From Candidatus Saccharimonadota bacterium (GTDB lineage: Bacteria > Patescibacteriota > Saccharimonadia > Saccharimonadales > 2-12-FULL-41-12): 45,541 nucleotides of DNA. Where the stretch lies: positions 1 through 45,541 of the forward strand of contig JALHOM010000002.1 in assembly GCA_022842995.1 (NCBI GenBank). Direction: 5' to 3'. The translations under genes were made by a program, and so were the position numbers. This document shows positions 1 through 45,541 of this stretch, one piece after another (the first letter of the stretch is position 1; every line of letters begins with the position of its first letter). The notes under the pieces were generated by a model. The model saw only the letters and a list, made by a program, of their open reading frames with translations, was not told where the DNA came from and searched no databases.

Positions 1-111
1 AGAAGGAGAAATCTTAAACTCTCCGCTAGTGACTCTCGACAGATTGAGCATATCTGTAACTATTCGAATAATGCGTTCAATGCCTGTCGCCGACCAGTTA
101 AGCATTTCCAC
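1..111 (-). other. -1 frame continuation of the histidine kinase DHp domain
   Basis: From position 111 down to the window edge the minus strand is open for 37 codons in the frame one base back from the kinase reading frame. The peptide contains NWSATGIERIIRIVTDMLN followed by LSRVTSGEF, which is the expected second half of a HisKA dimerisation domain. The zero-frame tail instead ends after a few unrelated residues at 60. The kinase was therefore once, or still is, read through in this frame, and its ATPase domain should lie beyond the left edge. Confidence 0.75.
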
Positions 112-1667
112 TTTTTTTCATTCCTCTCTTTTTGGCTCAGTAAGTCTAAAAATCCTCTCAGGGCAGTAAGCTGTGGCCGAATCTGATGAGCAGCCATGGA
201 TATCATCTCGTCCTTGCTTTTATTTATCGTCTTTAGGCGCGAATTCGTCTGGATTAGTTTTTTCGTTGCTTGATCCACCTCGATTTTCAAAGCATCGTTA
301 AACAATATAACTTTTTCGACATTAAGTGCGTTGGCTAATGCCAAACTTAGATTATTTGCAAAGATAGTAACCAGCTGGATATCAGTCTTACTGTAAAGTC
401 CGCCGTTACTCTTATGCCCCACTATTAGGTACCCATCCACCCCTGAAGCAGGCTTGGCGAGAGTTACGACTGCATCGATACCCTTGCTTTGAACGTATTC
501 GTCTTTTCCCCCATTCCAAAATCCTGAAACTCGCGTTAATTCACGGATATGCTCTAGGTCTTCATCGTTTATCTTAACCGATGAATTGAGTGATATGATT
601 TCGGGAGTAGTCTCTAAGTACGTAACTATGGCTAGGTATTCTGCGTTAATATATTGATTTAATTCATGAAGTGATTCTTGCGCGATGGAATGCACGCTAA
701 CCTCTTCTACGAATTTTTGATTAATACCAAGTATCGCGTCATCTATTGAGTAAAAATTTGTGCGAAAAACACCGTTTGCAACCTTTGAAAAGAATCTCCT
801 CAATCTATTAAATAGGCTGGAGACAATAACCACGAACAGCGCCAACATGGCCACATCCAGCAGCCCCAGATCTACGCCGCTCAGCCGTCGGAACCCCTCG
901 ACGGCCGATAATGCTGTTACGGCAACAACCAACGCCACCGAAAAGCCATACCCGACAACCCTAGCAGTAGCAAGCCTTACATCCAACAGCCTGCCTTTGA
1001 TTATCGAGTAAAAAGAAAAAACTACAAATAACGTAATTCCGATATAGGCAGAATTACCCATCATGAGGTTAATATCTTCCGAGTCGGATATCAGTGGAGT
1101 TACGAGATTAGAAATAAAGCCGATAATAAGCATAATAAAAGTAACAAAAAGTAAATTACTTAAACGTGCCCTTTGAATACCTACCGCTTTTTTATACGCA
1201 CGATAGATGATCGAAGTGGCGATTATTATCTGGGTTAATAACATAAGTCCATAAATGAAATATAAAGGACCGTATTCAATCACTGTTCGACCATCAATAA
1301 AATATATTCCTACGAATGGCTCAAAAAGAGTGAACAGCGACGCCGTACATGCCAGAATAAATATAGTAAGCGGTAGTTTTCCAACGGGCAAGATTCCCCG
1401 ACTACTCCCTCCTGAGGCACTTCGGGCCAGAACAAAATAAAGATACGGGATAAATGAGCCCACAAGGAAATCAAGATGGATAAGCTGAACCGAAATTGAA
1501 TAATCTTTATAGTTTGATCCAAAAAAATTCGCCATCATCCAAACTGAAACAGCAAATGCAAAATATGCATAAACTCGATTGATGTTGCTTCTTGAATTTC
1601 TGGCCAATGCAAAAAACCCCAGGAGCACACACATTGCACAGAGCAACATAACAATCAAAATAATCAT
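60..1667 (-). CDS. membrane sensor histidine kinase, 3' part displaced by a frameshift
   Basis: This is a sensor kinase. Residues 1-290 form about nine hydrophobic helices, the first seven resembling the 7TM N-terminal module of kinases. A GAF-like segment follows at about 310-455. The H-box lies near 485-500 (AAHQIRPQLTALRG), with the phosphoacceptor at His494. The zero frame stops at 60, just after the H-box helix, while the rest of the HisKA domain continues in the -1 frame to the left edge. No catalytic ATP-binding domain is inside the window. The GNAT-like gene lies immediately upstream and two OmpR-type regulators further upstream, so they are likely partners. The start is ATG at 1665-1667 with a weak AAGG upstream. 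Whether the frameshift is programmed, a real mutation or a sequence error is open. Confidence 0.85.
   Translation of the reverse strand: MIILIVMLLCAMCVLLGFFALARNSRSNINRVYAYFAFAVSVWMMANFFGSNYKDYSISVQLIHLDFLVGSFIPYLYFVLARSASGGSSRGILPVGKLPLTIFILACTASLFTLFEPFVGIYFIDGRTVIEYGPLYFIYGLMLLTQIIIATSIIYRAYKKAVGIQRARLSNLLFVTFIMLIIGFISNLVTPLISDSEDINLMMGNSAYIGITLFVVFSFYSIIKGRLLDVRLATARVVGYGFSVALVVAVTALSAVEGFRRLSGVDLGLLDVAMLALFVVIVSSLFNRLRRFFSKVANGVFRTNFYSIDDAILGINQKFVEEVSVHSIAQESLHELNQYINAEYLAIVTYLETTPEIISLNSSVKINDEDLEHIRELTRVSGFWNGGKDEYVQSKGIDAVVTLAKPASGVDGYLIVGHKSNGGLYSKTDIQLVTIFANNLSLALANALNVEKVILFNDALKIEVDQATKKLIQTNSRLKTINKSKDEMISMAAHQIRPQLTALRGFLDLLSQKERNEKKWKCLTGRRQALNALFE
109..119 (-). promoter_or_regulatory. 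A AAA AAG slippery heptamer at a frame change
   Basis: The codons GAA AAA AAG (kinase residues 517-519) contain A AAA AAG in the exact phase used for bacterial -1 frameshifting. A one-base backward slip makes the next codons GTG GAA ATG, which lead into the HisKA continuation. A purine stretch AGAGAGGA, resembling a Shine-Dalgarno sequence, lies about five bases upstream. Only a weak hairpin (GTC/GAC core) is visible downstream. The same seven-A run is also a classic place for an indel error. Confidence 0.6.
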
Positions 1668-1724
1668 CTGCGACCCAACCTTATTGATGATTTACTCATA
1701 ATATTGCATCCATCTTCCGGATCA

Positions 1725-3257
1725 TTAACTTTTTCGAGGATTGATAAATCTATTATATATGACACGTCGACTCCATAGTGTCGCAGCAAGGTCAGCGCCA
1801 ACAAAAACCATGGGCGCCAGCCAACTCGAAGGAGGTAGTGTCTTGATTGTATAACCAGCAATCACAGCATTTTGAGCAAGAGCGCATGAAAAATTTGTAT
1901 AAAATCCAAAATTGAATAGCTTTTGATTACCAATTTCGAATTCAGAATTTGTCTTCTTCAGTTCTGCGAAAGCCGCCCTAACCTTCAAAGGATTGAAGGT
2001 ATCGACTGTCTTCGAAAAAGAATACAAAGATAGTGCTGCGCCACCAATCCAGCCGGCTTCAAGCGCCCCAACAGCAACTAAAGTCCTCAACGACTCCCCG
2101 GACCAGAGGGCGTCCACCGTTTCCCCCGTCTGTCCAGACAGATGTACAATAACCGGACTCGCTACTACTAGACCAAGTGCAGCAAGAAGCTCTTTGTCCT
2201 TAAATTTACTTTTCTTCAGCCCTTCTTCTTTTACGGTAATTGCGTTTTGAGAATCTTGAGCATCATCCGAATCACCACAAATCCAATTGCTTACCTTAAG
2301 CGACCTAGAGCATGAATTTAATAATCCAGAATATGCGACTCTTCCAAGCGCTCCACAAAGCTTGAGTGGCTTTGGAACAGCGGACTCAAAAGATGCAACT
2401 GCACCAAAATTCATCGATTGAGGGTCCTGGTAGGCATCGGGCACCACCTTGATGATTTTACACCCGATTTTTTCAGCATTCCTTAAGACGGGATCCACGA
2501 CAACTTCTTTATCGCCCTGTGTTATTGTCTTCTCGGAATACTCAACTGCGAGATCAAGCAACGTTGCAGGACTCAAAGATTCTAAACATACTTCGTTTTC
2601 TCTGGACCAATTTATAACATACTTCTGCAAACCGGGCATCCGGAGAACAAAATAAGCATCTTTTTTAGACTGTATAACTTTTGACATAGCCGATACGAGC
2701 ATCATATTCTGGGCGTTGCGACTCGAGGCCTCGCCGACAGTCGTCAAGCTTGCAACATACAGGTATGCCCCACTTTCGTCATATGATTCCGACAGAGTAC
2801 CGTTATCGGTGGTTTCTTCCCAAGAAATAAAGTCCTGTGGCGGTTTGTTTGTTGGGAACATTGTAAGAAAGCCCATTATTTTACCAGCCTCATCGGTCAG
2901 CACATCCGTCCAACGAGGATCTAGTCTCTGGTATCGCTCTTTGAAGGTAGCGCCTACTGCCTCATACATCTCTTCACGGGTTGTAAATTGACTCCTGTAT
3001 ACCGCCCGGAACGCTCGCAGATCGGCCATAACTAGCCCCTCTAAATCAGGTTCTTCGTACTGCCTTAACCTAAATATTGGCGACTTAGCCGAAGGTCGTT
3101 CCGCAACTGGCACGCCCGAATGAACGTTGTGTCCATCAACTATCGGCTGGTATCCCGTCCGCCCAGAAAAATAGAAAGGTTCACGATTGTGTTGAGCGCC
3201 GCTCATTAACGAGCGAACATCCGCAACATCTCCTGACAATCGTTCAGGGGATGTCAT
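1725..3257 (-). CDS. GNAT-like acyltransferase-fold protein with C-terminal membrane domain
   Basis: The protein has 510 residues. After about 45 low-complexity residues, positions 45-260 read like a divergent GNAT/N-acyltransferase domain: an RLRQYEEPDLEGLV opening, a central IMGFLTMFP strand, and AYLYVASLTTVGEASSRNAQNMMLVSA-type sequence where the acyl-CoA loop would lie. Residues 340-505 contain about four hydrophobic segments, so the C-terminus is probably in the membrane. The ATG at 3255-3257 overlaps the TGA of a short leader ORF and has only a weak GGGG ribosome site, so translational coupling is likely. It ends 57 bases before the histidine kinase. The substrate is unknown; a signal synthase is possible but is only inference from the neighbours. 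Confidence 0.6.
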   Translation of the reverse strand: MTSPERLSGDVADVRSLMSGAQHNREPFYFSGRTGYQPIVDGHNVHSGVPVAERPSAKSPIFRLRQYEEPDLEGLVMADLRAFRAVYRSQFTTREEMYEAVGATFKERYQRLDPRWTDVLTDEAGKIMGFLTMFPTNKPPQDFISWEETTDNGTLSESYDESGAYLYVASLTTVGEASSRNAQNMMLVSAMSKVIQSKKDAYFVLRMPGLQKYVINWSRENEVCLESLSPATLLDLAVEYSEKTITQGDKEVVVDPVLRNAEKIGCKIIKVVPDAYQDPQSMNFGAVASFESAVPKPLKLCGALGRVAYSGLLNSCSRSLKVSNWICGDSDDAQDSQNAITVKEEGLKKSKFKDKELLAALGLVVASPVIVHLSGQTGETVDALWSGESLRTLVAVGALEAGWIGGAALSLYSFSKTVDTFNPLKVRAAFAELKKTNSEFEIGNQKLFNFGFYTNFSCALAQNAVIAGYTIKTLPPSSWLAPMVFVGADLAATLWSRRVIYNRFINPRKS

Positions 3258-3325
3258 TTAAAATTTCCCCAATAAAAATAAAACGCGCTTTCAACAAAGC
3301 GCGAGATGCTCACATCCCCCAACAA
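3254..3325 (-). CDS. putative 23-residue leader peptide
   Basis: A TTG codon at 3323-3325 lies six bases after a perfect AGGAGGT ribosome site (3332-3338) and opens a 23-codon frame. The peptide ends with an aromatic-rich stretch, FYFYWGNFK. Its TGA overlaps the ATG of the 510-residue gene (ATGA). The frame runs through an 8-bp terminator-like hairpin. The strong ribosome site has no other obvious use. That it is translated is inference. Confidence 0.5.
   Translation of the reverse strand: MLGDVSISRFVESAFYFYWGNFK
3271..3303 (-). terminator. Rho-independent terminator / possible attenuator
   Basis: On the minus strand CGCGCTTT, a GTTG loop and AAAGCGCG form a perfect 8-bp stem (3284-3303), followed by TTTTATTTTTATT (3271-3283). 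It sits after the response regulator at 3437-4105 but only about 14 bases before the next start codon, and inside the leader ORF. It can serve as the regulator's terminator and as an attenuator of the downstream gene. Confidence 0.75.
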
Positions 3326-3354
3326 ACTACTACCTCCTCTTTTTGCTAAGAGTC

Positions 3355-3383
3355 AGTATGCTAGTCAGTTCGATGCATGACAA
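3355..3383 (-). promoter_or_regulatory. sigma70-type promoter for leader and GNAT-like gene
   Basis: TTGTCA (3378-3383), a 17-base spacer and CATACT (3355-3360) match the -35/-10 pattern at 5/6 and 4/6. Transcription would start about 15 bases before the AGGAGGT ribosome site of the leader peptide. The call rests on sequence only. Confidence 0.5.
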
Positions 3384-3436
3384 TAACTGGAGTAACTATG
3401 TCATTAATATGTCATTTTTAATGAAATTTTAATTTT

Positions 3437-4105
3437 TTAGACGATCTGATAGCCCGAGCCGTGACGAGTTTTTATCGTGTCAGTGCCATAAGGAGTATCT
3501 ATCTTTGAGCGCAAATTACGAATACACACATCGACACGATTACTGCTACTTCCTTTGCGTGTGCCTGACCACACATTTTGCAAAAGCTCTTCTCTTGAAA
3601 CTACGGTTCCCCTGCGATGCAGTAAATAGGCCAGAACATCAAACTCCTTGGGTCTGAGAACGACTTCATCGTCATCGATACGGACCGTTCGTGAATTAAT
3701 ATCAACCACCAATGACCCGAAGATAATAGTTGCTTTGGGAGTAGTACCAACTCTTCGCAGGAGAGCCTCCAGGCGCGCTTTAAGCTCTTCTATATGGAAC
3801 GGCTTAGTGAGGTAATCATCCCCACCCATACTCAAACCAGCTATCCTATCGGCATGTTCGTCTTTTGAAGACAAGAAAATTACCGGCACCGACTTGCCGG
3901 CTTTTCTGACCGCTTCGCAAATACTAAGCCCGTCCATCTTAGGCAAAATTACGTCCAAGACAACAACAGAATAATCTTCGGAGAGAATTTTATCCAAAGC
4001 CTCGCTGCCATCTGAGCTGATATCAACTACATGGCCACTCGTTCGAAGAGCTCTGGCAATATATTTCGCCAGAAGGTCTTCGTCTTCTACAAGGAGTATC
4101 TTCAC
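3437..4105 (-). CDS. OmpR/PhoB-family response regulator
   Basis: This is a two-domain transcriptional response regulator of normal length (222 aa). Receiver residues are intact: acidic pocket Glu7-Asp8, phosphoacceptor Asp51 (VVLDVILP), a switch Ser near 79 and Lys101 in the YLTKPF motif. A winged-helix DNA-binding domain occupies about 130-222 (LRPKEFDVLAYLLHRRG, then NRVDVCIRNLRSKI and GSGYQIV). The start is GTG at 4103-4105, giving MKILLVEDED; no strong ribosome site is visible. It has its own candidate promoter with an overlapping dyad and a terminator downstream, so it is probably a separate transcript from the GNAT-like gene. Confidence 0.93.
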   Translation of the reverse strand: MKILLVEDEDLLAKYIARALRTSGHVVDISSDGSEALDKILSEDYSVVVLDVILPKMDGLSICEAVRKAGKSVPVIFLSSKDEHADRIAGLSMGGDDYLTKPFHIEELKARLEALLRRVGTTPKATIIFGSLVVDINSRTVRIDDDEVVLRPKEFDVLAYLLHRRGTVVSREELLQNVWSGTRKGSSSNRVDVCIRNLRSKIDTPYGTDTIKTRHGSGYQIV

Positions 4106-4167
4106 GCTAACAGCTCATTTCACAAGCCCTTTGCAGGCACCGCATAGTCACACATGAGGTACGGTTT

Positions 4168-4211
4168 TAGTAATTATGGTATTACTATAACCAGAAAGTC
4201 ACCAAGTTCAA
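4168..4211 (-). promoter_or_regulatory. promoter with overlapping 20-bp dyad
   Basis: TTGAAC (4206-4211), 16 bases and TATAGT (4184-4189) form a plausible promoter for the 222-residue regulator. The dyad TAGTAAT-N6-ATTACTA (4168-4187) overlaps the -10 box and the expected start site, as an operator would. OmpR-type proteins usually bind direct repeats, so the binder is unknown. Confidence 0.45.
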
Positions 4212-4239
4212 TGATTTAAATCAATTACGCGGAAAAATT

Positions 4240-4902
4240 TCATGTTTCTTGCATAATTCGATAACCGGTTTTGGATATCGTCTTGATGCAATTCTTGCCG
4301 AATTTACGTCGTAGTTCCTTGACGCAGACATCTACACGATTGGAGGCGTTTTCCGAACTCACACCCCAGATATTACGAAACAGCTCGTCACGAGAGATAG
4401 CCCGCTCTTTATTGCGCATTAAATATGCCAAAACAGCAAACTCTTTGCTACGCAAATCCTTCTCGTCGTCTCCAAGCCACGCCCGATGCTCGGTGGTGCT
4501 GATCTTTATATTCCCTACTATCACGTGTTCATTAACAATAGATTGAGGCCTTCGATACAAGGCCCTGAGGCGTGCCTGAAGTTCCGGGAAACTAAAGGGT
4601 TTCGTCAAGTAATCGTCGGCACCAGCATCGAGACCATTAATTCGCGACTCTTCTGCTTCCATAGAAGTCAAAAAAAGTATCGGAGTTTGAACGCCGTATT
4701 CGCGCACTGCTTTACAGACTTCAACGCCATTTTTACCGGGAAGAAGAATATCCAAGATTATGACGTCATAACCTTTTAAGATAGCTTTTTCGTACGCCGT
4801 ATTGCCGTCGGCCGCATGATCCACCTCATGCCCAGCACTGGTAAGTGACAATTTTAAATATTCGGCTACGAGTTGTTCATCTTCGACGAGTAAGATTCTC
4901 AT
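4240..4902 (-). CDS. OmpR/PhoB-family response regulator (second)
   Basis: This is a second receiver plus winged-helix regulator. The start is set at ATG 4900-4902 (MRILLVEDEQ), matching the other regulator and the family. An upstream in-frame ATG at 4941 would add 13 atypical residues. Glu7-Asp8, Asp51 (IILDILLP), a switch Thr (FLTSME) and Lys in YLTKPF are all present. The winged helix covers about 125-220 (LRSKEFAVLAYLMRNK, NRVDVCVKELRRKF, TGYRIM). It lies about 90 bases after the HD-domain gene and upstream of the first regulator, so two regulators share the neighbourhood of one visible kinase. Confidence 0.93.
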   Translation of the reverse strand: MRILLVEDEQLVAEYLKLSLTSAGHEVDHAADGNTAYEKAILKGYDVIILDILLPGKNGVEVCKAVREYGVQTPILFLTSMEAEESRINGLDAGADDYLTKPFSFPELQARLRALYRRPQSIVNEHVIVGNIKISTTEHRAWLGDDEKDLRSKEFAVLAYLMRNKERAISRDELFRNIWGVSSENASNRVDVCVKELRRKFGKNCIKTISKTGYRIMQET

Positions 4903-4942
4903 ATTTATTTCATTATTTCCTGAATTCACCATAACAATCATT

Positions 4943-4952
4943 CCGCTAGCGG
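4943..4952. promoter_or_regulatory. 10-bp palindrome upstream of response regulator
   Basis: CCGCTAGCGG is a perfect 10-bp palindrome about 40 bases upstream of the regulator start chosen here. It may be an operator or may be chance. Confidence 0.2.
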
Positions 4953-4992
4953 TAAACGCTCTTTCCCTATTTTTTCATTTTTTTTACATATT

Positions 4993-5943
4993 TCATCGAA
5001 CACCAACGGCCAGCTGTTCATTTGGCATCGCAAGAGCTTCACGGATTGCCTGACGGCGTTTACCGACGGCTTTCGAAAATGCTTTCAATACACCGCTCTC
5101 ATCGCTCTGCTGTTCAAGTTGCTCCATGAGTTCTCTCATCATCACCCTCCCTTGATTAAACTCGAGTGTTTCACCAATAACTTCTTCGGCTACAGCCGAT
5201 GTTTGGTCGTCTAGATCAGGGATTGTTTCGTGAATAATACTCATAACCTCGTCTATTCCCCTGAAAGTAGTTGGGCGTCCTTCGCTCGCTAAGCGAGCCT
5301 TCAGGTACGGACGTTCCCCCGTCAGCGCAGAACCAATATCGGCCACTTTACTGAAATTCAGCAGTGCACGGGCTTTTTCATCCTTAATTAATTTAGGATC
5401 AAATCCATAGACCGGATGCGCTGCAATATCAGCGAGTTCTCCGGGGGTGTAGTAATCGTGGTGCGCGACAACGATATACCTCTGCATACCTTCAAGGAAA
5501 CGAAGAGCTTCAAAACTAAGATCCATGTCAGGATGACCGTATAAATCCATGTCAGGCGACATTGAGGTCATTAACAAACCTTGGAACGGGTGAGTCCTGA
5601 CAACCTGACGTGTTTCAGGTGTCAGGACTTCTTTGCTATCAAGAATATGGTCCATCCCGCTCTTTCCGACGTCATGCCGGATCGCACCATCCTCAATGGC
5701 TGCCCAATCGATAACTGTTTCGATGATATGACCACGTTCAAATAAAATCTCGGCCATAGCACGGGCATGCTTAAATACATCAACCGTATGTTCATAGGTT
5801 GAAGCGCCGATACCAGATCTATCTAATATCGCTAAGCTATTGGCGCGTACTAGTGCTAAGCCTTTTGGTACTTCTAAACCAAGGGCCGGATTAGAGCCAA
5901 TATCTTCAAATACTATTCCGTGTGGTCGTTCAAAACTCGACAT
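4993..5943 (-). CDS. HD-domain phosphohydrolase (HD-GYP-like, GYP motif absent)
   Basis: The 316 residues contain an HD-type metal site: His52, His90-Asp91 (IRHDVGK), His118 and His161-His162-Asp163 (VVAHHDYY). This ligand spacing resembles HD-GYP proteins, but the HHExxDGxGYP signature is replaced by HHDYYTPGEL, so cyclic-di-GMP hydrolysis cannot be assumed. Another phosphohydrolase activity or a signalling role is possible. No membrane segment or extra domain is visible. It lies directly upstream of the response regulator block, which suggests but does not prove a signalling function. The start is ATG at 5941-5943 with a weak GGA ribosome site. Confidence 0.75.
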   Translation of the reverse strand: MSSFERPHGIVFEDIGSNPALGLEVPKGLALVRANSLAILDRSGIGASTYEHTVDVFKHARAMAEILFERGHIIETVIDWAAIEDGAIRHDVGKSGMDHILDSKEVLTPETRQVVRTHPFQGLLMTSMSPDMDLYGHPDMDLSFEALRFLEGMQRYIVVAHHDYYTPGELADIAAHPVYGFDPKLIKDEKARALLNFSKVADIGSALTGERPYLKARLASEGRPTTFRGIDEVMSIIHETIPDLDDQTSAVAEEVIGETLEFNQGRVMMRELMEQLEQQSDESGVLKAFSKAVGKRRQAIREALAMPNEQLAVGVR

Positions 5944-6024
5944 AATTCCATATTAATACACATTGTGGATTTTTTCATGAAATTATGGTGATATATATAT
6001 TATAAAATTATGAAACGGTTTTGC

Positions 6025-6996
6025 TTACCGATTTGGCATAACAAAGAACAATACATAAGCAAAGCCGACCACTAACGCTACAATAAACGGCCAGAGTGGC
6101 TCCCGCCGTGTCTCGAGGTATCTGCCCAAAGTGGCCACCCCTGTCCTGCCTTCCGCACGCGGCAAACGATCATCTCTATATGTCAGAATATTATTTAGCA
6201 ATGTCTGCCTGATCTCATGAGCACTTTTTTGCATATCGTTTAGCTGACCCGGTCCATCCAATGCTATCGGGGCATAAAGCAAAAGCTGTTTACCATTAAT
6301 TTCAACGTCATAATTGGCTGCCGATATCAATGACTGCATAACCTCAGGGGTGATAAAACTCAATGAATCTATGGTGTATTCATTGGGAAAATACGTTTCA
6401 AAATATGTATCGAAGTTCCCTTCCAAGCTGTGTCTCTGATTTTGATCGAACTTCACTTTAAACTGATTTTTATGTGAGCTTTTCGCATCAAAGAGAACGT
6501 TAGGCAGCTCTCGAGGCAATCTAACGCTATACACTGCATAAAATACTCGCCTAGATTTGTAGGTGTAATACTTAGTCTTTGTATAGATACCATACTCATA
6601 ATCTACATAGTATTCTCCTTCAGCCGCCAGAATATTTGAGTACTTCACCCCTCCACCAGCTGGAAGCAGGCTTAATGACGACGACGAAATCTGACCGATC
6701 ACAGCAGCACCCGACCCTGATTGTCCGTAACTCCAGGCATTATTGATGGCATATTTCATAAAGTGTCTGCTGCGCGACCGAAGCATCAACTGCGTACGGA
6801 GCGGCAACAAAAATATAGAGGACGAGATGACTAATGCTGCAACAATCGCTAGCTCCTGCAATATTCTTGTGTCAGAACTCTCAGGCAAAGAATCTAACCC
6901 TAAAGATACTGCAAAATACGCGAGCAACACCACTATAAAAAAGAAGTGTAGAACACCCAGGAAAGTATATGCCGATTTTTTATAGTCGCGCTTCAT
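6025..6996 (-). CDS. membrane protein paired with the DUF4868 gene
   Basis: The protein has 323 residues, with two N-terminal membrane helices (about 10-32 and 47-65), a soluble region of about 230 residues and one C-terminal helix (about 300-318). The soluble part contains a LEGNFDTYFETYFPNEYTID segment followed by a SFITPEVMQSLI segment. This recalls DUF3137-like proteins from memory, but the assignment is weak. It begins 21 bases after the stop of the DUF4868 gene on the same strand, with little ribosome site of its own, so the two are probably co-transcribed. It does not resemble the short four-helix KwaA protein. Its function is unknown; a membrane sensor or anchor for the DUF4868 protein is inferred from context. 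Confidence 0.6.
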   Translation of the reverse strand: MKRDYKKSAYTFLGVLHFFFIVVLLAYFAVSLGLDSLPESSDTRILQELAIVAALVISSSIFLLPLRTQLMLRSRSRHFMKYAINNAWSYGQSGSGAAVIGQISSSSLSLLPAGGGVKYSNILAAEGEYYVDYEYGIYTKTKYYTYKSRRVFYAVYSVRLPRELPNVLFDAKSSHKNQFKVKFDQNQRHSLEGNFDTYFETYFPNEYTIDSLSFITPEVMQSLISAANYDVEINGKQLLLYAPIALDGPGQLNDMQKSAHEIRQTLLNNILTYRDDRLPRAEGRTGVATLGRYLETRREPLWPFIVALVVGFAYVLFFVMPNR

Positions 6997-7017
6997 TCAC
7001 AGCACCATCTAGTAATC

Positions 7018-8136
7018 TTACAATACTTCAGCAGAGTCAGATTCGATGACCTTCAGGGCTTTTTTGTTCATAATCTCATAGCGCAAGCCGGTCATAGGAG
7101 ATTCCACGTAGTCGTCGTTGAGCAAGTTCACGAATTTAGAGAGGTCTTTGTCGTCCATGATAATTATCGAACCAGAATCGTCTTGCATGAGATCAATTCC
7201 CATTTCTTCGGCGTGGTTCATGAGTTCGTCTTGCTTGACGAGCGTCGGGTCAATTTTTTGGAGTTTTTTGATGAGCGATTTTTTGCCTTCAACCAGACTA
7301 TTTAAGGTAACGCCGTCTTCAAAAACAAGAGCAAAATTAGCTTCAATCTCGGCGACTTTGGCCCGCGCAATAGCCGCCTCTTTCACGTCGTAACCGAAAA
7401 GTTGTTTTAATTTGGCTTGATTGAAGACGTATAAATCTTCATCCAGGAGCATTAATTGAGGGTCTGTCGGCATACGTACGGCGGCATCGGCATCGAACGG
7501 CACAAATTTACCGCTTTTTAGCATCCAACCCGTCTTGCCCTTCATAACACTACTACCCGGCAATACCTTAAAGACATAAAACGGCCGATCCGAACCCTGG
7601 TGCGAGACACGGGCCATCACGCCTTTAACGCGCTTAAAATCGTGTTCTTCATCAGAAAATATCGGGATTTCAGCGTACTGCGTCCTCAGCCACGTTAGAG
7701 TGTCTTGAAGTTTCGCGACATTTTTAACACGGGTTCGCTGCAGAACTTTGTGCTCGGCTTCGGCTTCCTCAAAAGAACGCACGATCAGCCCCACTTCTGC
7801 ACCCTCGAGCACATATTCTAAAATCTCATCTATAAATATCGGCTCCAGCTGTTTTGCCAGACTATCGCTCGTCGCAGTTTTATACAGCGTATAGTTTTTG
7901 CTAATAAAAAACAGTTCGATCTTTAGCTCGTCTTTGTACTGGACCAGATTATTTGCCCAAGCAAAGACATCAGACTCCTGATAAGAATCTTCCTTCTGGG
8001 CCGGAGCGGCTTCGGCGTCTGGGCTTTCGGGCTTATTTTCGGACACTTCAGATTCTGCGCCCGCCATATCAACCGATTCTTCGGCTTCAGCCACAGGAGC
8101 TTCTGTATTTTGTATAGGTTTTGTTTCGTCTTCCAT
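7018..8136 (-). CDS. DUF4868 (Kiwa KwaB-family) domain protein
   Basis: The protein has 372 residues. Residues 1-55 are acidic, rich in Glu, Ala and Pro, and probably disordered. The rest fits the DUF4868 family that includes KwaB of the Kiwa anti-phage system. Features include a lysine-rich loop before FDADAAVRMP, then DEDLYVFNQAKLKQLFGYD, and the C-terminal signature LLNDDYVESPMTGLRYE at about 338-354. The family is recognised from pattern memory, not a search. KwaB proteins act with a membrane partner; here the next gene, 21 bases downstream, encodes a different kind of membrane protein. The gene order (soluble first) and the acidic extension also differ from canonical Kiwa. A role in defence is inferred. 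Confidence 0.7.
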   Translation of the reverse strand: MEDETKPIQNTEAPVAEAEESVDMAGAESEVSENKPESPDAEAAPAQKEDSYQESDVFAWANNLVQYKDELKIELFFISKNYTLYKTATSDSLAKQLEPIFIDEILEYVLEGAEVGLIVRSFEEAEAEHKVLQRTRVKNVAKLQDTLTWLRTQYAEIPIFSDEEHDFKRVKGVMARVSHQGSDRPFYVFKVLPGSSVMKGKTGWMLKSGKFVPFDADAAVRMPTDPQLMLLDEDLYVFNQAKLKQLFGYDVKEAAIARAKVAEIEANFALVFEDGVTLNSLVEGKKSLIKKLQKIDPTLVKQDELMNHAEEMGIDLMQDDSGSIIIMDDKDLSKFVNLLNDDYVESPMTGLRYEIMNKKALKVIESDSAEVL

Positions 8137-8278
8137 AAAATATTGTTAGCTTACCAGGATATTCTAGACTATTGGGCCCAAAAAATATGCTGTAAAATCC
8201 TCATTTTGGGTCACATCACATAACTTTGCAGATATTTATCCCTTTATGAAATTTATCGTAACCCCGAGATAAGGTCGG

Positions 8279-9652
8279 TTATCTAAGGAGGTCGGCGATT
8301 TTTATGCGTTCTTGCTGGGTCGTGTCACGGTGGCGAATGGTGACCGTATCATCTTCTAGCGTGTCAAAGTCTATAACGACGCAGTACGGGGTTCCGATTT
8401 CATCTTGGCGACGGTAACGCTTACCAATATTGCCGTTGTCATCCCATTCACAAACGAATTTCCGGCTGAGCTCTTCGTAAACTTTGCGCGCCTTCTCTAC
8501 GAGCTCTGGCTTATTTTTTAGCAATGGGAAGACTGCGTACTTAACAGGAGCCAAATCTTCATGAAGCTTCAAAACGGTTCGCGTTTCACCGCCTTCAAGT
8601 TCTTCTACGGTATATGCGTCTGACATGACGGCCAAGAAGCATCGCCCCATTCCCATGGAGGTTTCCAAAATCCACGGAATATATTTTTCTTTGGTATATG
8701 GGTCTACATAGTTCAAATCAACGCCAGAAAACTTCATGTGCTGCGTCAAATCATAGTCTGTGCGGTCGTGTATACCCTCGATTTCGTCGAAACCATAAGA
8801 CGGGAAATTATACTCAACATCCCAGGCATCTGAGGCATAAAAAACTAGATTATCATGTTGCTTGAATCTTAAGTTTTCTTCTCGAATCCCGAGGCTCAGA
8901 TACCAGTTCCAACGGTCCTGTTTTATAGCTTCATAGGGTTCTTTATTCTCGTTAGGCTTAACAAAGTATTGCGTATCAGCCTGCTCTAATTCCCGCGTTC
9001 GGAACAAGAAATTACGTGGGCTGATTTCGTTTCTGAAGGCCTTACCTATCTGCGCAACACCAAATGGCACTTTAACGCGAGTAGTGTCGACAATATTTTT
9101 ATAGTTTAAATAAATACCTTGGCACGCTTCTCCTGGCAGATAAACTGGTCGCTCCCCTTTATCGGTAAAGTCACCCAGATTTGATTTGACCAACAAGTTA
9201 AATGCCTTAACCTGGCCAAAATCCTTTTCGCCACAATTTGAACATTTTATCTCTTGGCGATGCTCATCAAACAAAGAATTGAGCTCGGCTTCACTCATTT
9301 TTTCATCTGCAGCAACACCGATAGCCCCAAGTTCTTTATCGACTCGTATGCGGTGATTGCAGTTCCGGCATTCGGCCAAAGGATCTGAAAAACCGCCAAC
9401 GTGCCCCGATGCTTCCCAGACTTTCGGATGCTTAAACATGGCGCTATCTAAACCAACGTAATTTTCCTTACGATGAACGTTTGCTTGCCACCATGATTTC
9501 TTAATATTGTTTAGAAGTTCAACTCCATAAGGACCGTAGTCATAAAGACCGGCCTCGCCACCATAAATTTCTGAACCGGGGTATACAAATCCCCTTCTTT
9601 TACAAAGACTGATTATATCGTCCATGGAGACGTCTTTCGTTTGAGTGCTCAT
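8279..9652 (-). CDS. glyQS: glycyl-tRNA synthetase, single-chain class II type
   Basis: It charges tRNA-Gly with glycine. At 457 residues it is full length for the homodimeric GlyRS type found in Gram-positives, archaea and eukaryotes, not the alpha/beta heterotetramer. The N-terminus CKRRGFVYPGSEIYGGEAGL is diagnostic. Class II motifs appear around FRNEISPRNFLFRTRELEQ and the C-terminal GMGRCFLAVM. Two CxxC pairs (CRNCNHR and CSNCGEK) suggest a zinc site. A short anticodon-binding domain follows. It sits downstream of recO with its own candidate promoter about 130 bases upstream. The start is ATG at 9650-9652. Confidence 0.96.
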   Translation of the reverse strand: MSTQTKDVSMDDIISLCKRRGFVYPGSEIYGGEAGLYDYGPYGVELLNNIKKSWWQANVHRKENYVGLDSAMFKHPKVWEASGHVGGFSDPLAECRNCNHRIRVDKELGAIGVAADEKMSEAELNSLFDEHRQEIKCSNCGEKDFGQVKAFNLLVKSNLGDFTDKGERPVYLPGEACQGIYLNYKNIVDTTRVKVPFGVAQIGKAFRNEISPRNFLFRTRELEQADTQYFVKPNENKEPYEAIKQDRWNWYLSLGIREENLRFKQHDNLVFYASDAWDVEYNFPSYGFDEIEGIHDRTDYDLTQHMKFSGVDLNYVDPYTKEKYIPWILETSMGMGRCFLAVMSDAYTVEELEGGETRTVLKLHEDLAPVKYAVFPLLKNKPELVEKARKVYEELSRKFVCEWDDNGNIGKRYRRQDEIGTPYCVVIDFDTLEDDTVTIRHRDTTQQERIKIADLLR

Positions 9653-9785
9653 CTTATTAATCTCGCTTACTGCTTAAACTTGGTAAATATCGAATGAATG
9701 AAAAAATATCAGTAGGTACGAAGACCTCTGCCTCTGACACTTCCAAGACTCGTAATAACAATATTTATCATAATCTTAGTTTTGG

Positions 9786-9814
9786 ATTATATCTGTTTTG
9801 TGCGTGGATTTCCA
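9786..9814 (-). promoter_or_regulatory. candidate promoter of glyQS
   Basis: TGGAAA (9809-9814), a 17-base spacer and TATAAT (9786-9791) give a good sigma70-type match. Transcription would leave a leader of about 125 bases before glyQS. No T-box sequence is recognisable in that leader. Confidence 0.5.
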
Positions 9815-9836
9815 GAGGTCGAAGACTATTTCAATA

Positions 9837-10520
9837 CTACAGCTCGAAATACATGGTCGTCATGCCATGTACTAAACTACCTAGATCAGCAACATTTTCG
9901 AGGCCACCTTGCAAGCGCACAGGCCTATCGCTACCAAGCAAAACCCGCAGAAGCTTTATATGGCTTATAGTGAAAGCCCCTCCCGGATAATACTCAAAAA
10001 GTTGTTCATCAAAATTATAATTAAAACAGGGGTCGCTTTCGTCATTCTTTTTTAAATTAACGTTAATTTCGCCCAACAATCCGGCCTGCTTCATCACCTG
10101 AAGCTCAAACCAGATATGACAAATAACGTCGTCAAAGTCGTCGTCATTGAGGGCGGCAAAATATCTATCCAGCGTATCGAAATATTCCTGCCCCGTACCG
10201 TCATCGACGACCTTATCGAGCAACTTCAAAGCCTCGAAAGAATGGTTCATGCGAGCCATATCTTTCACGATTTCGCCGTAATAAATCTCTGGACGTGCAC
10301 TAATCAGCGAAGCCAACTTCCCTTTCGCGCTCTGAATAAACCCGATTTCTGTTCTAGTTAGTAATTCGACACCGGCGGCTAGCTTGCTTTTTTGACCCCG
10401 AACTCCCCGAGCGTACATCGCCTTTTTGCCATATTCACGACACAGCAGCGTTACGACCCGATCGGTTTCTCCGTAATTGGTTCTGCGGAGCACGAAAGCT
10501 CGGTCTTTTTCGCGGTTCAT
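9837..10520 (-). CDS. recO: DNA repair protein RecO
   Basis: RecO helps RecR load RecA onto SSB-coated DNA during recombinational repair. The 227-residue protein opens with the OB-fold pattern of the family (DRAFVLRRTNYGETDRVVTLLCREYGKKAMYARGV), followed by the helical C-terminal domain with MKQAGLLGEINV near 145-157. The four-cysteine zinc motif of some RecO proteins is not complete; only one Cys lies in that region. It is downstream of the degenerate receiver gene and upstream of glyQS, all on the minus strand. The start is ATG at 10518-10520. Confidence 0.9.
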   Translation of the reverse strand: MNREKDRAFVLRRTNYGETDRVVTLLCREYGKKAMYARGVRGQKSKLAAGVELLTRTEIGFIQSAKGKLASLISARPEIYYGEIVKDMARMNHSFEALKLLDKVVDDGTGQEYFDTLDRYFAALNDDDFDDVICHIWFELQVMKQAGLLGEINVNLKKNDESDPCFNYNFDEQLFEYYPGGAFTISHIKLLRVLLGSDRPVRLQGGLENVADLGSLVHGMTTMYFEL

Positions 10521-10582
10521 GCCCCTATCCTACCAAATACCTCCAATTACTGCTTATCAGGGCCTTACGTGTAAACAATAAA

Positions 10583-10972
10583 TTAATGACCACAAACCCT
10601 GTTAAGCGCGCGACTCAGGTCGGCAAAGGTCGTCGTTGGTTTGTAGAGATATTCAGCGATGTTCAGCCGCTTAATTTCAGGTTGGTCAAGATATTTCTTA
10701 AATGGCATGTGCGTATGGACAATAACTGGAATATTCTGCCAATCTTCATACGATCGGAACTCGTGCAAAAAGGCGATGCCATTGTTTTCGGCGATGGCAA
10801 ATTCCATAACGACGGCATCGGGTCGTTTTTTGTCTGCAGAACGGATAGCCTCTTCAGCGGATTGCACAGATTCAACCACGAGATACTCGAATCTTTTGAA
10901 ATACTGTTTGAGCAGCCCGGCAATATCTAGATCAGGCTCTAGAATCAAAACTTTTGTGGTCTTGCTTTTCAT
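10583..10972 (-). CDS. degenerate stand-alone receiver domain with Glu at the phosphorylation site
   Basis: This is a single receiver-like domain of about 129 residues. The start is placed at ATG 10970-10972 (MKSKTTKVLILEPD), because the longer frame back to 11032 overlaps the preceding gene. The usual Asp-Asp pocket is EPD (Glu12, Pro13, Asp14). The phosphoacceptor position is Glu57 (VVMEFAIAENNG) instead of Asp. The switch Thr (VIVHTH) and Lys-Pro (YLYKPT) are retained. It probably cannot be phosphorylated normally and may mimic the active state. It begins 5 bases after the stop of the degenerate kinase gene with no clear ribosome site, so coupling is likely. Confidence 0.75.
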   Translation of the reverse strand: MKSKTTKVLILEPDLDIAGLLKQYFKRFEYLVVESVQSAEEAIRSADKKRPDAVVMEFAIAENNGIAFLHEFRSYEDWQNIPVIVHTHMPFKKYLDQPEIKRLNIAEYLYKPTTTFADLSRALNRVCGH

Positions 10973-10977
10973 CAAGA

Positions 10978-11658
10978 TTACATCAAACTCATCTGCTGAC
11001 TCTGGGGTAGCGTCGTGGCAAAACCGCGCCATCTCCCGAGACGCTTTACGTACAATTTCCCGCCCAGGCTGCTGGCTAGTCTCTCCGCCAAAACAACCAA
11101 ATAGCCACTTTTTGAGCTATGGCGAGCAAATGGCATATGAGAGAGGCCAGCCGAAGACAACGCCTTATCGAGCTCACGGCTGGTAATGGTTAGATCACGC
11201 GCAAAAACACCTATCCCGACGTCGCCATTACTGCTCACGAAACTTCGTATCGACAGTGGGTACTTTGACGCATCGGCGGTAAACATTATCAAACTACCCA
11301 AAAACGACGAAAGCAACTCACGGTTTGTCATAACAGCAGCGTTAACACCGGCAACACTAACAATCTCACTCGAAACTACCGGGCGGACCTCGCTCATTAC
11401 CTGATGCATGATAGACCCCATGCCGAGTGGCGATAGCTCCAGTTCAAGTTGACCAATTTCGACTTGATTGGCAATAATAAAACTATCAATAAGCCTGAGT
11501 GACTGCTCGGCCAATGACTGTATTTTGGCAAGACTCTTCGGCGATGCCAGCTCTGCCTCACGCGCAACCTCGTAGTACATCAACTGCAACTCTTTGAGGA
11601 GGCAAAGCGAATTGCGCCTCATATATTCTGCTTCTGATTCTTCTCTACCCAGAGTCAA
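10978..11658 (-). CDS. degenerate histidine-kinase-like protein
   Basis: The protein has 226 residues. An N-terminal two-helix region (about 15-65) is placed like a DHp domain, but its H-box position reads LLKELQLMYYEVARE with no histidine. A C-terminal half resembles an HATPase fold: MTNRELLSSFLGSLIMFTADAS at the N-box position, a weak G1-like DVGIGVF and a late SGYLVVLAERLASSLGG helix. The ATP-binding Asn and glycine loops are poorly kept. The gene starts with TTG at 11656-11658 after AGAGGG. It is coupled to a receiver-like protein that has itself lost its phosphorylation site. The pair probably signals by binding rather than by phosphotransfer, or is decaying. Confidence 0.65.
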   Translation of the reverse strand: MTLGREESEAEYMRRNSLCLLKELQLMYYEVAREAELASPKSLAKIQSLAEQSLRLIDSFIIANQVEIGQLELELSPLGMGSIMHQVMSEVRPVVSSEIVSVAGVNAAVMTNRELLSSFLGSLIMFTADASKYPLSIRSFVSSNGDVGIGVFARDLTITSRELDKALSSAGLSHMPFARHSSKSGYLVVLAERLASSLGGKLYVKRLGRWRGFATTLPQSQQMSLM

Positions 11659-11793
11659 ACCAATACCCTCTTTTTGCCCTTAATTTCTCTATAAGTCAGT
11701 ATAGCACTTAGCCCATATTTTAGACGATAGGACGTACCTAGTGCACTATAAATGTACTCGGGCTCAAGGCTTTAAATAACAGAGGTAGATTGC

Positions 11794-12447
11794 TTAGGGG
11801 TTAAAGGTAAACGTTGGCAAAACTACTTTATCAAGATCAGGCACCGACTGCTCAGATTCGCTAGCAATGACGATAGATTTATCCCTGAGCGGCAAGACAA
11901 TCATAGAGCCTTTTACGTCAGGACGAATCTCACCGTCAAACCGCATGCCAAGCACACTCGGGACTTTGGCTAGTCGATACGCAGAAGCCTTCAACTTACC
12001 GGATTTAACCGCAGAGTCATTACTTTTGAGTACTTGGTCGTAGCTTTTATTCTCAACCTTCAGATTAACGGCATAAGTAGCCTTGGTGTCACCAGACAAA
12101 ATACCAGCGTTCATAATCAGATCTAACTGATCATTGTTTTCTTTGGCGTAACCACTCCACGTTTTAGGGTACTGAAAGCCGATGTCGCCAAAAACAGCCG
12201 CCGATTTATAGTCTCTATACGGCTCTTTTTCTTTCTCCTGGAATTCATTGTCTTTTTCGGATGACTTTTTATCCTCTGCAACCTTCACCGCAGCGGCTAC
12301 TTTTTGGTCAGAGTTGTTTTTATAATCTTGCATAGACGCATATGCCCAGACACCAAATCCAAGAGAGCCAACCAATAATAAGCCCGTCAATATCAGCGGG
12401 ATCAATAAGACGTTAAGCCCTCCGCCCTGATTTTGAAGTAGTTTCAT
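11794..12447 (-). CDS. membrane-anchored extracytoplasmic protein of unknown function
   Basis: The protein has 217 residues, with an uncleaved-looking N-terminal helix (about 12-36, LNVLLIPLILTGLLLVGSLG) and no lipobox. A charged Lys/Glu linker spans about 40-75. The rest is a soluble domain of about 140 residues with GDIGFQYPKTWSGYAKE, reminiscent of PsbP-like folds common in membrane-anchored bacterial proteins. No catalytic motif was recognised. The start is ATG at 12445-12447. A TTGACG-N17-TACCAT promoter-like pattern lies almost on the start codon, so the transcript may be nearly leaderless. Confidence 0.6.
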   Translation of the reverse strand: MKLLQNQGGGLNVLLIPLILTGLLLVGSLGFGVWAYASMQDYKNNSDQKVAAAVKVAEDKKSSEKDNEFQEKEKEPYRDYKSAAVFGDIGFQYPKTWSGYAKENNDQLDLIMNAGILSGDTKATYAVNLKVENKSYDQVLKSNDSAVKSGKLKASAYRLAKVPSVLGMRFDGEIRPDVKGSMIVLPLRDKSIVIASESEQSVPDLDKVVLPTFTFNP

Positions 12448-12515
12448 TATGTTTATGGTAAACAGCCTATGCGTCTACGTCAAGCTATTCCCCTGTTAAC
12501 ACGCACGACTACTGC

Positions 12516-13004
12516 CTAATATTGGTAGAGATACATTCCCTCAGCTTCGGCGATTATTTTTTTACCGGGGATTTTGAACGTATAGCTCAGCAAGCGCGTA
12601 CCTTTTTGAGCTTCGGCGAGCATTTTTTGATCCAGCCGCTTCATGAATTTCTCTAGCAAAAAAACGTACACAATATCGGCCTCCGCGATATTGACGTTCC
12701 AAAAATTGCCATAGCGAACTTTAATACGGCCACCGTATTTCAAACAAGACAACCAGGCCACAATAAATAAGATCGGATTTAACTCATAACCAACCGCCCT
12801 ACCGCCTCGTCGGGCGATTTCTCTTAAGATATAGCCGTCACCACACCCGAGCTCATACACCACTTCGTCTTTCCGAAGAGCCGCCATTTTGAGACCTAAG
12901 GCAATCTGTTTTTTGTGAGTTGGCAAATACGGAGCACCAAAAAGCAGGACAAAACCAAAGCACATAACAATGACAAAAAGCAGTAAAAAAATACTCGCCG
13001 CCAT
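12516..13004 (-). CDS. membrane-anchored class I SAM-dependent methyltransferase
   Basis: The protein has 162 residues. An N-terminal hydrophobic helix (about 3-22) precedes PYLPTHKKQIALGLKMAAL and the SAM-binding motif I, VYELGCGDGY, at about 50-59. The acidic end of strand beta2 is GYELNP. A short Rossmann-like core follows. The substrate is unknown; membrane placement suggests a lipid or membrane-associated target. The start is ATG at 13002-13004, five bases after the xseB stop, so it is likely in the xseA-xseB transcript. Confidence 0.75.
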   Translation of the reverse strand: MAASIFLLLFVIVMCFGFVLLFGAPYLPTHKKQIALGLKMAALRKDEVVYELGCGDGYILREIARRGGRAVGYELNPILFIVAWLSCLKYGGRIKVRYGNFWNVNIAEADIVYVFLLEKFMKRLDQKMLAEAQKGTRLLSYTFKIPGKKIIAEAEGMYLYQY

Positions 13005-13009
13005 GATTT

Positions 13010-13183
13010 TTAGGGCTTCTTGCTCGAAATCTTGGTTTCGACGTCACTCAAATAAGCTTCGAGCTGCTTCAGTAGTTTCTGGCCTTTTTCATGAAGTTTT
13101 AAGGCCTCATCTATATCAGTATCAGGGTTCTGCAGAGCGTCCAAAACTTCTTCTAGATCGGACTTGAGCTTCTGGTAATTCAT
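13010..13183 (-). CDS. xseB: exodeoxyribonuclease VII small subunit
   Basis: This 57-residue ORF begins MNYQKLKSDLEEVLDAL and contains DIDEALKLHEKGQKLLKQL, the helical hairpin typical of XseB. XseB binds XseA to form exonuclease VII, which degrades single-stranded DNA in repair. Its ATG (13181-13183) overlaps the TGA of xseA, so the two subunits are translationally coupled. The length is slightly below the usual 60-80 residues. Confidence 0.9.
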   Translation of the reverse strand: MNYQKLKSDLEEVLDALQNPDTDIDEALKLHEKGQKLLKQLEAYLSDVETKISSKKP

Positions 13184-14316
13184 GATTTTTCCTTCCTTAT
13201 GGACGGGTCTGGACGGACCGTGATCGACTCGTCGCTATATTCAATTATAAATTCTTTTTCTTGGCGCGCAGCTTTCGCCGTTCTCAAAACAGATCCAGTC
13301 ATGCTTCGGGAAATCGAATAGCCTTTCGCTAGTGGCAAGCGCGGATCACTGGCCTTCAATAATTTCGCGAAAACTTTTTGAGCGTCTTTCTCGGCCAAGA
13401 TCTTCCGGCCAACAAGATCTTGCATGCTGTCGCTATAGTTCGCCTGTTCCCGGCGCAACGCACCTATATATTCATCGAGCGAACTTGATAATTCTTTGTG
13501 CATACGGCCGACCACCAGCTTTTCATGCTCGATATCGGGAACCAAAATCTCGGCAGCATTACTGGGCGTACTCGCCCTTAGGTCTGCCACTAGCTCACTC
13601 AGTGAAGTATCTCGCTCATGACCAATTGCCACCAAAGTCGGGATTCTACTGGAAGCCAGCGCGCGCACAACCTGCTCATGATCAAAAGCAGCCAAATCTT
13701 CCGCCGAACCGCCGCCACGAATTATGACTGCTGCTTCTACGCTCGGAAAATCGGTATTAACTTTTTGGATTGCCGCGATAATTTGCTCGGGCGCCTCTGC
13801 CCCTTGCACCAAGACGTCCACGAGCTCAATTTTCAAACATGGCCAACGGCGGCCAATAATTTTCATAAAATCGCCGTACGCCGCCGATGACTTGGAGGTT
13901 ATCAGCGCTATGGACTCTGGCGGATACGGTAACGCCCGTTTTCGACTTTCATCGAAAAGACCTTCAGCTGATAGCTTTTTCAGAAGCAATTCTTGGGCAC
14001 GCTTCAAAGTTCCTTGGCCAACGGTTTTTACCGCGACAATGTTCAAGCTAAACCCAAACTGCGGATGCAGATATGGTCGGCCGACAACTTCCAGCACCAT
14101 GCCGTCTTCCAAGGGTCCTGGCAACGCCCGAACCGACCCAAAACACTTCAAGGTCGCGCCTTCATCCTTGACGTCACAGTAGACCCAGGTGTTTTTGCTT
14201 ATTCGCAGACTACTCAATTCGCCGACAACGATTGCCTCCGGGAAACTAAAATCGAGCACCTGATTAAATGCAGCTACAAATTCCGAAACACTAAACGTTG
14301 GCGCCGAACCGATCAT
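13180..14316 (-). CDS. xseA: exodeoxyribonuclease VII large subunit
   Basis: This is the catalytic subunit of exonuclease VII, which cuts single-stranded DNA processively from both ends. At 378 residues it is somewhat shorter than the usual 400-450. The N-terminal OB-fold (FSVSEFVAAFNQVLDFSF, then VVGELSSLRISKNTWVYCDVKD) is followed by the catalytic region: IALITSKSSAAYGDFMKI, VIIRGGGSAEDLAAFDHEQV, and the IGHERDTSLSELVADLRASTPS segment. The C-terminal coiled coil is short. The ATG overlaps the stop of the flippase-like gene (ATGA), and its own stop overlaps the xseB start. Confidence 0.95.
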   Translation of the reverse strand: MIGSAPTFSVSEFVAAFNQVLDFSFPEAIVVGELSSLRISKNTWVYCDVKDEGATLKCFGSVRALPGPLEDGMVLEVVGRPYLHPQFGFSLNIVAVKTVGQGTLKRAQELLLKKLSAEGLFDESRKRALPYPPESIALITSKSSAAYGDFMKIIGRRWPCLKIELVDVLVQGAEAPEQIIAAIQKVNTDFPSVEAAVIIRGGGSAEDLAAFDHEQVVRALASSRIPTLVAIGHERDTSLSELVADLRASTPSNAAEILVPDIEHEKLVVGRMHKELSSSLDEYIGALRREQANYSDSMQDLVGRKILAEKDAQKVFAKLLKASDPRLPLAKGYSISRSMTGSVLRTAKAARQEKEFIIEYSDESITVRPDPSIRKEKS

Positions 14317-15362
14317 GTCTTTATATTTTCAATTCCAAACTTGGCTATCGACTTTTGATAAAAATAGTAGCCCGGTGGCAATTGGATTGCCATACTGAGG
14401 ATTCGATACATTATCGTAGCAGGAATACCGATAGACGGCGGCACGCCCGCAACCGCCAAAACGCCGGCCATAAGCGCTTCGTAAACTCCGATCCCACCAG
14501 GCAAAATAGAGATCAAGCCCGCAAAATTAGCAACTGCATATGCCAGAATTACCGCACCAATATTGACTGGCTCGCCAAAGGCCAAAAAGACCATATAGAT
14601 TGTTGCGACTTCTGTAAAATTAGCTCCAAATGAATACAAAAATGGCTTTTTCAGCCCCCCTATATTTCGCCGGAGCACCATGTAATCTTCATGGAGATCT
14701 AAAAATAAATTCCTGACCCACTCGACAGATATTGTCTCTGGATGCTTTGGCCTAAAGTAGCTAATAATTTTGTTTAAAAACCTTGTAAACCCGACGGTAA
14801 AAGTGTTGATTCTGGTCTTACTACCGGCTACATACATCGCCATCAACGTGCCGATAGCCAACGCCGTACCGATCGACCCAGCAACCAAAATCGTAAAATT
14901 ATTGGCCTTGCCTTCTAGCGCCAACGCCAGCAAGCCGATAAAGAGCAGTATCTGAAAAGAGATAAACACCAACACAAAGCGCATCATCTGAATAAGCGTG
15001 GATTTAGAAGCCGGCGCACCCTCTTGCTTCATGCGGTAAGCAAAATACGAAAATCCTGCTACGCCAGCACTCGGGAAAACGTGATTCACAAAATTAAGCT
15101 CAATCGCCGCCTTATACATCGGCCAGTACGCAATTTTTTTGCCCAAAACCGAGTACAAATTACGATACAACCCCGTATAACTGTGGTAATTCAGGAGCTG
15201 CCAGACAATCATGAGTAACAAAAACCACCACATCACATCAGCGATATTCGTTATCGTCTCGCCTATCTGATCATAAGAAAAAATTATCAAAGCCCCAAGA
15301 CCAGCAAAGGTTATGCCGTTTAGGATAACCTGCCACTTCTTACTGGATTTTTGTTGAGACAT
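14313..15362 (-). CDS. flippase-like integral membrane protein (LPG synthase TM / UPF0104 family)
   Basis: The protein has 349 residues and about eight membrane helices. The pattern GYYFYQKS near the C-terminus and ISILPGGIGVYEALMAGVLAVAGVP at about 285-310 is typical of the flippase-like domain family related to the membrane part of lysylphosphatidylglycerol synthase. AIELNFVNHVFPSAGVAGFSYFAYRMKQEG near 90-115 is another family hallmark. No soluble aminoacyl-transfer domain is present, so lipid aminoacylation is not expected. It may move a lipid-linked substrate. It overlaps the start of xseA by four bases; the functional reason for the coupling is not evident. Confidence 0.82.
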   Translation of the reverse strand: MSQQKSSKKWQVILNGITFAGLGALIIFSYDQIGETITNIADVMWWFLLLMIVWQLLNYHSYTGLYRNLYSVLGKKIAYWPMYKAAIELNFVNHVFPSAGVAGFSYFAYRMKQEGAPASKSTLIQMMRFVLVFISFQILLFIGLLALALEGKANNFTILVAGSIGTALAIGTLMAMYVAGSKTRINTFTVGFTRFLNKIISYFRPKHPETISVEWVRNLFLDLHEDYMVLRRNIGGLKKPFLYSFGANFTEVATIYMVFLAFGEPVNIGAVILAYAVANFAGLISILPGGIGVYEALMAGVLAVAGVPPSIGIPATIMYRILSMAIQLPPGYYFYQKSIAKFGIENIKT

Positions 15363-15441
15363 GGTTCTTAATTCATATTATAGCCGATTATTTCCCGGTC
15401 GAACACTTGAGCCACTCGAGACACCTAGGCAGGAATCATGC

Positions 15442-15471
15442 CAGACACTTTAGCCACAGATGATATATACT
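15442..15471 (+). promoter_or_regulatory. promoter giving a nearly leaderless transcript
   Basis: CAGACA (15442-15447), 18 bases and TATACT (15466-15471) precede the ATG at 15484 by only 12 bases. Transcription would begin about five bases before the start codon, and no ribosome site is visible there. Confidence 0.4.
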
Positions 15472-15483
15472 TATGACTACAGT

Positions 15484-16680
15484 ATGAGTACCTATATTGC
15501 CCTCCTTGGTCGCCAACCAGCGATCAGCATTGCAGAACTGGAAGCAGTTTTCGGGCCAAGTGCCCTAGAAATCATTGCGCACGAAGCAGTGGCCATCAAT
15601 GCTCCTAATGCTCCTCAAGCGACCTCCCGTCTTGGCGGAATAATTAAGTTATGTTCGGTGACAAGTGTTTTGCAAACAGACAATATCCAAAAGATCGAAC
15701 AAGAAGTCACCAAACTTGCTCTGAAGCACCAGACTGACGGAAAATTAAAAATCGGCATCAGTGCTCACAACACGCGACTGAGCCCCGGCAAAATCAATGC
15801 CATGGCCCTCAGCACCAAAAAGGAACTACGCTCTCATGGCCAATCAGTCCGAATAATCCCCAATAAATCGGCCGAACTTTCTAGCGCCACTGTCCTATAT
15901 AATCGCCTCACTCACGACAAAGGTCTGGAAATCTATATCATAAGAGGTAAAAACGGCCAGATTTACATCGCAAAAACCGTCTACGTTCAAGACATCGACG
16001 CCTACGCTGCCCGCGACCAAGAACGACCGATGCGTGACGCCAAAGTTGGCATGTTGCCACCCAAACTGGCTCAGATCATCATCAATCTTGCCGTTATGCC
16101 GCACAGCCTCGATACCTCCGAGAGTCCTAATCCCAAAACAGACGACGCACAGGCCATACTCGACCCGTTTTGCGGGACCGGGGTTTTGCTCCAAGAAGCG
16201 CTTCTTATGAACTACCGAGCTTATGGCACCGATATTGAGCCAAGGATGATCGAGTACAGCCAAAAGAACCTAGACTGGCTTCCGACGCCCGACAAAAGCT
16301 TCACACTTGAAGTCGGCGACGCCACCAACCACGTCTGGCAAAAACCTTACAATTTTATAGCCGGAGAGACATATTTAGGTCGACCACTCAACAATTTGCC
16401 CGACAACGCTACCTTGACCAAAATCATGAGCGATTGTGACGTTATTCACCGCAAATTCCTGCAAAATGTCGCCTCTCAGACCTCGCCTGGCTTCCGCTTG
16501 TGTATTGCTTTGCCCGCCTGGAAGACCAAAAACGGTTTTCTACACCTTAAAACCCTTGATTCTCTGAGCGATTTAGGCTATAATCGGGTGAGATTTGTTC
16601 ACACTAAAGACGCAGATCTGATCTATCATCGAGATGACCAGATTGTTGGACGTGAACTTGTAGTTTTAGAACGTAATTAA
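15484..16680 (+). CDS. TRM11-like RNA methyltransferase family protein
   Basis: The start is placed at ATG 15484 (MSTYIALLGRQPAISIAELEAVFG), which matches the family opening; an upstream ATG at 15460 would lie over the promoter. The N-terminal half is THUMP-like. The C-terminal half is a Rossmann methyltransferase with motif I ILDPFCGTGVLLQEALLM and an acidic GTDIEPRM. TRM11/THUMP enzymes methylate guanine N2 in tRNA or rRNA. The usual (D/N)PPY catalytic motif is not seen; the equivalent position reads FIAGETYLGRPLNN. Activity or base specificity may therefore differ. It is one of the few plus-strand genes and is divergent from the flippase-like gene. Confidence 0.72.
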   Translation: MSTYIALLGRQPAISIAELEAVFGPSALEIIAHEAVAINAPNAPQATSRLGGIIKLCSVTSVLQTDNIQKIEQEVTKLALKHQTDGKLKIGISAHNTRLSPGKINAMALSTKKELRSHGQSVRIIPNKSAELSSATVLYNRLTHDKGLEIYIIRGKNGQIYIAKTVYVQDIDAYAARDQERPMRDAKVGMLPPKLAQIIINLAVMPHSLDTSESPNPKTDDAQAILDPFCGTGVLLQEALLMNYRAYGTDIEPRMIEYSQKNLDWLPTPDKSFTLEVGDATNHVWQKPYNFIAGETYLGRPLNNLPDNATLTKIMSDCDVIHRKFLQNVASQTSPGFRLCIALPAWKTKNGFLHLKTLDSLSDLGYNRVRFVHTKDADLIYHRDDQIVGRELVVLERN

Positions 16681-16713
16681 TGTAATTCCAGGCACTGGCC
16701 CTTAAAGCTCTTG

Positions 16714-16810
16714 CTTGCGATTAAGACAAGGCGGATTAGAGAAGCGCACTGAGTCGTACTTTACGTACGATGAAGGAGCATCGCAGAATCCAACACAGTC
16801 ATAATCCAAG
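16714..16810. repeat. long imperfect hairpin upstream of rpmA (copy 1 of a shared-tip element)
   Basis: Outer arms CTTGcGATTAaGAC (16714-16727) and GTCaTAATCCAAG (16798-16810) pair. GGATT (16733-16737) pairs with AATCC (16787-16791), GCG with CGC, and the tip TCGTAC-TTTAC-GTACGA (16754-16770) is a perfect 6-bp stem. The tip block GAGTCGTACTTTACGTAC (16751-16768) differs by two bases from one at 26897-26914. The rest of 16681-16867 shows no gene. It could be a dispersed repeat or a structured 5' leader of rpmA. Confidence 0.7.
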
Positions 16811-16867
16811 AAGGATGCGGGGTTGACAGCTCCGCTGGCAAGCAGGCAGCCTGACAAGAGGTTTAAA

Positions 16868-17140
16868 ATGAGTAAAGTTAAAGCAGGTGGTAGCAGTAAG
16901 AACAACCACAACAACGCAGGTCCCCGCCTTGGAGTCAAACTCTATGCTGGCCAAGTTGTTAAAACCGGACAGGTTATTGTTCGTCAAGTTGGCATGACCA
17001 AGCGTTCAGGCCCAGGAACGATGATGAGCCGCAACTTCACTATCCACGCCGCTCAAGATGGTGTGGTGGCCTTTAAAACCCGTAAAGTAAAAACCTTTTC
17101 AGGCCGTTCTGTTCCTCGCGTTGAAGTACAAGTCGTTTAA
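16868..17140 (+). CDS. rpmA: 50S ribosomal protein L27
   Basis: L27 is a large-subunit protein whose N-terminus reaches the peptidyl-transferase centre. The 90-residue product from ATG 16868 begins MSKVKAGGSSKNNHNNAGPR and continues LGVKLYAGQVVKTGQVIVRQ, which fits the L27 core. AAGAGG lies eight bases upstream, so the longer frame from 16823 is rejected. The N-terminus is the normal mature-like form, without the extra cleaved peptide seen in Firmicutes. Its usual partner rplU (L21) is not adjacent. A bidirectional terminator follows. Confidence 0.93.
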   Translation: MSKVKAGGSSKNNHNNAGPRLGVKLYAGQVVKTGQVIVRQVGMTKRSGPGTMMSRNFTIHAAQDGVVAFKTRKVKTFSGRSVPRVEVQVV

Positions 17141-17160
17141 AAACTAAAACTTACTTACAT

Positions 17161-17192
17161 AAAAACTCCCGTTTTTAACGCGGGAGTTTTTT
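17161..17192. terminator. bidirectional Rho-independent terminator
   Basis: AACTCCCG (17164-17171) pairs with CGGGAGTT (17181-17188), followed by T-runs on both strands. It lies between the convergent rpmA and CheY-like genes and can end both transcripts. Confidence 0.85.
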
Positions 17193-17210
17193 AATGATCT
17201 ATGAATACTG

Positions 17211-17597
17211 CTAGTTTATGCTGAGTCGTTCACGAATCCGCTCAACAACATCGGCTATCACTACTTGAGACTTGATCAGATAATCATCAACTCCGAGGCT
17301 TTCGGCTTTCTGGCGATCAGAATCTTGACTGAGAGCTGTTAACATGACTATCTTAACGCTCTGCGTTTCTGGGGTGTTGCGGAGAATATCCAGGACATCA
17401 AAGCCACTAACTTTTGGCATCATGACGTCAAGCAGGATCAAATCAGGCTTAGCTGCTAAGGCTGCTGCTAAAGCATCTTCCCCATTTGGCACACGTTTTG
17501 TCGCAAAGCCTTCGGCTTGCAATCTGGTTTGATATACACTTGCTAGATTGTCGTCATCTTCGACAATTAAAATCATTTTTTGTTTTGTATCACTCAT
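17211..17597 (-). CDS. CheY-like single-domain response regulator
   Basis: This is a stand-alone receiver domain of about 128 residues from ATG 17595-17597 (MSDTKQKMILIVEDDDN). The acidic pocket (VEDDD), phosphoacceptor (LILLDVMMP), switch Thr (VMLTALS) and conserved Lys (DDYLIKSQ) are all present. No output domain follows, so it must act on a partner or relay phosphate. It lies between rpmA and pyrG with its own promoter and shares a terminator with rpmA. The longer frame to 17633 starts with TTG inside the -35 box and is rejected. Confidence 0.9.
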   Translation of the reverse strand: MSDTKQKMILIVEDDDNLASVYQTRLQAEGFATKRVPNGEDALAAALAAKPDLILLDVMMPKVSGFDVLDILRNTPETQSVKIVMLTALSQDSDRQKAESLGVDDYLIKSQVVIADVVERIRERLSIN

Positions 17598-17604
17598 AAC
17601 GCTT

Positions 17605-17633
17605 ATGCTACCACAGATAACGTTATCCGTCAA
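17605..17633 (-). promoter_or_regulatory. promoter with 12-bp palindrome in the spacer
   Basis: TTGACG (17628-17633), 17 bases and TAGCAT (17605-17610) precede the ATG by seven bases, which would make the mRNA leaderless. The spacer holds the perfect palindrome GATAACGTTATC (17616-17627), placed where a repressor would block RNA polymerase. Confidence 0.45.
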
Positions 17634-17692
17634 CCCGCTTATGCTGTTGCGAGCTAATGAATTTGAAATATTCTATGTTAAGCGAGTGAATA

Positions 17693-19282
17693 TTATCCGA
17701 GTAATGCTTCTATGAAGCCGACAAACATCGGGTGCGGCCTGTTGGGACGAGATTTAAATTCAGGATGGAATTGACTGGCGACAAAGAACGGATGATCGAT
17801 CGCCTCGATAATTTCTACAAGCTTAGCGTCTGGACTTAAGCCAGTAGCTTTTATCCCCCACGCTTCGTATTGATCTCGATATTCGTTATTGGCTTCGTAG
17901 CGATGCCGGTGTCGTTCATCGATCTGGTTTTCGCCGTATAATTCGCTCGCTACGGAACCAGGCACCAGTTTGCAGGGGTAATTTCCCAGTCTCATGGTGC
18001 CACCAGTGCCTTCTTTACCCTTCTGACCATTCATGGAGTGTATGACTGGGTTTTTCGCCCCAGGGTCTATTTCGGTAGAGTTCGCGTCGGTGATGCCATA
18101 ATTCCGAGCGGCGGCTATAACCCCGACTTGCATCCCAAGACAGAGCCCGAGATACGGCTTCTTCGACGCAAGAGCATATTGAGCTGCCTTGATCTTACCC
18201 TCAACACCTCGATTACCGAATCCGCCCGGAACCAAAATTCCATCGTATTGTTCGAGTATGGAAGCGTCTGTTAGTTCCTCGGCGTTAACCCAATGGATGT
18301 CCACGCCAATAGAATGACTCCAGGCAGCGGCCCGTAGAGCCTCAAAAACCGACATATAGGTGTCTTGGTTATTTAAATACTTGGCAACGACCGCCACACT
18401 GCGTCGGTGCGTCAGTCTGTGAACGGCTTTATCGACAAAATCTTCCCATTTAGCCAAATCGGGCTTGCCGGCCTCGATACCAAGCCGCTTTACGATAACA
18501 TCACCGATACCCTCTTGCTCGAGTGTCAGAGGTACTTCATAAATACTCTTGGCATTCGGCAAAAGCACTATCGCTTCTTTGGGGATACCGCTATGTAGCG
18601 ACAGCTTATCGAGAACGTCTAATGGTGGCATTTCCTCGCTTCGCGCGACCAAAATATCTGGCAAAATACCGACCGAACGTAAATCGCGGACGGCGTTTTG
18701 AGCAGGCTTTGTCTTAAACTCGCCACTGGTACCCAAAAACGGCAAATAAACAACGTGCGTAAATATGCAATGTTCGCGACCTACCCGATAGCGAAGTTCA
18801 CGTATGGCCTCAATATAGGCGGGGCTTTCATAATCGCCTACCGTGCCGCCAATTTCCACAATATGTACGTCAAAGCCTTTCGAAGCTTCTAAAACGACGT
18901 CCTGAATAGCATTGGTAAGATGCGGAATAACCTGCACAGTCTTGCCCAGGAACTTACCAGCTCGCTCGTCAGAAATTAGCTGCAAAAGCAGCCGACCACT
19001 CATCATGCTACTGGTCTGCGTGCACTCGATATCCAAAAATCGCTCGTAATGGCCGAGGTCTAGATCGGTCTCTGCGCCATCTTTAGTAACGAAACACTCG
19101 CCGTGTTCTGCCGGATTAAGCGTACCGGCATCGACGTTAAAATACGGATCTAATTTTTGAACGTTAACACTAAGCCCACGGGCTTTTAAAATATTGCCCA
19201 TAGAGGCAGCGGTAATACCCTTGCCTACACCAGACAAGACTCCGCCCACGACAAAAATATACTTTGTTTGTTTCGAGCCCAA
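17693..19282 (-). CDS. pyrG: CTP synthase
   Basis: It aminates UTP to CTP using glutamine and ATP. At 529 residues it is of normal length. The N-terminal synthetase domain contains VVGGVLSGVGKG and KLDPYFNVDAGTLNPAEHGE. The C-terminal class I glutamine amidotransferase domain has the nucleophile Cys in CLGMQVG, preceded by VPGGFGNRG, and the His-Glu pair in QFHPEFKSRP. The start is TTG at 19280-19282, supported by AGGCGG about eight bases upstream and by the family N-terminus. It follows the S41 protease gene on the same strand. Confidence 0.97.
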   Translation of the reverse strand: MGSKQTKYIFVVGGVLSGVGKGITAASMGNILKARGLSVNVQKLDPYFNVDAGTLNPAEHGECFVTKDGAETDLDLGHYERFLDIECTQTSSMMSGRLLLQLISDERAGKFLGKTVQVIPHLTNAIQDVVLEASKGFDVHIVEIGGTVGDYESPAYIEAIRELRYRVGREHCIFTHVVYLPFLGTSGEFKTKPAQNAVRDLRSVGILPDILVARSEEMPPLDVLDKLSLHSGIPKEAIVLLPNAKSIYEVPLTLEQEGIGDVIVKRLGIEAGKPDLAKWEDFVDKAVHRLTHRRSVAVVAKYLNNQDTYMSVFEALRAAAWSHSIGVDIHWVNAEELTDASILEQYDGILVPGGFGNRGVEGKIKAAQYALASKKPYLGLCLGMQVGVIAAARNYGITDANSTEIDPGAKNPVIHSMNGQKGKEGTGGTMRLGNYPCKLVPGSVASELYGENQIDERHRHRYEANNEYRDQYEAWGIKATGLSPDAKLVEIIEAIDHPFFVASQFHPEFKSRPNRPHPMFVGFIEALLG

Positions 19283-19364
19283 TTTTAACCCGCCTAAACT
19301 CCATTAGTTTTAACTATCATACCCCGAAATCGACCTCAATAGCAAACCGACTTTAAGAGATGCC

Positions 19365-20564
19365 CTATTTCAGCTTATCGATGGCGGCCTGTTTTTGCGG
19401 GTCTTTGCTGGACGATATGTCGGCTTCAGTGATTTCTACTTTTTGATCTGGTTCTATGCCTTCTTTATCGATATTACTCCCGCTTGGCGTGAACCATCTT
19501 GCTACCGTGACTTTCAGCACACCTCCGTCATCAAGCGTTCTGACCTCTTGCACACTACCTTTTCCGTAAGATTTTTGGCCAATAATTGTCGCGGCATTAT
19601 TATCTCTTAAGGCTCCAGCAGTGATCTCGCTAGCACTCGCCGAACCCTCATCGATCAAAACCACTGTCGGTACGCCCAGGAGTGTTGGGGTTCCTTTTGC
19701 CGAAAAACTTTTCACTACTTTGCCGTCACGCTTTTCCTCTAGAATTGTCTTGCCGTTCGATAGCCAGACACTCGAAACACCAACCGAAGCGTCCAGCAAA
19801 CCTCCCGGGTTCCCTCTCATGTCAAGTACAACCCCTTTGACGTTCTTTGATTTAAAGTCGACTGCTGCTTGTTGCACAAGCTGGGTCGTGTCCTCGCCAA
19901 AACGCGAGATTTTAATGATTCCGATGTTTTCTGGCGTCACTTCGGTTTTTACACTCGGCAGATTGATCTGATCACGAGTAATCTCAAAATCAAGCGGTTT
20001 TCCATCACGGGCAATCTGAAGTTTCACCGAAGTACCTTTAGGCCCACGTATTTTCTTGACAGCGTCAGTTATGGAGATATCGTAAGCTGATTCGTCATTA
20101 ATTTTCACAATGATATCCCGCGCCCTTACTCCTGCTTTTTGGGCCGGAAAACCCTCGATAGGCGAAATGATAATAATCGAGCCGTTTTCTTTGCCCAACT
20201 CTGCCCCAATACCTTCAAAACTACCGCTTAATTGCTCTTCGAACTCTTTTGAGGCTTCGGTATTCAAATATTCGGTGTACGGATCACCAGCCGCTTCAAC
20301 GAGACCAGCCTTCAAGCCATCCTCGAGTTTAGATGCTTCTAGCTGCCCGTCGTAGCCTTCCTTCAGCTTGGCATATAGCTCTTCGACGCCGCCATACTCA
20401 AGTGCGCCAGCATCGGCTTTCTGGACGGACTGCCTAAAAATACGATCCGTGCCAAGACTTACCTTAGAATCCCCTACCAAATATCCAAAACCAAAAACTA
20501 CCAACAAAACAGCAACATTAACTGCCAGCTTTTTATAACTTACACTACGCGGTGAAACTTCCAC
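19365..20564 (-). CDS. S41-family C-terminal processing peptidase (CtpA-like)
   Basis: This is an envelope serine protease of 399 residues. An N-terminal helix (about 10-28, LAVNVAVLLVVFGFGYLVG) anchors or exports it. A PDZ domain covers about 100-195 (GSFEGIGAELGKENGSIIIISPIEGFPAQKAGVRARD). The catalytic core holds Ser in DEGSASASEITAGAL and Lys in IGQKSYGKGSVQ, the Ser-Lys dyad of CtpA enzymes. It starts with GTG after a strong GAGGAGGT. Its position after the pcsB-like gene suggests work on cell-wall or division proteins, by inference. Confidence 0.93.
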   Translation of the reverse strand: MEVSPRSVSYKKLAVNVAVLLVVFGFGYLVGDSKVSLGTDRIFRQSVQKADAGALEYGGVEELYAKLKEGYDGQLEASKLEDGLKAGLVEAAGDPYTEYLNTEASKEFEEQLSGSFEGIGAELGKENGSIIIISPIEGFPAQKAGVRARDIIVKINDESAYDISITDAVKKIRGPKGTSVKLQIARDGKPLDFEITRDQINLPSVKTEVTPENIGIIKISRFGEDTTQLVQQAAVDFKSKNVKGVVLDMRGNPGGLLDASVGVSSVWLSNGKTILEEKRDGKVVKSFSAKGTPTLLGVPTVVLIDEGSASASEITAGALRDNNAATIIGQKSYGKGSVQEVRTLDDGGVLKVTVARWFTPSGSNIDKEGIEPDQKVEITEADISSSKDPQKQAAIDKLK

Positions 20565-20652
20565 TAATAAACCTCCTCAATTGACAATCAAAATAAAGTA
20601 CCTACGCGGCGCATCCGCGCTACTCTTTAAGAACTCTCTCTAGTATAGCCGA

Positions 20653-21783
20653 CTACCACGGGAAATGGATGAAAACGAGGCCATTTGGCGATATCGTAGC
20701 CTCACTGTAAGTTCCTGTCCAGCTGGCATTATACTGGCTGATGTTTATCGTCCCATTTGGATTGATAGACTCGACATACATAACGTGACCATAGTATCCA
20801 GAATTACTCACCGCGACATCCCCAACCTGTGGCGTAGAATCTACTGGGATACCAGCACGACGAGCGTTGTCATCCCACTGATTAGCATTACCGACTCCGC
20901 CCCAGTTTGGCATAAAGCGACCACTCTTCCAGACCTTCCAGGCGGTATAACTTACACACTGTCTTAGGAACATACCCCACGGATCAGCGACTTCATTTGG
21001 GAATGGATAATCAGCCCACGGATATCCAGAAGTATCGGGCACATTTCGTATGCCTCCGCCCCCGTTACGAGCAAATAAACGTGCGTTTTCTGCTGCTTGC
21101 TGTCGCTTGAGCTCAGAAATCCTAGAGGTATTCTCTTTAATCTCGTTCTCTAGCTGATTTTGTTGATCTTGATTAAGCGCCAAGATACGGTCTTTCTCTG
21201 CCCTTTGACCAGATAGCTGAGCCTGGAGGCTCTTTTGCTCTTCTAACGATTTCTCGACGGCTTCTTTTTTGGCATTTAACTCGAGCTTGAGAGCCGTCAC
21301 CTTATCGAGTGTTGATTTTATTTTGCTCCGAACGCTCTCTTGATATTGCTGTTTGTCAAAAAAGTCACTGAGGTCTTTACTGCTAGCGAGCATTTCTACC
21401 GTACTAATTTCTCCTGAAACATACATCGCTTTGATCGACTGACCAAGCAACGCTTTTTGCTTCTCTAACTCTTCTTCTGCTTCCTTAATTTGCTGCCGCA
21501 AAACATCTATCTCGCCATTCAGCTGGTTGATACGCGCTTGGGAAGCATCGATCTGAGCCTGTAATTTTGCAATGGCGTCTGCCAAAGAACTGGCCTCAAC
21601 ACTCAAAACACTTTGACTTTGCTTAATCTGGTCGTTTTGCGAATTTAGTTGGTTAATTTGCTCCTGAAAACGATCTGCAGAAACGAGAGTTGAACTTATC
21701 GTGCCAAAAAGTATTGCCGAAATCACCCCAAGCACAAGAAGGGCCTTGAGCTGAAGTGACAATTTTTCAATGTTTATATTCAT
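20653..21783 (-). CDS. PcsB-like peptidoglycan hydrolase with coiled coil and CHAP domain
   Basis: The start is ATG 21781-21783 (MNINIEKLSLQLKALLVLG). The longer frame overlaps the promoter. A signal or anchor helix (about 11-33) is followed by a long coiled coil (about 35-240, repeated Leu/Gln/Lys heptads) and a C-terminal CHAP amidase/endopeptidase domain (about 265-376). The nucleophile Cys is in LRQCVSYTAWKVW and the His in YYGHVMYVES. This architecture matches PcsB/RipC-type hydrolases activated by FtsEX, whose genes lie directly upstream. It cuts septal peptidoglycan outside the cell when FtsX changes shape. It has its own promoter with an operator-like dyad. Confidence 0.92.
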   Translation of the reverse strand: MNINIEKLSLQLKALLVLGVISAILFGTISSTLVSADRFQEQINQLNSQNDQIKQSQSVLSVEASSLADAIAKLQAQIDASQARINQLNGEIDVLRQQIKEAEEELEKQKALLGQSIKAMYVSGEISTVEMLASSKDLSDFFDKQQYQESVRSKIKSTLDKVTALKLELNAKKEAVEKSLEEQKSLQAQLSGQRAEKDRILALNQDQQNQLENEIKENTSRISELKRQQAAENARLFARNGGGGIRNVPDTSGYPWADYPFPNEVADPWGMFLRQCVSYTAWKVWKSGRFMPNWGGVGNANQWDDNARRAGIPVDSTPQVGDVAVSNSGYYGHVMYVESINPNGTINISQYNASWTGTYSEATISPNGLVFIHFPW

Positions 21784-21817
21784 TTTGAATGTTTTGATGT
21801 TATATATGTACCGTTTG

Positions 21818-21846
21818 ATTATAACATTCATAAGCGGAATGTTCAA
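21818..21846 (-). promoter_or_regulatory. promoter of pcsB-like gene with 21-bp dyad
   Basis: TTGAAC (21841-21846), a 17-base spacer and a perfect TATAAT (21818-21823) lie about 35 bases before the chosen start. The dyad AACATTC-N7-GAATGTT (21823-21843) fills the spacer between the two boxes, a classic repressor position. The short 5' leader has no clear ribosome site. Confidence 0.55.
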
Positions 21847-21885
21847 CCCTCCTCTCCGGAAATTAATTTAGATTTTAAAAAGATT

Positions 21886-22857
21886 CTATTTTAGTTTTAG
21901 CTTACGCTGCTTGGTTTGATGGAATTTAAGGTATCGCTTTGTAGCTATAAGCGCCGACAGCGCTCCAATTAGCATACCAGAAATTAGCTGCATCCCTAAA
22001 AATACCCAAAAATTATCAGCGAAATATTTATTGGCAAAATCCATATCGAGTAAACCCAAACTACTAGCATCAAACGCTTGAGACTGCACCACAAACAAGC
22101 TATTACAAATAACCAGAGAAGAGACAGCGGCAACTACCCCATAAAACATGGTTTCAACAATAAACGGACCCTTAATATACCACGTGCTCGCTCCTAGGAG
22201 ACGCATGATAGTCAACTCGTCGCGCCGGTTAAATATTGCCATCTGAATCGTATTGAAAATGATCAGCATCGAAATAACTGCAAAGGTGATAACCCCAACA
22301 AAAACCGCTTTTCGGAAGAAAGCAGTTGCCTTGGTAATCTTGTCGATTGCTTCTTTTCGGTCGCCCGAATATGAAGTTTCATCGGATTGGAGAGCCTTTA
22401 CTTTGTCGGCTTCAAGTACGGACTTGATTTCATCTATACGACCTGGGTCAACCGGTTTTACTTTAATAGTAGCCGGGAGCGGATTATCGGTCTGTGAAAT
22501 TGCAAGTAATAGATCGAGGTTATCCTTATTGTCGGCTCGATATTGCTCTAACGCCTGGTCTTTGGAGATATATTCTACTGATTTGACGTTATTCAGCGAA
22601 TCTAGTGTATTAATAATCTCTTTGCGCTGCTGCTCAGTCACCGAATCTTTGAGATAGACCGAAATATCGATCTTGTCATTGATCTGAGAAATAGTGTTGT
22701 TGAAAGTCGCATTGGCGATAATCGCGAACAGAACGATGGTCAGCGTGACCACCATGACTGCCGTGGCAGCAATACTGAGCGAAAGATTCCGAAAGAAATT
22801 AATAAACCCGGTTTTAAAAACTCGCTCTAAACTGATAAAAAATCTTCCCATAGTCAA
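21886..22857 (-). CDS. ftsX: cell division protein FtsX
   Basis: This is the membrane half of the FtsEX complex, coupling ATP hydrolysis in FtsE to activation of an extracellular hydrolase. In its 323 residues, the first helix (about 24-47), an extracytoplasmic domain (about 48-175, rich in DNPLPATIKVKP-type sequence) and three further helices (about 188, 238 and 288 onward) give the FtsX topology. A cytoplasmic NRRDELTIMRLLGAS motif precedes the third helix. It starts three bases after the ftsE stop. The pcsB-like gene follows after about 100 bases. Confidence 0.95.
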   Translation of the reverse strand: MTMGRFFISLERVFKTGFINFFRNLSLSIAATAVMVVTLTIVLFAIIANATFNNTISQINDKIDISVYLKDSVTEQQRKEIINTLDSLNNVKSVEYISKDQALEQYRADNKDNLDLLLAISQTDNPLPATIKVKPVDPGRIDEIKSVLEADKVKALQSDETSYSGDRKEAIDKITKATAFFRKAVFVGVITFAVISMLIIFNTIQMAIFNRRDELTIMRLLGASTWYIKGPFIVETMFYGVVAAVSSLVICNSLFVVQSQAFDASSLGLLDMDFANKYFADNFWVFLGMQLISGMLIGALSALIATKRYLKFHQTKQRKLKLK

Positions 22858-22860
22858 ATC

Positions 22861-23544
22861 CTACAGATCGTAGGTTCCACTCGCCTTATCGCTCACGACA
22901 CGGCCATCGCGAATAGTAATAACGCGGCGCTTGAGCTGATTAACAATATCTTGGTTGTGAGTCGTCAGCAAGACTGTCGTTCCGTATTTATTGATTTTTT
23001 CTAAAACACGGATAACGTCCCAGGCGTGCTTTGGGTCCAGGTTCCCTGTCGGCTCATCGGCGATCAAGATCTTCGGCTGTCGGACGATAGCCCTGGCAAT
23101 TGCCACGCGCTGCCGCTCACCTCCCGACAATTCCCTCGGGTAATTTTTTTCTTTACCTTTAAGCCCGACGATGGCCAGAACTTTTGGAACCGTGTGCTTG
23201 ATTTCGCGATTTCCTACGCCAACAACCTCTAGGGCGAAAGCGACGTTTTCGAAAACAGTTTTATTGGGTAATAGCTTAAAATCCTGAAAAACAACACCAA
23301 TTCGCCGGCGCAACTGCGGGATATGCCGGTCCTTCAAATGTTCGTAATCGATCCCTCCAACGACAATCTTGCCGCTACTTGGCTTCTCTTCTCTGGTCAA
23401 AAGCTTTAGCAAGGTCGACTTCCCCGCGCCTGATGGCCCAACGACAATCACAAACTCTTTTGGCTCGATATGCATGGTAATACGCTCGAGCGCCGAGCCA
23501 GTTCTTTTGCCGTATGTTTTGCTTACCCTGTCCAGTAGAATCAT
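22861..23544 (-). CDS. ftsE: cell division ATP-binding protein FtsE
   Basis: This is the ABC ATPase of FtsEX. Walker A (GPSGAGKST), Q-loop (VVFQDFKLLP), ABC signature (LSGGERQRVAIARA), Walker B (ILIADEPTGNLDP) and H-loop (LLTTHNQD) are all present in 227 residues. It acts at the cytoplasmic face of the membrane with FtsX and is the first gene of the ftsE-ftsX-pcsB order. The start is ATG at 23542-23544. Confidence 0.96.
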   Translation of the reverse strand: MILLDRVSKTYGKRTGSALERITMHIEPKEFVIVVGPSGAGKSTLLKLLTREEKPSSGKIVVGGIDYEHLKDRHIPQLRRRIGVVFQDFKLLPNKTVFENVAFALEVVGVGNREIKHTVPKVLAIVGLKGKEKNYPRELSGGERQRVAIARAIVRQPKILIADEPTGNLDPKHAWDVIRVLEKINKYGTTVLLTTHNQDIVNQLKRRVITIRDGRVVSDKASGTYDL

Positions 23545-23723
23545 GTCCCCCCATTATAACAAAGGTTACGGTTTAATCTACGCCGAATCTTCGTACAAAA
23601 AATCAACCTACCCTAAAAGCCAACGAATAAATTACATACATAGAACATGCTACCCCGAGGAGAAGTGAACGAAGTCACTGAAGTTAAAACCCAGAAGCAA
23701 GAAAGTACTTTTCAAATGCAACG
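23545..23723. other. intergenic region with a small hairpin
   Basis: This is the 179-base gap between ftsE and the orphan gene. AGTGA-ACGAAG-TCACT (23664-23679) forms a small stem inside a partly self-complementary stretch. No gene or clear terminator is visible. Confidence 0.4.
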
Positions 23724-24119
23724 CTACACGGCTGCACGACGTAATTGCCTCATCCTATTAAAGAAACAATCTACATCTGTTTGGTCGTCTGCCCGAAGAA
23801 TCATACCGACAGGTATTCTCCGGTCGGGATCCGGGAAAGCATTAGCCTGAAGATCAGCAACATTACGCACAATCCTCCGACGGTGCACGGGATCGACTTG
23901 TCCCACGGCCAGGACATGTGGCGTAGTCCTAGCTAATATACCTAGCATTCGATTAACCTCTTTTTGCTGGTCGTAGTAAACAGTTGTCAGCTCTACCGGT
24001 GAACCGTTTGCTACTACACCATAAAAGCTAACTTCGGCTTCAGTTCTGCAGATAGTTCCATCCGTTTCCGGATAGAAGATAACTGCGTGCTCTACCCCTC
24101 TAAATGCCTTAAAACTCAT
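23724..24119 (-). CDS. orphan protein of unknown function
   Basis: The protein has 131 residues and is not recognised. It has no signal peptide or membrane helix. The first half looks like beta-strand sequence (HAVIFYPETDGTI, AEVSFYGVVANGSPVELTTVYYD) and the C-terminal half is Arg/Asp-rich (VDPVHRRRIVRNVADL, RMRQLRRAAV). AAGGAAAG lies four bases before the ATG, a strong ribosome site, and the promoter region contains a 9-bp dyad. This supports a real, regulated gene. It is isolated between ftsE and prfB by repeats on the upstream side. Confidence 0.6.
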   Translation of the reverse strand: MSFKAFRGVEHAVIFYPETDGTICRTEAEVSFYGVVANGSPVELTTVYYDQQKEVNRMLGILARTTPHVLAVGQVDPVHRRRIVRNVADLQANAFPDPDRRIPVGMILRADDQTDVDCFFNRMRQLRRAAV

Positions 24120-24129
24120 TTTCTTTCCT

Positions 24130-24158
24130 TATAATTAGTATTGTTTAGTCTAATTATA
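24130..24158 (-). promoter_or_regulatory. dyad at the promoter of the orphan gene
   Basis: TATAATTAG-N11-CTAATTATA is a perfect 9-bp inverted repeat between the probable -10 TATAAT (24153-24158) and the ribosome site. It is placed like an operator or a leader hairpin. The -35 box is not clear. Confidence 0.4.
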
Positions 24159-24247
24159 TAACTAACTAGCTCAATTTACTAAATTAGTGTCCTGAACTTA
24201 CGATGACCTTGATTTTACATTACTCATCTGATTGCCATAAGCAGTTC

Positions 24248-24275
24248 CACTTTTTGAACGATCGTTCAAAAAGTG
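24248..24275. repeat. 28-bp perfect palindrome
   Basis: The half-site CACTTTTTGAACGA is followed by its exact reverse complement, with centre CGATCG. The outer CACTTT/AAAGTG and the core ACGATCGT are shared with the 34-bp palindrome 25 bases away. It lies downstream of prfB on the minus strand. No T-run follows in either direction, so a simple terminator is unlikely. Confidence 0.85.
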
Positions 24276-24299
24276 TAGCAAAATTAAGGAGTTAGACGG

Positions 24300-24333
24300 T
24301 TTCACTTTGTTGACGATCGTCAACAAAGTGAAA
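24300..24333. repeat. 34-bp perfect palindrome
   Basis: The half-site TTTCACTTTGTTGACGA is followed by its exact reverse complement, again centred on CGATCG. As RNA it would be a 15-bp stem with a GAUC loop. Apart from the palindromes and the orphan gene's promoter, nothing else is seen in 24120-24417. Confidence 0.85.
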
Positions 24334-24417
24334 TACGGTTTTGGGAGGGTTTTAGAGCACTTGAGTTTAAGGGTTAAAGTTAAATACCATCAAGATTTCT
24401 CGTTTTTGACGGCAGGC

Positions 24418-25488
24418 TTATTGGGTTTCGAGGTAGGCGTCGATGAAGGGGTTGAGGTCTCCGGCCAAGACGGCTTCGGCGTTGGTTGTTTCGTGTCGAG
24501 TACGCAGATCTTTGACCATTGTATAAGGGTGCAGTACGTAACTTCGAATCTGGTTGCCCCACTCTGCGGACTGGTTTGGCCCTTTTATTTCGGCGAGCGA
24601 TTCTTTATGTTGCTCGATTTGGAGCTGGGCTAATTTTGAACGCAAAATAGTCATGGCTGTCTCTTTATTTTGGAGCTGCGAACGTTCGTTTTGAATACTA
24701 ACGACAATCCCCGTCGGCAAATGGGTTACTCGAACTGCCGAATCGGTCGTGTTCACGCTTTGACCACCTTTGCCTCCTGAGCGAAAAACATCAATCTTGA
24801 GATCGGTCTCATCTATCGGAACGTCCTCGGGAGCATCTACTTTTGGCAACACTTCAACCTTGGCGAAACTGGTCTGTCGTTTGGCATCTGCATTGTACGG
24901 GCTCAAGCGAACAAGTCGATGAACGCCGTGCTCGGCTTTTAATTTCCCGTATGCATGGGAGCCAGAAAATTCTAATGACGCGCTTTTAATGCCAGCTTCT
25001 TCTCCGGGCGAATCTTCGATATGCACCACTTTCATGCTCGCCGTCTCGCCCCAGCGGGTATACATTCTGAGTAACATCTCTGCCCAATCCTGGGCATCAG
25101 TCCCGCCTGCCCCCGCATGAATACTCAAAATAGCATCATGATCATCATACGGACCACTGTAGCGGAGCTCTTTTTTAAGGGCGCTAAAACGCGATTCCAA
25201 GAGAGGAATTTGATTCATTATTTCTTTTTCTAGGCTTTGGTCGTTCAGTGAAACAAGTTCTTTGAGCTCAAGAATGTCTTTTGAAATTGCGTTCCACGGT
25301 TCAACTTGCGAACTAAGCTGGTTGATCTGCTGCATGATATCGCTGGCGCGACGATTATCGTCCCAAAAGCCCGGTTCTTGCGACTGCTCAGTAAGCTCAT
25401 GGAGTGTCTCGGTTTTTTGGGCAATAGCAAGCCTGTCCGTGGCTTCACGAACTGACACTTCAAGTTCATTCAATGTTTCAAGATACAT
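24418..25488 (-). CDS. prfB: peptide chain release factor 2
   Basis: RF2 ends translation at UGA and UAA. In its 356 residues, the GGQ motif (SGGKGGQSVNTTDSAVRVTHLPTG region) that triggers peptide release is intact, as is GAGGTDAQDWAEMLLRMY. The stop-codon recognition tripeptide, normally SPF, reads SPY at residues 196-198 (codons at 24895-24903). The reading frame is continuous from ATG 25486-25488, so the autoregulatory +1 frameshift used by many prfB genes is absent. Three tandem TAGAAAT words lie in the 5' leader. Confidence 0.95.
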   Translation of the reverse strand: MYLETLNELEVSVREATDRLAIAQKTETLHELTEQSQEPGFWDDNRRASDIMQQINQLSSQVEPWNAISKDILELKELVSLNDQSLEKEIMNQIPLLESRFSALKKELRYSGPYDDHDAILSIHAGAGGTDAQDWAEMLLRMYTRWGETASMKVVHIEDSPGEEAGIKSASLEFSGSHAYGKLKAEHGVHRLVRLSPYNADAKRQTSFAKVEVLPKVDAPEDVPIDETDLKIDVFRSGGKGGQSVNTTDSAVRVTHLPTGIVVSIQNERSQLQNKETAMTILRSKLAQLQIEQHKESLAEIKGPNQSAEWGNQIRSYVLHPYTMVKDLRTRHETTNAEAVLAGDLNPFIDAYLETQ

Positions 25489-25503
25489 ACTCAGTCAACT
25501 CGA

Positions 25504-25524
25504 ATTTCTAATTTCTAATTTCTA
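25504..25524. repeat. three tandem 7-bp words
   Basis: ATTTCTA occurs three times in a row between prfB and the M16 peptidase gene. Very similar tandem words (TTTCTAG) flank a hairpin at 38758-38805. Confidence 0.7.
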
Positions 25525-25534
25525 CTAAAGTATA

Positions 25535-26821
25535 TCAGTTCCAGAGTGACTTAAGCTGATCTGTCAGCGTATCTACTTCGCCGGCAGCAGGGTTTCCCAA
25601 AACGCCAAGTCCCCAAACATTTTCAGCGAACAGCTGGCGTGCACCTTCGGTTATCCTGGTCTTAGTGACGGCTTTTATGCGGTCAGGTAATTCCTGGTAA
25701 TTAATGTACGTGTCGTCAAAAAAGTACTGCGATGAGTAGTAATTTGCCATGCCCATAACCGTCTGGTAGCCCCGCTGGTAACCGCCCAGTCGACGCTGCT
25801 TGGCGGTATCGATCTCTTCTTTGGTGAGTTTGCCGTCAAAGATTTCGCGGAGCTGGGTGATCATGATGTCAAATAGCGCATGCGCATTATCCGGTCGGAC
25901 TTGCGCGCCAAACCACCAGTTCGTACTCGATAGATCATAGCCAACTCCAGAGCTCATACTATAGACCAAACCACGCTCACGTGCGGTGCCCAATATTCTT
26001 GAATACAGTGTTTCGGTAAGCATACTGTTAAGCAAACCCATGGCTGCCAGTTCGTCCGGGCTCATCCTGCGTCGCAAAAATGTATCAAAGTAAAAATAAT
26101 AGTTATCAACCGTTTTGTTTCTGATAATCATCGGTTTTTTGAGGGTTGATGGGGTCTCAAGTGGCAGATCTTTTCGACCGTCGCCTTTCGGAAGCTCCAT
26201 CGATTCAAACATTTCTTTTATCTGCGCCCTGCGAGTCGCGGTAATTTTACCCGCGATAACAAACCGCATATTACTGAGCGTATGTGTAGTCTTGTAATGG
26301 CGCTTAATGTCTTCGATCGTAACATTATTCATTAACTTCAAGCGCTCTTTGTCGGTAACACTAAAGAAGCCATACGCTTCACGAAGGGCGATACTTAAGT
26401 GCCTAAAGTGATTATTCGAGCGGGCCGTCAACTCCTCGCGAACATTGCCTACTTCTGCAGCAAATTCATCTTCTAAGAATAGTGGTTGCGAAATAGCGAC
26501 AACCAACCATTCGAGAATTCGTTGCCACTCAAAGTCAGCACATTCGGCTTCGTAAATTATGTCATGAGTTCCGGTGGAGGCGTTACAATAGCCACCGTTT
26601 TTCTCGAACTCCGCCTGGAATTGTCGGGCCTTCGGAATTTTTTTATTTGCGCCAAGGAGCAAGTGCTCCATAATATGTGGAGCTTCCCAAATATCCCGTG
26701 CTACCAAATACTCGCCTGCCCTAAAATTTATTTCAAAAGACATGACCGAAGCATCGGGAACATTAACTAACAACCCCCGCGCTCCATTTTTTAACCTAAT
26801 TTCTGATACTTTGTGTTTCAT
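25535..26821 (-). CDS. M16-family zinc metallopeptidase
   Basis: The protein has 428 residues. The inverted zinc motif HIMEH (HxxEH, near residue 45) lies in EAPHIMEHLLLGANKK. The third ligand Glu is expected in EVGNVREELTARSNN about 75 residues later. The C-terminal half is the inactive-like second M16 domain (RERGLVYSMSSGVGYD, then ITQLREIFDGKLTKEEIDTAKQR). M16 enzymes cut small or unfolded peptides. No signal peptide is seen, so it is probably cytoplasmic. It lies between secA and prfB, separated from secA by a long hairpin element. Confidence 0.92.
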   Translation of the reverse strand: MKHKVSEIRLKNGARGLLVNVPDASVMSFEINFRAGEYLVARDIWEAPHIMEHLLLGANKKIPKARQFQAEFEKNGGYCNASTGTHDIIYEAECADFEWQRILEWLVVAISQPLFLEDEFAAEVGNVREELTARSNNHFRHLSIALREAYGFFSVTDKERLKLMNNVTIEDIKRHYKTTHTLSNMRFVIAGKITATRRAQIKEMFESMELPKGDGRKDLPLETPSTLKKPMIIRNKTVDNYYFYFDTFLRRRMSPDELAAMGLLNSMLTETLYSRILGTARERGLVYSMSSGVGYDLSSTNWWFGAQVRPDNAHALFDIMITQLREIFDGKLTKEEIDTAKQRRLGGYQRGYQTVMGMANYYSSQYFFDDTYINYQELPDRIKAVTKTRITEGARQLFAENVWGLGVLGNPAAGEVDTLTDQLKSLWN

Positions 26822-26843
26822 AGTTATTCATCCCACACAGACT

Positions 26844-26972
26844 GTCAGAAATTCGGAGAATAGTTTAGTTTGATCAAATACTCGAGCACAAAGTCCGAGC
26901 CGTACTTAACGTACAGTGAGGATTTTTGACGCAGAGTTTTGTTCAAAATAAGCATTCTTCCGAAATTCTGAC
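26844..26972. repeat. long imperfect hairpin after secA (copy 2 of the shared-tip element)
   Basis: The arm at 26844-26861 (GTCAGAAATTCGGAGAAT) pairs with 26954-26972, with one mismatch and one bulge. Inner segments around 26868-26899 and 26915-26946 also pair. The tip block GAGCCGTACTTAACGTAC (26897-26914) matches the element upstream of rpmA at 16 of 18 bases, and CGCAGA follows at a similar distance in both. It abuts the secA stop codon. Confidence 0.75.
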
Positions 26973-29572
26973 TACTTGCGACCCTTCTTCCGCCGCTGCC
27001 TCTCCGCCTTTCGGCTCTTCCGTCGCTTATCGGCAACCTTCTTCTTGCTGACAGCTTCCTGGACTTCTGTTTTGAAGTCGGCTTCGTGAAATTCCTCGGC
27101 CTCAATAATCTTGTCGGCGTTATCGACAGACTTTCTTGCGGCTTTCGTAAGCTCGGTCTCAACTGATTTGTTGAGTTCACCAGCTTCAAGCGGTCGAGCA
27201 TGGAACAGTGCACGCACAACATCGTGCCGTAAATTAATCTGCATTTTCAAGAACACTTGTTGGGACTGACGACGGTATTCTACTAATGGATCTCGCTGAC
27301 CGACCGACATCCAACCGATACCTTCACGAAGGTGTTGCATGTTTTCCAGGTGTTGCATCCAGTAATTATCGAGGGTCTGAAGATAGATATCGCGCTCAAC
27401 TTTTCGCAAAATCTCTTCGCCAAAACGCTCCTCTTGATCCTTGTATAGTTCATGTGCTTCGCTCTTGAGCTGTTTTTCGAAACTGTGCGCAGGTGAGTCA
27501 AATAACGTATCAAGTGTTGCTTCATCGAACGGGAAAACAGATGTAATCATTTCTTCGTAATGTTCTGAGGTCGACTCTGGCGAATTAGCCAGATCGATAG
27601 CCTCAGAATCAATAAATTCATTAACGCGCTTACTGATATCCGCATGCTTCAAAATCTCCGAGCGCATACTATAAGTGGCCCTACGATGTCGGTTCATAAC
27701 ATCGTCGTACTTAACCACTTCTTTACGTGCATCATAATTAAAGCCTTCAATCTTTTTTTGCGAAGCTTCAAGACTACGACTAATAACGCGGTTTTCAATC
27801 GGCGTTTCGTCGTCTACTTTAAGTCGATTCATGACGCGTCCAATCCGATCGCCGCCAAAAATGCGCATCAAATCATCTTCAGTAGAAACGAAGAAACGAC
27901 TAGCTCCTGGGTCACCCTGTCGACCGGCACGTCCTCGCAACTGATTATCGATTCGGCGAGATTCGTGTCGCTCAGATCCGATAACGAACAATCCGCCAGC
28001 TTTTTTGGCGGCTTCGTCGAGCACGATATCGGTACCGCGACCAGCGATGTTGGTAGCCAGCGTGACAGCTCCCTTTTGGCCGGCCTTCGCGATAATGGCA
28101 GCCTCACGCTCGTTGTTTTTTGCGTTGAGCATTTGGTGAGGGATACCAGCTTTTTTGAGCTGAGTACTCAAAATCTCGTTTTTAGCAATCGAAGCAGTTC
28201 CTATAAGAACTGGTTGACCTTTTTTGTGCAGATCCTTTACATCATCAATGATTGCCTTGAACTTGCCAGCCTCACTCCGGTAAATTCGATCGGGATGATC
28301 AGTGCGAGCGAGCGGTCGGTTCGGCGGGATCTCAAGGACACTCAACTTGTAGACTTGATGAAATTCCTCGGCTTCAGTGCTGGCCGTACCGGTCATGCCG
28401 GATAATTTGTCGTAGAGACGGAAATAATTCTGGAAACTGATTGTTGCGAGGGTCATCGACTCTTCTTGAATCTCAATTCCCTCTTTGGCTTCAATTGCTT
28501 GATGTAATCCCTCGTTATAACGGCGACCCTTCAACAATCGACCGGTAAACTCATCGACAATAACAGCCTCACCATCTACAGTGACCACGTAATCTTTATC
28601 GCGCTTGAATAATGCCTGGGCCTTTAACGCTTGTTCAAGATGATACAGTGTTCGAATATTATTAGGCGAATAAAGATTTGTCATGCCGAGCACTTTCTCG
28701 ACTTGATCGATACCCTCATTGGTTAAGGTGACTGCTTTTCGCTTCTCATCTTTAACATAATGTGTCTTTTCTTGCAGACCGCGAACGACTTTAGCAAATT
28801 GCTGATAGGCCGTACCACTCGCGCTCGATGGCGCAGAGATAATAAGCGGGGTTCGAGCTTCGTCGATCAAAATAGAGTCTACCTCGTCAACGATTGCAAA
28901 ATTCAAATCTCGCTGACGAAGTTGTTCGACCTCTCGAACCATGTTGTCGCGAAGATAATCGAACCCGAATTCGTTGTTGGTGCCATATGTAATATCGGCA
29001 TTGTAAGCTTCTTGTCGAGTGCACGGCTTAAGCACTTTTAGCCGGGGGTCATCGTGGTCGGTATTGTTATAGTCTTTGTCGAAAATAAATGATTCTTCGG
29101 CAATGATCACACCTACACTAAGGCCTAAAAAGTCATATATCTTCCCCATCCAGGCGGCGTCACGCTGAGCAAGATAGTCGTTTACGGTAACGACGTGGAC
29201 ACCTTTGCCGCTCAGGGCGTTGAGATACACCGGAGCAGTTGCTACCAAAGTCTTACCTTCACCGGTCTTCATTTCGGCAACGTTCCCTTCATGGAGGGCC
29301 ATTCCACCAATCAACTGCACATCAAAATGGCGCATTTTCATAACGCGCGATGACGCCTCGCGAACTACTGCAAAAGCATCGGGCAAAATTTTATCCAACG
29401 ACTCTTTTTCGAGACGCTTTTTTAATTCGTCGGTCTGTTTCTTTAGCGAGGAATCTGAAAGTTTCTTGTATTTATCTTCAAGTTTATTGATATCTGAAAC
29501 GCGTTTTTTAAGTCGTTTCAGGGTACGGATCTGAGGATCAGCAAGTGCACGCTTTAGGACCTTATTTTTCAT
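26972..29572 (-). CDS. secA: protein translocase ATPase SecA
   Basis: SecA drives preprotein export through SecYEG. In its 866 residues, Walker A (MKTGEGKTL), the DEAD-like box (VDEVDSILIDEARTPLIIS), the GTASIAKNE motif of the second helicase domain and RIDNQLRGRAGRQGDPGASRF are all present. The C-terminus is a basic Lys/Arg tail (residues about 840-866) without the Cys/His zinc motif of E. coli SecA. The start is ATG at 29570-29572. It is preceded by hpf and followed directly by the long hairpin repeat. Confidence 0.98.
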   Translation of the reverse strand: MKNKVLKRALADPQIRTLKRLKKRVSDINKLEDKYKKLSDSSLKKQTDELKKRLEKESLDKILPDAFAVVREASSRVMKMRHFDVQLIGGMALHEGNVAEMKTGEGKTLVATAPVYLNALSGKGVHVVTVNDYLAQRDAAWMGKIYDFLGLSVGVIIAEESFIFDKDYNNTDHDDPRLKVLKPCTRQEAYNADITYGTNNEFGFDYLRDNMVREVEQLRQRDLNFAIVDEVDSILIDEARTPLIISAPSSASGTAYQQFAKVVRGLQEKTHYVKDEKRKAVTLTNEGIDQVEKVLGMTNLYSPNNIRTLYHLEQALKAQALFKRDKDYVVTVDGEAVIVDEFTGRLLKGRRYNEGLHQAIEAKEGIEIQEESMTLATISFQNYFRLYDKLSGMTGTASTEAEEFHQVYKLSVLEIPPNRPLARTDHPDRIYRSEAGKFKAIIDDVKDLHKKGQPVLIGTASIAKNEILSTQLKKAGIPHQMLNAKNNEREAAIIAKAGQKGAVTLATNIAGRGTDIVLDEAAKKAGGLFVIGSERHESRRIDNQLRGRAGRQGDPGASRFFVSTEDDLMRIFGGDRIGRVMNRLKVDDETPIENRVISRSLEASQKKIEGFNYDARKEVVKYDDVMNRHRRATYSMRSEILKHADISKRVNEFIDSEAIDLANSPESTSEHYEEMITSVFPFDEATLDTLFDSPAHSFEKQLKSEAHELYKDQEERFGEEILRKVERDIYLQTLDNYWMQHLENMQHLREGIGWMSVGQRDPLVEYRRQSQQVFLKMQINLRHDVVRALFHARPLEAGELNKSVETELTKAARKSVDNADKIIEAEEFHEADFKTEVQEAVSKKKVADKRRKSRKAERQRRKKGRK

Positions 29573-29736
29573 AGCAATTACAAATTACTCCCTGGAGGTA
29601 AGATTTTCTAGACAATGTCTATTGTAACCTACTTGCCAGTAGTTAACAAAGGTGTTTTATGGTGATTTTTACGCAACTATTACTCGACGATCCGAGCTCT
29701 ACAGCTTCTACATAATTAGACCCCGCAAGCAACGGG

Positions 29737-30114
29737 CTACATAACACCTTCAGAAGAAACGCTTCTTTTGAGCCTAGATATAACGCGCCTATCAAAACGA
29801 GCTGAAGAATGAAGGTCCTTATAACGCTTTAGCTGATTTTTTAAATTATCTTCTACTTCATCAATAGCTGCCAGCAGACCCGTCGATTTACGATGTGCCG
29901 TCAGGGTACTTTTAGGCATTTTCATGATAACTTCGCATTCAAATGTTTTTTTGTCTTTGGATTTCCCCTCTTTTAATTTAACGTCTACAAAAGTACTTTC
30001 ACGCGCGGCTCTCGGAATATATTTTTCGAGGCCACCAATTTTCCTTTTGACATAGCTACGCGCATTGTCTGTTAATTGGCTGTGTACTCCACTAATTTGT
30101 AGATTGTTAATCAT
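29737..30114 (-). CDS. hpf: ribosome hibernation promoting factor, short form
   Basis: HPF/YfiA-type proteins bind the small ribosomal subunit and inactivate ribosomes in slow growth. The 125 residues begin MINNLQISGVHSQLTDNARSY and include KIGGLEKYIPRA, the family's beta-alpha core. The length matches the short form without the C-terminal dimerisation domain of long HPF. The strong site AAGGAG is nine bases before the ATG and lies in the loop of a hairpin at the expected 5' end. It lies upstream of secA, as in many bacteria. Confidence 0.9.
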   Translation of the reverse strand: MINNLQISGVHSQLTDNARSYVKRKIGGLEKYIPRAARESTFVDVKLKEGKSKDKKTFECEVIMKMPKSTLTAHRKSTGLLAAIDEVEDNLKNQLKRYKDLHSSARFDRRVISRLKRSVSSEGVM

Positions 30115-30117
30115 GCG

Positions 30118-30155
30118 GTGGAACTCCTTATGTTAGTTTCCACTAATGTATTATA
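30118..30155 (-). promoter_or_regulatory. hpf -10 box and 5' hairpin presenting the ribosome site
   Basis: A perfect TATAAT (30150-30155) predicts a transcript starting near 30143. That is where GTGGAA-N14-TTCCAC (30118-30143) forms a stem whose loop carries AAGGAG. The hairpin would sit at the extreme 5' end and just before the start codon. Confidence 0.5.
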
Positions 30156-30226
30156 GGCTCCTTCGGCGTAGTAAAATACGGTGAGAATTATCACACTTTG
30201 TTAATCAAACTAACCCATTTATTTCA

Positions 30227-30587
30227 ATGTTCGACAAAATACTTCTTAAAATCGTCAACGACAAAACTCGCGTCGCCATAAATGATGACCTGCAGCCGCG
30301 AGATACTCTTTGCGGGTACAGCTTCGTTCATTCACCGGATAGCAACTATCTCGTGGTGATTTTTCCGTACTGGTCGAGTTCGGCTTTTTCGCTCAATGAG
30401 CAAAATTTGTGAATACTACAAATCTATCGGTTGCAGCTCGTTAACCTTTGATTTGCACCAGAATTACATGCAAGCAAACATCGATTTTGTAATTGAGACT
30501 TATCAGTTTTTATCTGAGACTTTAGCCCATGAAATTACTAAACTTTGCGAGAAGCACCGTTTTGATTGCGTAAAATCAATCGGCTAG
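30227..30587 (+). pseudogene. possible small gene broken by a frameshift
   Basis: Two overlapping plus-strand frames (30227-30412 and 30396-30587) join into one plausible protein of about 120 residues if one base is skipped near 30401. The sequence then runs SAFSLNE directly into KICEYYKSIGCSSLTFDLHQ. The last stop shares CTAG with the convergent serS stop, as real convergent genes often do. No ribosome site is visible for either part. The family is not recognised. Alternatives are two tiny genes or no gene. Confidence 0.35.
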
Positions 30588-31885
30588 ATCAGTTCACGAC
30601 CCCCAAGATATGGGCGCAGGACCTCTGGGACTATGACGTCGCCTTCTGGAGTTTGGAAGTTTTCTAAAATAGCAATCAACGGTCTCTGAGAAAAAGCAGT
30701 AGCGTCGTTGGTATGAAGTAGCTCAATCTTGCCGTCTTTTCGGCGCAAGCGTGTCTGCATTCCGCGAGCTTGATAGTCGGTAATATAGTCAGCAGTATGT
30801 GTTTCTCGATACATCCCTTGACTAGGTATCCAGGCATTGATGTCGACGCCCTTGGCGTTTGGACGCCCGATATCTGCCGTGCACTTTTCCAGCACCTGGA
30901 ACGGCAACCCGAGCTTCGTCATGAGATACTCTTGGATTGCAACCATTAATAGATGTTCATCGAGCGACGATTCTGGCGTCGTAAAACTCTCCATTTCAAG
31001 CTTGTTGAACTGGTGTAATCTAAAGAAACCTTCGGCGTCTTTGCCGTACGTTCCAGCCTCTTTACGAAATGCAGTCGTATAACCAACGTAACGAATCGGA
31101 AGATCTGATTCGTCTAAAATTTCTTTGTAATAAATCGGCGCGATGGTGTGTTCGGCGCTGGCATTCATCCAGAGATCTTCGTCTTCTAATTTGTACGTTT
31201 GTTCTTCTTTATTCAGACGTCCGGTAGCTTCAAATATTTCTTTTTTAGCTGCCGCTGGTGGCAAAATTGGCATGAACGGCTTATCCGAAACATTCAAGTT
31301 GTTTTCGGCAATTAGTTGCCTCAGGATCTCTTGGTCGCTCACAACACTCAAGCCAAACTGCCATAAGGCAAATTCGAGTCTCACAAGATCGCCCTTCAGA
31401 TACACAAACCGCGCACCAGCGATCTTGCTACCCCGTTCTTTATCGAGCCAGCCCTTGGCTTCGGCAATTTCGGCGTGATTTTTTATCTCAAAATCAAACT
31501 GGGGCGGCTCACCGATAGTCCTTATCACGACATTTTGATCCTCTGTTTCGCCAACAGGCACCATGTCTAGCGGCATATTCGGCACGGACTTGAGAAGAGT
31601 CAGCCACTCGTTTTCGCACGTTTCCAAATATCCTTCACGTTCAGCGAGTTCAACCTTAACTCTTTTTCCTTCCTCGATTGCAGCCGGGTCTGGTTTGCCG
31701 CCAGACTGCTTCATTTTATCGGCAATTTCGTTACGCTGAGCGCGCAGGGTCTCGACCGTCTGAAGGAGTTCACGTCGTTGCCCATCAAGCAGGAGAAGCT
31801 TCTCTACGTCAATATCGTAGCCCTTTTGTTTTGACTTTTCTTTTACTAAATCCGGGTGGTCCCGCACATACTGAATATCTATCAT
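30584..31885 (-). CDS. serS: seryl-tRNA synthetase
   Basis: It charges tRNA-Ser and is a class II enzyme of 433 residues. The N-terminal coiled-coil arm (about 28-100, EKLLLLDGQRRELLQTVETL) contacts the tRNA long arm. Motif 2 (TAFRKEAGTYGKDAEGFFRLHQFNKLE) and motif 3 near the C-terminus (IAILENFQTPEGDVIVPEVL, in place of the usual GxGxxR-rich strand) fit SerRS. The start is ATG at 31883-31885 (MIDIQYVRDHPDLV, the usual SerRS opening). Confidence 0.97.
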   Translation of the reverse strand: MIDIQYVRDHPDLVKEKSKQKGYDIDVEKLLLLDGQRRELLQTVETLRAQRNEIADKMKQSGGKPDPAAIEEGKRVKVELAEREGYLETCENEWLTLLKSVPNMPLDMVPVGETEDQNVVIRTIGEPPQFDFEIKNHAEIAEAKGWLDKERGSKIAGARFVYLKGDLVRLEFALWQFGLSVVSDQEILRQLIAENNLNVSDKPFMPILPPAAAKKEIFEATGRLNKEEQTYKLEDEDLWMNASAEHTIAPIYYKEILDESDLPIRYVGYTTAFRKEAGTYGKDAEGFFRLHQFNKLEMESFTTPESSLDEHLLMVAIQEYLMTKLGLPFQVLEKCTADIGRPNAKGVDINAWIPSQGMYRETHTADYITDYQARGMQTRLRRKDGKIELLHTNDATAFSQRPLIAILENFQTPEGDVIVPEVLRPYLGGRELI

Positions 31886-31929
31886 ATATAAAAGTATAAA
31901 CTACAGATTAACGTTCCAAAAAATATACT

Positions 31930-32616
31930 TTACCTTGAACTTAAGGCTTCCGCAATCAATAAGCCTAACGAGGTGTGGTTTTCTATGCTTACCGCCGTAT
32001 TTGACTGGCCGCGCGTCGCCGGGTCAAACAACGACATATCGAAATATCTAATCCCTTCCTCACCACAGTGAAAATTAGCCGGTGAGATATCCAGCCATTC
32101 TCTACCATTGCTGGCATCATTTATAGCTTGAGAGGCCGATAAAAGCTTCTCAAGACCAAAAACTGCTACGTCAGATAGTTGGTCGGGTTGCTCTGGTAGC
32201 CTCTGGAGTGGTCGATACCACGGCTGCTGTTGCATGACGATTCGGAGGCCACTTATGCTCCCAAATCTCATTTTGACAAAGGTCGTCTCTGTCGGCGTGG
32301 CAATTGATCCTAAAGACTTTGCGATCAACTCGCCTTCTCTTTGCAGCCTATCGTATTTTCCGGACCCAAATGAGGGCCAGAAGACTTTGGTTACGGTGTC
32401 TGTTGCTTCGTCGCCGAAGACGGCACACTCAACGCCGCTACCGACTCTTGCAAGACCATCGGTCTCGATTTTCCTACTTACCCAACCTCGAGGAAATTGT
32501 AATGCCAAACGCCGGGCTGTAGAAACTTGTCCCGTCATCGCGTCGAATTCATCGTCTGGCATGTCAAAAATTGATCGACGAAACAACACTACCTCTTCAG
32601 CAAAACTACGCCTCAT
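31930..32616 (-). CDS. small protein-kinase-fold protein
   Basis: The 228 residues carry the landmarks of a protein-kinase or aminoglycoside-phosphotransferase fold: a glycine loop VGSGVECAVFG (58-68), Lys77 (VTKVF), Glu94, a catalytic loop D176-ISPA-N181 and a metal-binding Asp193 in YFDMSLF (DFG position). All key residues are present, so it may be an active kinase, although the C-lobe is very short. The substrate is unknown. It is divergent from the TM2/pilin-like gene; TTGACT and TATAAA-like boxes lie close to its ATG. Confidence 0.6.
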   Translation of the reverse strand: MRRSFAEEVVLFRRSIFDMPDDEFDAMTGQVSTARRLALQFPRGWVSRKIETDGLARVGSGVECAVFGDEATDTVTKVFWPSFGSGKYDRLQREGELIAKSLGSIATPTETTFVKMRFGSISGLRIVMQQQPWYRPLQRLPEQPDQLSDVAVFGLEKLLSASQAINDASNGREWLDISPANFHCGEEGIRYFDMSLFDPATRGQSNTAVSIENHTSLGLLIAEALSSR

Positions 32617-32716
32617 AATAGACTTACTTTATACTATTTATTTCATAAGTCAAATATACTGCCCCTTCCATCTGTAGTAAAATAAGCGTAAGCAATCAAT
32701 TTACGCAGGAAAACCT

Positions 32717-33706
32717 ATGCAACCAAACGATCCAACCCAGCCAACTCCGCCACAAGATCCGAATAATCAGCCGAATCAACAGTGGCCACAGCAACAGCCC
32801 ATCACCCAAACACCATCGCAACCTGCTCAAGACCAAAATAATTTCCCAACCCAAGCACAACCAACCTATCAACAACCTAATGACCCAGGTCTAGCCCAAC
32901 AAACCGCCCACCAGCCCAATATAGCCGCGCAGCCACAATATCCTCAGACGCCACAGACAGTATTTGCCGGCAATCAAGCCATGCCACCTCAGCAACAAAT
33001 GCCCGGACAACAACCGGTCGGGTATCCTGCAGGTGCGGTACACGCCATGGGCGAAGGCGACAAAAGTTTTATTGGCACTTTTATCTTGTCATGGCTCCTC
33101 GGTACATTCGGAGCTGACCGATTTTATGTCGAAAAAATTGGTACAGCAATTTTTAAGCTGTTAACACTTGGTGGGTTCGGTATTTGGGCTACTCTTGATC
33201 TAATTTTGATAGGATTTGGTAAATTCAAAGACAAACAAGGCAGACAACTCCAAGGCTACGAAAAAAACAAGGGCTGGGCCAGAATAGTTGCCATTTTTCT
33301 GCTAGTTATTAACTTCGTGGGAATAATTATTCTATCTGCTTTAGTGATCACGACATTTTCGGGGTTACAGAGAAAAGCGGCCGATTCAGAACGCCAATCC
33401 GATATCACCGCCCTGCATCTTGGAATAGAGTCATATTTCCAGCAAAATAAGCGCTACCCTAGCCTCAGCGAATTAAATGACTCGACTTTTCGAGAGACCC
33501 AACTACCAACTTTGAGCCCACAAAATTTCACAGACCCTAAAGGAACTACCGATCAGCTTAGCCTTAACGATTCCAGAACTTACCGCTACTCTCCACTTTC
33601 AGCGACTGGTGGCGACTGCGAAAACCCGTCTACAACCTGCACTAGCTACAATTTAACTGCCGAACTCGACGGCGGAGGCTCATACGCCAAAACATCGATG
33701 AATTAG
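32717..33706 (+). CDS. TM2-domain protein with Pro/Gln-rich head and pilin-like tail
   Basis: The protein has 329 residues. Residues 1-105 are Pro/Gln/Asn-rich and probably disordered. A TM2 domain covers about 115-185 (FILSWLLGTFGADRFYVEKIGTAIFKLLTLGGFGIW). A third helix (about 190-217) leads into about 110 residues resembling a type IV pilin or pseudopilin headgroup: ADSERQSDITALHLGIESYFQQNKRYPSLSEL, then a Cys pair (CENPSTTC). No prepilin peptidase site is visible. AGGA precedes the ATG. The function is unknown; a surface or envelope role is likely. It ends flush with the convergent nuclease gene. Confidence 0.7.
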   Translation: MQPNDPTQPTPPQDPNNQPNQQWPQQQPITQTPSQPAQDQNNFPTQAQPTYQQPNDPGLAQQTAHQPNIAAQPQYPQTPQTVFAGNQAMPPQQQMPGQQPVGYPAGAVHAMGEGDKSFIGTFILSWLLGTFGADRFYVEKIGTAIFKLLTLGGFGIWATLDLILIGFGKFKDKQGRQLQGYEKNKGWARIVAIFLLVINFVGIIILSALVITTFSGLQRKAADSERQSDITALHLGIESYFQQNKRYPSLSELNDSTFRETQLPTLSPQNFTDPKGTTDQLSLNDSRTYRYSPLSATGGDCENPSTTCTSYNLTAELDGGGSYAKTSMN

Positions 33707-34492
33707 TTAATTCTTTTTTTGGATATGCTTTAATGTTAGTTCTGTTCGTGCCCGTGCGTACGAACAGTAGCTGCACGGACCTCCCATGATATCGTCGCCC
33801 ATTTTTGGCATTTCATCACTCTCCATACAAGCCTTCATATCAAGCAATGTTCCCTCAACCCAAGAATCATCACCTTTGTATGAGATAACTTTGGTAACGA
33901 ACTCAACCCGATCATTAAAGCCGTCAAGATCCATGCGCCCGTTGGTATAGACAAAATAACCCACATCACTCACATCTAGATCATTTTGCCGAAGAAGCCA
34001 TTGATATACTTCCATTTGGCGCTTGTAGCTGATCTGCCAATCAGAGTCGATAGACACCTCAGAAGACTTGGCAGTGGCTTTGTAATCAACAACAGCGATT
34101 TTACCTTCAGAAGTTATCCAGAGGTCATCTAACGCTCCGAAAACATGCAAATTGGTCTTTTTGTTGATCGCCACAACTCCGACAAAGTTTTCTCGCCACT
34201 GGTCAAGCATGTCGTGCTCGAAAGGAATAGCGTCGACCGAATACTGGATCATCAAGGGATGCGGTTTCCGGCCTTTTCGATAAGTGTCGAATTCTTTTTT
34301 AAGTAACTCGTCTATCGCTTTATTGATATTAAACGGTGGGCTACTTGGCCGTGAAATCTTAAGTCGCACGTCTAACCAAAAGCAACGTGGACACTGCATA
34401 AACAGCTCGATCTTGCTACGACTAACCTTAAAGGCCGCCTTTTGCCCAGGCTTGTAAGGTTGTGAGCGTTCACGCCAATACGTATTTCCCAT
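33707..34492 (-). CDS. Cas4/RecB-like PD-(D/E)XK nuclease with cysteine cluster
   Basis: The protein has 261 residues. Motifs in order are CPRCFW (about 34), GALDDLW (about 119), VVDYKAT (about 134-138, the D-x-K core), QMEVYQWLL (the QxxxY motif) and a C-terminal CSYCSYAR. Cysteines at both ends with the nuclease core between them match Cas4/AddB-type Fe-S exonucleases. No CRISPR array or other cas gene is in the window, so a general DNA repair or processing role is more likely. The stop is immediately adjacent to the stop of the convergent TM2-domain gene. Confidence 0.8.
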   Translation of the reverse strand: MGNTYWRERSQPYKPGQKAAFKVSRSKIELFMQCPRCFWLDVRLKISRPSSPPFNINKAIDELLKKEFDTYRKGRKPHPLMIQYSVDAIPFEHDMLDQWRENFVGVVAINKKTNLHVFGALDDLWITSEGKIAVVDYKATAKSSEVSIDSDWQISYKRQMEVYQWLLRQNDLDVSDVGYFVYTNGRMDLDGFNDRVEFVTKVISYKGDDSWVEGTLLDMKACMESDEMPKMGDDIMGGPCSYCSYARARTELTLKHIQKKN

Positions 34493-34531
34493 ATCTACTT
34501 AGAGATTGTAGCAGTGAAAGTACTAGATACT

Positions 34532-35233
34532 CTAATTCAATACCTTATATGAGGCGGTGATGGCAGCAGTTTCAGCTCGGAATGTGAAATCCCCAAGATG
34601 CAAAGGCGAGCAACCAAAGTCTGCGAAAAGCTGTAATTCCGCGTCAGTCCAACCGCCTTCGGGGCCGATGAAAATACCTAGTTTTTCCGCAAAACTTTGG
34701 CCCGCTTCTGTCGAATCGGGTTCGCCTTTCTGGCATACGAAAAGGTCAATCTTATCGTTATATTCCGGCAAAACTTTAGCAAGATGAACCGGCTCCCGCA
34801 CATGAGGGATATCGGATCGACCGCATTGTTCGGCAGCTTCTTTGACAATTTTTTCGGCACGATCGTGATTAAAGTCTTTTTTTATTGTTCGCTCGGTGAT
34901 CAACGGTATAAAATTACATATTCCACATTCTGTTGCCTTTTGCAAAATGTGTTCATTGTTGTCTTTTTTCAGCAGACTCCAAAATAAATATACGTGTCTT
35001 TTTGGTAAGACTCTCTCTAGCTCGGTAATAAGCCGAAGGTGAGCCTCGGTCTGAGAAATCGTAATAATTTCATACAATCGGTCAGTTTGCAGTCCATCAA
35101 ACAGAATCACCTGTTGCCCAGCAGTGAATCGCAATACCTTATTCCACTGCCACAATAAAGCCTCATCGTGAAGCCAAAAATCCTTTTTTAACTGAGTTTC
35201 TTCGTCAGTTAGAAATCTGTGAAGCTTGCCCAA
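34532..35233 (-). CDS. rsmE: 16S rRNA (uracil-1498-N3)-methyltransferase RsmE
   Basis: This SPOUT-fold methyltransferase modifies U1498 of 16S rRNA. In its 233 residues, the family hallmarks IGPEGGWTDAEL and HLGDFTFRAETAAITASY (the C-terminal knot) are clear, as are LLKKDNNEHILQKATECGICNFIPL and EAAEQCGRSDIP. The start is TTG at 35231-35233, five bases after the stop of the small membrane gene. The first residues (MGKLHRFLTD) are somewhat short of the usual PUA-like start but acceptable. Confidence 0.94.
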   Translation of the reverse strand: MGKLHRFLTDEETQLKKDFWLHDEALLWQWNKVLRFTAGQQVILFDGLQTDRLYEIITISQTEAHLRLITELERVLPKRHVYLFWSLLKKDNNEHILQKATECGICNFIPLITERTIKKDFNHDRAEKIVKEAAEQCGRSDIPHVREPVHLAKVLPEYNDKIDLFVCQKGEPDSTEAGQSFAEKLGIFIGPEGGWTDAELQLFADFGCSPLHLGDFTFRAETAAITASYKVLN

Positions 35234-35238
35234 AACTA

Positions 35239-35523
35239 CTAGCTCTTGGTTTTACTGTGTTTTTTATACATGACATATCCCGCAACCGACACCATTGTCG
35301 AGACAATTACTATCGGAACGAGAAAAATAAGCACCGCCAAGGAAGCGATTCCTTTAGCAGCTCCGTCTTCCGACGTAGAGTCTATAATAAAGATGTATGT
35401 CCCAAAAATGCCAAAAAAGACAGCGATCGATCCGCTGGATAGAAATAGCAACAAGCCTACTATCCTGCCAACGTCTGATTTAGGGGGTGTTTGTTGTGGA
35501 GATTGTTGATTGCTTGGGCCCAT
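35239..35523 (-). CDS. small two-helix membrane protein
   Basis: The protein has 94 residues. A Gln/Pro-rich N-terminus of about 18 residues is followed by two hydrophobic helices (about 20-46 and 60-85) and a basic tail (KKHSKTKS). The family is not recognised. It sits five bases upstream of rsmE and 18 bases after the TrmA/RlmD-like gene, so it appears to belong to the same transcript. Confidence 0.6.
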   Translation of the reverse strand: MGPSNQQSPQQTPPKSDVGRIVGLLLFLSSGSIAVFFGIFGTYIFIIDSTSEDGAAKGIASLAVLIFLVPIVIVSTMVSVAGYVMYKKHSKTKS

Positions 35524-35541
35524 AATATAGCTATAATAGCA

Positions 35542-36807
35542 CTACTTTCTTAATCTAAGCATCACTAAACTTTCGATATGAGGGGTTCGAGGGAAGAAAT
35601 TAAAGCCTTCTACGCAATCGATATCGTACTGAATAGCTAGTAGCGCAACGTCCCTCGCCTGAGTTGACGGATTGCAGCTCAAATAGGCTATTTTCGGCGG
35701 GGCCACCTCCAGAATTCGATCAACAACGGCCGAATGAAGCCCAGCCCGTGGCGGGTCGACAATCAAACATCCTTCACGCGGAATAAAATCCAAAGCCCTT
35801 TCGCCAAACGCCTCAATAGCTTCTGTCGAACTCCTTTTATTTAAGATATTTTTCTGGGCATGCAAGATATTTGCATGGTCGCTCTCGACGAGTGCCGTGG
35901 TTGATGGCAGCGACAAGCCAATCGAACCAACACCGCTATAAAAATCTACGACAACGTCGTCTCCGCAAAAATCTTTTATTCGATTAAGAGCTGCCTCAAA
36001 AATCGGTATATTTACCTGAAAGAAACTAAACACGTCATAGCCTATTTCATTGCCCAGTAAATTATCAACTAAATTAACGTCCCCAAATGTATATAAATCG
36101 CGCGTCCTGACACTAGCCGGAGATTTTGGATTGGAATAGACAACAACAACTCCTTTGGCTAATTCCGAAAGTTTTTGAAGCTCCGGGAAATCTTGGTCTC
36201 GCGTAAAAATAGCGACTACCGCTTCGCCGGCTTGATTTGCGCGAATTATCAGCGACTTCAAAGACGAAGCTCGAACTGACGCCTCATCTAGCACAGCAAC
36301 AATGGCAGTCGCCACTTCATCGATTATCGGCATAGCAATCGAACTACCAGTGACGATTTGCTTGAGATGACTACCTCGGTTATACAAAGCCAGGTGCAGA
36401 CCATCGTCGTCTCCAAAAAATGAATATTCCATTTTATTGCGATAGTGCCAGAAACTATCGGTATGATGAAAAGAAATCTCGCCGGCTTCTAGCCCGGCTC
36501 TTTCGAATGTTTCACGTAGAACTTCTTGCTTATAAAAGTCCTCTTTTAACTCCCGCAAGATTTGCCAAGGACTCGTACTGAGATAAAGTTGGTCACGAGG
36601 CTCCACGCGGTCTTCCGATGCCGACAAGATTGTTTCTGCAATACCCTCGACGTATGAGGACTTGCTTTTTGAGGGGCTAAAGCTGACTTTTTCTCCGGGA
36701 AGTGCATTCCACAAAAGAGCCTTCCGACCATCCTCAAGCTCACCGAGAGCTTGACCGCCGTGGATAAACTTTTTCACGCTGGCGTCAATGCTGTGCGAGC
36801 TATTCAC
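35542..36807 (-). CDS. TrmA/RlmD-family RNA (uracil-5-)methyltransferase lacking Fe-S cysteines
   Basis: The 421 residues comprise an N-terminal TRAM-like domain, a central domain and a Rossmann methyltransferase core with DVVVDFYSGVGSIGL. The motif IVDPPRAGL and the catalytic Cys in YLSCNPSTQARDVALL are intact. The Cys cluster that binds 4Fe-4S in RlmC/RlmD (C-x5-C-x2-C) is absent; the position reads PRDQLYLSTSPWQIL. It therefore resembles TrmA in lacking the cluster while having the TRAM architecture, and its target (23S rRNA or tRNA) cannot be assigned. The start is GTG at 36805-36807. Confidence 0.88.
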   Translation of the reverse strand: MNSSHSIDASVKKFIHGGQALGELEDGRKALLWNALPGEKVSFSPSKSKSSYVEGIAETILSASEDRVEPRDQLYLSTSPWQILRELKEDFYKQEVLRETFERAGLEAGEISFHHTDSFWHYRNKMEYSFFGDDDGLHLALYNRGSHLKQIVTGSSIAMPIIDEVATAIVAVLDEASVRASSLKSLIIRANQAGEAVVAIFTRDQDFPELQKLSELAKGVVVVYSNPKSPASVRTRDLYTFGDVNLVDNLLGNEIGYDVFSFFQVNIPIFEAALNRIKDFCGDDVVVDFYSGVGSIGLSLPSTTALVESDHANILHAQKNILNKRSSTEAIEAFGERALDFIPREGCLIVDPPRAGLHSAVVDRILEVAPPKIAYLSCNPSTQARDVALLAIQYDIDCVEGFNFFPRTPHIESLVMLRLRK

Positions 36808-36862
36808 TTTGCCGATACTTTACCCGGATGGATATCAAGAAATATTTTTTTCGCCGTCAAGA

Positions 36863-37822
36863 TTAAACTTTCATGTAGCCGAAGACAAGGGAAAGGACAA
36901 TAACAACTTTAACGACGAGATCATAGAAGAAATAGCGGTATTCGTATACCGAGTAGTCGAGTTTTGAATTTTTACTCAAAGACGATCGCAAAATACGATG
37001 AGTAAGCGCGAGACCAAATATCGAAGCCGCCACCACTACGTATACGAACCATGCGAATCGCTGCTGATTAAAGACGGTAGTACCTATCAAACTTGCAAGC
37101 ATTGGTAGTGTCGCCAAGGCATATACAAAGCCGCTCAGATATACACCCAACTTATGGGAGCCACCAGAAAGTTTATTTTCCCTCTCAGCAAACCAGCCAA
37201 ACATTGCGCCGGCCAAAACAAGCACACCGATAACTTTGAGCGTAAATACGTCTTGGACGCCTGCAAGCATGCTTGCAAACTCAAGCATTAATGCACCGGA
37301 AACACCGAGGAAAAGCCATCTAAGACCAGACACGTGAGCCTTCACGCTAGCTGCGTAGCGACTCCAGTACTTCGTGAGAAGTAAAACGGTCATAAATAGC
37401 GAGACTACGAGAACTGCCGCTAAAACATATCGATTCTGGACCGTCGCAATTACTTCGCTCGAAGGCCCAAGATCTACTTTATTGCCTGCGGCAAACAAAT
37501 CACGAGCCTGAGCATTCCACAACCACTCCGTGGAGGCTTGTTTGAGCGCAAAAATGCTGATGCCGATTAACGCAAGATGCATAAGACTACTGAATCTCAG
37601 GAGAGCTTTCAGTCTGTCCATAGAACTGCCAGCACTCACTTTACTGACCGACGACTTATTACCGACTGACGACTTAACGGAAGTTTTTTCGGTCACTTTT
37701 TCAGTCTTTTCAGTCTTTTCAATAGGTTTTTTAGCCTCTACTTTTGCTTTAGAGTTTGTTGTTTTTACTTTAGTTGTCGTTTTTGCCGAGGCTTTAGAAG
37801 ATTTCTTGGTTGAAGTAGCCAT
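36863..37822 (-). CDS. probable divergent heliorhodopsin
   Basis: The protein has 319 residues. A Lys/Thr-rich tail (1-68) is followed by seven helices (about 73-93, 131-151, 168-188, 192-210, 226-248, 256-277, 297-317). The pattern fits heliorhodopsins from memory: RWLFLGVSGALML then SMLAGVQD and AMFGWFAEREN in helices 3-4, and DYSVYEYRYFFYDLVVKVV in helix 7. Lys305 would be the retinal Schiff-base lysine. The usual counterion Glu in RWxE is Phe171, which is unusual. His82 matches a conserved helix-1 His. The long basic N-terminus would be cytoplasmic. The MsrA-like and DUF427 genes lie upstream. The alternative is another 7-TM family. Confidence 0.6.
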   Translation of the reverse strand: MATSTKKSSKASAKTTTKVKTTNSKAKVEAKKPIEKTEKTEKVTEKTSVKSSVGNKSSVSKVSAGSSMDRLKALLRFSSLMHLALIGISIFALKQASTEWLWNAQARDLFAAGNKVDLGPSSEVIATVQNRYVLAAVLVVSLFMTVLLLTKYWSRYAASVKAHVSGLRWLFLGVSGALMLEFASMLAGVQDVFTLKVIGVLVLAGAMFGWFAERENKLSGGSHKLGVYLSGFVYALATLPMLASLIGTTVFNQQRFAWFVYVVVAASIFGLALTHRILRSSLSKNSKLDYSVYEYRYFFYDLVVKVVIVLSLVFGYMKV

Positions 37823-37899
37823 ACCCTTATCCTAGTTCACATTACAAAACAGATAATTAAACTATAGCATACCCGGGCTATACCTCGTCATATACTTTC

Positions 37900-37946
37900 A
37901 TTCATTCAAGAACTTTAGTCGTGAAGAGCCGAGGTTACGAATGAAT
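37900..37946. repeat. hairpin element after the MsrA-like gene
   Basis: ATTCATTC (37900-37907) and GAATGAAT (37939-37946) are perfect 8-base arms around 31 bases. The element lies just after the stop codon of the MsrA-like gene. No T-run follows. Confidence 0.6.
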
Positions 37947-37949
37947 TTA

Positions 37950-38447
37950 TTACAACGACTCATGAGGGACATGCTCCATGCCCTCGCCGGTATTTTGAGT
38001 GTACTTTTGATCCTCGGGAGATGCTTCATAAAACGCAGAAGCCTCTTTGATCTGAGTTGTTAGCAGTGCCTTATACTTGGCTGTAATGTTTTTTAGCATC
38101 TCTTCGGCTGAGTTTTTTTGCATGTCGTCATGGACATAAATCACCGACTTAAACTGATTACCGATCATTTTGCCTGAGCCTGTCTGTAGTGTGGGATCAT
38201 GGATTCTAAAAAAATGCTCAAGAAGCGTATCATAACTAACCAAATCAGTATCATATTCGAGTTCAACTGCCTCAGTATGGCCAGTACTGCCAGCCTCAAC
38301 CTGTTCTTTGGTCGGATTCTCGGTTGTGCCGCCGGTGTAACCAACGCGTGAACGAATAACGCCAGGAATCTGATCGAAATAAAACTGCACTCCCCAGAAT
38401 TTTCCGGCTGAAAATGTGGCTTTTTTCAGATCTGAATCCCAGTCCAT
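37950..38447 (-). CDS. MsrA-like protein without the catalytic cysteine
   Basis: The 165 residues align along most of the peptide methionine-S-sulfoxide reductase family: ATFSAGKFWGVQFYF, VGYTGGTTENPTKEQV, GSTGHTEAVELEYD and HFFRIHDPT. The catalytic motif GCFWG reads G15-K16-F17-W18-G19: Lys replaces the essential Cys (codon AAA at 38400-38402). The QGNDxGxQYRS segment is also altered (GSGKMIGNQFKS). The enzyme cannot work by the known Cys chemistry; a binding role or another activity is possible. The ATG overlaps the DUF427 stop by one base (TAATG), so the two are coupled. Confidence 0.85.
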   Translation of the reverse strand: MDWDSDLKKATFSAGKFWGVQFYFDQIPGVIRSRVGYTGGTTENPTKEQVEAGSTGHTEAVELEYDTDLVSYDTLLEHFFRIHDPTLQTGSGKMIGNQFKSVIYVHDDMQKNSAEEMLKNITAKYKALLTTQIKEASAFYEASPEDQKYTQNTGEGMEHVPHESL

Positions 38448-38749
38448 TATTCGACTACGTCTACACCTTTCCAGAAGGCCACAAAACCAGTGAAATCTTT
38501 TTTAGTAAGCATAAAGGCAGTGGGCATAGGGTCGGGATAAAACCACGCGGCATCAACATTAGTTTTATCACCAACTTTTAAAGAATAGTAACTTGCCCGG
38601 CCTTTCCACGAACACTGGGTATGCGTTTCGCTCGGCAATAGAAAATCATGCTTCAGTGAGCTAGGTGGAAAATACCAATTACCTTCGATAAATATCAGCG
38701 CTTCTTTTGGCGCTTCGGCGATTACCGCGTCGTTCCATACTGCCTTCAT
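38447..38749 (-). CDS. DUF427 domain protein
   Basis: The 100 residues show the family pattern AVWNDAVIAEAPKEALIFIEGNWYFPP, then TQCSWKGRASYYSLKVG, AAWFYPDP and FVAFWKGVDV. DUF427 proteins are small beta-rich cytoplasmic proteins without an agreed function. It is translationally coupled to the MsrA-like gene. Confidence 0.92.
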   Translation of the reverse strand: MKAVWNDAVIAEAPKEALIFIEGNWYFPPSSLKHDFLLPSETHTQCSWKGRASYYSLKVGDKTNVDAAWFYPDPMPTAFMLTKKDFTGFVAFWKGVDVVE

Positions 38750-38757
38750 ATTTCATC

Positions 38758-38805
38758 CGTTTCTAGTTTCTAGTTTCTTTCGCTGTGCAGCGAATTCTAG
38801 TTTCT
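38758..38805. repeat. hairpin flanked by tandem TTTCTAG words
   Basis: TTCGCTG-TG-CAGCGAA (38779-38794) is a 7-bp stem with a two-base loop, flanked on both sides by repeats of TTTCTAGTTTCTA. The words resemble those in the prfB leader at 25504-25524. Confidence 0.65.
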
Positions 38806-38937
38806 AATACGTAGTTTAACATCGTTTAGCAACTTGTAGTTCACACACCGCTATTTTGATGACGCGGGATCCTCTCCAATAACTTCTCGCCATCCACGCT
38901 ACTCATAATTTATCCGAATCTATTTACTAAAGAATAA

Positions 38938-39054
38938 TCCAGTTATACACGGGCCACGCTCGAAGCACAAATCAATATCCCCGGTTTTGAAGAAATAAAA
39001 AAACCGCCCGATCAAAAAGTTACCGTAGCAAATTACCTAACTTGGGCTTTGTGA
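38938..39054 (+). pseudogene. possible gene remnant convergent with lysS
   Basis: A 38-codon plus-strand stretch with no start codon ends at TGA 39052-39054, two bases from the lysS stop. It reads like protein (INIPGFEEIKKPPDQKVTVA, then NYLTWAL). The same frame is open upstream except for an in-frame TAA at 38935-38937. It may be a decayed gene end, or chance within the lysS terminator region. The family is not recognised. Confidence 0.25.
39000..39047 (-). terminator. possible terminator of lysS
   Basis: On the minus strand GCCC-AAGTTA (39038-39047) pairs with TAACTT (39017-39022) and GGGC (39006-39009), with a seven-base bulge. It is followed by GG and a run of seven T. The bulge weakens the call. 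Confidence 0.4.
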
Positions 39055-39055
39055 T

Positions 39056-40588
39056 TTAGAGGCCTAGTTCAGGATATATTTTCTTGGTAACGTCGTCGAT
39101 TTCACGGCGCAGTTGAGGGAATGGAACGCCTTCTCGGGCTGTCACGCCTTCTAGCATCCAAAACAAGCGTTCACTGTGGCCATAGCCACAGGTTGGCGGC
39201 ATGCCGTATTCGAGCATCTCGACAAAATCGATATCCAGCATCATAGCTTCTTCATCGCCATCATCACGCATTTTTTGCTGCTGAGTGAATCTATCCAGTT
39301 GATCGAGCGGATCATTGAGCTCGCTATAGGCTTTACAAGCTTCAGTGCCGCCCAACAATAAGTTAAACTGCTGAGAAAGCCGAGGGTCCGCTGGCTGGAC
39401 TTTTGCTAAGGGCTGTAAAAATGTTGGCACATCAACCAAAAAAGACGGTCCAGAAATATCGACTCTGATCTTTTTCCATAATTTATCAATGCAGCGACTG
39501 AGGTTATCTACTCGTTCAACTTCAATATTATTACTCTTCAAGATCGGCTGTATCTGGTCTAAGGTAACGTCAAAGACATCCACGCCAAAGCGTTCCTTAA
39601 TGGCCTCAACAAAGCTCACTCGCGGCCAATCCTCGCTATCTACGCCCAGATCAACCGTCTGACCATTGAGCAACGTAAACTGGCGCGTTCCCCAGGTTTT
39701 GTCGGCAATAAAACGAACAAATTCCTGAGTGAACTTCATGCCGTCATTCCAATCGGCATAGGCCCAGTACCACTCCATGGCTACATGTTCTGGTAAATGC
39801 TCGTCTGAATAATTTTCGTTTCGAAAGCGCGGACCAATATCAAAAACTTTTTCGTACCCTGCCCCGATTAAGCGCTTCAGCGGTAATTCATGGCTAATAC
39901 GGAGGTAAAAGTCCTGATCCAGGGCGTCCATATGCGTCACAAAAGGGTTCGCATCGGCACCGCCAGCGACGTTTTCTAAAACAGGAATATTTATTTCAAC
40001 GAATCCTCGTTCCAATAAAAATTCTCTGGTCGCCTGCCAAAACTTGCTTCGGCGCAAAAAACGCTGTTGAACGTCTTGGTTGACCGCTATATCGACATAA
40101 CGACGCCTGAGGCGTTGCTCTTTGTCACTAAAGCCTTCTATTTCAGTAGGCAAAGGCCTGAGAGCCTTCGTCAATAGCCTAAAGCGCTTTACATGAACAG
40201 ATACCTCGCCCGTCTGGGTCTTGATAACCGGGCCAGTTGCCTCAACAAAATCGCCACTATCGAGCAAACTTATTTCAGCCGGCAACAGTAATTCGCTATT
40301 TGACCTATCTGCCGCCTGCTCTTCGTCGGCCTCTTTTCGGATAAATAATTGCAACGAAGACGGTCCATCGTCTTTGATGACGATAAAAGCCAATTTCCCG
40401 AATTTACGAATCGATTTTATGCGGCCAACGACGGTGACTTCTTTATTTTCTAACTCGTCAAACTGAGACAGAATGGTCTGGATGTCATGAGTGCGACTTG
40501 AAGAAGCTGGATATGCATTTATGCCCAGCGCCTGAAGCTCTGCGAGCTTTTTTAGTCGTTCATCACGAAAATCTTTTAATGTCGCCAT
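39056..40588 (-). CDS. lysS: lysyl-tRNA synthetase, class II
   Basis: It charges tRNA-Lys. Counted from ATG 40586-40588 (MATLKDFRDERLKKLAELQA), the usual LysRS opening, it has 510 residues; the longer frame starts with TTG 36 bases upstream and adds atypical residues. An N-terminal OB-fold anticodon-binding domain (VTVVGRIKSIRKFGKLAFIVI) is followed by class II motifs: RFLRRSKFWQATREFLLERG, FDIGPRFRNENYSDEHLPEH and, near the end, YGMPPTCGYGHSERLFWMLEG. Confidence 0.97.
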   Translation of the reverse strand: MATLKDFRDERLKKLAELQALGINAYPASSSRTHDIQTILSQFDELENKEVTVVGRIKSIRKFGKLAFIVIKDDGPSSLQLFIRKEADEEQAADRSNSELLLPAEISLLDSGDFVEATGPVIKTQTGEVSVHVKRFRLLTKALRPLPTEIEGFSDKEQRLRRRYVDIAVNQDVQQRFLRRSKFWQATREFLLERGFVEINIPVLENVAGGADANPFVTHMDALDQDFYLRISHELPLKRLIGAGYEKVFDIGPRFRNENYSDEHLPEHVAMEWYWAYADWNDGMKFTQEFVRFIADKTWGTRQFTLLNGQTVDLGVDSEDWPRVSFVEAIKERFGVDVFDVTLDQIQPILKSNNIEVERVDNLSRCIDKLWKKIRVDISGPSFLVDVPTFLQPLAKVQPADPRLSQQFNLLLGGTEACKAYSELNDPLDQLDRFTQQQKMRDDGDEEAMMLDIDFVEMLEYGMPPTCGYGHSERLFWMLEGVTAREGVPFPQLRREIDDVTKKIYPELGL

Positions 40589-40660
40589 TTTATTCTTACT
40601 GCAGTTTATTAGTGGAGTGACCAATGTTCCGTCTGGTCACGACATTGACTAAAAGTCTTT

Positions 40661-41122
40661 TTAAGAAATATCTACTACCTTGTATACCGAAGTTTCGGCA
40701 GGTGTTACGATCTCTACTTCTTCGCCCTCTTTTTTACCAAGTAGTGCCTTACCAATCGGTGATTCGTCCGAGATCTTACCGTTTAAGGGATCAGCCTCGA
40801 CTGTACCCACGACTTGGAACTGCTTTGTTTTACCGGCTTCACCCTGAAGCTTCACGGTACTACCAAGCTGAACCTTACTATCGCCTTTGGGCTTTTGAAT
40901 AATTTCAACACTTGAGAGAATTCCTTCAAGCTCCATGATTCGGCCTTCATTACGCTCGTGGTCGTCTTTGGCAGCATGATATTCGGCGTTTTCACTCAAA
41001 TCACCCTGTTCTCGAGCTGTTTTAATAGACTCTGCAATTTCACCACGTCTCGAAATGAGCTGATCTAACTCAGCTTGTAATTCATCCACGCCTTCCTGTG
41101 TTAATCTGAACTGTTTTTTCAT
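40661..41122 (-). CDS. greA: transcription elongation factor GreA
   Basis: GreA rescues backtracked RNA polymerase by stimulating transcript cleavage. In its 153 residues, the N-terminal coiled coil (RLTQEGVDELQAELDQLISRRGEIAESIKTARE) carries the acidic tip GDLSENAEYHAAKDDH. The C-terminal globular domain ends SPIGKALLGKKEGEEVEIVTPAE. The strong AAGGAG is seven bases before ATG 41120-41122. It is between proS and lysS on the same strand. Confidence 0.97.
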   Translation of the reverse strand: MKKQFRLTQEGVDELQAELDQLISRRGEIAESIKTAREQGDLSENAEYHAAKDDHERNEGRIMELEGILSSVEIIQKPKGDSKVQLGSTVKLQGEAGKTKQFQVVGTVEADPLNGKISDESPIGKALLGKKEGEEVEIVTPAETSVYKVVDIS

Positions 41123-41189
41123 TTAAATCTCCTTACCAAACAGATGCTTTGATAACATACCCCGCAAAAAATTCCCCTCGCATTCGATC

Positions 41190-41266
41190 GCTAAACACAC
41201 ACTCCCCTTAAGGTCTGCCACTCTACCCTGGAAGGACGCATTCACTACAAGTGTTAGGTGTTTAGC
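41190..41266. repeat. long hairpin after proS
   Basis: GCTAAACAC (41190-41198) and GTGTTTAGC (41258-41266) are perfect 9-base arms. ACACT and AGTGT just inside extend the stem. The element directly abuts the proS stop codon and fills most of the proS-greA gap. No T-run follows. Confidence 0.7.
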
Positions 41267-42529
41267 TTAAGAATTCTCGCTTCGTAATAATTGTATCAGA
41301 CTATCGAGCGAAAGTTCTGAAATTTCACCGCTTGAACGCACTTTAACTTCGTAAACCGAGGTTTCCAGCGTCTTTTTACCGACGATAACCCGATAAGGTA
41401 TTCCTAGCAGGTCAGCATCGCCAAACTTTTCGCCGGGGCGCGCGTCGCGGTCGTCATAGATTACACCAATTTTTTGTTCTTGCAAAGCCCCATATAGCTC
41501 TTCTGCTTTTTTAACAACTTCTACCTCTGTACCCATTCGACAAATTATCACTTGAGCAGGAGCCACTGACGTCGGCCAAACCAGGCCATTTTCGTCCGCA
41601 AAGTGCTCTGCAATCACGCCCATCAAGCGACTCACGCCTATGCCATAACAGCCCATGATAATCGATTGGCGCTGCCCTTTTTCGTCGTCGTAATAGACAT
41701 CCAGCGCGTCAGTATACTTGGTTTCCAGATGAAACGTATTCCCAACTTCAATCGCATGTTTTTCGACAAGTTTATCTTTGTTTAGCCCGAGCTTCTGAAG
41801 GCTTTCATCGCTCATAATTTCTTGATTGATTGCGACTTTTTTCTCTTCATCAACAAAAATCGTGTCCTCGCCTATGGTAGATAGCGTCTGGAATTCATCA
41901 CTGAAACGAGGGGTAAATATTCCTCCGTCCGCATAGGTGCGTACCGTTACATCGCCAAGCCCGAGCCGTTCATAAACACGATAATATGCAGCCACTGCTT
42001 TTTCGTACAAGTCTTCATGTTCTTCCTGCGTACGAGCCAGGCTGTACATATCTTTCATAATAAATTCACGTCCACGCAGCAAACCGCTTTTCGCACGCAG
42101 TTCATTTCTGAATTTTGTTTGAATTTGATACACAAAAATCGGCAGATCTTTATACGAATTCACATAATTCGAAAGTAGATCAACAATCGGTTCCTCGTGC
42201 GTTAATCCAACACCTAACTCTGATCCATTGGCAAGCTTGGTCTTGAACCAGTTATCAACCTTTTTGTCATCCCATCGATCAGTCTTTTCCCAGAGTTCTC
42301 GTGGTTGCAAGGCCGTCATCATCACCTCTTGCCCACCGATAGCGTTCATCTCTTCGCGGACAATTTGTTTGATGTTTTCGAGCACCTGTAAACCGAGCGG
42401 CGTATACGCGTAAACTCCAGCCATTTCCTTATGAATGTAACCTGCCTGAATCAGTAACTGCGCGTTTCGCGCCGTTTCGTCAGAAGGAACCGTTTTGCTT
42501 GTTTTTGTAAATAAAAGTGAAAGTTTCAT
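41267..42529 (-). CDS. proS: prolyl-tRNA synthetase without editing insertion
   Basis: It charges tRNA-Pro and is a class II enzyme of 420 residues. The bacterial-type core is clear: LLIQAGYIHKEMAGVYAYTPLG, LTHEEPIVDLLSNYVNSYKDLP (motif 2 region) and IMGCYGIGVSRLMGVIAEHF (motif 3). The HGTH-like anticodon-binding domain is at the C-terminus (IGVIYDDRDARPGEKFGDADLLGIP). Typical bacterial ProRS is about 570 residues because of an INS editing domain of about 180 residues. Here only a short linker (VDEEKKVAINQEIMSDE) remains, so cis-editing of Ala-tRNA-Pro is absent. Confidence 0.96.
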   Translation of the reverse strand: MKLSLLFTKTSKTVPSDETARNAQLLIQAGYIHKEMAGVYAYTPLGLQVLENIKQIVREEMNAIGGQEVMMTALQPRELWEKTDRWDDKKVDNWFKTKLANGSELGVGLTHEEPIVDLLSNYVNSYKDLPIFVYQIQTKFRNELRAKSGLLRGREFIMKDMYSLARTQEEHEDLYEKAVAAYYRVYERLGLGDVTVRTYADGGIFTPRFSDEFQTLSTIGEDTIFVDEEKKVAINQEIMSDESLQKLGLNKDKLVEKHAIEVGNTFHLETKYTDALDVYYDDEKGQRQSIIMGCYGIGVSRLMGVIAEHFADENGLVWPTSVAPAQVIICRMGTEVEVVKKAEELYGALQEQKIGVIYDDRDARPGEKFGDADLLGIPYRVIVGKKTLETSVYEVKVRSSGEISELSLDSLIQLLRSENS

Positions 42530-42656
42530 AAAAAATCTCGTTTATCCCATTAAATAATTGCAGTAAAAAATATACCCTACCGACAAAGCGGCATTGGCGA
42601 GCAAACGGCATGGAGAATTGAACGTTTCATAGTATCTTTAACGGCAATTATAGCTT

Positions 42657-43463
42657 TTAAGATGTCCCAATGACAAATAAGAAAGTAAAAGCCAGCCCAT
42701 TTTTGATCGCATGAACCACCATTCCAGCCCAAATTGACCCAGTTTTTTCACGCAAATAAATGAGGAATAGTGATAAAATTGCCGTATCAATAGCTGCGAT
42801 CCAAAGTGGTGGAGCCCCAAACCCGAGCTGCAAATGGGCTATTCCGAACACGACACTTGCAACAACGGCTGCCACAATTTTAGGCAACTTACTCTTAAGT
42901 CCACTGTACAAAAAGCCCCTAATCATTATCTCTTCAATGATCGGCGGTAAAACGACCAGACTCACGAATACCATAGCAAGCTGCAGACCTGTCTTGGCGC
43001 CGTCAAACCCCAGCTGCTGTTCTTGCTCGACGTCTATACCGGGTATCAACTGACTAACTATCCCCGTGACAAAAATCAGTGTCAAAAAATAGACAACAGT
43101 CACGCCAATAGTAATTTTAGCGTCAGATAGTTTCGGCTTTTTACTGAGCCCAAGATAGCTCCAGCCCAAACCACGTGCTCGTACAAACATCCAGGTCGCA
43201 TACATTGCCAAACTAGCAGCCAACACACTAAATACGAACTGTATAAAAGTCGAGTTCTCGATATCTTCAAGAGCCTTTTGCCCATCATACCCAAATATCG
43301 AACCGCCCATAACAATGAATACAGCGCCCAGTATTTGTGAGGCAAAAAAGATAAAGACCGTCAACAGAATCGCTGTAACTGGCCCGTAGGCTCGCCCCTT
43401 AAAGCCGGGCTTTTTAACAGGAGCCTTCTCTGCTGTCGCCTCGGTTTCTGATTCCTTAGTCAT
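42657..43463 (-). CDS. CPBP-family intramembrane metalloprotease
   Basis: The protein has 268 residues and about seven helices. The family motifs are present: EExxxR as EEIMIRGFLYSGL (about 170-182), a FGIAHLQLG (FxxxH) helix about 30 residues later, and a final His-containing helix (MVVHAIKNGLAF). CPBP (type II CAAX prenyl-protease-like) proteins cleave within the membrane; some protect against bacteriocins. The substrate is unknown. It starts four bases after the rseP stop, so the two membrane proteases are co-expressed. Confidence 0.88.
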   Translation of the reverse strand: MTKESETEATAEKAPVKKPGFKGRAYGPVTAILLTVFIFFASQILGAVFIVMGGSIFGYDGQKALEDIENSTFIQFVFSVLAASLAMYATWMFVRARGLGWSYLGLSKKPKLSDAKITIGVTVVYFLTLIFVTGIVSQLIPGIDVEQEQQLGFDGAKTGLQLAMVFVSLVVLPPIIEEIMIRGFLYSGLKSKLPKIVAAVVASVVFGIAHLQLGFGAPPLWIAAIDTAILSLFLIYLREKTGSIWAGMVVHAIKNGLAFTFLFVIGTS

Positions 43464-43467
43464 CTAC

Positions 43468-44592
43468 CTACAGTATAAACCGATTTATATCGACAATCGT
43501 AATTACCACAAACAAGAGCATCAGACAGACAAAACCGGTGCCATGAATACGCTCTTCAGCTTCTTTAGATAGTGGCCTTTTCAGAGCTCTATAGAGCAGA
43601 GTAACAAACAACCTCCCGCCGTCCAGCGCCGGGATCGGCAACACATTCATAATAGCCAAGGTCAATGAAATTATCGCTATCACCATCAACATGAAATTGA
43701 GGCCAATCTCACTGACTTTATCGAGAATTACAGCGATACCTACCGGACCGGCAACCTGCTCGGCTGCTTCTGAAGGATTTCCAACTGCCAGGCTTTTCAG
43801 GGCATGCCCAATACCCTTAAACGTCAACTCGGTAAACTGCGCTGTCAAACCAACCGCCACGACAGGTGCTGACCAAGTAGATCGACGAACCTCGTACCCG
43901 CTAGAACCCGATTCACTAACTATTTCGAGGTAACCTTTGCCATCATTTTGAGCATTTAGCGATACGGTTGAATTAACCGTTTCACCCCCGCGTTTCAAAA
44001 CCGCTTCGACGGTTTTGCCGGCATTTTCTTTGGCAACTGCACCAATTTTATCGGTTTGCTTTATTTCTTGACCGGCCAGAGAAACTAGCTGATCTCCGGG
44101 CTTTATTCCTGCCCTGTCAGCAGGACCATTTGCAACCACCTCTGCGATGCGAACAACATCCTGGTCTTTGACTTCCGAAACAAGTTTTGTGTCACTGGCA
44201 ACCGTAAATTGATTGTCAACCAACTTAGGCATACCGATCCAAGCCAAAGCCGTAAACAATACGAGAGCCGTTACGAGGTTCATAAATACACCGGCCATCA
44301 TGATCTTAACTTTGGTAGAAAGCGGCGCTGCGCCGAAAGTACCCGGTCGCTTATCGGCATCATTTTCGCCCTTCAACTTTACAAACCCACCAAGCGGAAG
44401 CAGATTTACTGAAAACAAGAACTCGCTATTTTTGGTCTTGATTTTTTTGCCCCAAACCCGAGGTGGAAAACCAATTCCATACTCCTCTACCTCTACGCCA
44501 CCCCTTCGAGCGGCAACAAAGTGACCCCATTCATGGATCAAAACCAAGCCAATAAATAATACGATTGCGATGATTAAATAAAAAACTGCCAT
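43468..44592 (-). CDS. rseP: RseP-type M50 site-2 protease
   Basis: This intramembrane zinc protease cleaves anti-sigma factors or signal-peptide remnants. In its 374 residues, HExxH is in LVLIHEWGHFVAARRGGVEVEEYGIGFPPR at the first helix. A single PDZ domain covers about 155-225 (VVANGPADRAGIKPGDQLVSL). The C-terminal NVLPIPALDGGRLFVTL supplies the third zinc ligand. One PDZ domain instead of two is common outside Proteobacteria. The start is ATG at 44590-44592. The downstream CPBP and proS genes follow on the same strand. Confidence 0.95.
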   Translation of the reverse strand: MAVFYLIIAIVLFIGLVLIHEWGHFVAARRGGVEVEEYGIGFPPRVWGKKIKTKNSEFLFSVNLLPLGGFVKLKGENDADKRPGTFGAAPLSTKVKIMMAGVFMNLVTALVLFTALAWIGMPKLVDNQFTVASDTKLVSEVKDQDVVRIAEVVANGPADRAGIKPGDQLVSLAGQEIKQTDKIGAVAKENAGKTVEAVLKRGGETVNSTVSLNAQNDGKGYLEIVSESGSSGYEVRRSTWSAPVVAVGLTAQFTELTFKGIGHALKSLAVGNPSEAAEQVAGPVGIAVILDKVSEIGLNFMLMVIAIISLTLAIMNVLPIPALDGGRLFVTLLYRALKRPLSKEAEERIHGTGFVCLMLLFVVITIVDINRFIL

Positions 44593-44644
44593 ACAGCTTA
44601 TTAGTATAAAGATGAAAGTTAAAAGATGAAAGGCGAAAAGTCTA

Positions 44645-44825
44645 GAGTTATGAGATAAGAGTCATGGTTTGCCTTCGGCAAATGAAACGAACATGACAGG
44701 GGCTGGATTATCGCATTTCAAGCTCCGAGCAACGAGCGCGTGAGCGTAAAGATAAAAGTTTAAAGATTAAAGATAACGAGCTACGAGTAACTATTTCTTG
44801 ACTCATGACTCTTATCTCATGACTC
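44645..44825. repeat. 181-bp MITE-like element with 22-bp inverted ends
   Basis: The left end (44645-44666) and right end (44804-44825) are complementary at 21 of 22 positions and contain GAGATAAGAGTCATG. An internal hairpin TTTGCC-TTC-GGCAAA follows the left arm. GACTCATGAC is directly repeated at the right end, and Lys-codon-like AAAGAT words flank the element. No target-site duplication or ORF is evident. It fills most of the gap between the partial hydrolase and rseP (44593-44875). Confidence 0.7.
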
Positions 44826-44875
44826 ATGACAATAAACTGTAAACTGTTAACTGTCTACTCTTAACTCAAGACTGT

Positions 44876-45541
44876 TTACTCGTTATTCAACAAGAAGTTT
44901 TTTAATTCAGTCTCGTATTTTTGCTGATCAAAGTTCCAGGAACGTGCATGAGCGGCATTACCAAAATCGAGAAACTTTATCATATCGGGTCGCGCCTCGG
45001 CCAACCGCTTACTGGGTGCATTCGGAATAGATTTATCTCCCGAGCCATGAAATATCAACGTTGGCCGCGATATATCTTCAGGCTTATTGACGGACGAAAC
45101 GCGGTTGAAATCTATCCCCGCACGTACAGACGCCAGGTCTTTTCCCGGATATTTCAGTACCGACGGAAAGCCTTTTTGCTTAAGCCGATAGGCAATTATA
45201 CTATCCCAATCAAGAGCCGGAGAATCCAAAACCACTCTATCAATTAAGGGATCCTTGCCGACATCAGAGCGTCGCAGGAAATTCTGAACAATAGACCCGC
45301 CGAGAGAAATGCCATACAAGTTAACTTCCCTGGCTCCCTGCTCTTTAGCGTATTTGACGGCCGCCTCTAAATCTTGCCACTCCGTGTCGCCCAAGCGCGT
45401 GTAGCCGTCGCTCGCTTTCGGGGCATTCTGGTCTCCGCGGTAATCAATCACCAACATATTAAAGCCACTCTCATGAACCGGTTTTATGAACCGAAGGAAC
45501 TCTGCTTTTGAGGCACCGATGCCATGCACACCAATGACCCA
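44876..45541 (-). CDS. alpha/beta hydrolase, partial (5' end outside window)
   Basis: The frame is open to the right edge (WVIGVHGIGASKAEFL), so the N-terminus is missing. The HG(I)G oxyanion motif, nucleophile Ser in LYGISLGGSIVQN, acid Asp in IFHGSGDKSIP and His in AAHARSW give a complete catalytic triad in the 222 residues present. The family resembles FrsA/BEM46-like serine hydrolases that are often membrane-anchored; any anchor would be off the window. The substrate is unknown. It is separated from rseP by the MITE-like element. Confidence 0.85.
   Translation of the reverse strand, partial: WVIGVHGIGASKAEFLRFIKPVHESGFNMLVIDYRGDQNAPKASDGYTRLGDTEWQDLEAAVKYAKEQGAREVNLYGISLGGSIVQNFLRRSDVGKDPLIDRVVLDSPALDWDSIIAYRLKQKGFPSVLKYPGKDLASVRAGIDFNRVSSVNKPEDISRPTLIFHGSGDKSIPNAPSKRLAEARPDMIKFLDFGNAAHARSWNFDQQKYETELKNFLLNNE

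What the first reader, a model, noticed from the sequence alone, without database searches (positions are those of the whole stretch)
6025..8136. KwaB-family (DUF4868) protein paired with an unrelated membrane protein: a Kiwa-like variant in a CPR genome
The 372-residue protein carries the DUF4868 C-terminal signature (LLNDDYxxSxxTGxxY). KwaB in Kiwa works with a membrane protein that senses phage attack. Here the partner has a 2+1 helix layout and a large soluble domain unlike KwaA, the order is reversed, and the KwaB-like protein has an acidic 55-residue extension. This could be a new two-gene defence or membrane-stress system, notable in an ultra-small host-dependent lineage.
Basis: partly seen in the sequence, partly recalled or inferred. 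Interest (0 to 1): 0.68.

Follow-up and report, generated by a model that had tools for sequence, protein, structure and literature searches.

The report
Stand-alone KwaB-family core gene in Saccharibacteria
A relative of the phage-defence protein KwaB sits here as an ordinary, parent-to-offspring inherited gene of a tiny parasitic bacterium, without its usual membrane partner, so it is probably a general DNA-handling protein and not half of a new two-gene defence system.

Summary
7018-8136(-) encodes a true KwaB-family (DUF4868/PF16162) protein, and 6025-6996(-), 21 bp downstream, a 2+1-TM membrane protein unrelated to KwaA. The partner is a divergent DUF3137-like protein. The 'Kiwa-like two-gene variant' reading is mostly not supported. 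In Saccharimonadales the KwaB-like gene is normally a single-copy orthologue: 154 of 294 sampled genomes of the order, 125 of 150 in one large family. It diverges about as slowly as neighbouring housekeeping genes and lies among housekeeping genes. KwaA is absent from this genome and appears in only 2 of 294. Those two genomes carry separate, overlapping kwaA-kwaB cassettes beside restriction genes and also keep the core KwaB-like gene, so bona fide Kiwa is something else here. The DUF3137-like gene is adjacent to the KwaB-like gene in 7 of the 154. That is above chance, recurrent and always on the same strand, but rare. A much commoner neighbour in the relatives is a PIF1-like helicase with an HRDC domain. 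The acidic N-terminal extension is a variable tail. Most likely this is a stand-alone DNA-binding protein that handles or restrains incoming DNA. That mechanism is inferred, not shown.

The parts
7018..8136 (-). KwaB-family (DUF4868, PF16162) protein, 372 aa; core Saccharibacterial orthologue
   Evidence: PF16162 43.1 bits; PADLOC KwaB 2.2e-15; orthologue in 154 of 294 order genomes
7972..8136 (-). N-terminal acidic, probably disordered tail (residues 1-55)
   Evidence: 17 acidic and 3 basic residues; length varies 6-160 in relatives; model pLDDT under 50
7090..7482 (-). stretch matching the PF16162 profile (positions 53-186 of 186)
7075..7125 (-). C-terminal motif LLNDDYVESPMTGLRYE shared with Kiwa KwaB (DDYxxSxxT)
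   Evidence: alignment A2 conserved columns; PDB KwaB alignment
6025..6996 (-). DUF3137-like membrane protein, 323 aa, 2+1 hydrophobic segments; occasional neighbour of the KwaB-like gene
   Evidence: hydropathy; family alignment A1; PF11335 in 2 of 6 family members; adjacency statistics
6172..6519 (-). most conserved soluble part of the partner (about residues 160-275, contains LEGNFDTYF...SLSFITPEVM)
   Evidence: alignment A1
8279..9652 (-). glycyl-tRNA synthetase, immediate upstream neighbour (housekeeping context)
   Evidence: tRNA-synt_2b and HGTP_anticodon; the name glycyl is recalled

Best explanation
A vertically inherited, KwaA-free KwaB-family protein that belongs to the core gene set of many Saccharibacteria. 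Shown: family membership, single copy in nearly all positive genomes, housekeeping surroundings in the window, divergence about as slow as neighbouring housekeeping proteins, and a separate set of true Kiwa cassettes in two relatives. Inferred: it is a soluble DNA-binding protein that works alone, like KwaB without KwaA, binding foreign or freshly imported DNA (phage, or DNA taken up by the competence or secretion machinery these bacteria carry) and holding it back from replication or transcription until it is processed, possibly with the PIF1-HRDC helicase encoded nearby in most relatives. The DUF3137-like membrane protein is an occasional local partner or a bystander in a reshuffling neighbourhood, not a required half of the system.
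For: Family identity. Distribution: 154 of 294 order genomes; 259 of 392 class genomes; 125 of 150 in family f34, 93 of 104 of the good genomes; 35 of 93 in f31. Among 286 genomes across the phylum, 15 are over the cut-off, all in this order. KwaA: 0 of 1 in its own genome, 2 of 294 in the order, none over the cut-off. Both KwaA genomes also carry the core copy and have overlapping kwaA-kwaB cassettes beside restriction genes. Mean pairwise identity 53.5% against 60.8% for GlyRS in the same pairs; PIF1-like helicase 57.0%, CofD/YvcK-like 54.8%, the RecO-like gene 46.1%, DUF3137-like 33.9%, each on its own set of pairs. In f31 the helicase is present in 35 of 35 KwaB-positive and 43 of 58 KwaB-negative genomes, and lies within 5 kb on the same strand in 29 of the 30 genomes where both are on one contig. 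Literature: KwaB binds injected DNA and blocks replication and late transcription without cutting it (PMC12904381, passages); KwaB is reported to act without KwaA (PMC11514479, passages citing another work); Saccharibacteria are naturally competent (PMC10633639, passages). No relative of either protein was found in viral contigs.
Against: No DNA-binding activity of this orthologue has been measured; its domain is net acidic (40 K/R, 53 D/E), although the G190 Kiwa KwaB is too (32, 49). The gene is missing from whole lineages of the order (f31: 58 of 93 without it; own family: 4 of 6 without it), so it is not essential to the lifestyle. Helicase linkage may be plain synteny: a PNPOx-like gene (30 of 60 loci) and GlyRS (25 of 60) also sit within 5 kb. 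No such helicase lies in this 45.5-kb window, and I did not search the rest of this genome for it. The structure model is poor.
Confidence: 0.45

Rival explanations
1. Fixed stand-alone phage defence: the core KwaB-like protein is a constitutive anti-phage effector, domesticated from Kiwa, that blocks replication of injected DNA without a membrane sensor.
For: Same family and C-terminal motif as KwaB; KwaA-independent activity of KwaB is reported (PMC11514479); the G190 Kiwa KwaB has its best matches among the core proteins (27% identity over 321 aa, E 4e-37), not among the other Kiwa KwaBs compared.
Against: High prevalence in f34, slow divergence and housekeeping context are unlike typical defence genes; two relatives kept the core gene while also holding Kiwa.
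Confidence: 0.25
2. Kiwa-like two-gene system as first read: the DUF3137-like protein anchors the KwaB-like protein at the membrane and replaces KwaA as sensor.
For: 21-bp spacing on the same strand; adjacency in 7 genomes, upstream in 4 and downstream in 3, always same strand, 13 within 5 kb; the near label is scattered on the partner tree (8 changes, 10.1 in shuffles, 57 of 500 as low), compatible with recurrent pairing.
Against: 147 of 154 KwaB-positive genomes lack an adjacent partner; most DUF3137-like copies lie elsewhere or in KwaB-free genomes; the neighbourhood reshuffles, and the PNPOx-like gene also sits on both sides (7 up, 4 down); the partner diverges much faster (33.9% against 55.1% in the 8 pairs compared).
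Confidence: 0.12
3. A KwaB-fold protein with an unrelated cellular role (for example RNA, nucleotide or envelope-stress control), with DNA binding lost.
For: Net acidic core; only 20-25% identity to Kiwa KwaBs such as that of Emticicia; presence of response regulators in the neighbourhood.
Against: Full-length family similarity and shared C-terminal motif; commonest recurring neighbour in relatives is a DNA helicase.
Confidence: 0.18

Closest known systems
KwaB of the Kiwa anti-phage system (DUF4868, PF16162, NF041623)
   Same: Same protein family along nearly the whole length, same C-terminal DDYxxSxxT motif
   Different: No KwaA in the genome, single-copy largely vertically inherited orthologue, housekeeping context, slow divergence, scores far below the NCBIfam equivalog cut-off (60 against 200 bits); note that the G190 Kiwa KwaB also misses it (65 bits)
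Kiwa cassettes of Saccharibacteria G190 and G229
   Same: KwaB-family protein next to a membrane-protein gene in the same order of bacteria
   Different: KwaA is recognisable, genes overlap, kwaA comes first, beside Vsr/type II helicase or type I restriction-like genes
DUF3137 (PF11335) membrane proteins
   Same: 2 of 6 members of the partner's family match the profile
   Different: The window protein itself has no match; only two papers in the library mention the family (listing only, not read)

Membership tests
KwaB protein family (PF16162) | Profile score above Pfam's curated cut-off | tested here: met
   43.1 bits against 26.3
KwaB protein family (PF16162) | NCBIfam equivalog cut-off for anti-phage KwaB (200 bits) | tested here: not met
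   60.1 bits; the KwaA-associated KwaB of G190 also fails with 65.4, so this cut-off does not discriminate here
Kiwa defence system | Adjacent kwaA | tested here: not met
   No KwaA in own genome; neighbour has no KwaA match in PADLOC or NCBIfam
Kiwa defence system | kwaA-kwaB order, overlapping genes | tested here: not met
   KwaB-like gene first, 21-bp gap; canonical order seen in Emticicia and an E. coli plasmid
Kiwa defence system | Patchy distribution in defence islands | tested here: not met
   Core-like distribution and housekeeping context
Kiwa defence system | KwaB binds phage DNA and protects | not testable with these tools
   Needs bench work
DUF3137 (partner) | PF11335 match above the cut-off | tested here: inconclusive
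   Window protein no match; 2 of 6 family members match, best 2.7e-6

The most novel reading that the evidence does not exclude
The KwaB family has a core, non-mobile branch in Saccharibacteria: a stand-alone DNA guardian that handles imported DNA in competent, host-dependent bacteria, representing either the housekeeping ancestor of the Kiwa effector or a fully domesticated immune effector, which in some lineages picks up a DUF3137-like membrane anchor in place of KwaA.
Probability: 0.25. Interest if true: 0.72.

Novelty: new variant of a known kind. Interest (0 to 1): 0.45.

Why it matters
Annotation pipelines may label this gene as Kiwa in many Saccharibacteria, which would inflate counts of defence systems in CPR bacteria. 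If the core branch has a housekeeping role, it gives a way to ask where the Kiwa effector came from and what KwaB does without KwaA. Saccharibacteria now have genetic tools (PMC10633639), so if a cultured strain carries the gene the question can be tested directly.

Tried and rejected
AlphaFold models of both proteins were poor (pLDDT 47.5 and 44.6): the alignments allowed for that tool were shallow (10 and 2 rows). I ran Foldseek on the KwaB-like model only and rely on it only for the ranking, not the geometry; the partner model was not searched. Viral contig searches for both proteins found nothing. The G190 Kiwa KwaB found nothing in plasmids. The tree with Kiwa KwaBs has very long branches (4-10) for the four Kiwa rows, which do not group together, so their placement is not used; on it f34 and f31 are clustered but not monophyletic (3 and 5 changes), so vertical inheritance is approximate and some transfer within the order is possible. 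NF041623's cut-off was dropped as a discriminator after a KwaA-associated copy failed it too. Promoter and terminator scans gave no more than chance (7 against 5.4 +/- 2.3; 3 against 2.0 +/- 1.6). The idea that neighbourhood alone proves the pair was rejected because other genes (PNPOx-like) also sit on both sides of the KwaB-like gene. Rows dropped or limited: alignment A2 uses 47 of the 60 KwaB-family rows, one of them the G190 Kiwa copy (L093); the tree uses 35 of 59 core rows plus 4 Kiwa; the partner tree uses the 30 copies that had loci, where 'far' includes copies on another contig whose true distance is unknown; L131 was a 200-base placeholder and not used. The 60 loci were chosen by me from the list (plus the second G190 copy and the window), not at random, and genes in them come from a simple longest-ORF caller.

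Full report
Observation. The 372-aa protein is a KwaB-family protein by Pfam, PADLOC and NCBIfam, by profile against PDB KwaB (E 0.0047 over profile positions 134-333 of 338; that profile contains one Kiwa row, L093; with the single sequence E is 0.06), and by Foldseek ranking of a poor model. The 323-aa neighbour has three hydrophobic segments and no database match of its own. Aligned with five homologues, two of the six members match DUF3137.

What the KwaB-like gene is. The genome is a 1.11-Mb assembly; the named records with its nearest relatives are Candidatus Saccharibacteria/Saccharimonadia. An orthologue occurs in 154 of 294 genomes of the order, 125 of 150 of one large family, 35 of 93 of another, and 2 of 6 of the window's own family. 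Positive genomes almost always hold one copy. Across 286 genomes of the phylum only 15 are over the cut-off, all in this order; two more are weak and below it. The gene is thus a lineage-wide, roughly vertically inherited gene, lost or absent in many branches. The tree is only partly congruent with family labels (f34 3 changes, f31 5). Mean pairwise identity (53.5%) is close to that of GlyRS (60.8%) in the same genome pairs; the other neighbours compared, each on its own set of pairs, are a PIF1-like helicase (57.0%), a CofD/YvcK-like protein (54.8%) and a RecO-like protein (46.1%) (the RecO and YvcK names are mine, from recall; Pfam calls the latter CofD). The window has GlyRS directly upstream; other genes of the window look like SecA, CTP synthase, RF2, LysRS and ProRS (recognised by eye), and I recognised no restriction or other defence gene in these ORF lists.

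True Kiwa is different. KwaA is absent from this genome and matches in 2 of 294 order genomes, both below the curated cut-off. In G190 and G229 these KwaA genes overlap a divergent KwaB, kwaA first, as in Emticicia and an E. coli plasmid, and sit beside Vsr and a type II helicase (G190) or what read as HsdR and HsdS (G229, recognised by eye). Both genomes also carry the core gene elsewhere. This is the cleanest control: Kiwa and the core KwaB-like gene coexist.

The pair. Of 131 partner-family matches in 95 of 294 genomes, 88 are in genomes whose KwaB place was entered; 7 lie within 1 kb and 13 within 5 kb of it, all on the same strand (the model is uniform placement in 0.95 Mb, related genomes not corrected). 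Two further genomes (G194, G284) have their KwaB place, on another contig than the partner. The profile was built from six KwaB-near copies; without those genomes, 2 of 80 and 7 of 80 (expected 0.34 and 1.0). On the partner tree the near copies are scattered (8 changes; shuffles 10.1; 57 of 500 as low), so adjacency has arisen or been lost repeatedly. It is not specific to this pair: among 60 loci (one of them the G190 Kiwa copy), immediate neighbours are the PIF1-like helicase in 15, the PNPOx-like gene in 11 (7 up, 4 down), a pilin-like gene (named by eye; no Pfam match) in 8 and the DUF3137-like gene in 5. So a weak, real, facultative association is the most that can be said.

The commoner association is with a PIF1-like helicase carrying an HRDC domain: within 5 kb in 38 of 60 loci. 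In family f31 it is in 35 of 35 KwaB-positive and 43 of 58 KwaB-negative genomes (Fisher P 7e-4, not corrected for descent); its reading frame is at least 480 codons in 35 of 35 positives and in 14 of the 43 negatives that have it; where both share a contig, 29 of 30 are within 5 kb and same-strand. No copy is in the window.

The acidic tail is 6 to 160 residues long in relatives (starts called mechanically) and often acidic, so it is an ordinary variable tail.

Mechanism. A review states that KwaA tetramers bind KwaB dimers, and that KwaB binds injected DNA and blocks replication and late transcription without cleavage (PMC12904381, passages). Another paper reports, citing others, that KwaB acts without KwaA (PMC11514479, passages). 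The original Kiwa structure paper was not held. From this I infer a stand-alone DNA-binding role; competence in Saccharibacteria (PMC10633639 and PMC11665869, passages) makes imported DNA a plausible substrate. None of this is shown for this protein.

Literature status. A search for DUF4868 found one paper, on treponemes (listing only); DUF3137 two (listing only); the 12 listed papers of the Kiwa with Saccharibacteria/Patescibacteria search have no mention of Kiwa (287 held at least two terms, 12 seen); two defence-system searches listed nothing on this gene by title or start of abstract. I therefore found no description of a core KwaB-like gene in Saccharibacteria, within those searches.

Verdict. 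Real KwaB homologue, correct anatomy; not a demonstrated two-gene Kiwa variant; best filed as a stand-alone core branch of the KwaB family.

Noticed in passing
L093:6483-7983 (G190) and L180:3832-5287 (G229): Bona fide Kiwa cassettes (kwaA-kwaB, overlapping) in two Saccharibacteria, beside Vsr/type II helicase and type I restriction-like genes; the G229 KwaB is very divergent (motif region reads SGRYYTSELTGEK).
   Followed up: partly
L072-L130, e.g. L073:6806-8332: PIF1-like helicase with a C-terminal HRDC domain is a frequent same-strand neighbour of the KwaB-like gene; in f31 all KwaB-positive genomes have the long form, most KwaB-negative ones with it a short form.
   Followed up: partly
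window 60-1667: 7TM histidine kinase reading frame that stops inside the HisKA domain close to the start of the contig; possibly a frameshift or a cut gene.
   Followed up: no
window 3437-5943: Two tandem OmpR-type response regulators next to a weak HD-domain protein (PF01966 below its cut-off), directly downstream of the finding.
   Followed up: no
window 1725-3257: 510-aa protein with no Pfam match, with an acetyltransferase-like N-terminal part by eye and a partly hydrophobic C-terminal half.
   Followed up: no

Follow-up and report, generated by a model that had tools for sequence, protein, structure and literature searches.

The window analysed here is a stretch of 45,541 nucleotides from a genome of 1.1 Mb. 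On its minus strand it carries an open reading frame (ATG start, TAA stop) flanked by lysS-DUF427-msrA on one side and by rlmD-rsmE-PDDEXK-serS-hpf on the other (Table 1). The order proS-greA-lysS-DUF427-msrA-HeR-rlmD-rsmE-PDDEXK-serS is conserved, and dozens of families from the same order as the window show it with a heliorhodopsin homologue in this slot, which in some families is occupied by a fully canonical E/SxxxK heliorhodopsin. Among 58 copies at the locus the PD-(D/E)XK gene lies downstream in 52, the DUF427 gene upstream in 23 and msrA directly upstream in 22, mostly on the same strand and often with gaps of less than 50 bp. The 18 copies examined from other orders (L174-L191) all keep E107, S237 and K241 (residues from H23 to K241 are numbered as in heliorhodopsin 48C12), and none of them lies at the conserved locus, an absence that is less certain for eight phylum-level loci because their flanks are short. 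Heliorhodopsins have been linked to oxidative stress (PMC8612252), and the adjacency of msrA fits this link, although positional linkage at so stable a locus proves nothing. A promoter scan found 6 candidates against 5.9 expected and was uninformative.

Two further features of the region deserve mention in their own right. The lysyl-tRNA synthetase of the window (39056-40624) is of class II, and many relatives have a class I enzyme (PF01921; e.g. L068:2571-4094) in the same syntenic slot; here one class has been swapped for the other in place. The window also encodes a TM2-domain protein (32717-33706, plus strand), which runs in the opposite direction to the conserved genes; its N-terminus is rich in Q/P, and its C-terminal part resembles a pilin.

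The sequence-only reading had taken helices 3, 4, 6 and 7 of the encoded protein for those of a heliorhodopsin, and both profile and structure searches bear this out. PF18761 matches at 52.4 bits (Pfam, E 5.9e-14; curated cut-off 26.7 bits), and a profile restricted to 66 heliorhodopsins with the canonical E/K state scores the protein at 50.8 bits, whereas none of 500 local shuffles of it exceeds 13.2 bits. The NCBIfam HeR equivalog threshold is missed (48.1 bits versus 100). A sequence search of the PDB retrieves heliorhodopsins; Pfam lists no PF01036 (Bac_rhodopsin) match for the protein at E <= 1, and a PF01036 search of the whole genome gave no match, with the control silent as well. The AlphaFold2 model, computed from 25 aligned sequences (pLDDT 86), has seven helices and, in ECL1, the beta hairpin that characterises heliorhodopsins. 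Its ten top Foldseek matches among solved structures are heliorhodopsins without exception (TM 0.80-0.88 of target), headed by TaHeR (6is6; E 3e-11, TM 0.88 of target), and type-1 rhodopsins rank below all of them, the first at E 2e-3. The window protein is a heliorhodopsin homologue by descent. According to published work such genes are concentrated in Saccharimonadia, which together with the size of the genome would point to Patescibacteria.

The first 66 residues are probably disordered, with a pLDDT of about 46-55 over most of this tail in the AlphaFold2 model. The N-terminus is the cytoplasmic end of heliorhodopsins, and the basic character of the tail would fit the positive-inside rule with a cytoplasmic N-terminus. 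The Lys-rich tail had been singled out as unusual: it is real and N-terminal (17 Lys among residues 1-66), but it is no hallmark of the counterion-less form, as 30 of the 58 locus copies, canonical ones included, have a long basic tail. The canonical copies of family f6 (L102-L105, L200, L201) have a long Lys/Thr/Ala-rich, H1-like N-terminal tail, and the tail is therefore independent of the state of the retinal site.

Table 1. Coordinates of the heliorhodopsin-lineage gene, its key residues and its conserved neighbours in the window
Feature	Position	Strand	Basis
Heliorhodopsin-lineage gene, noncanonical retinal site, 319 aa	36863..37822	-	Pfam, AlphaFold2, Foldseek, canonical-profile alignment
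Tail, residues 1-66, Lys/Ser/Thr/Ala-rich, predicted disordered	37625..37822	-	17 Lys; low pLDDT; many locus copies
Phe171 codon, helix-3 counterion position (48C12 Glu107)	37310..37312	-	Residue table, profile alignment
Asp301 codon, helix-7 position Ser237 of 48C12 (Asp212 of bacteriorhodopsin)	36920..36922	-	Alignments
Lys305 codon, Schiff-base position (Lys241 of 48C12)	36908..36910	-	Alignments, AlphaFold2
msrA, peptide methionine sulfoxide reductase, next upstream, gap 127 bp	37950..38447	-	PF01625 2e-46
DUF427 protein, conserved neighbourhood	38447..38749	-	PF04248 1.3e-24
RNA uracil-5-methyltransferase (RlmD/TrmA-like), next downstream, conserved neighbour	35542..36807	-	PF05958
PD-(D/E)XK nuclease-family gene, anchor of conserved locus	33707..34492	-	PF12705

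The retinal site in the window protein and its relatives

Where heliorhodopsins carry RWxE in helix 3 (166-186 in the AlphaFold2 model), the window protein has R168-W169-L170-F171. The canonical-profile alignment places F171 at the counterion Glu, D301 at the Ser of SxxxK and K305 at the Schiff-base Lys, in agreement with the earlier claim that Phe171 replaces the helix-3 Glu. Since the predicted helix 7 spans 290-318, K305 lies mid-helix, and its assignment to helix 7 likewise holds. The further claim that the protein has no counterion survives only in part: the helix-3 Glu is indeed gone, but Asp301, four residues ahead of K305, had been overlooked. Helix 7 reads D301-L-V-V-K305, a type-1-like DxxxK in place of SxxxK, and a carboxylate is therefore still found one turn from Lys305. 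The position gained by this Asp, S237 in 48C12, corresponds to Asp212 in bacteriorhodopsin (PMC6951262, PMC10238734). Most other residues with pocket roles in 48C12 (PMC6951262, PMC9385722, PMC10238734) are replaced in the cavity and aromatic sandwich, namely H80 by Thr, Y108 by Leu, F206 by Leu (Ala in an alternative alignment) and W246 by Leu, leaving H23 (His83) as the sole one of these five to be kept.

In a first set of relatives the 40 canonical copies are invariant at H23, H80, E107, Y108, F206, S237 and K241, whereas the 36 divergent copies vary at all seven positions and keep R104 and W105. At position 241, 38 divergent copies show K (15), R (5), Q (3), A (3), L, S, I, V and E (2 each), W (1) and T (1); that is, the lysine is substituted in 23 of the 38, by 10 different residues. 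The window family f1 comprises six proteins, with F, S, F, A, F and Y at the helix-3 position; the helix-3 acid is missing and a helix-7 acid present in all six. Five of them have DxxxK (the window protein, G001, G002, G004 and G005) and the remaining one, G003, has DxxxR, while its congener G005 has DxxxK. The same switch, with the helix-3 acid lost and a helix-7 Asp gained, recurs in the distant copy L093, and both L093 and L082, which also shows the acid switch, carry Arg instead of Lys. Arginine preserves the charge and is unable to form a Schiff base.

An acid at 107 or 237 is present in 18 of 20 copies with K/R at position 241 versus 2 of 18 without. Copies with K/R have nearly always one acid at these positions and never two, and acid-less copies mostly lack the basic residue. 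This pattern has the look of a retained ion pair. We do not regard the association as significant, as the Fisher value of 1.5e-6 ignores ancestry and the tree affords only 4-5 independent contrasts; an unrelated ECL1 column (K56) displays a similar association via shared ancestry. As a separate observation, the locus copy L192 (G046:C27) has Leu at the Schiff-base position and Lys at the helix-2 H80 position (AAATKLLVA), possibly a relocated lysine or else a product of chance.

Descent and selection at the locus

A tree was computed with the retinal-site columns removed and with heliorhodopsins from elsewhere in the phylum as outgroup. The 56 locus copies included form one clade (97/97), within which the window protein is nested, and the synteny changes once; the phylum-level outgroup falls outside this clade, though split across more than one branch. 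Canonical copies (E, SxxxK) are basal in the locus clade, and the divergent copies form a nested group of 34 rows (100/99). Copies from the five other genomes of the family group with the window protein (95/96 in a separate tree, 86/79 in the outgroup tree); branches are long, and positions within the divergent group are uncertain. Two independent origins of the divergent copies were considered and set aside, as the AU test permits a single clade (p 0.31). The tree requires no fewer than 10 switches between Lys and other residues at the Schiff-base position, and 5 when Lys and Arg are pooled. Synteny and tree together show that the lineage was vertically inherited at one locus and descended from an ordinary retinal-binding heliorhodopsin.

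Two pairs of lysine-less relatives have dN of 0.19-0.21 and dS of 1.7-2.0, for a dN/dS of about 0.1 by a crude Nei-Gojobori estimate with dS near saturation. Given the low dN relative to dS, the protein appears to be maintained, and comparison of these genes suggests that lysine-less relatives are under purifying selection. Lysine-less members pass the Pfam cut-off, and one with Gln in place of the lysine has the same predicted fold (TM 0.91 to 6is6). Conserved residues of the divergent group (window numbering) include Y156, R168, W169, E213, Y290, E294 and Y297, which, to judge from the family topology, lie mostly at the cytoplasmic ends of the helices, and also G188, D191, L195 and Y261, which on the same grounds would lie on the opposite side.

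Possible fates of the retinal site

As many sister genes have lost the retinal-holding lysine, what was a light sensor has probably become something different in the branch of the window protein. We lean, if only slightly, towards a reading in which retinal photochemistry has been lost, Lys and Asp form a buried ion pair, and the conserved cytoplasmic face and basic tail serve a putative partner. The retinal site has degenerated in the subgroup to which the window protein belongs: W246, the aromatic sandwich, the two Schiff-base histidines and the helix-3 Glu vary freely there, and many members have swapped the lysine itself. On the favoured reading the window protein would no longer be a classical photoreceptor; K305 and D301 would make a buried helix-7 ion pair replacing the structural Lys/Glu pair, and the fold would serve as a membrane scaffold or sensor that works without light. 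The putative cytoplasmic face (Y156, R168-W169, E213, Y290, E294, Y297) and the tail may touch a cytoplasmic partner. The sequence-only reading had offered shifted absorption, dark activity or repurposing as consequences of the altered site; repurposing is the better of these options because the cavity residues are mostly replaced and close relatives swap the lysine.

Counting against the loss of retinal are the retention of K305, of an Asp four residues ahead of the lysine in five of the six f1 proteins, and of H23 as His83. A Lys with an Asp four residues ahead is the state of a working type-1 rhodopsin. The main rival reading, conceivable though we think it unlikely, is that retinal is still held on K305 and that the counterion has shifted from helix 3 to helix 7 (D301), giving a type-1-like DxxxK site on the inverted heliorhodopsin fold. 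The exchange of a helix-3 for a helix-7 acid throughout f1, its predominant DxxxK motif and the recurrence of the switch in L093 would all be expected from such a relocation, and in the E107Q mutant of 48C12 the protonated Schiff base is thought to be stabilised by S237 or bound anions (PMC10238734). However, the same-switch copies L082 and L093, with their Arg, could form no Schiff base, and the window protein has given up H80, Y108, F206 and W246. A combined picture is doubtful: a protein that still binds retinal after a natural move of the counterion from helix 3 to helix 7 (SxxxK to DxxxK) would, together with sisters without retinal, form a natural gradation at a single locus between a light sensor and a protein with no photic role. 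Regarding the supply of retinal, a search of the genome for the retinal-making dioxygenase (PF15461) gave no match, with the control also silent; heliorhodopsin carriers normally lack a retinal-synthesis gene, and retinal uptake is possible (PMC9296517).

The genome encodes a second, fully canonical heliorhodopsin (E107, SxxxK; L062, G000:C10:41722-42447; 304.6 bits), and heliorhodopsins dimerise (PMC6951262), so that the window protein might be a regulatory partner pairing with it, in the way suggested for Rh-noK, a type-1 protein without the lysine (cited in PMC10308929). We consider this improbable: the canonical copy belongs to a distant clade and lies at a non-syntenic place on another contig, and the other five f1 genomes have the divergent copy only. 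The majority of divergent-copy carriers likewise have no canonical copy, on which account a heterodimer was rejected as the main reading. That the gene is functionless and decaying, retained only through its housekeeping neighbours, might be read from the long branches and the many lost conserved sites but is very improbable given frames intact over dozens of genera, the dN/dS of the two lysine-less pairs and the conservation of non-retinal residues.

If retinal photochemistry was indeed lost, as we favour, the parts conserved thereafter would point to a signalling surface. The function of heliorhodopsins is still debated, and within this single syntenic lineage there are canonical versions, counterion-swapped ones and lysine-less ones, the last with signs of selection. 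Spectroscopy would also gain a useful natural mutant from a DxxxK site on the inverted fold.

Comparison with known opsins

Published surveys have taken SxxxK or the helix-7 lysine as the defining mark of bona fide heliorhodopsins or rhodopsins (PMC8612252, PMC9601134, PMC9166423), which excludes the divergent branch wholly or partly; surveys based on SxxxK miss it altogether. Type-1 opsins without the lysine are already known (PMC4915679, PMC10308929), and a search of open-access papers turned up no description of heliorhodopsins that lack the lysine or carry DxxxK. The present lineage suggests that the opsin without retinal, known from type-1 proteins, also arose among heliorhodopsins.

The window protein resembles TaHeR (6is6) and 48C12 in seven-helix homology, in the predicted fold with the ECL1 hairpin, in the helix-7 Lys and in the RW that opens helix 3. 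It differs from them in having F for the helix-3 Glu and D for the S of SxxxK, and in the replacement of H80, Y108, F206 and W246. Like the MORN-HeR and Znf-HeR proteins (PMC8612252) it has an N-terminal addition, probably cytoplasmic, but these have folded domains and SxxxK, whereas the addition here is a Lys-rich tail predicted to be disordered. The haloarchaeal ORPs (PMC4915679) offer a parallel: in this branch of opsins the fold is kept while the canonical retinal site is given up, and other kinds of sensing have been proposed for it; unlike these type-1 proteins, the branch described here belongs to the heliorhodopsin lineage and sits at a fixed housekeeping locus. Likewise, Rh-noK and the freshwater flotillin-associated rhodopsins (PMC10308929) are lysine-less paralogues that occur alongside a normal rhodopsin in the same genome, but they are type-1 proteins with other gene partners, and most genomes with the divergent heliorhodopsin are without a canonical partner. 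In contrast to the lysine-less ORPs and Rh-noK, the window protein itself keeps K305, while many of its sisters do not.
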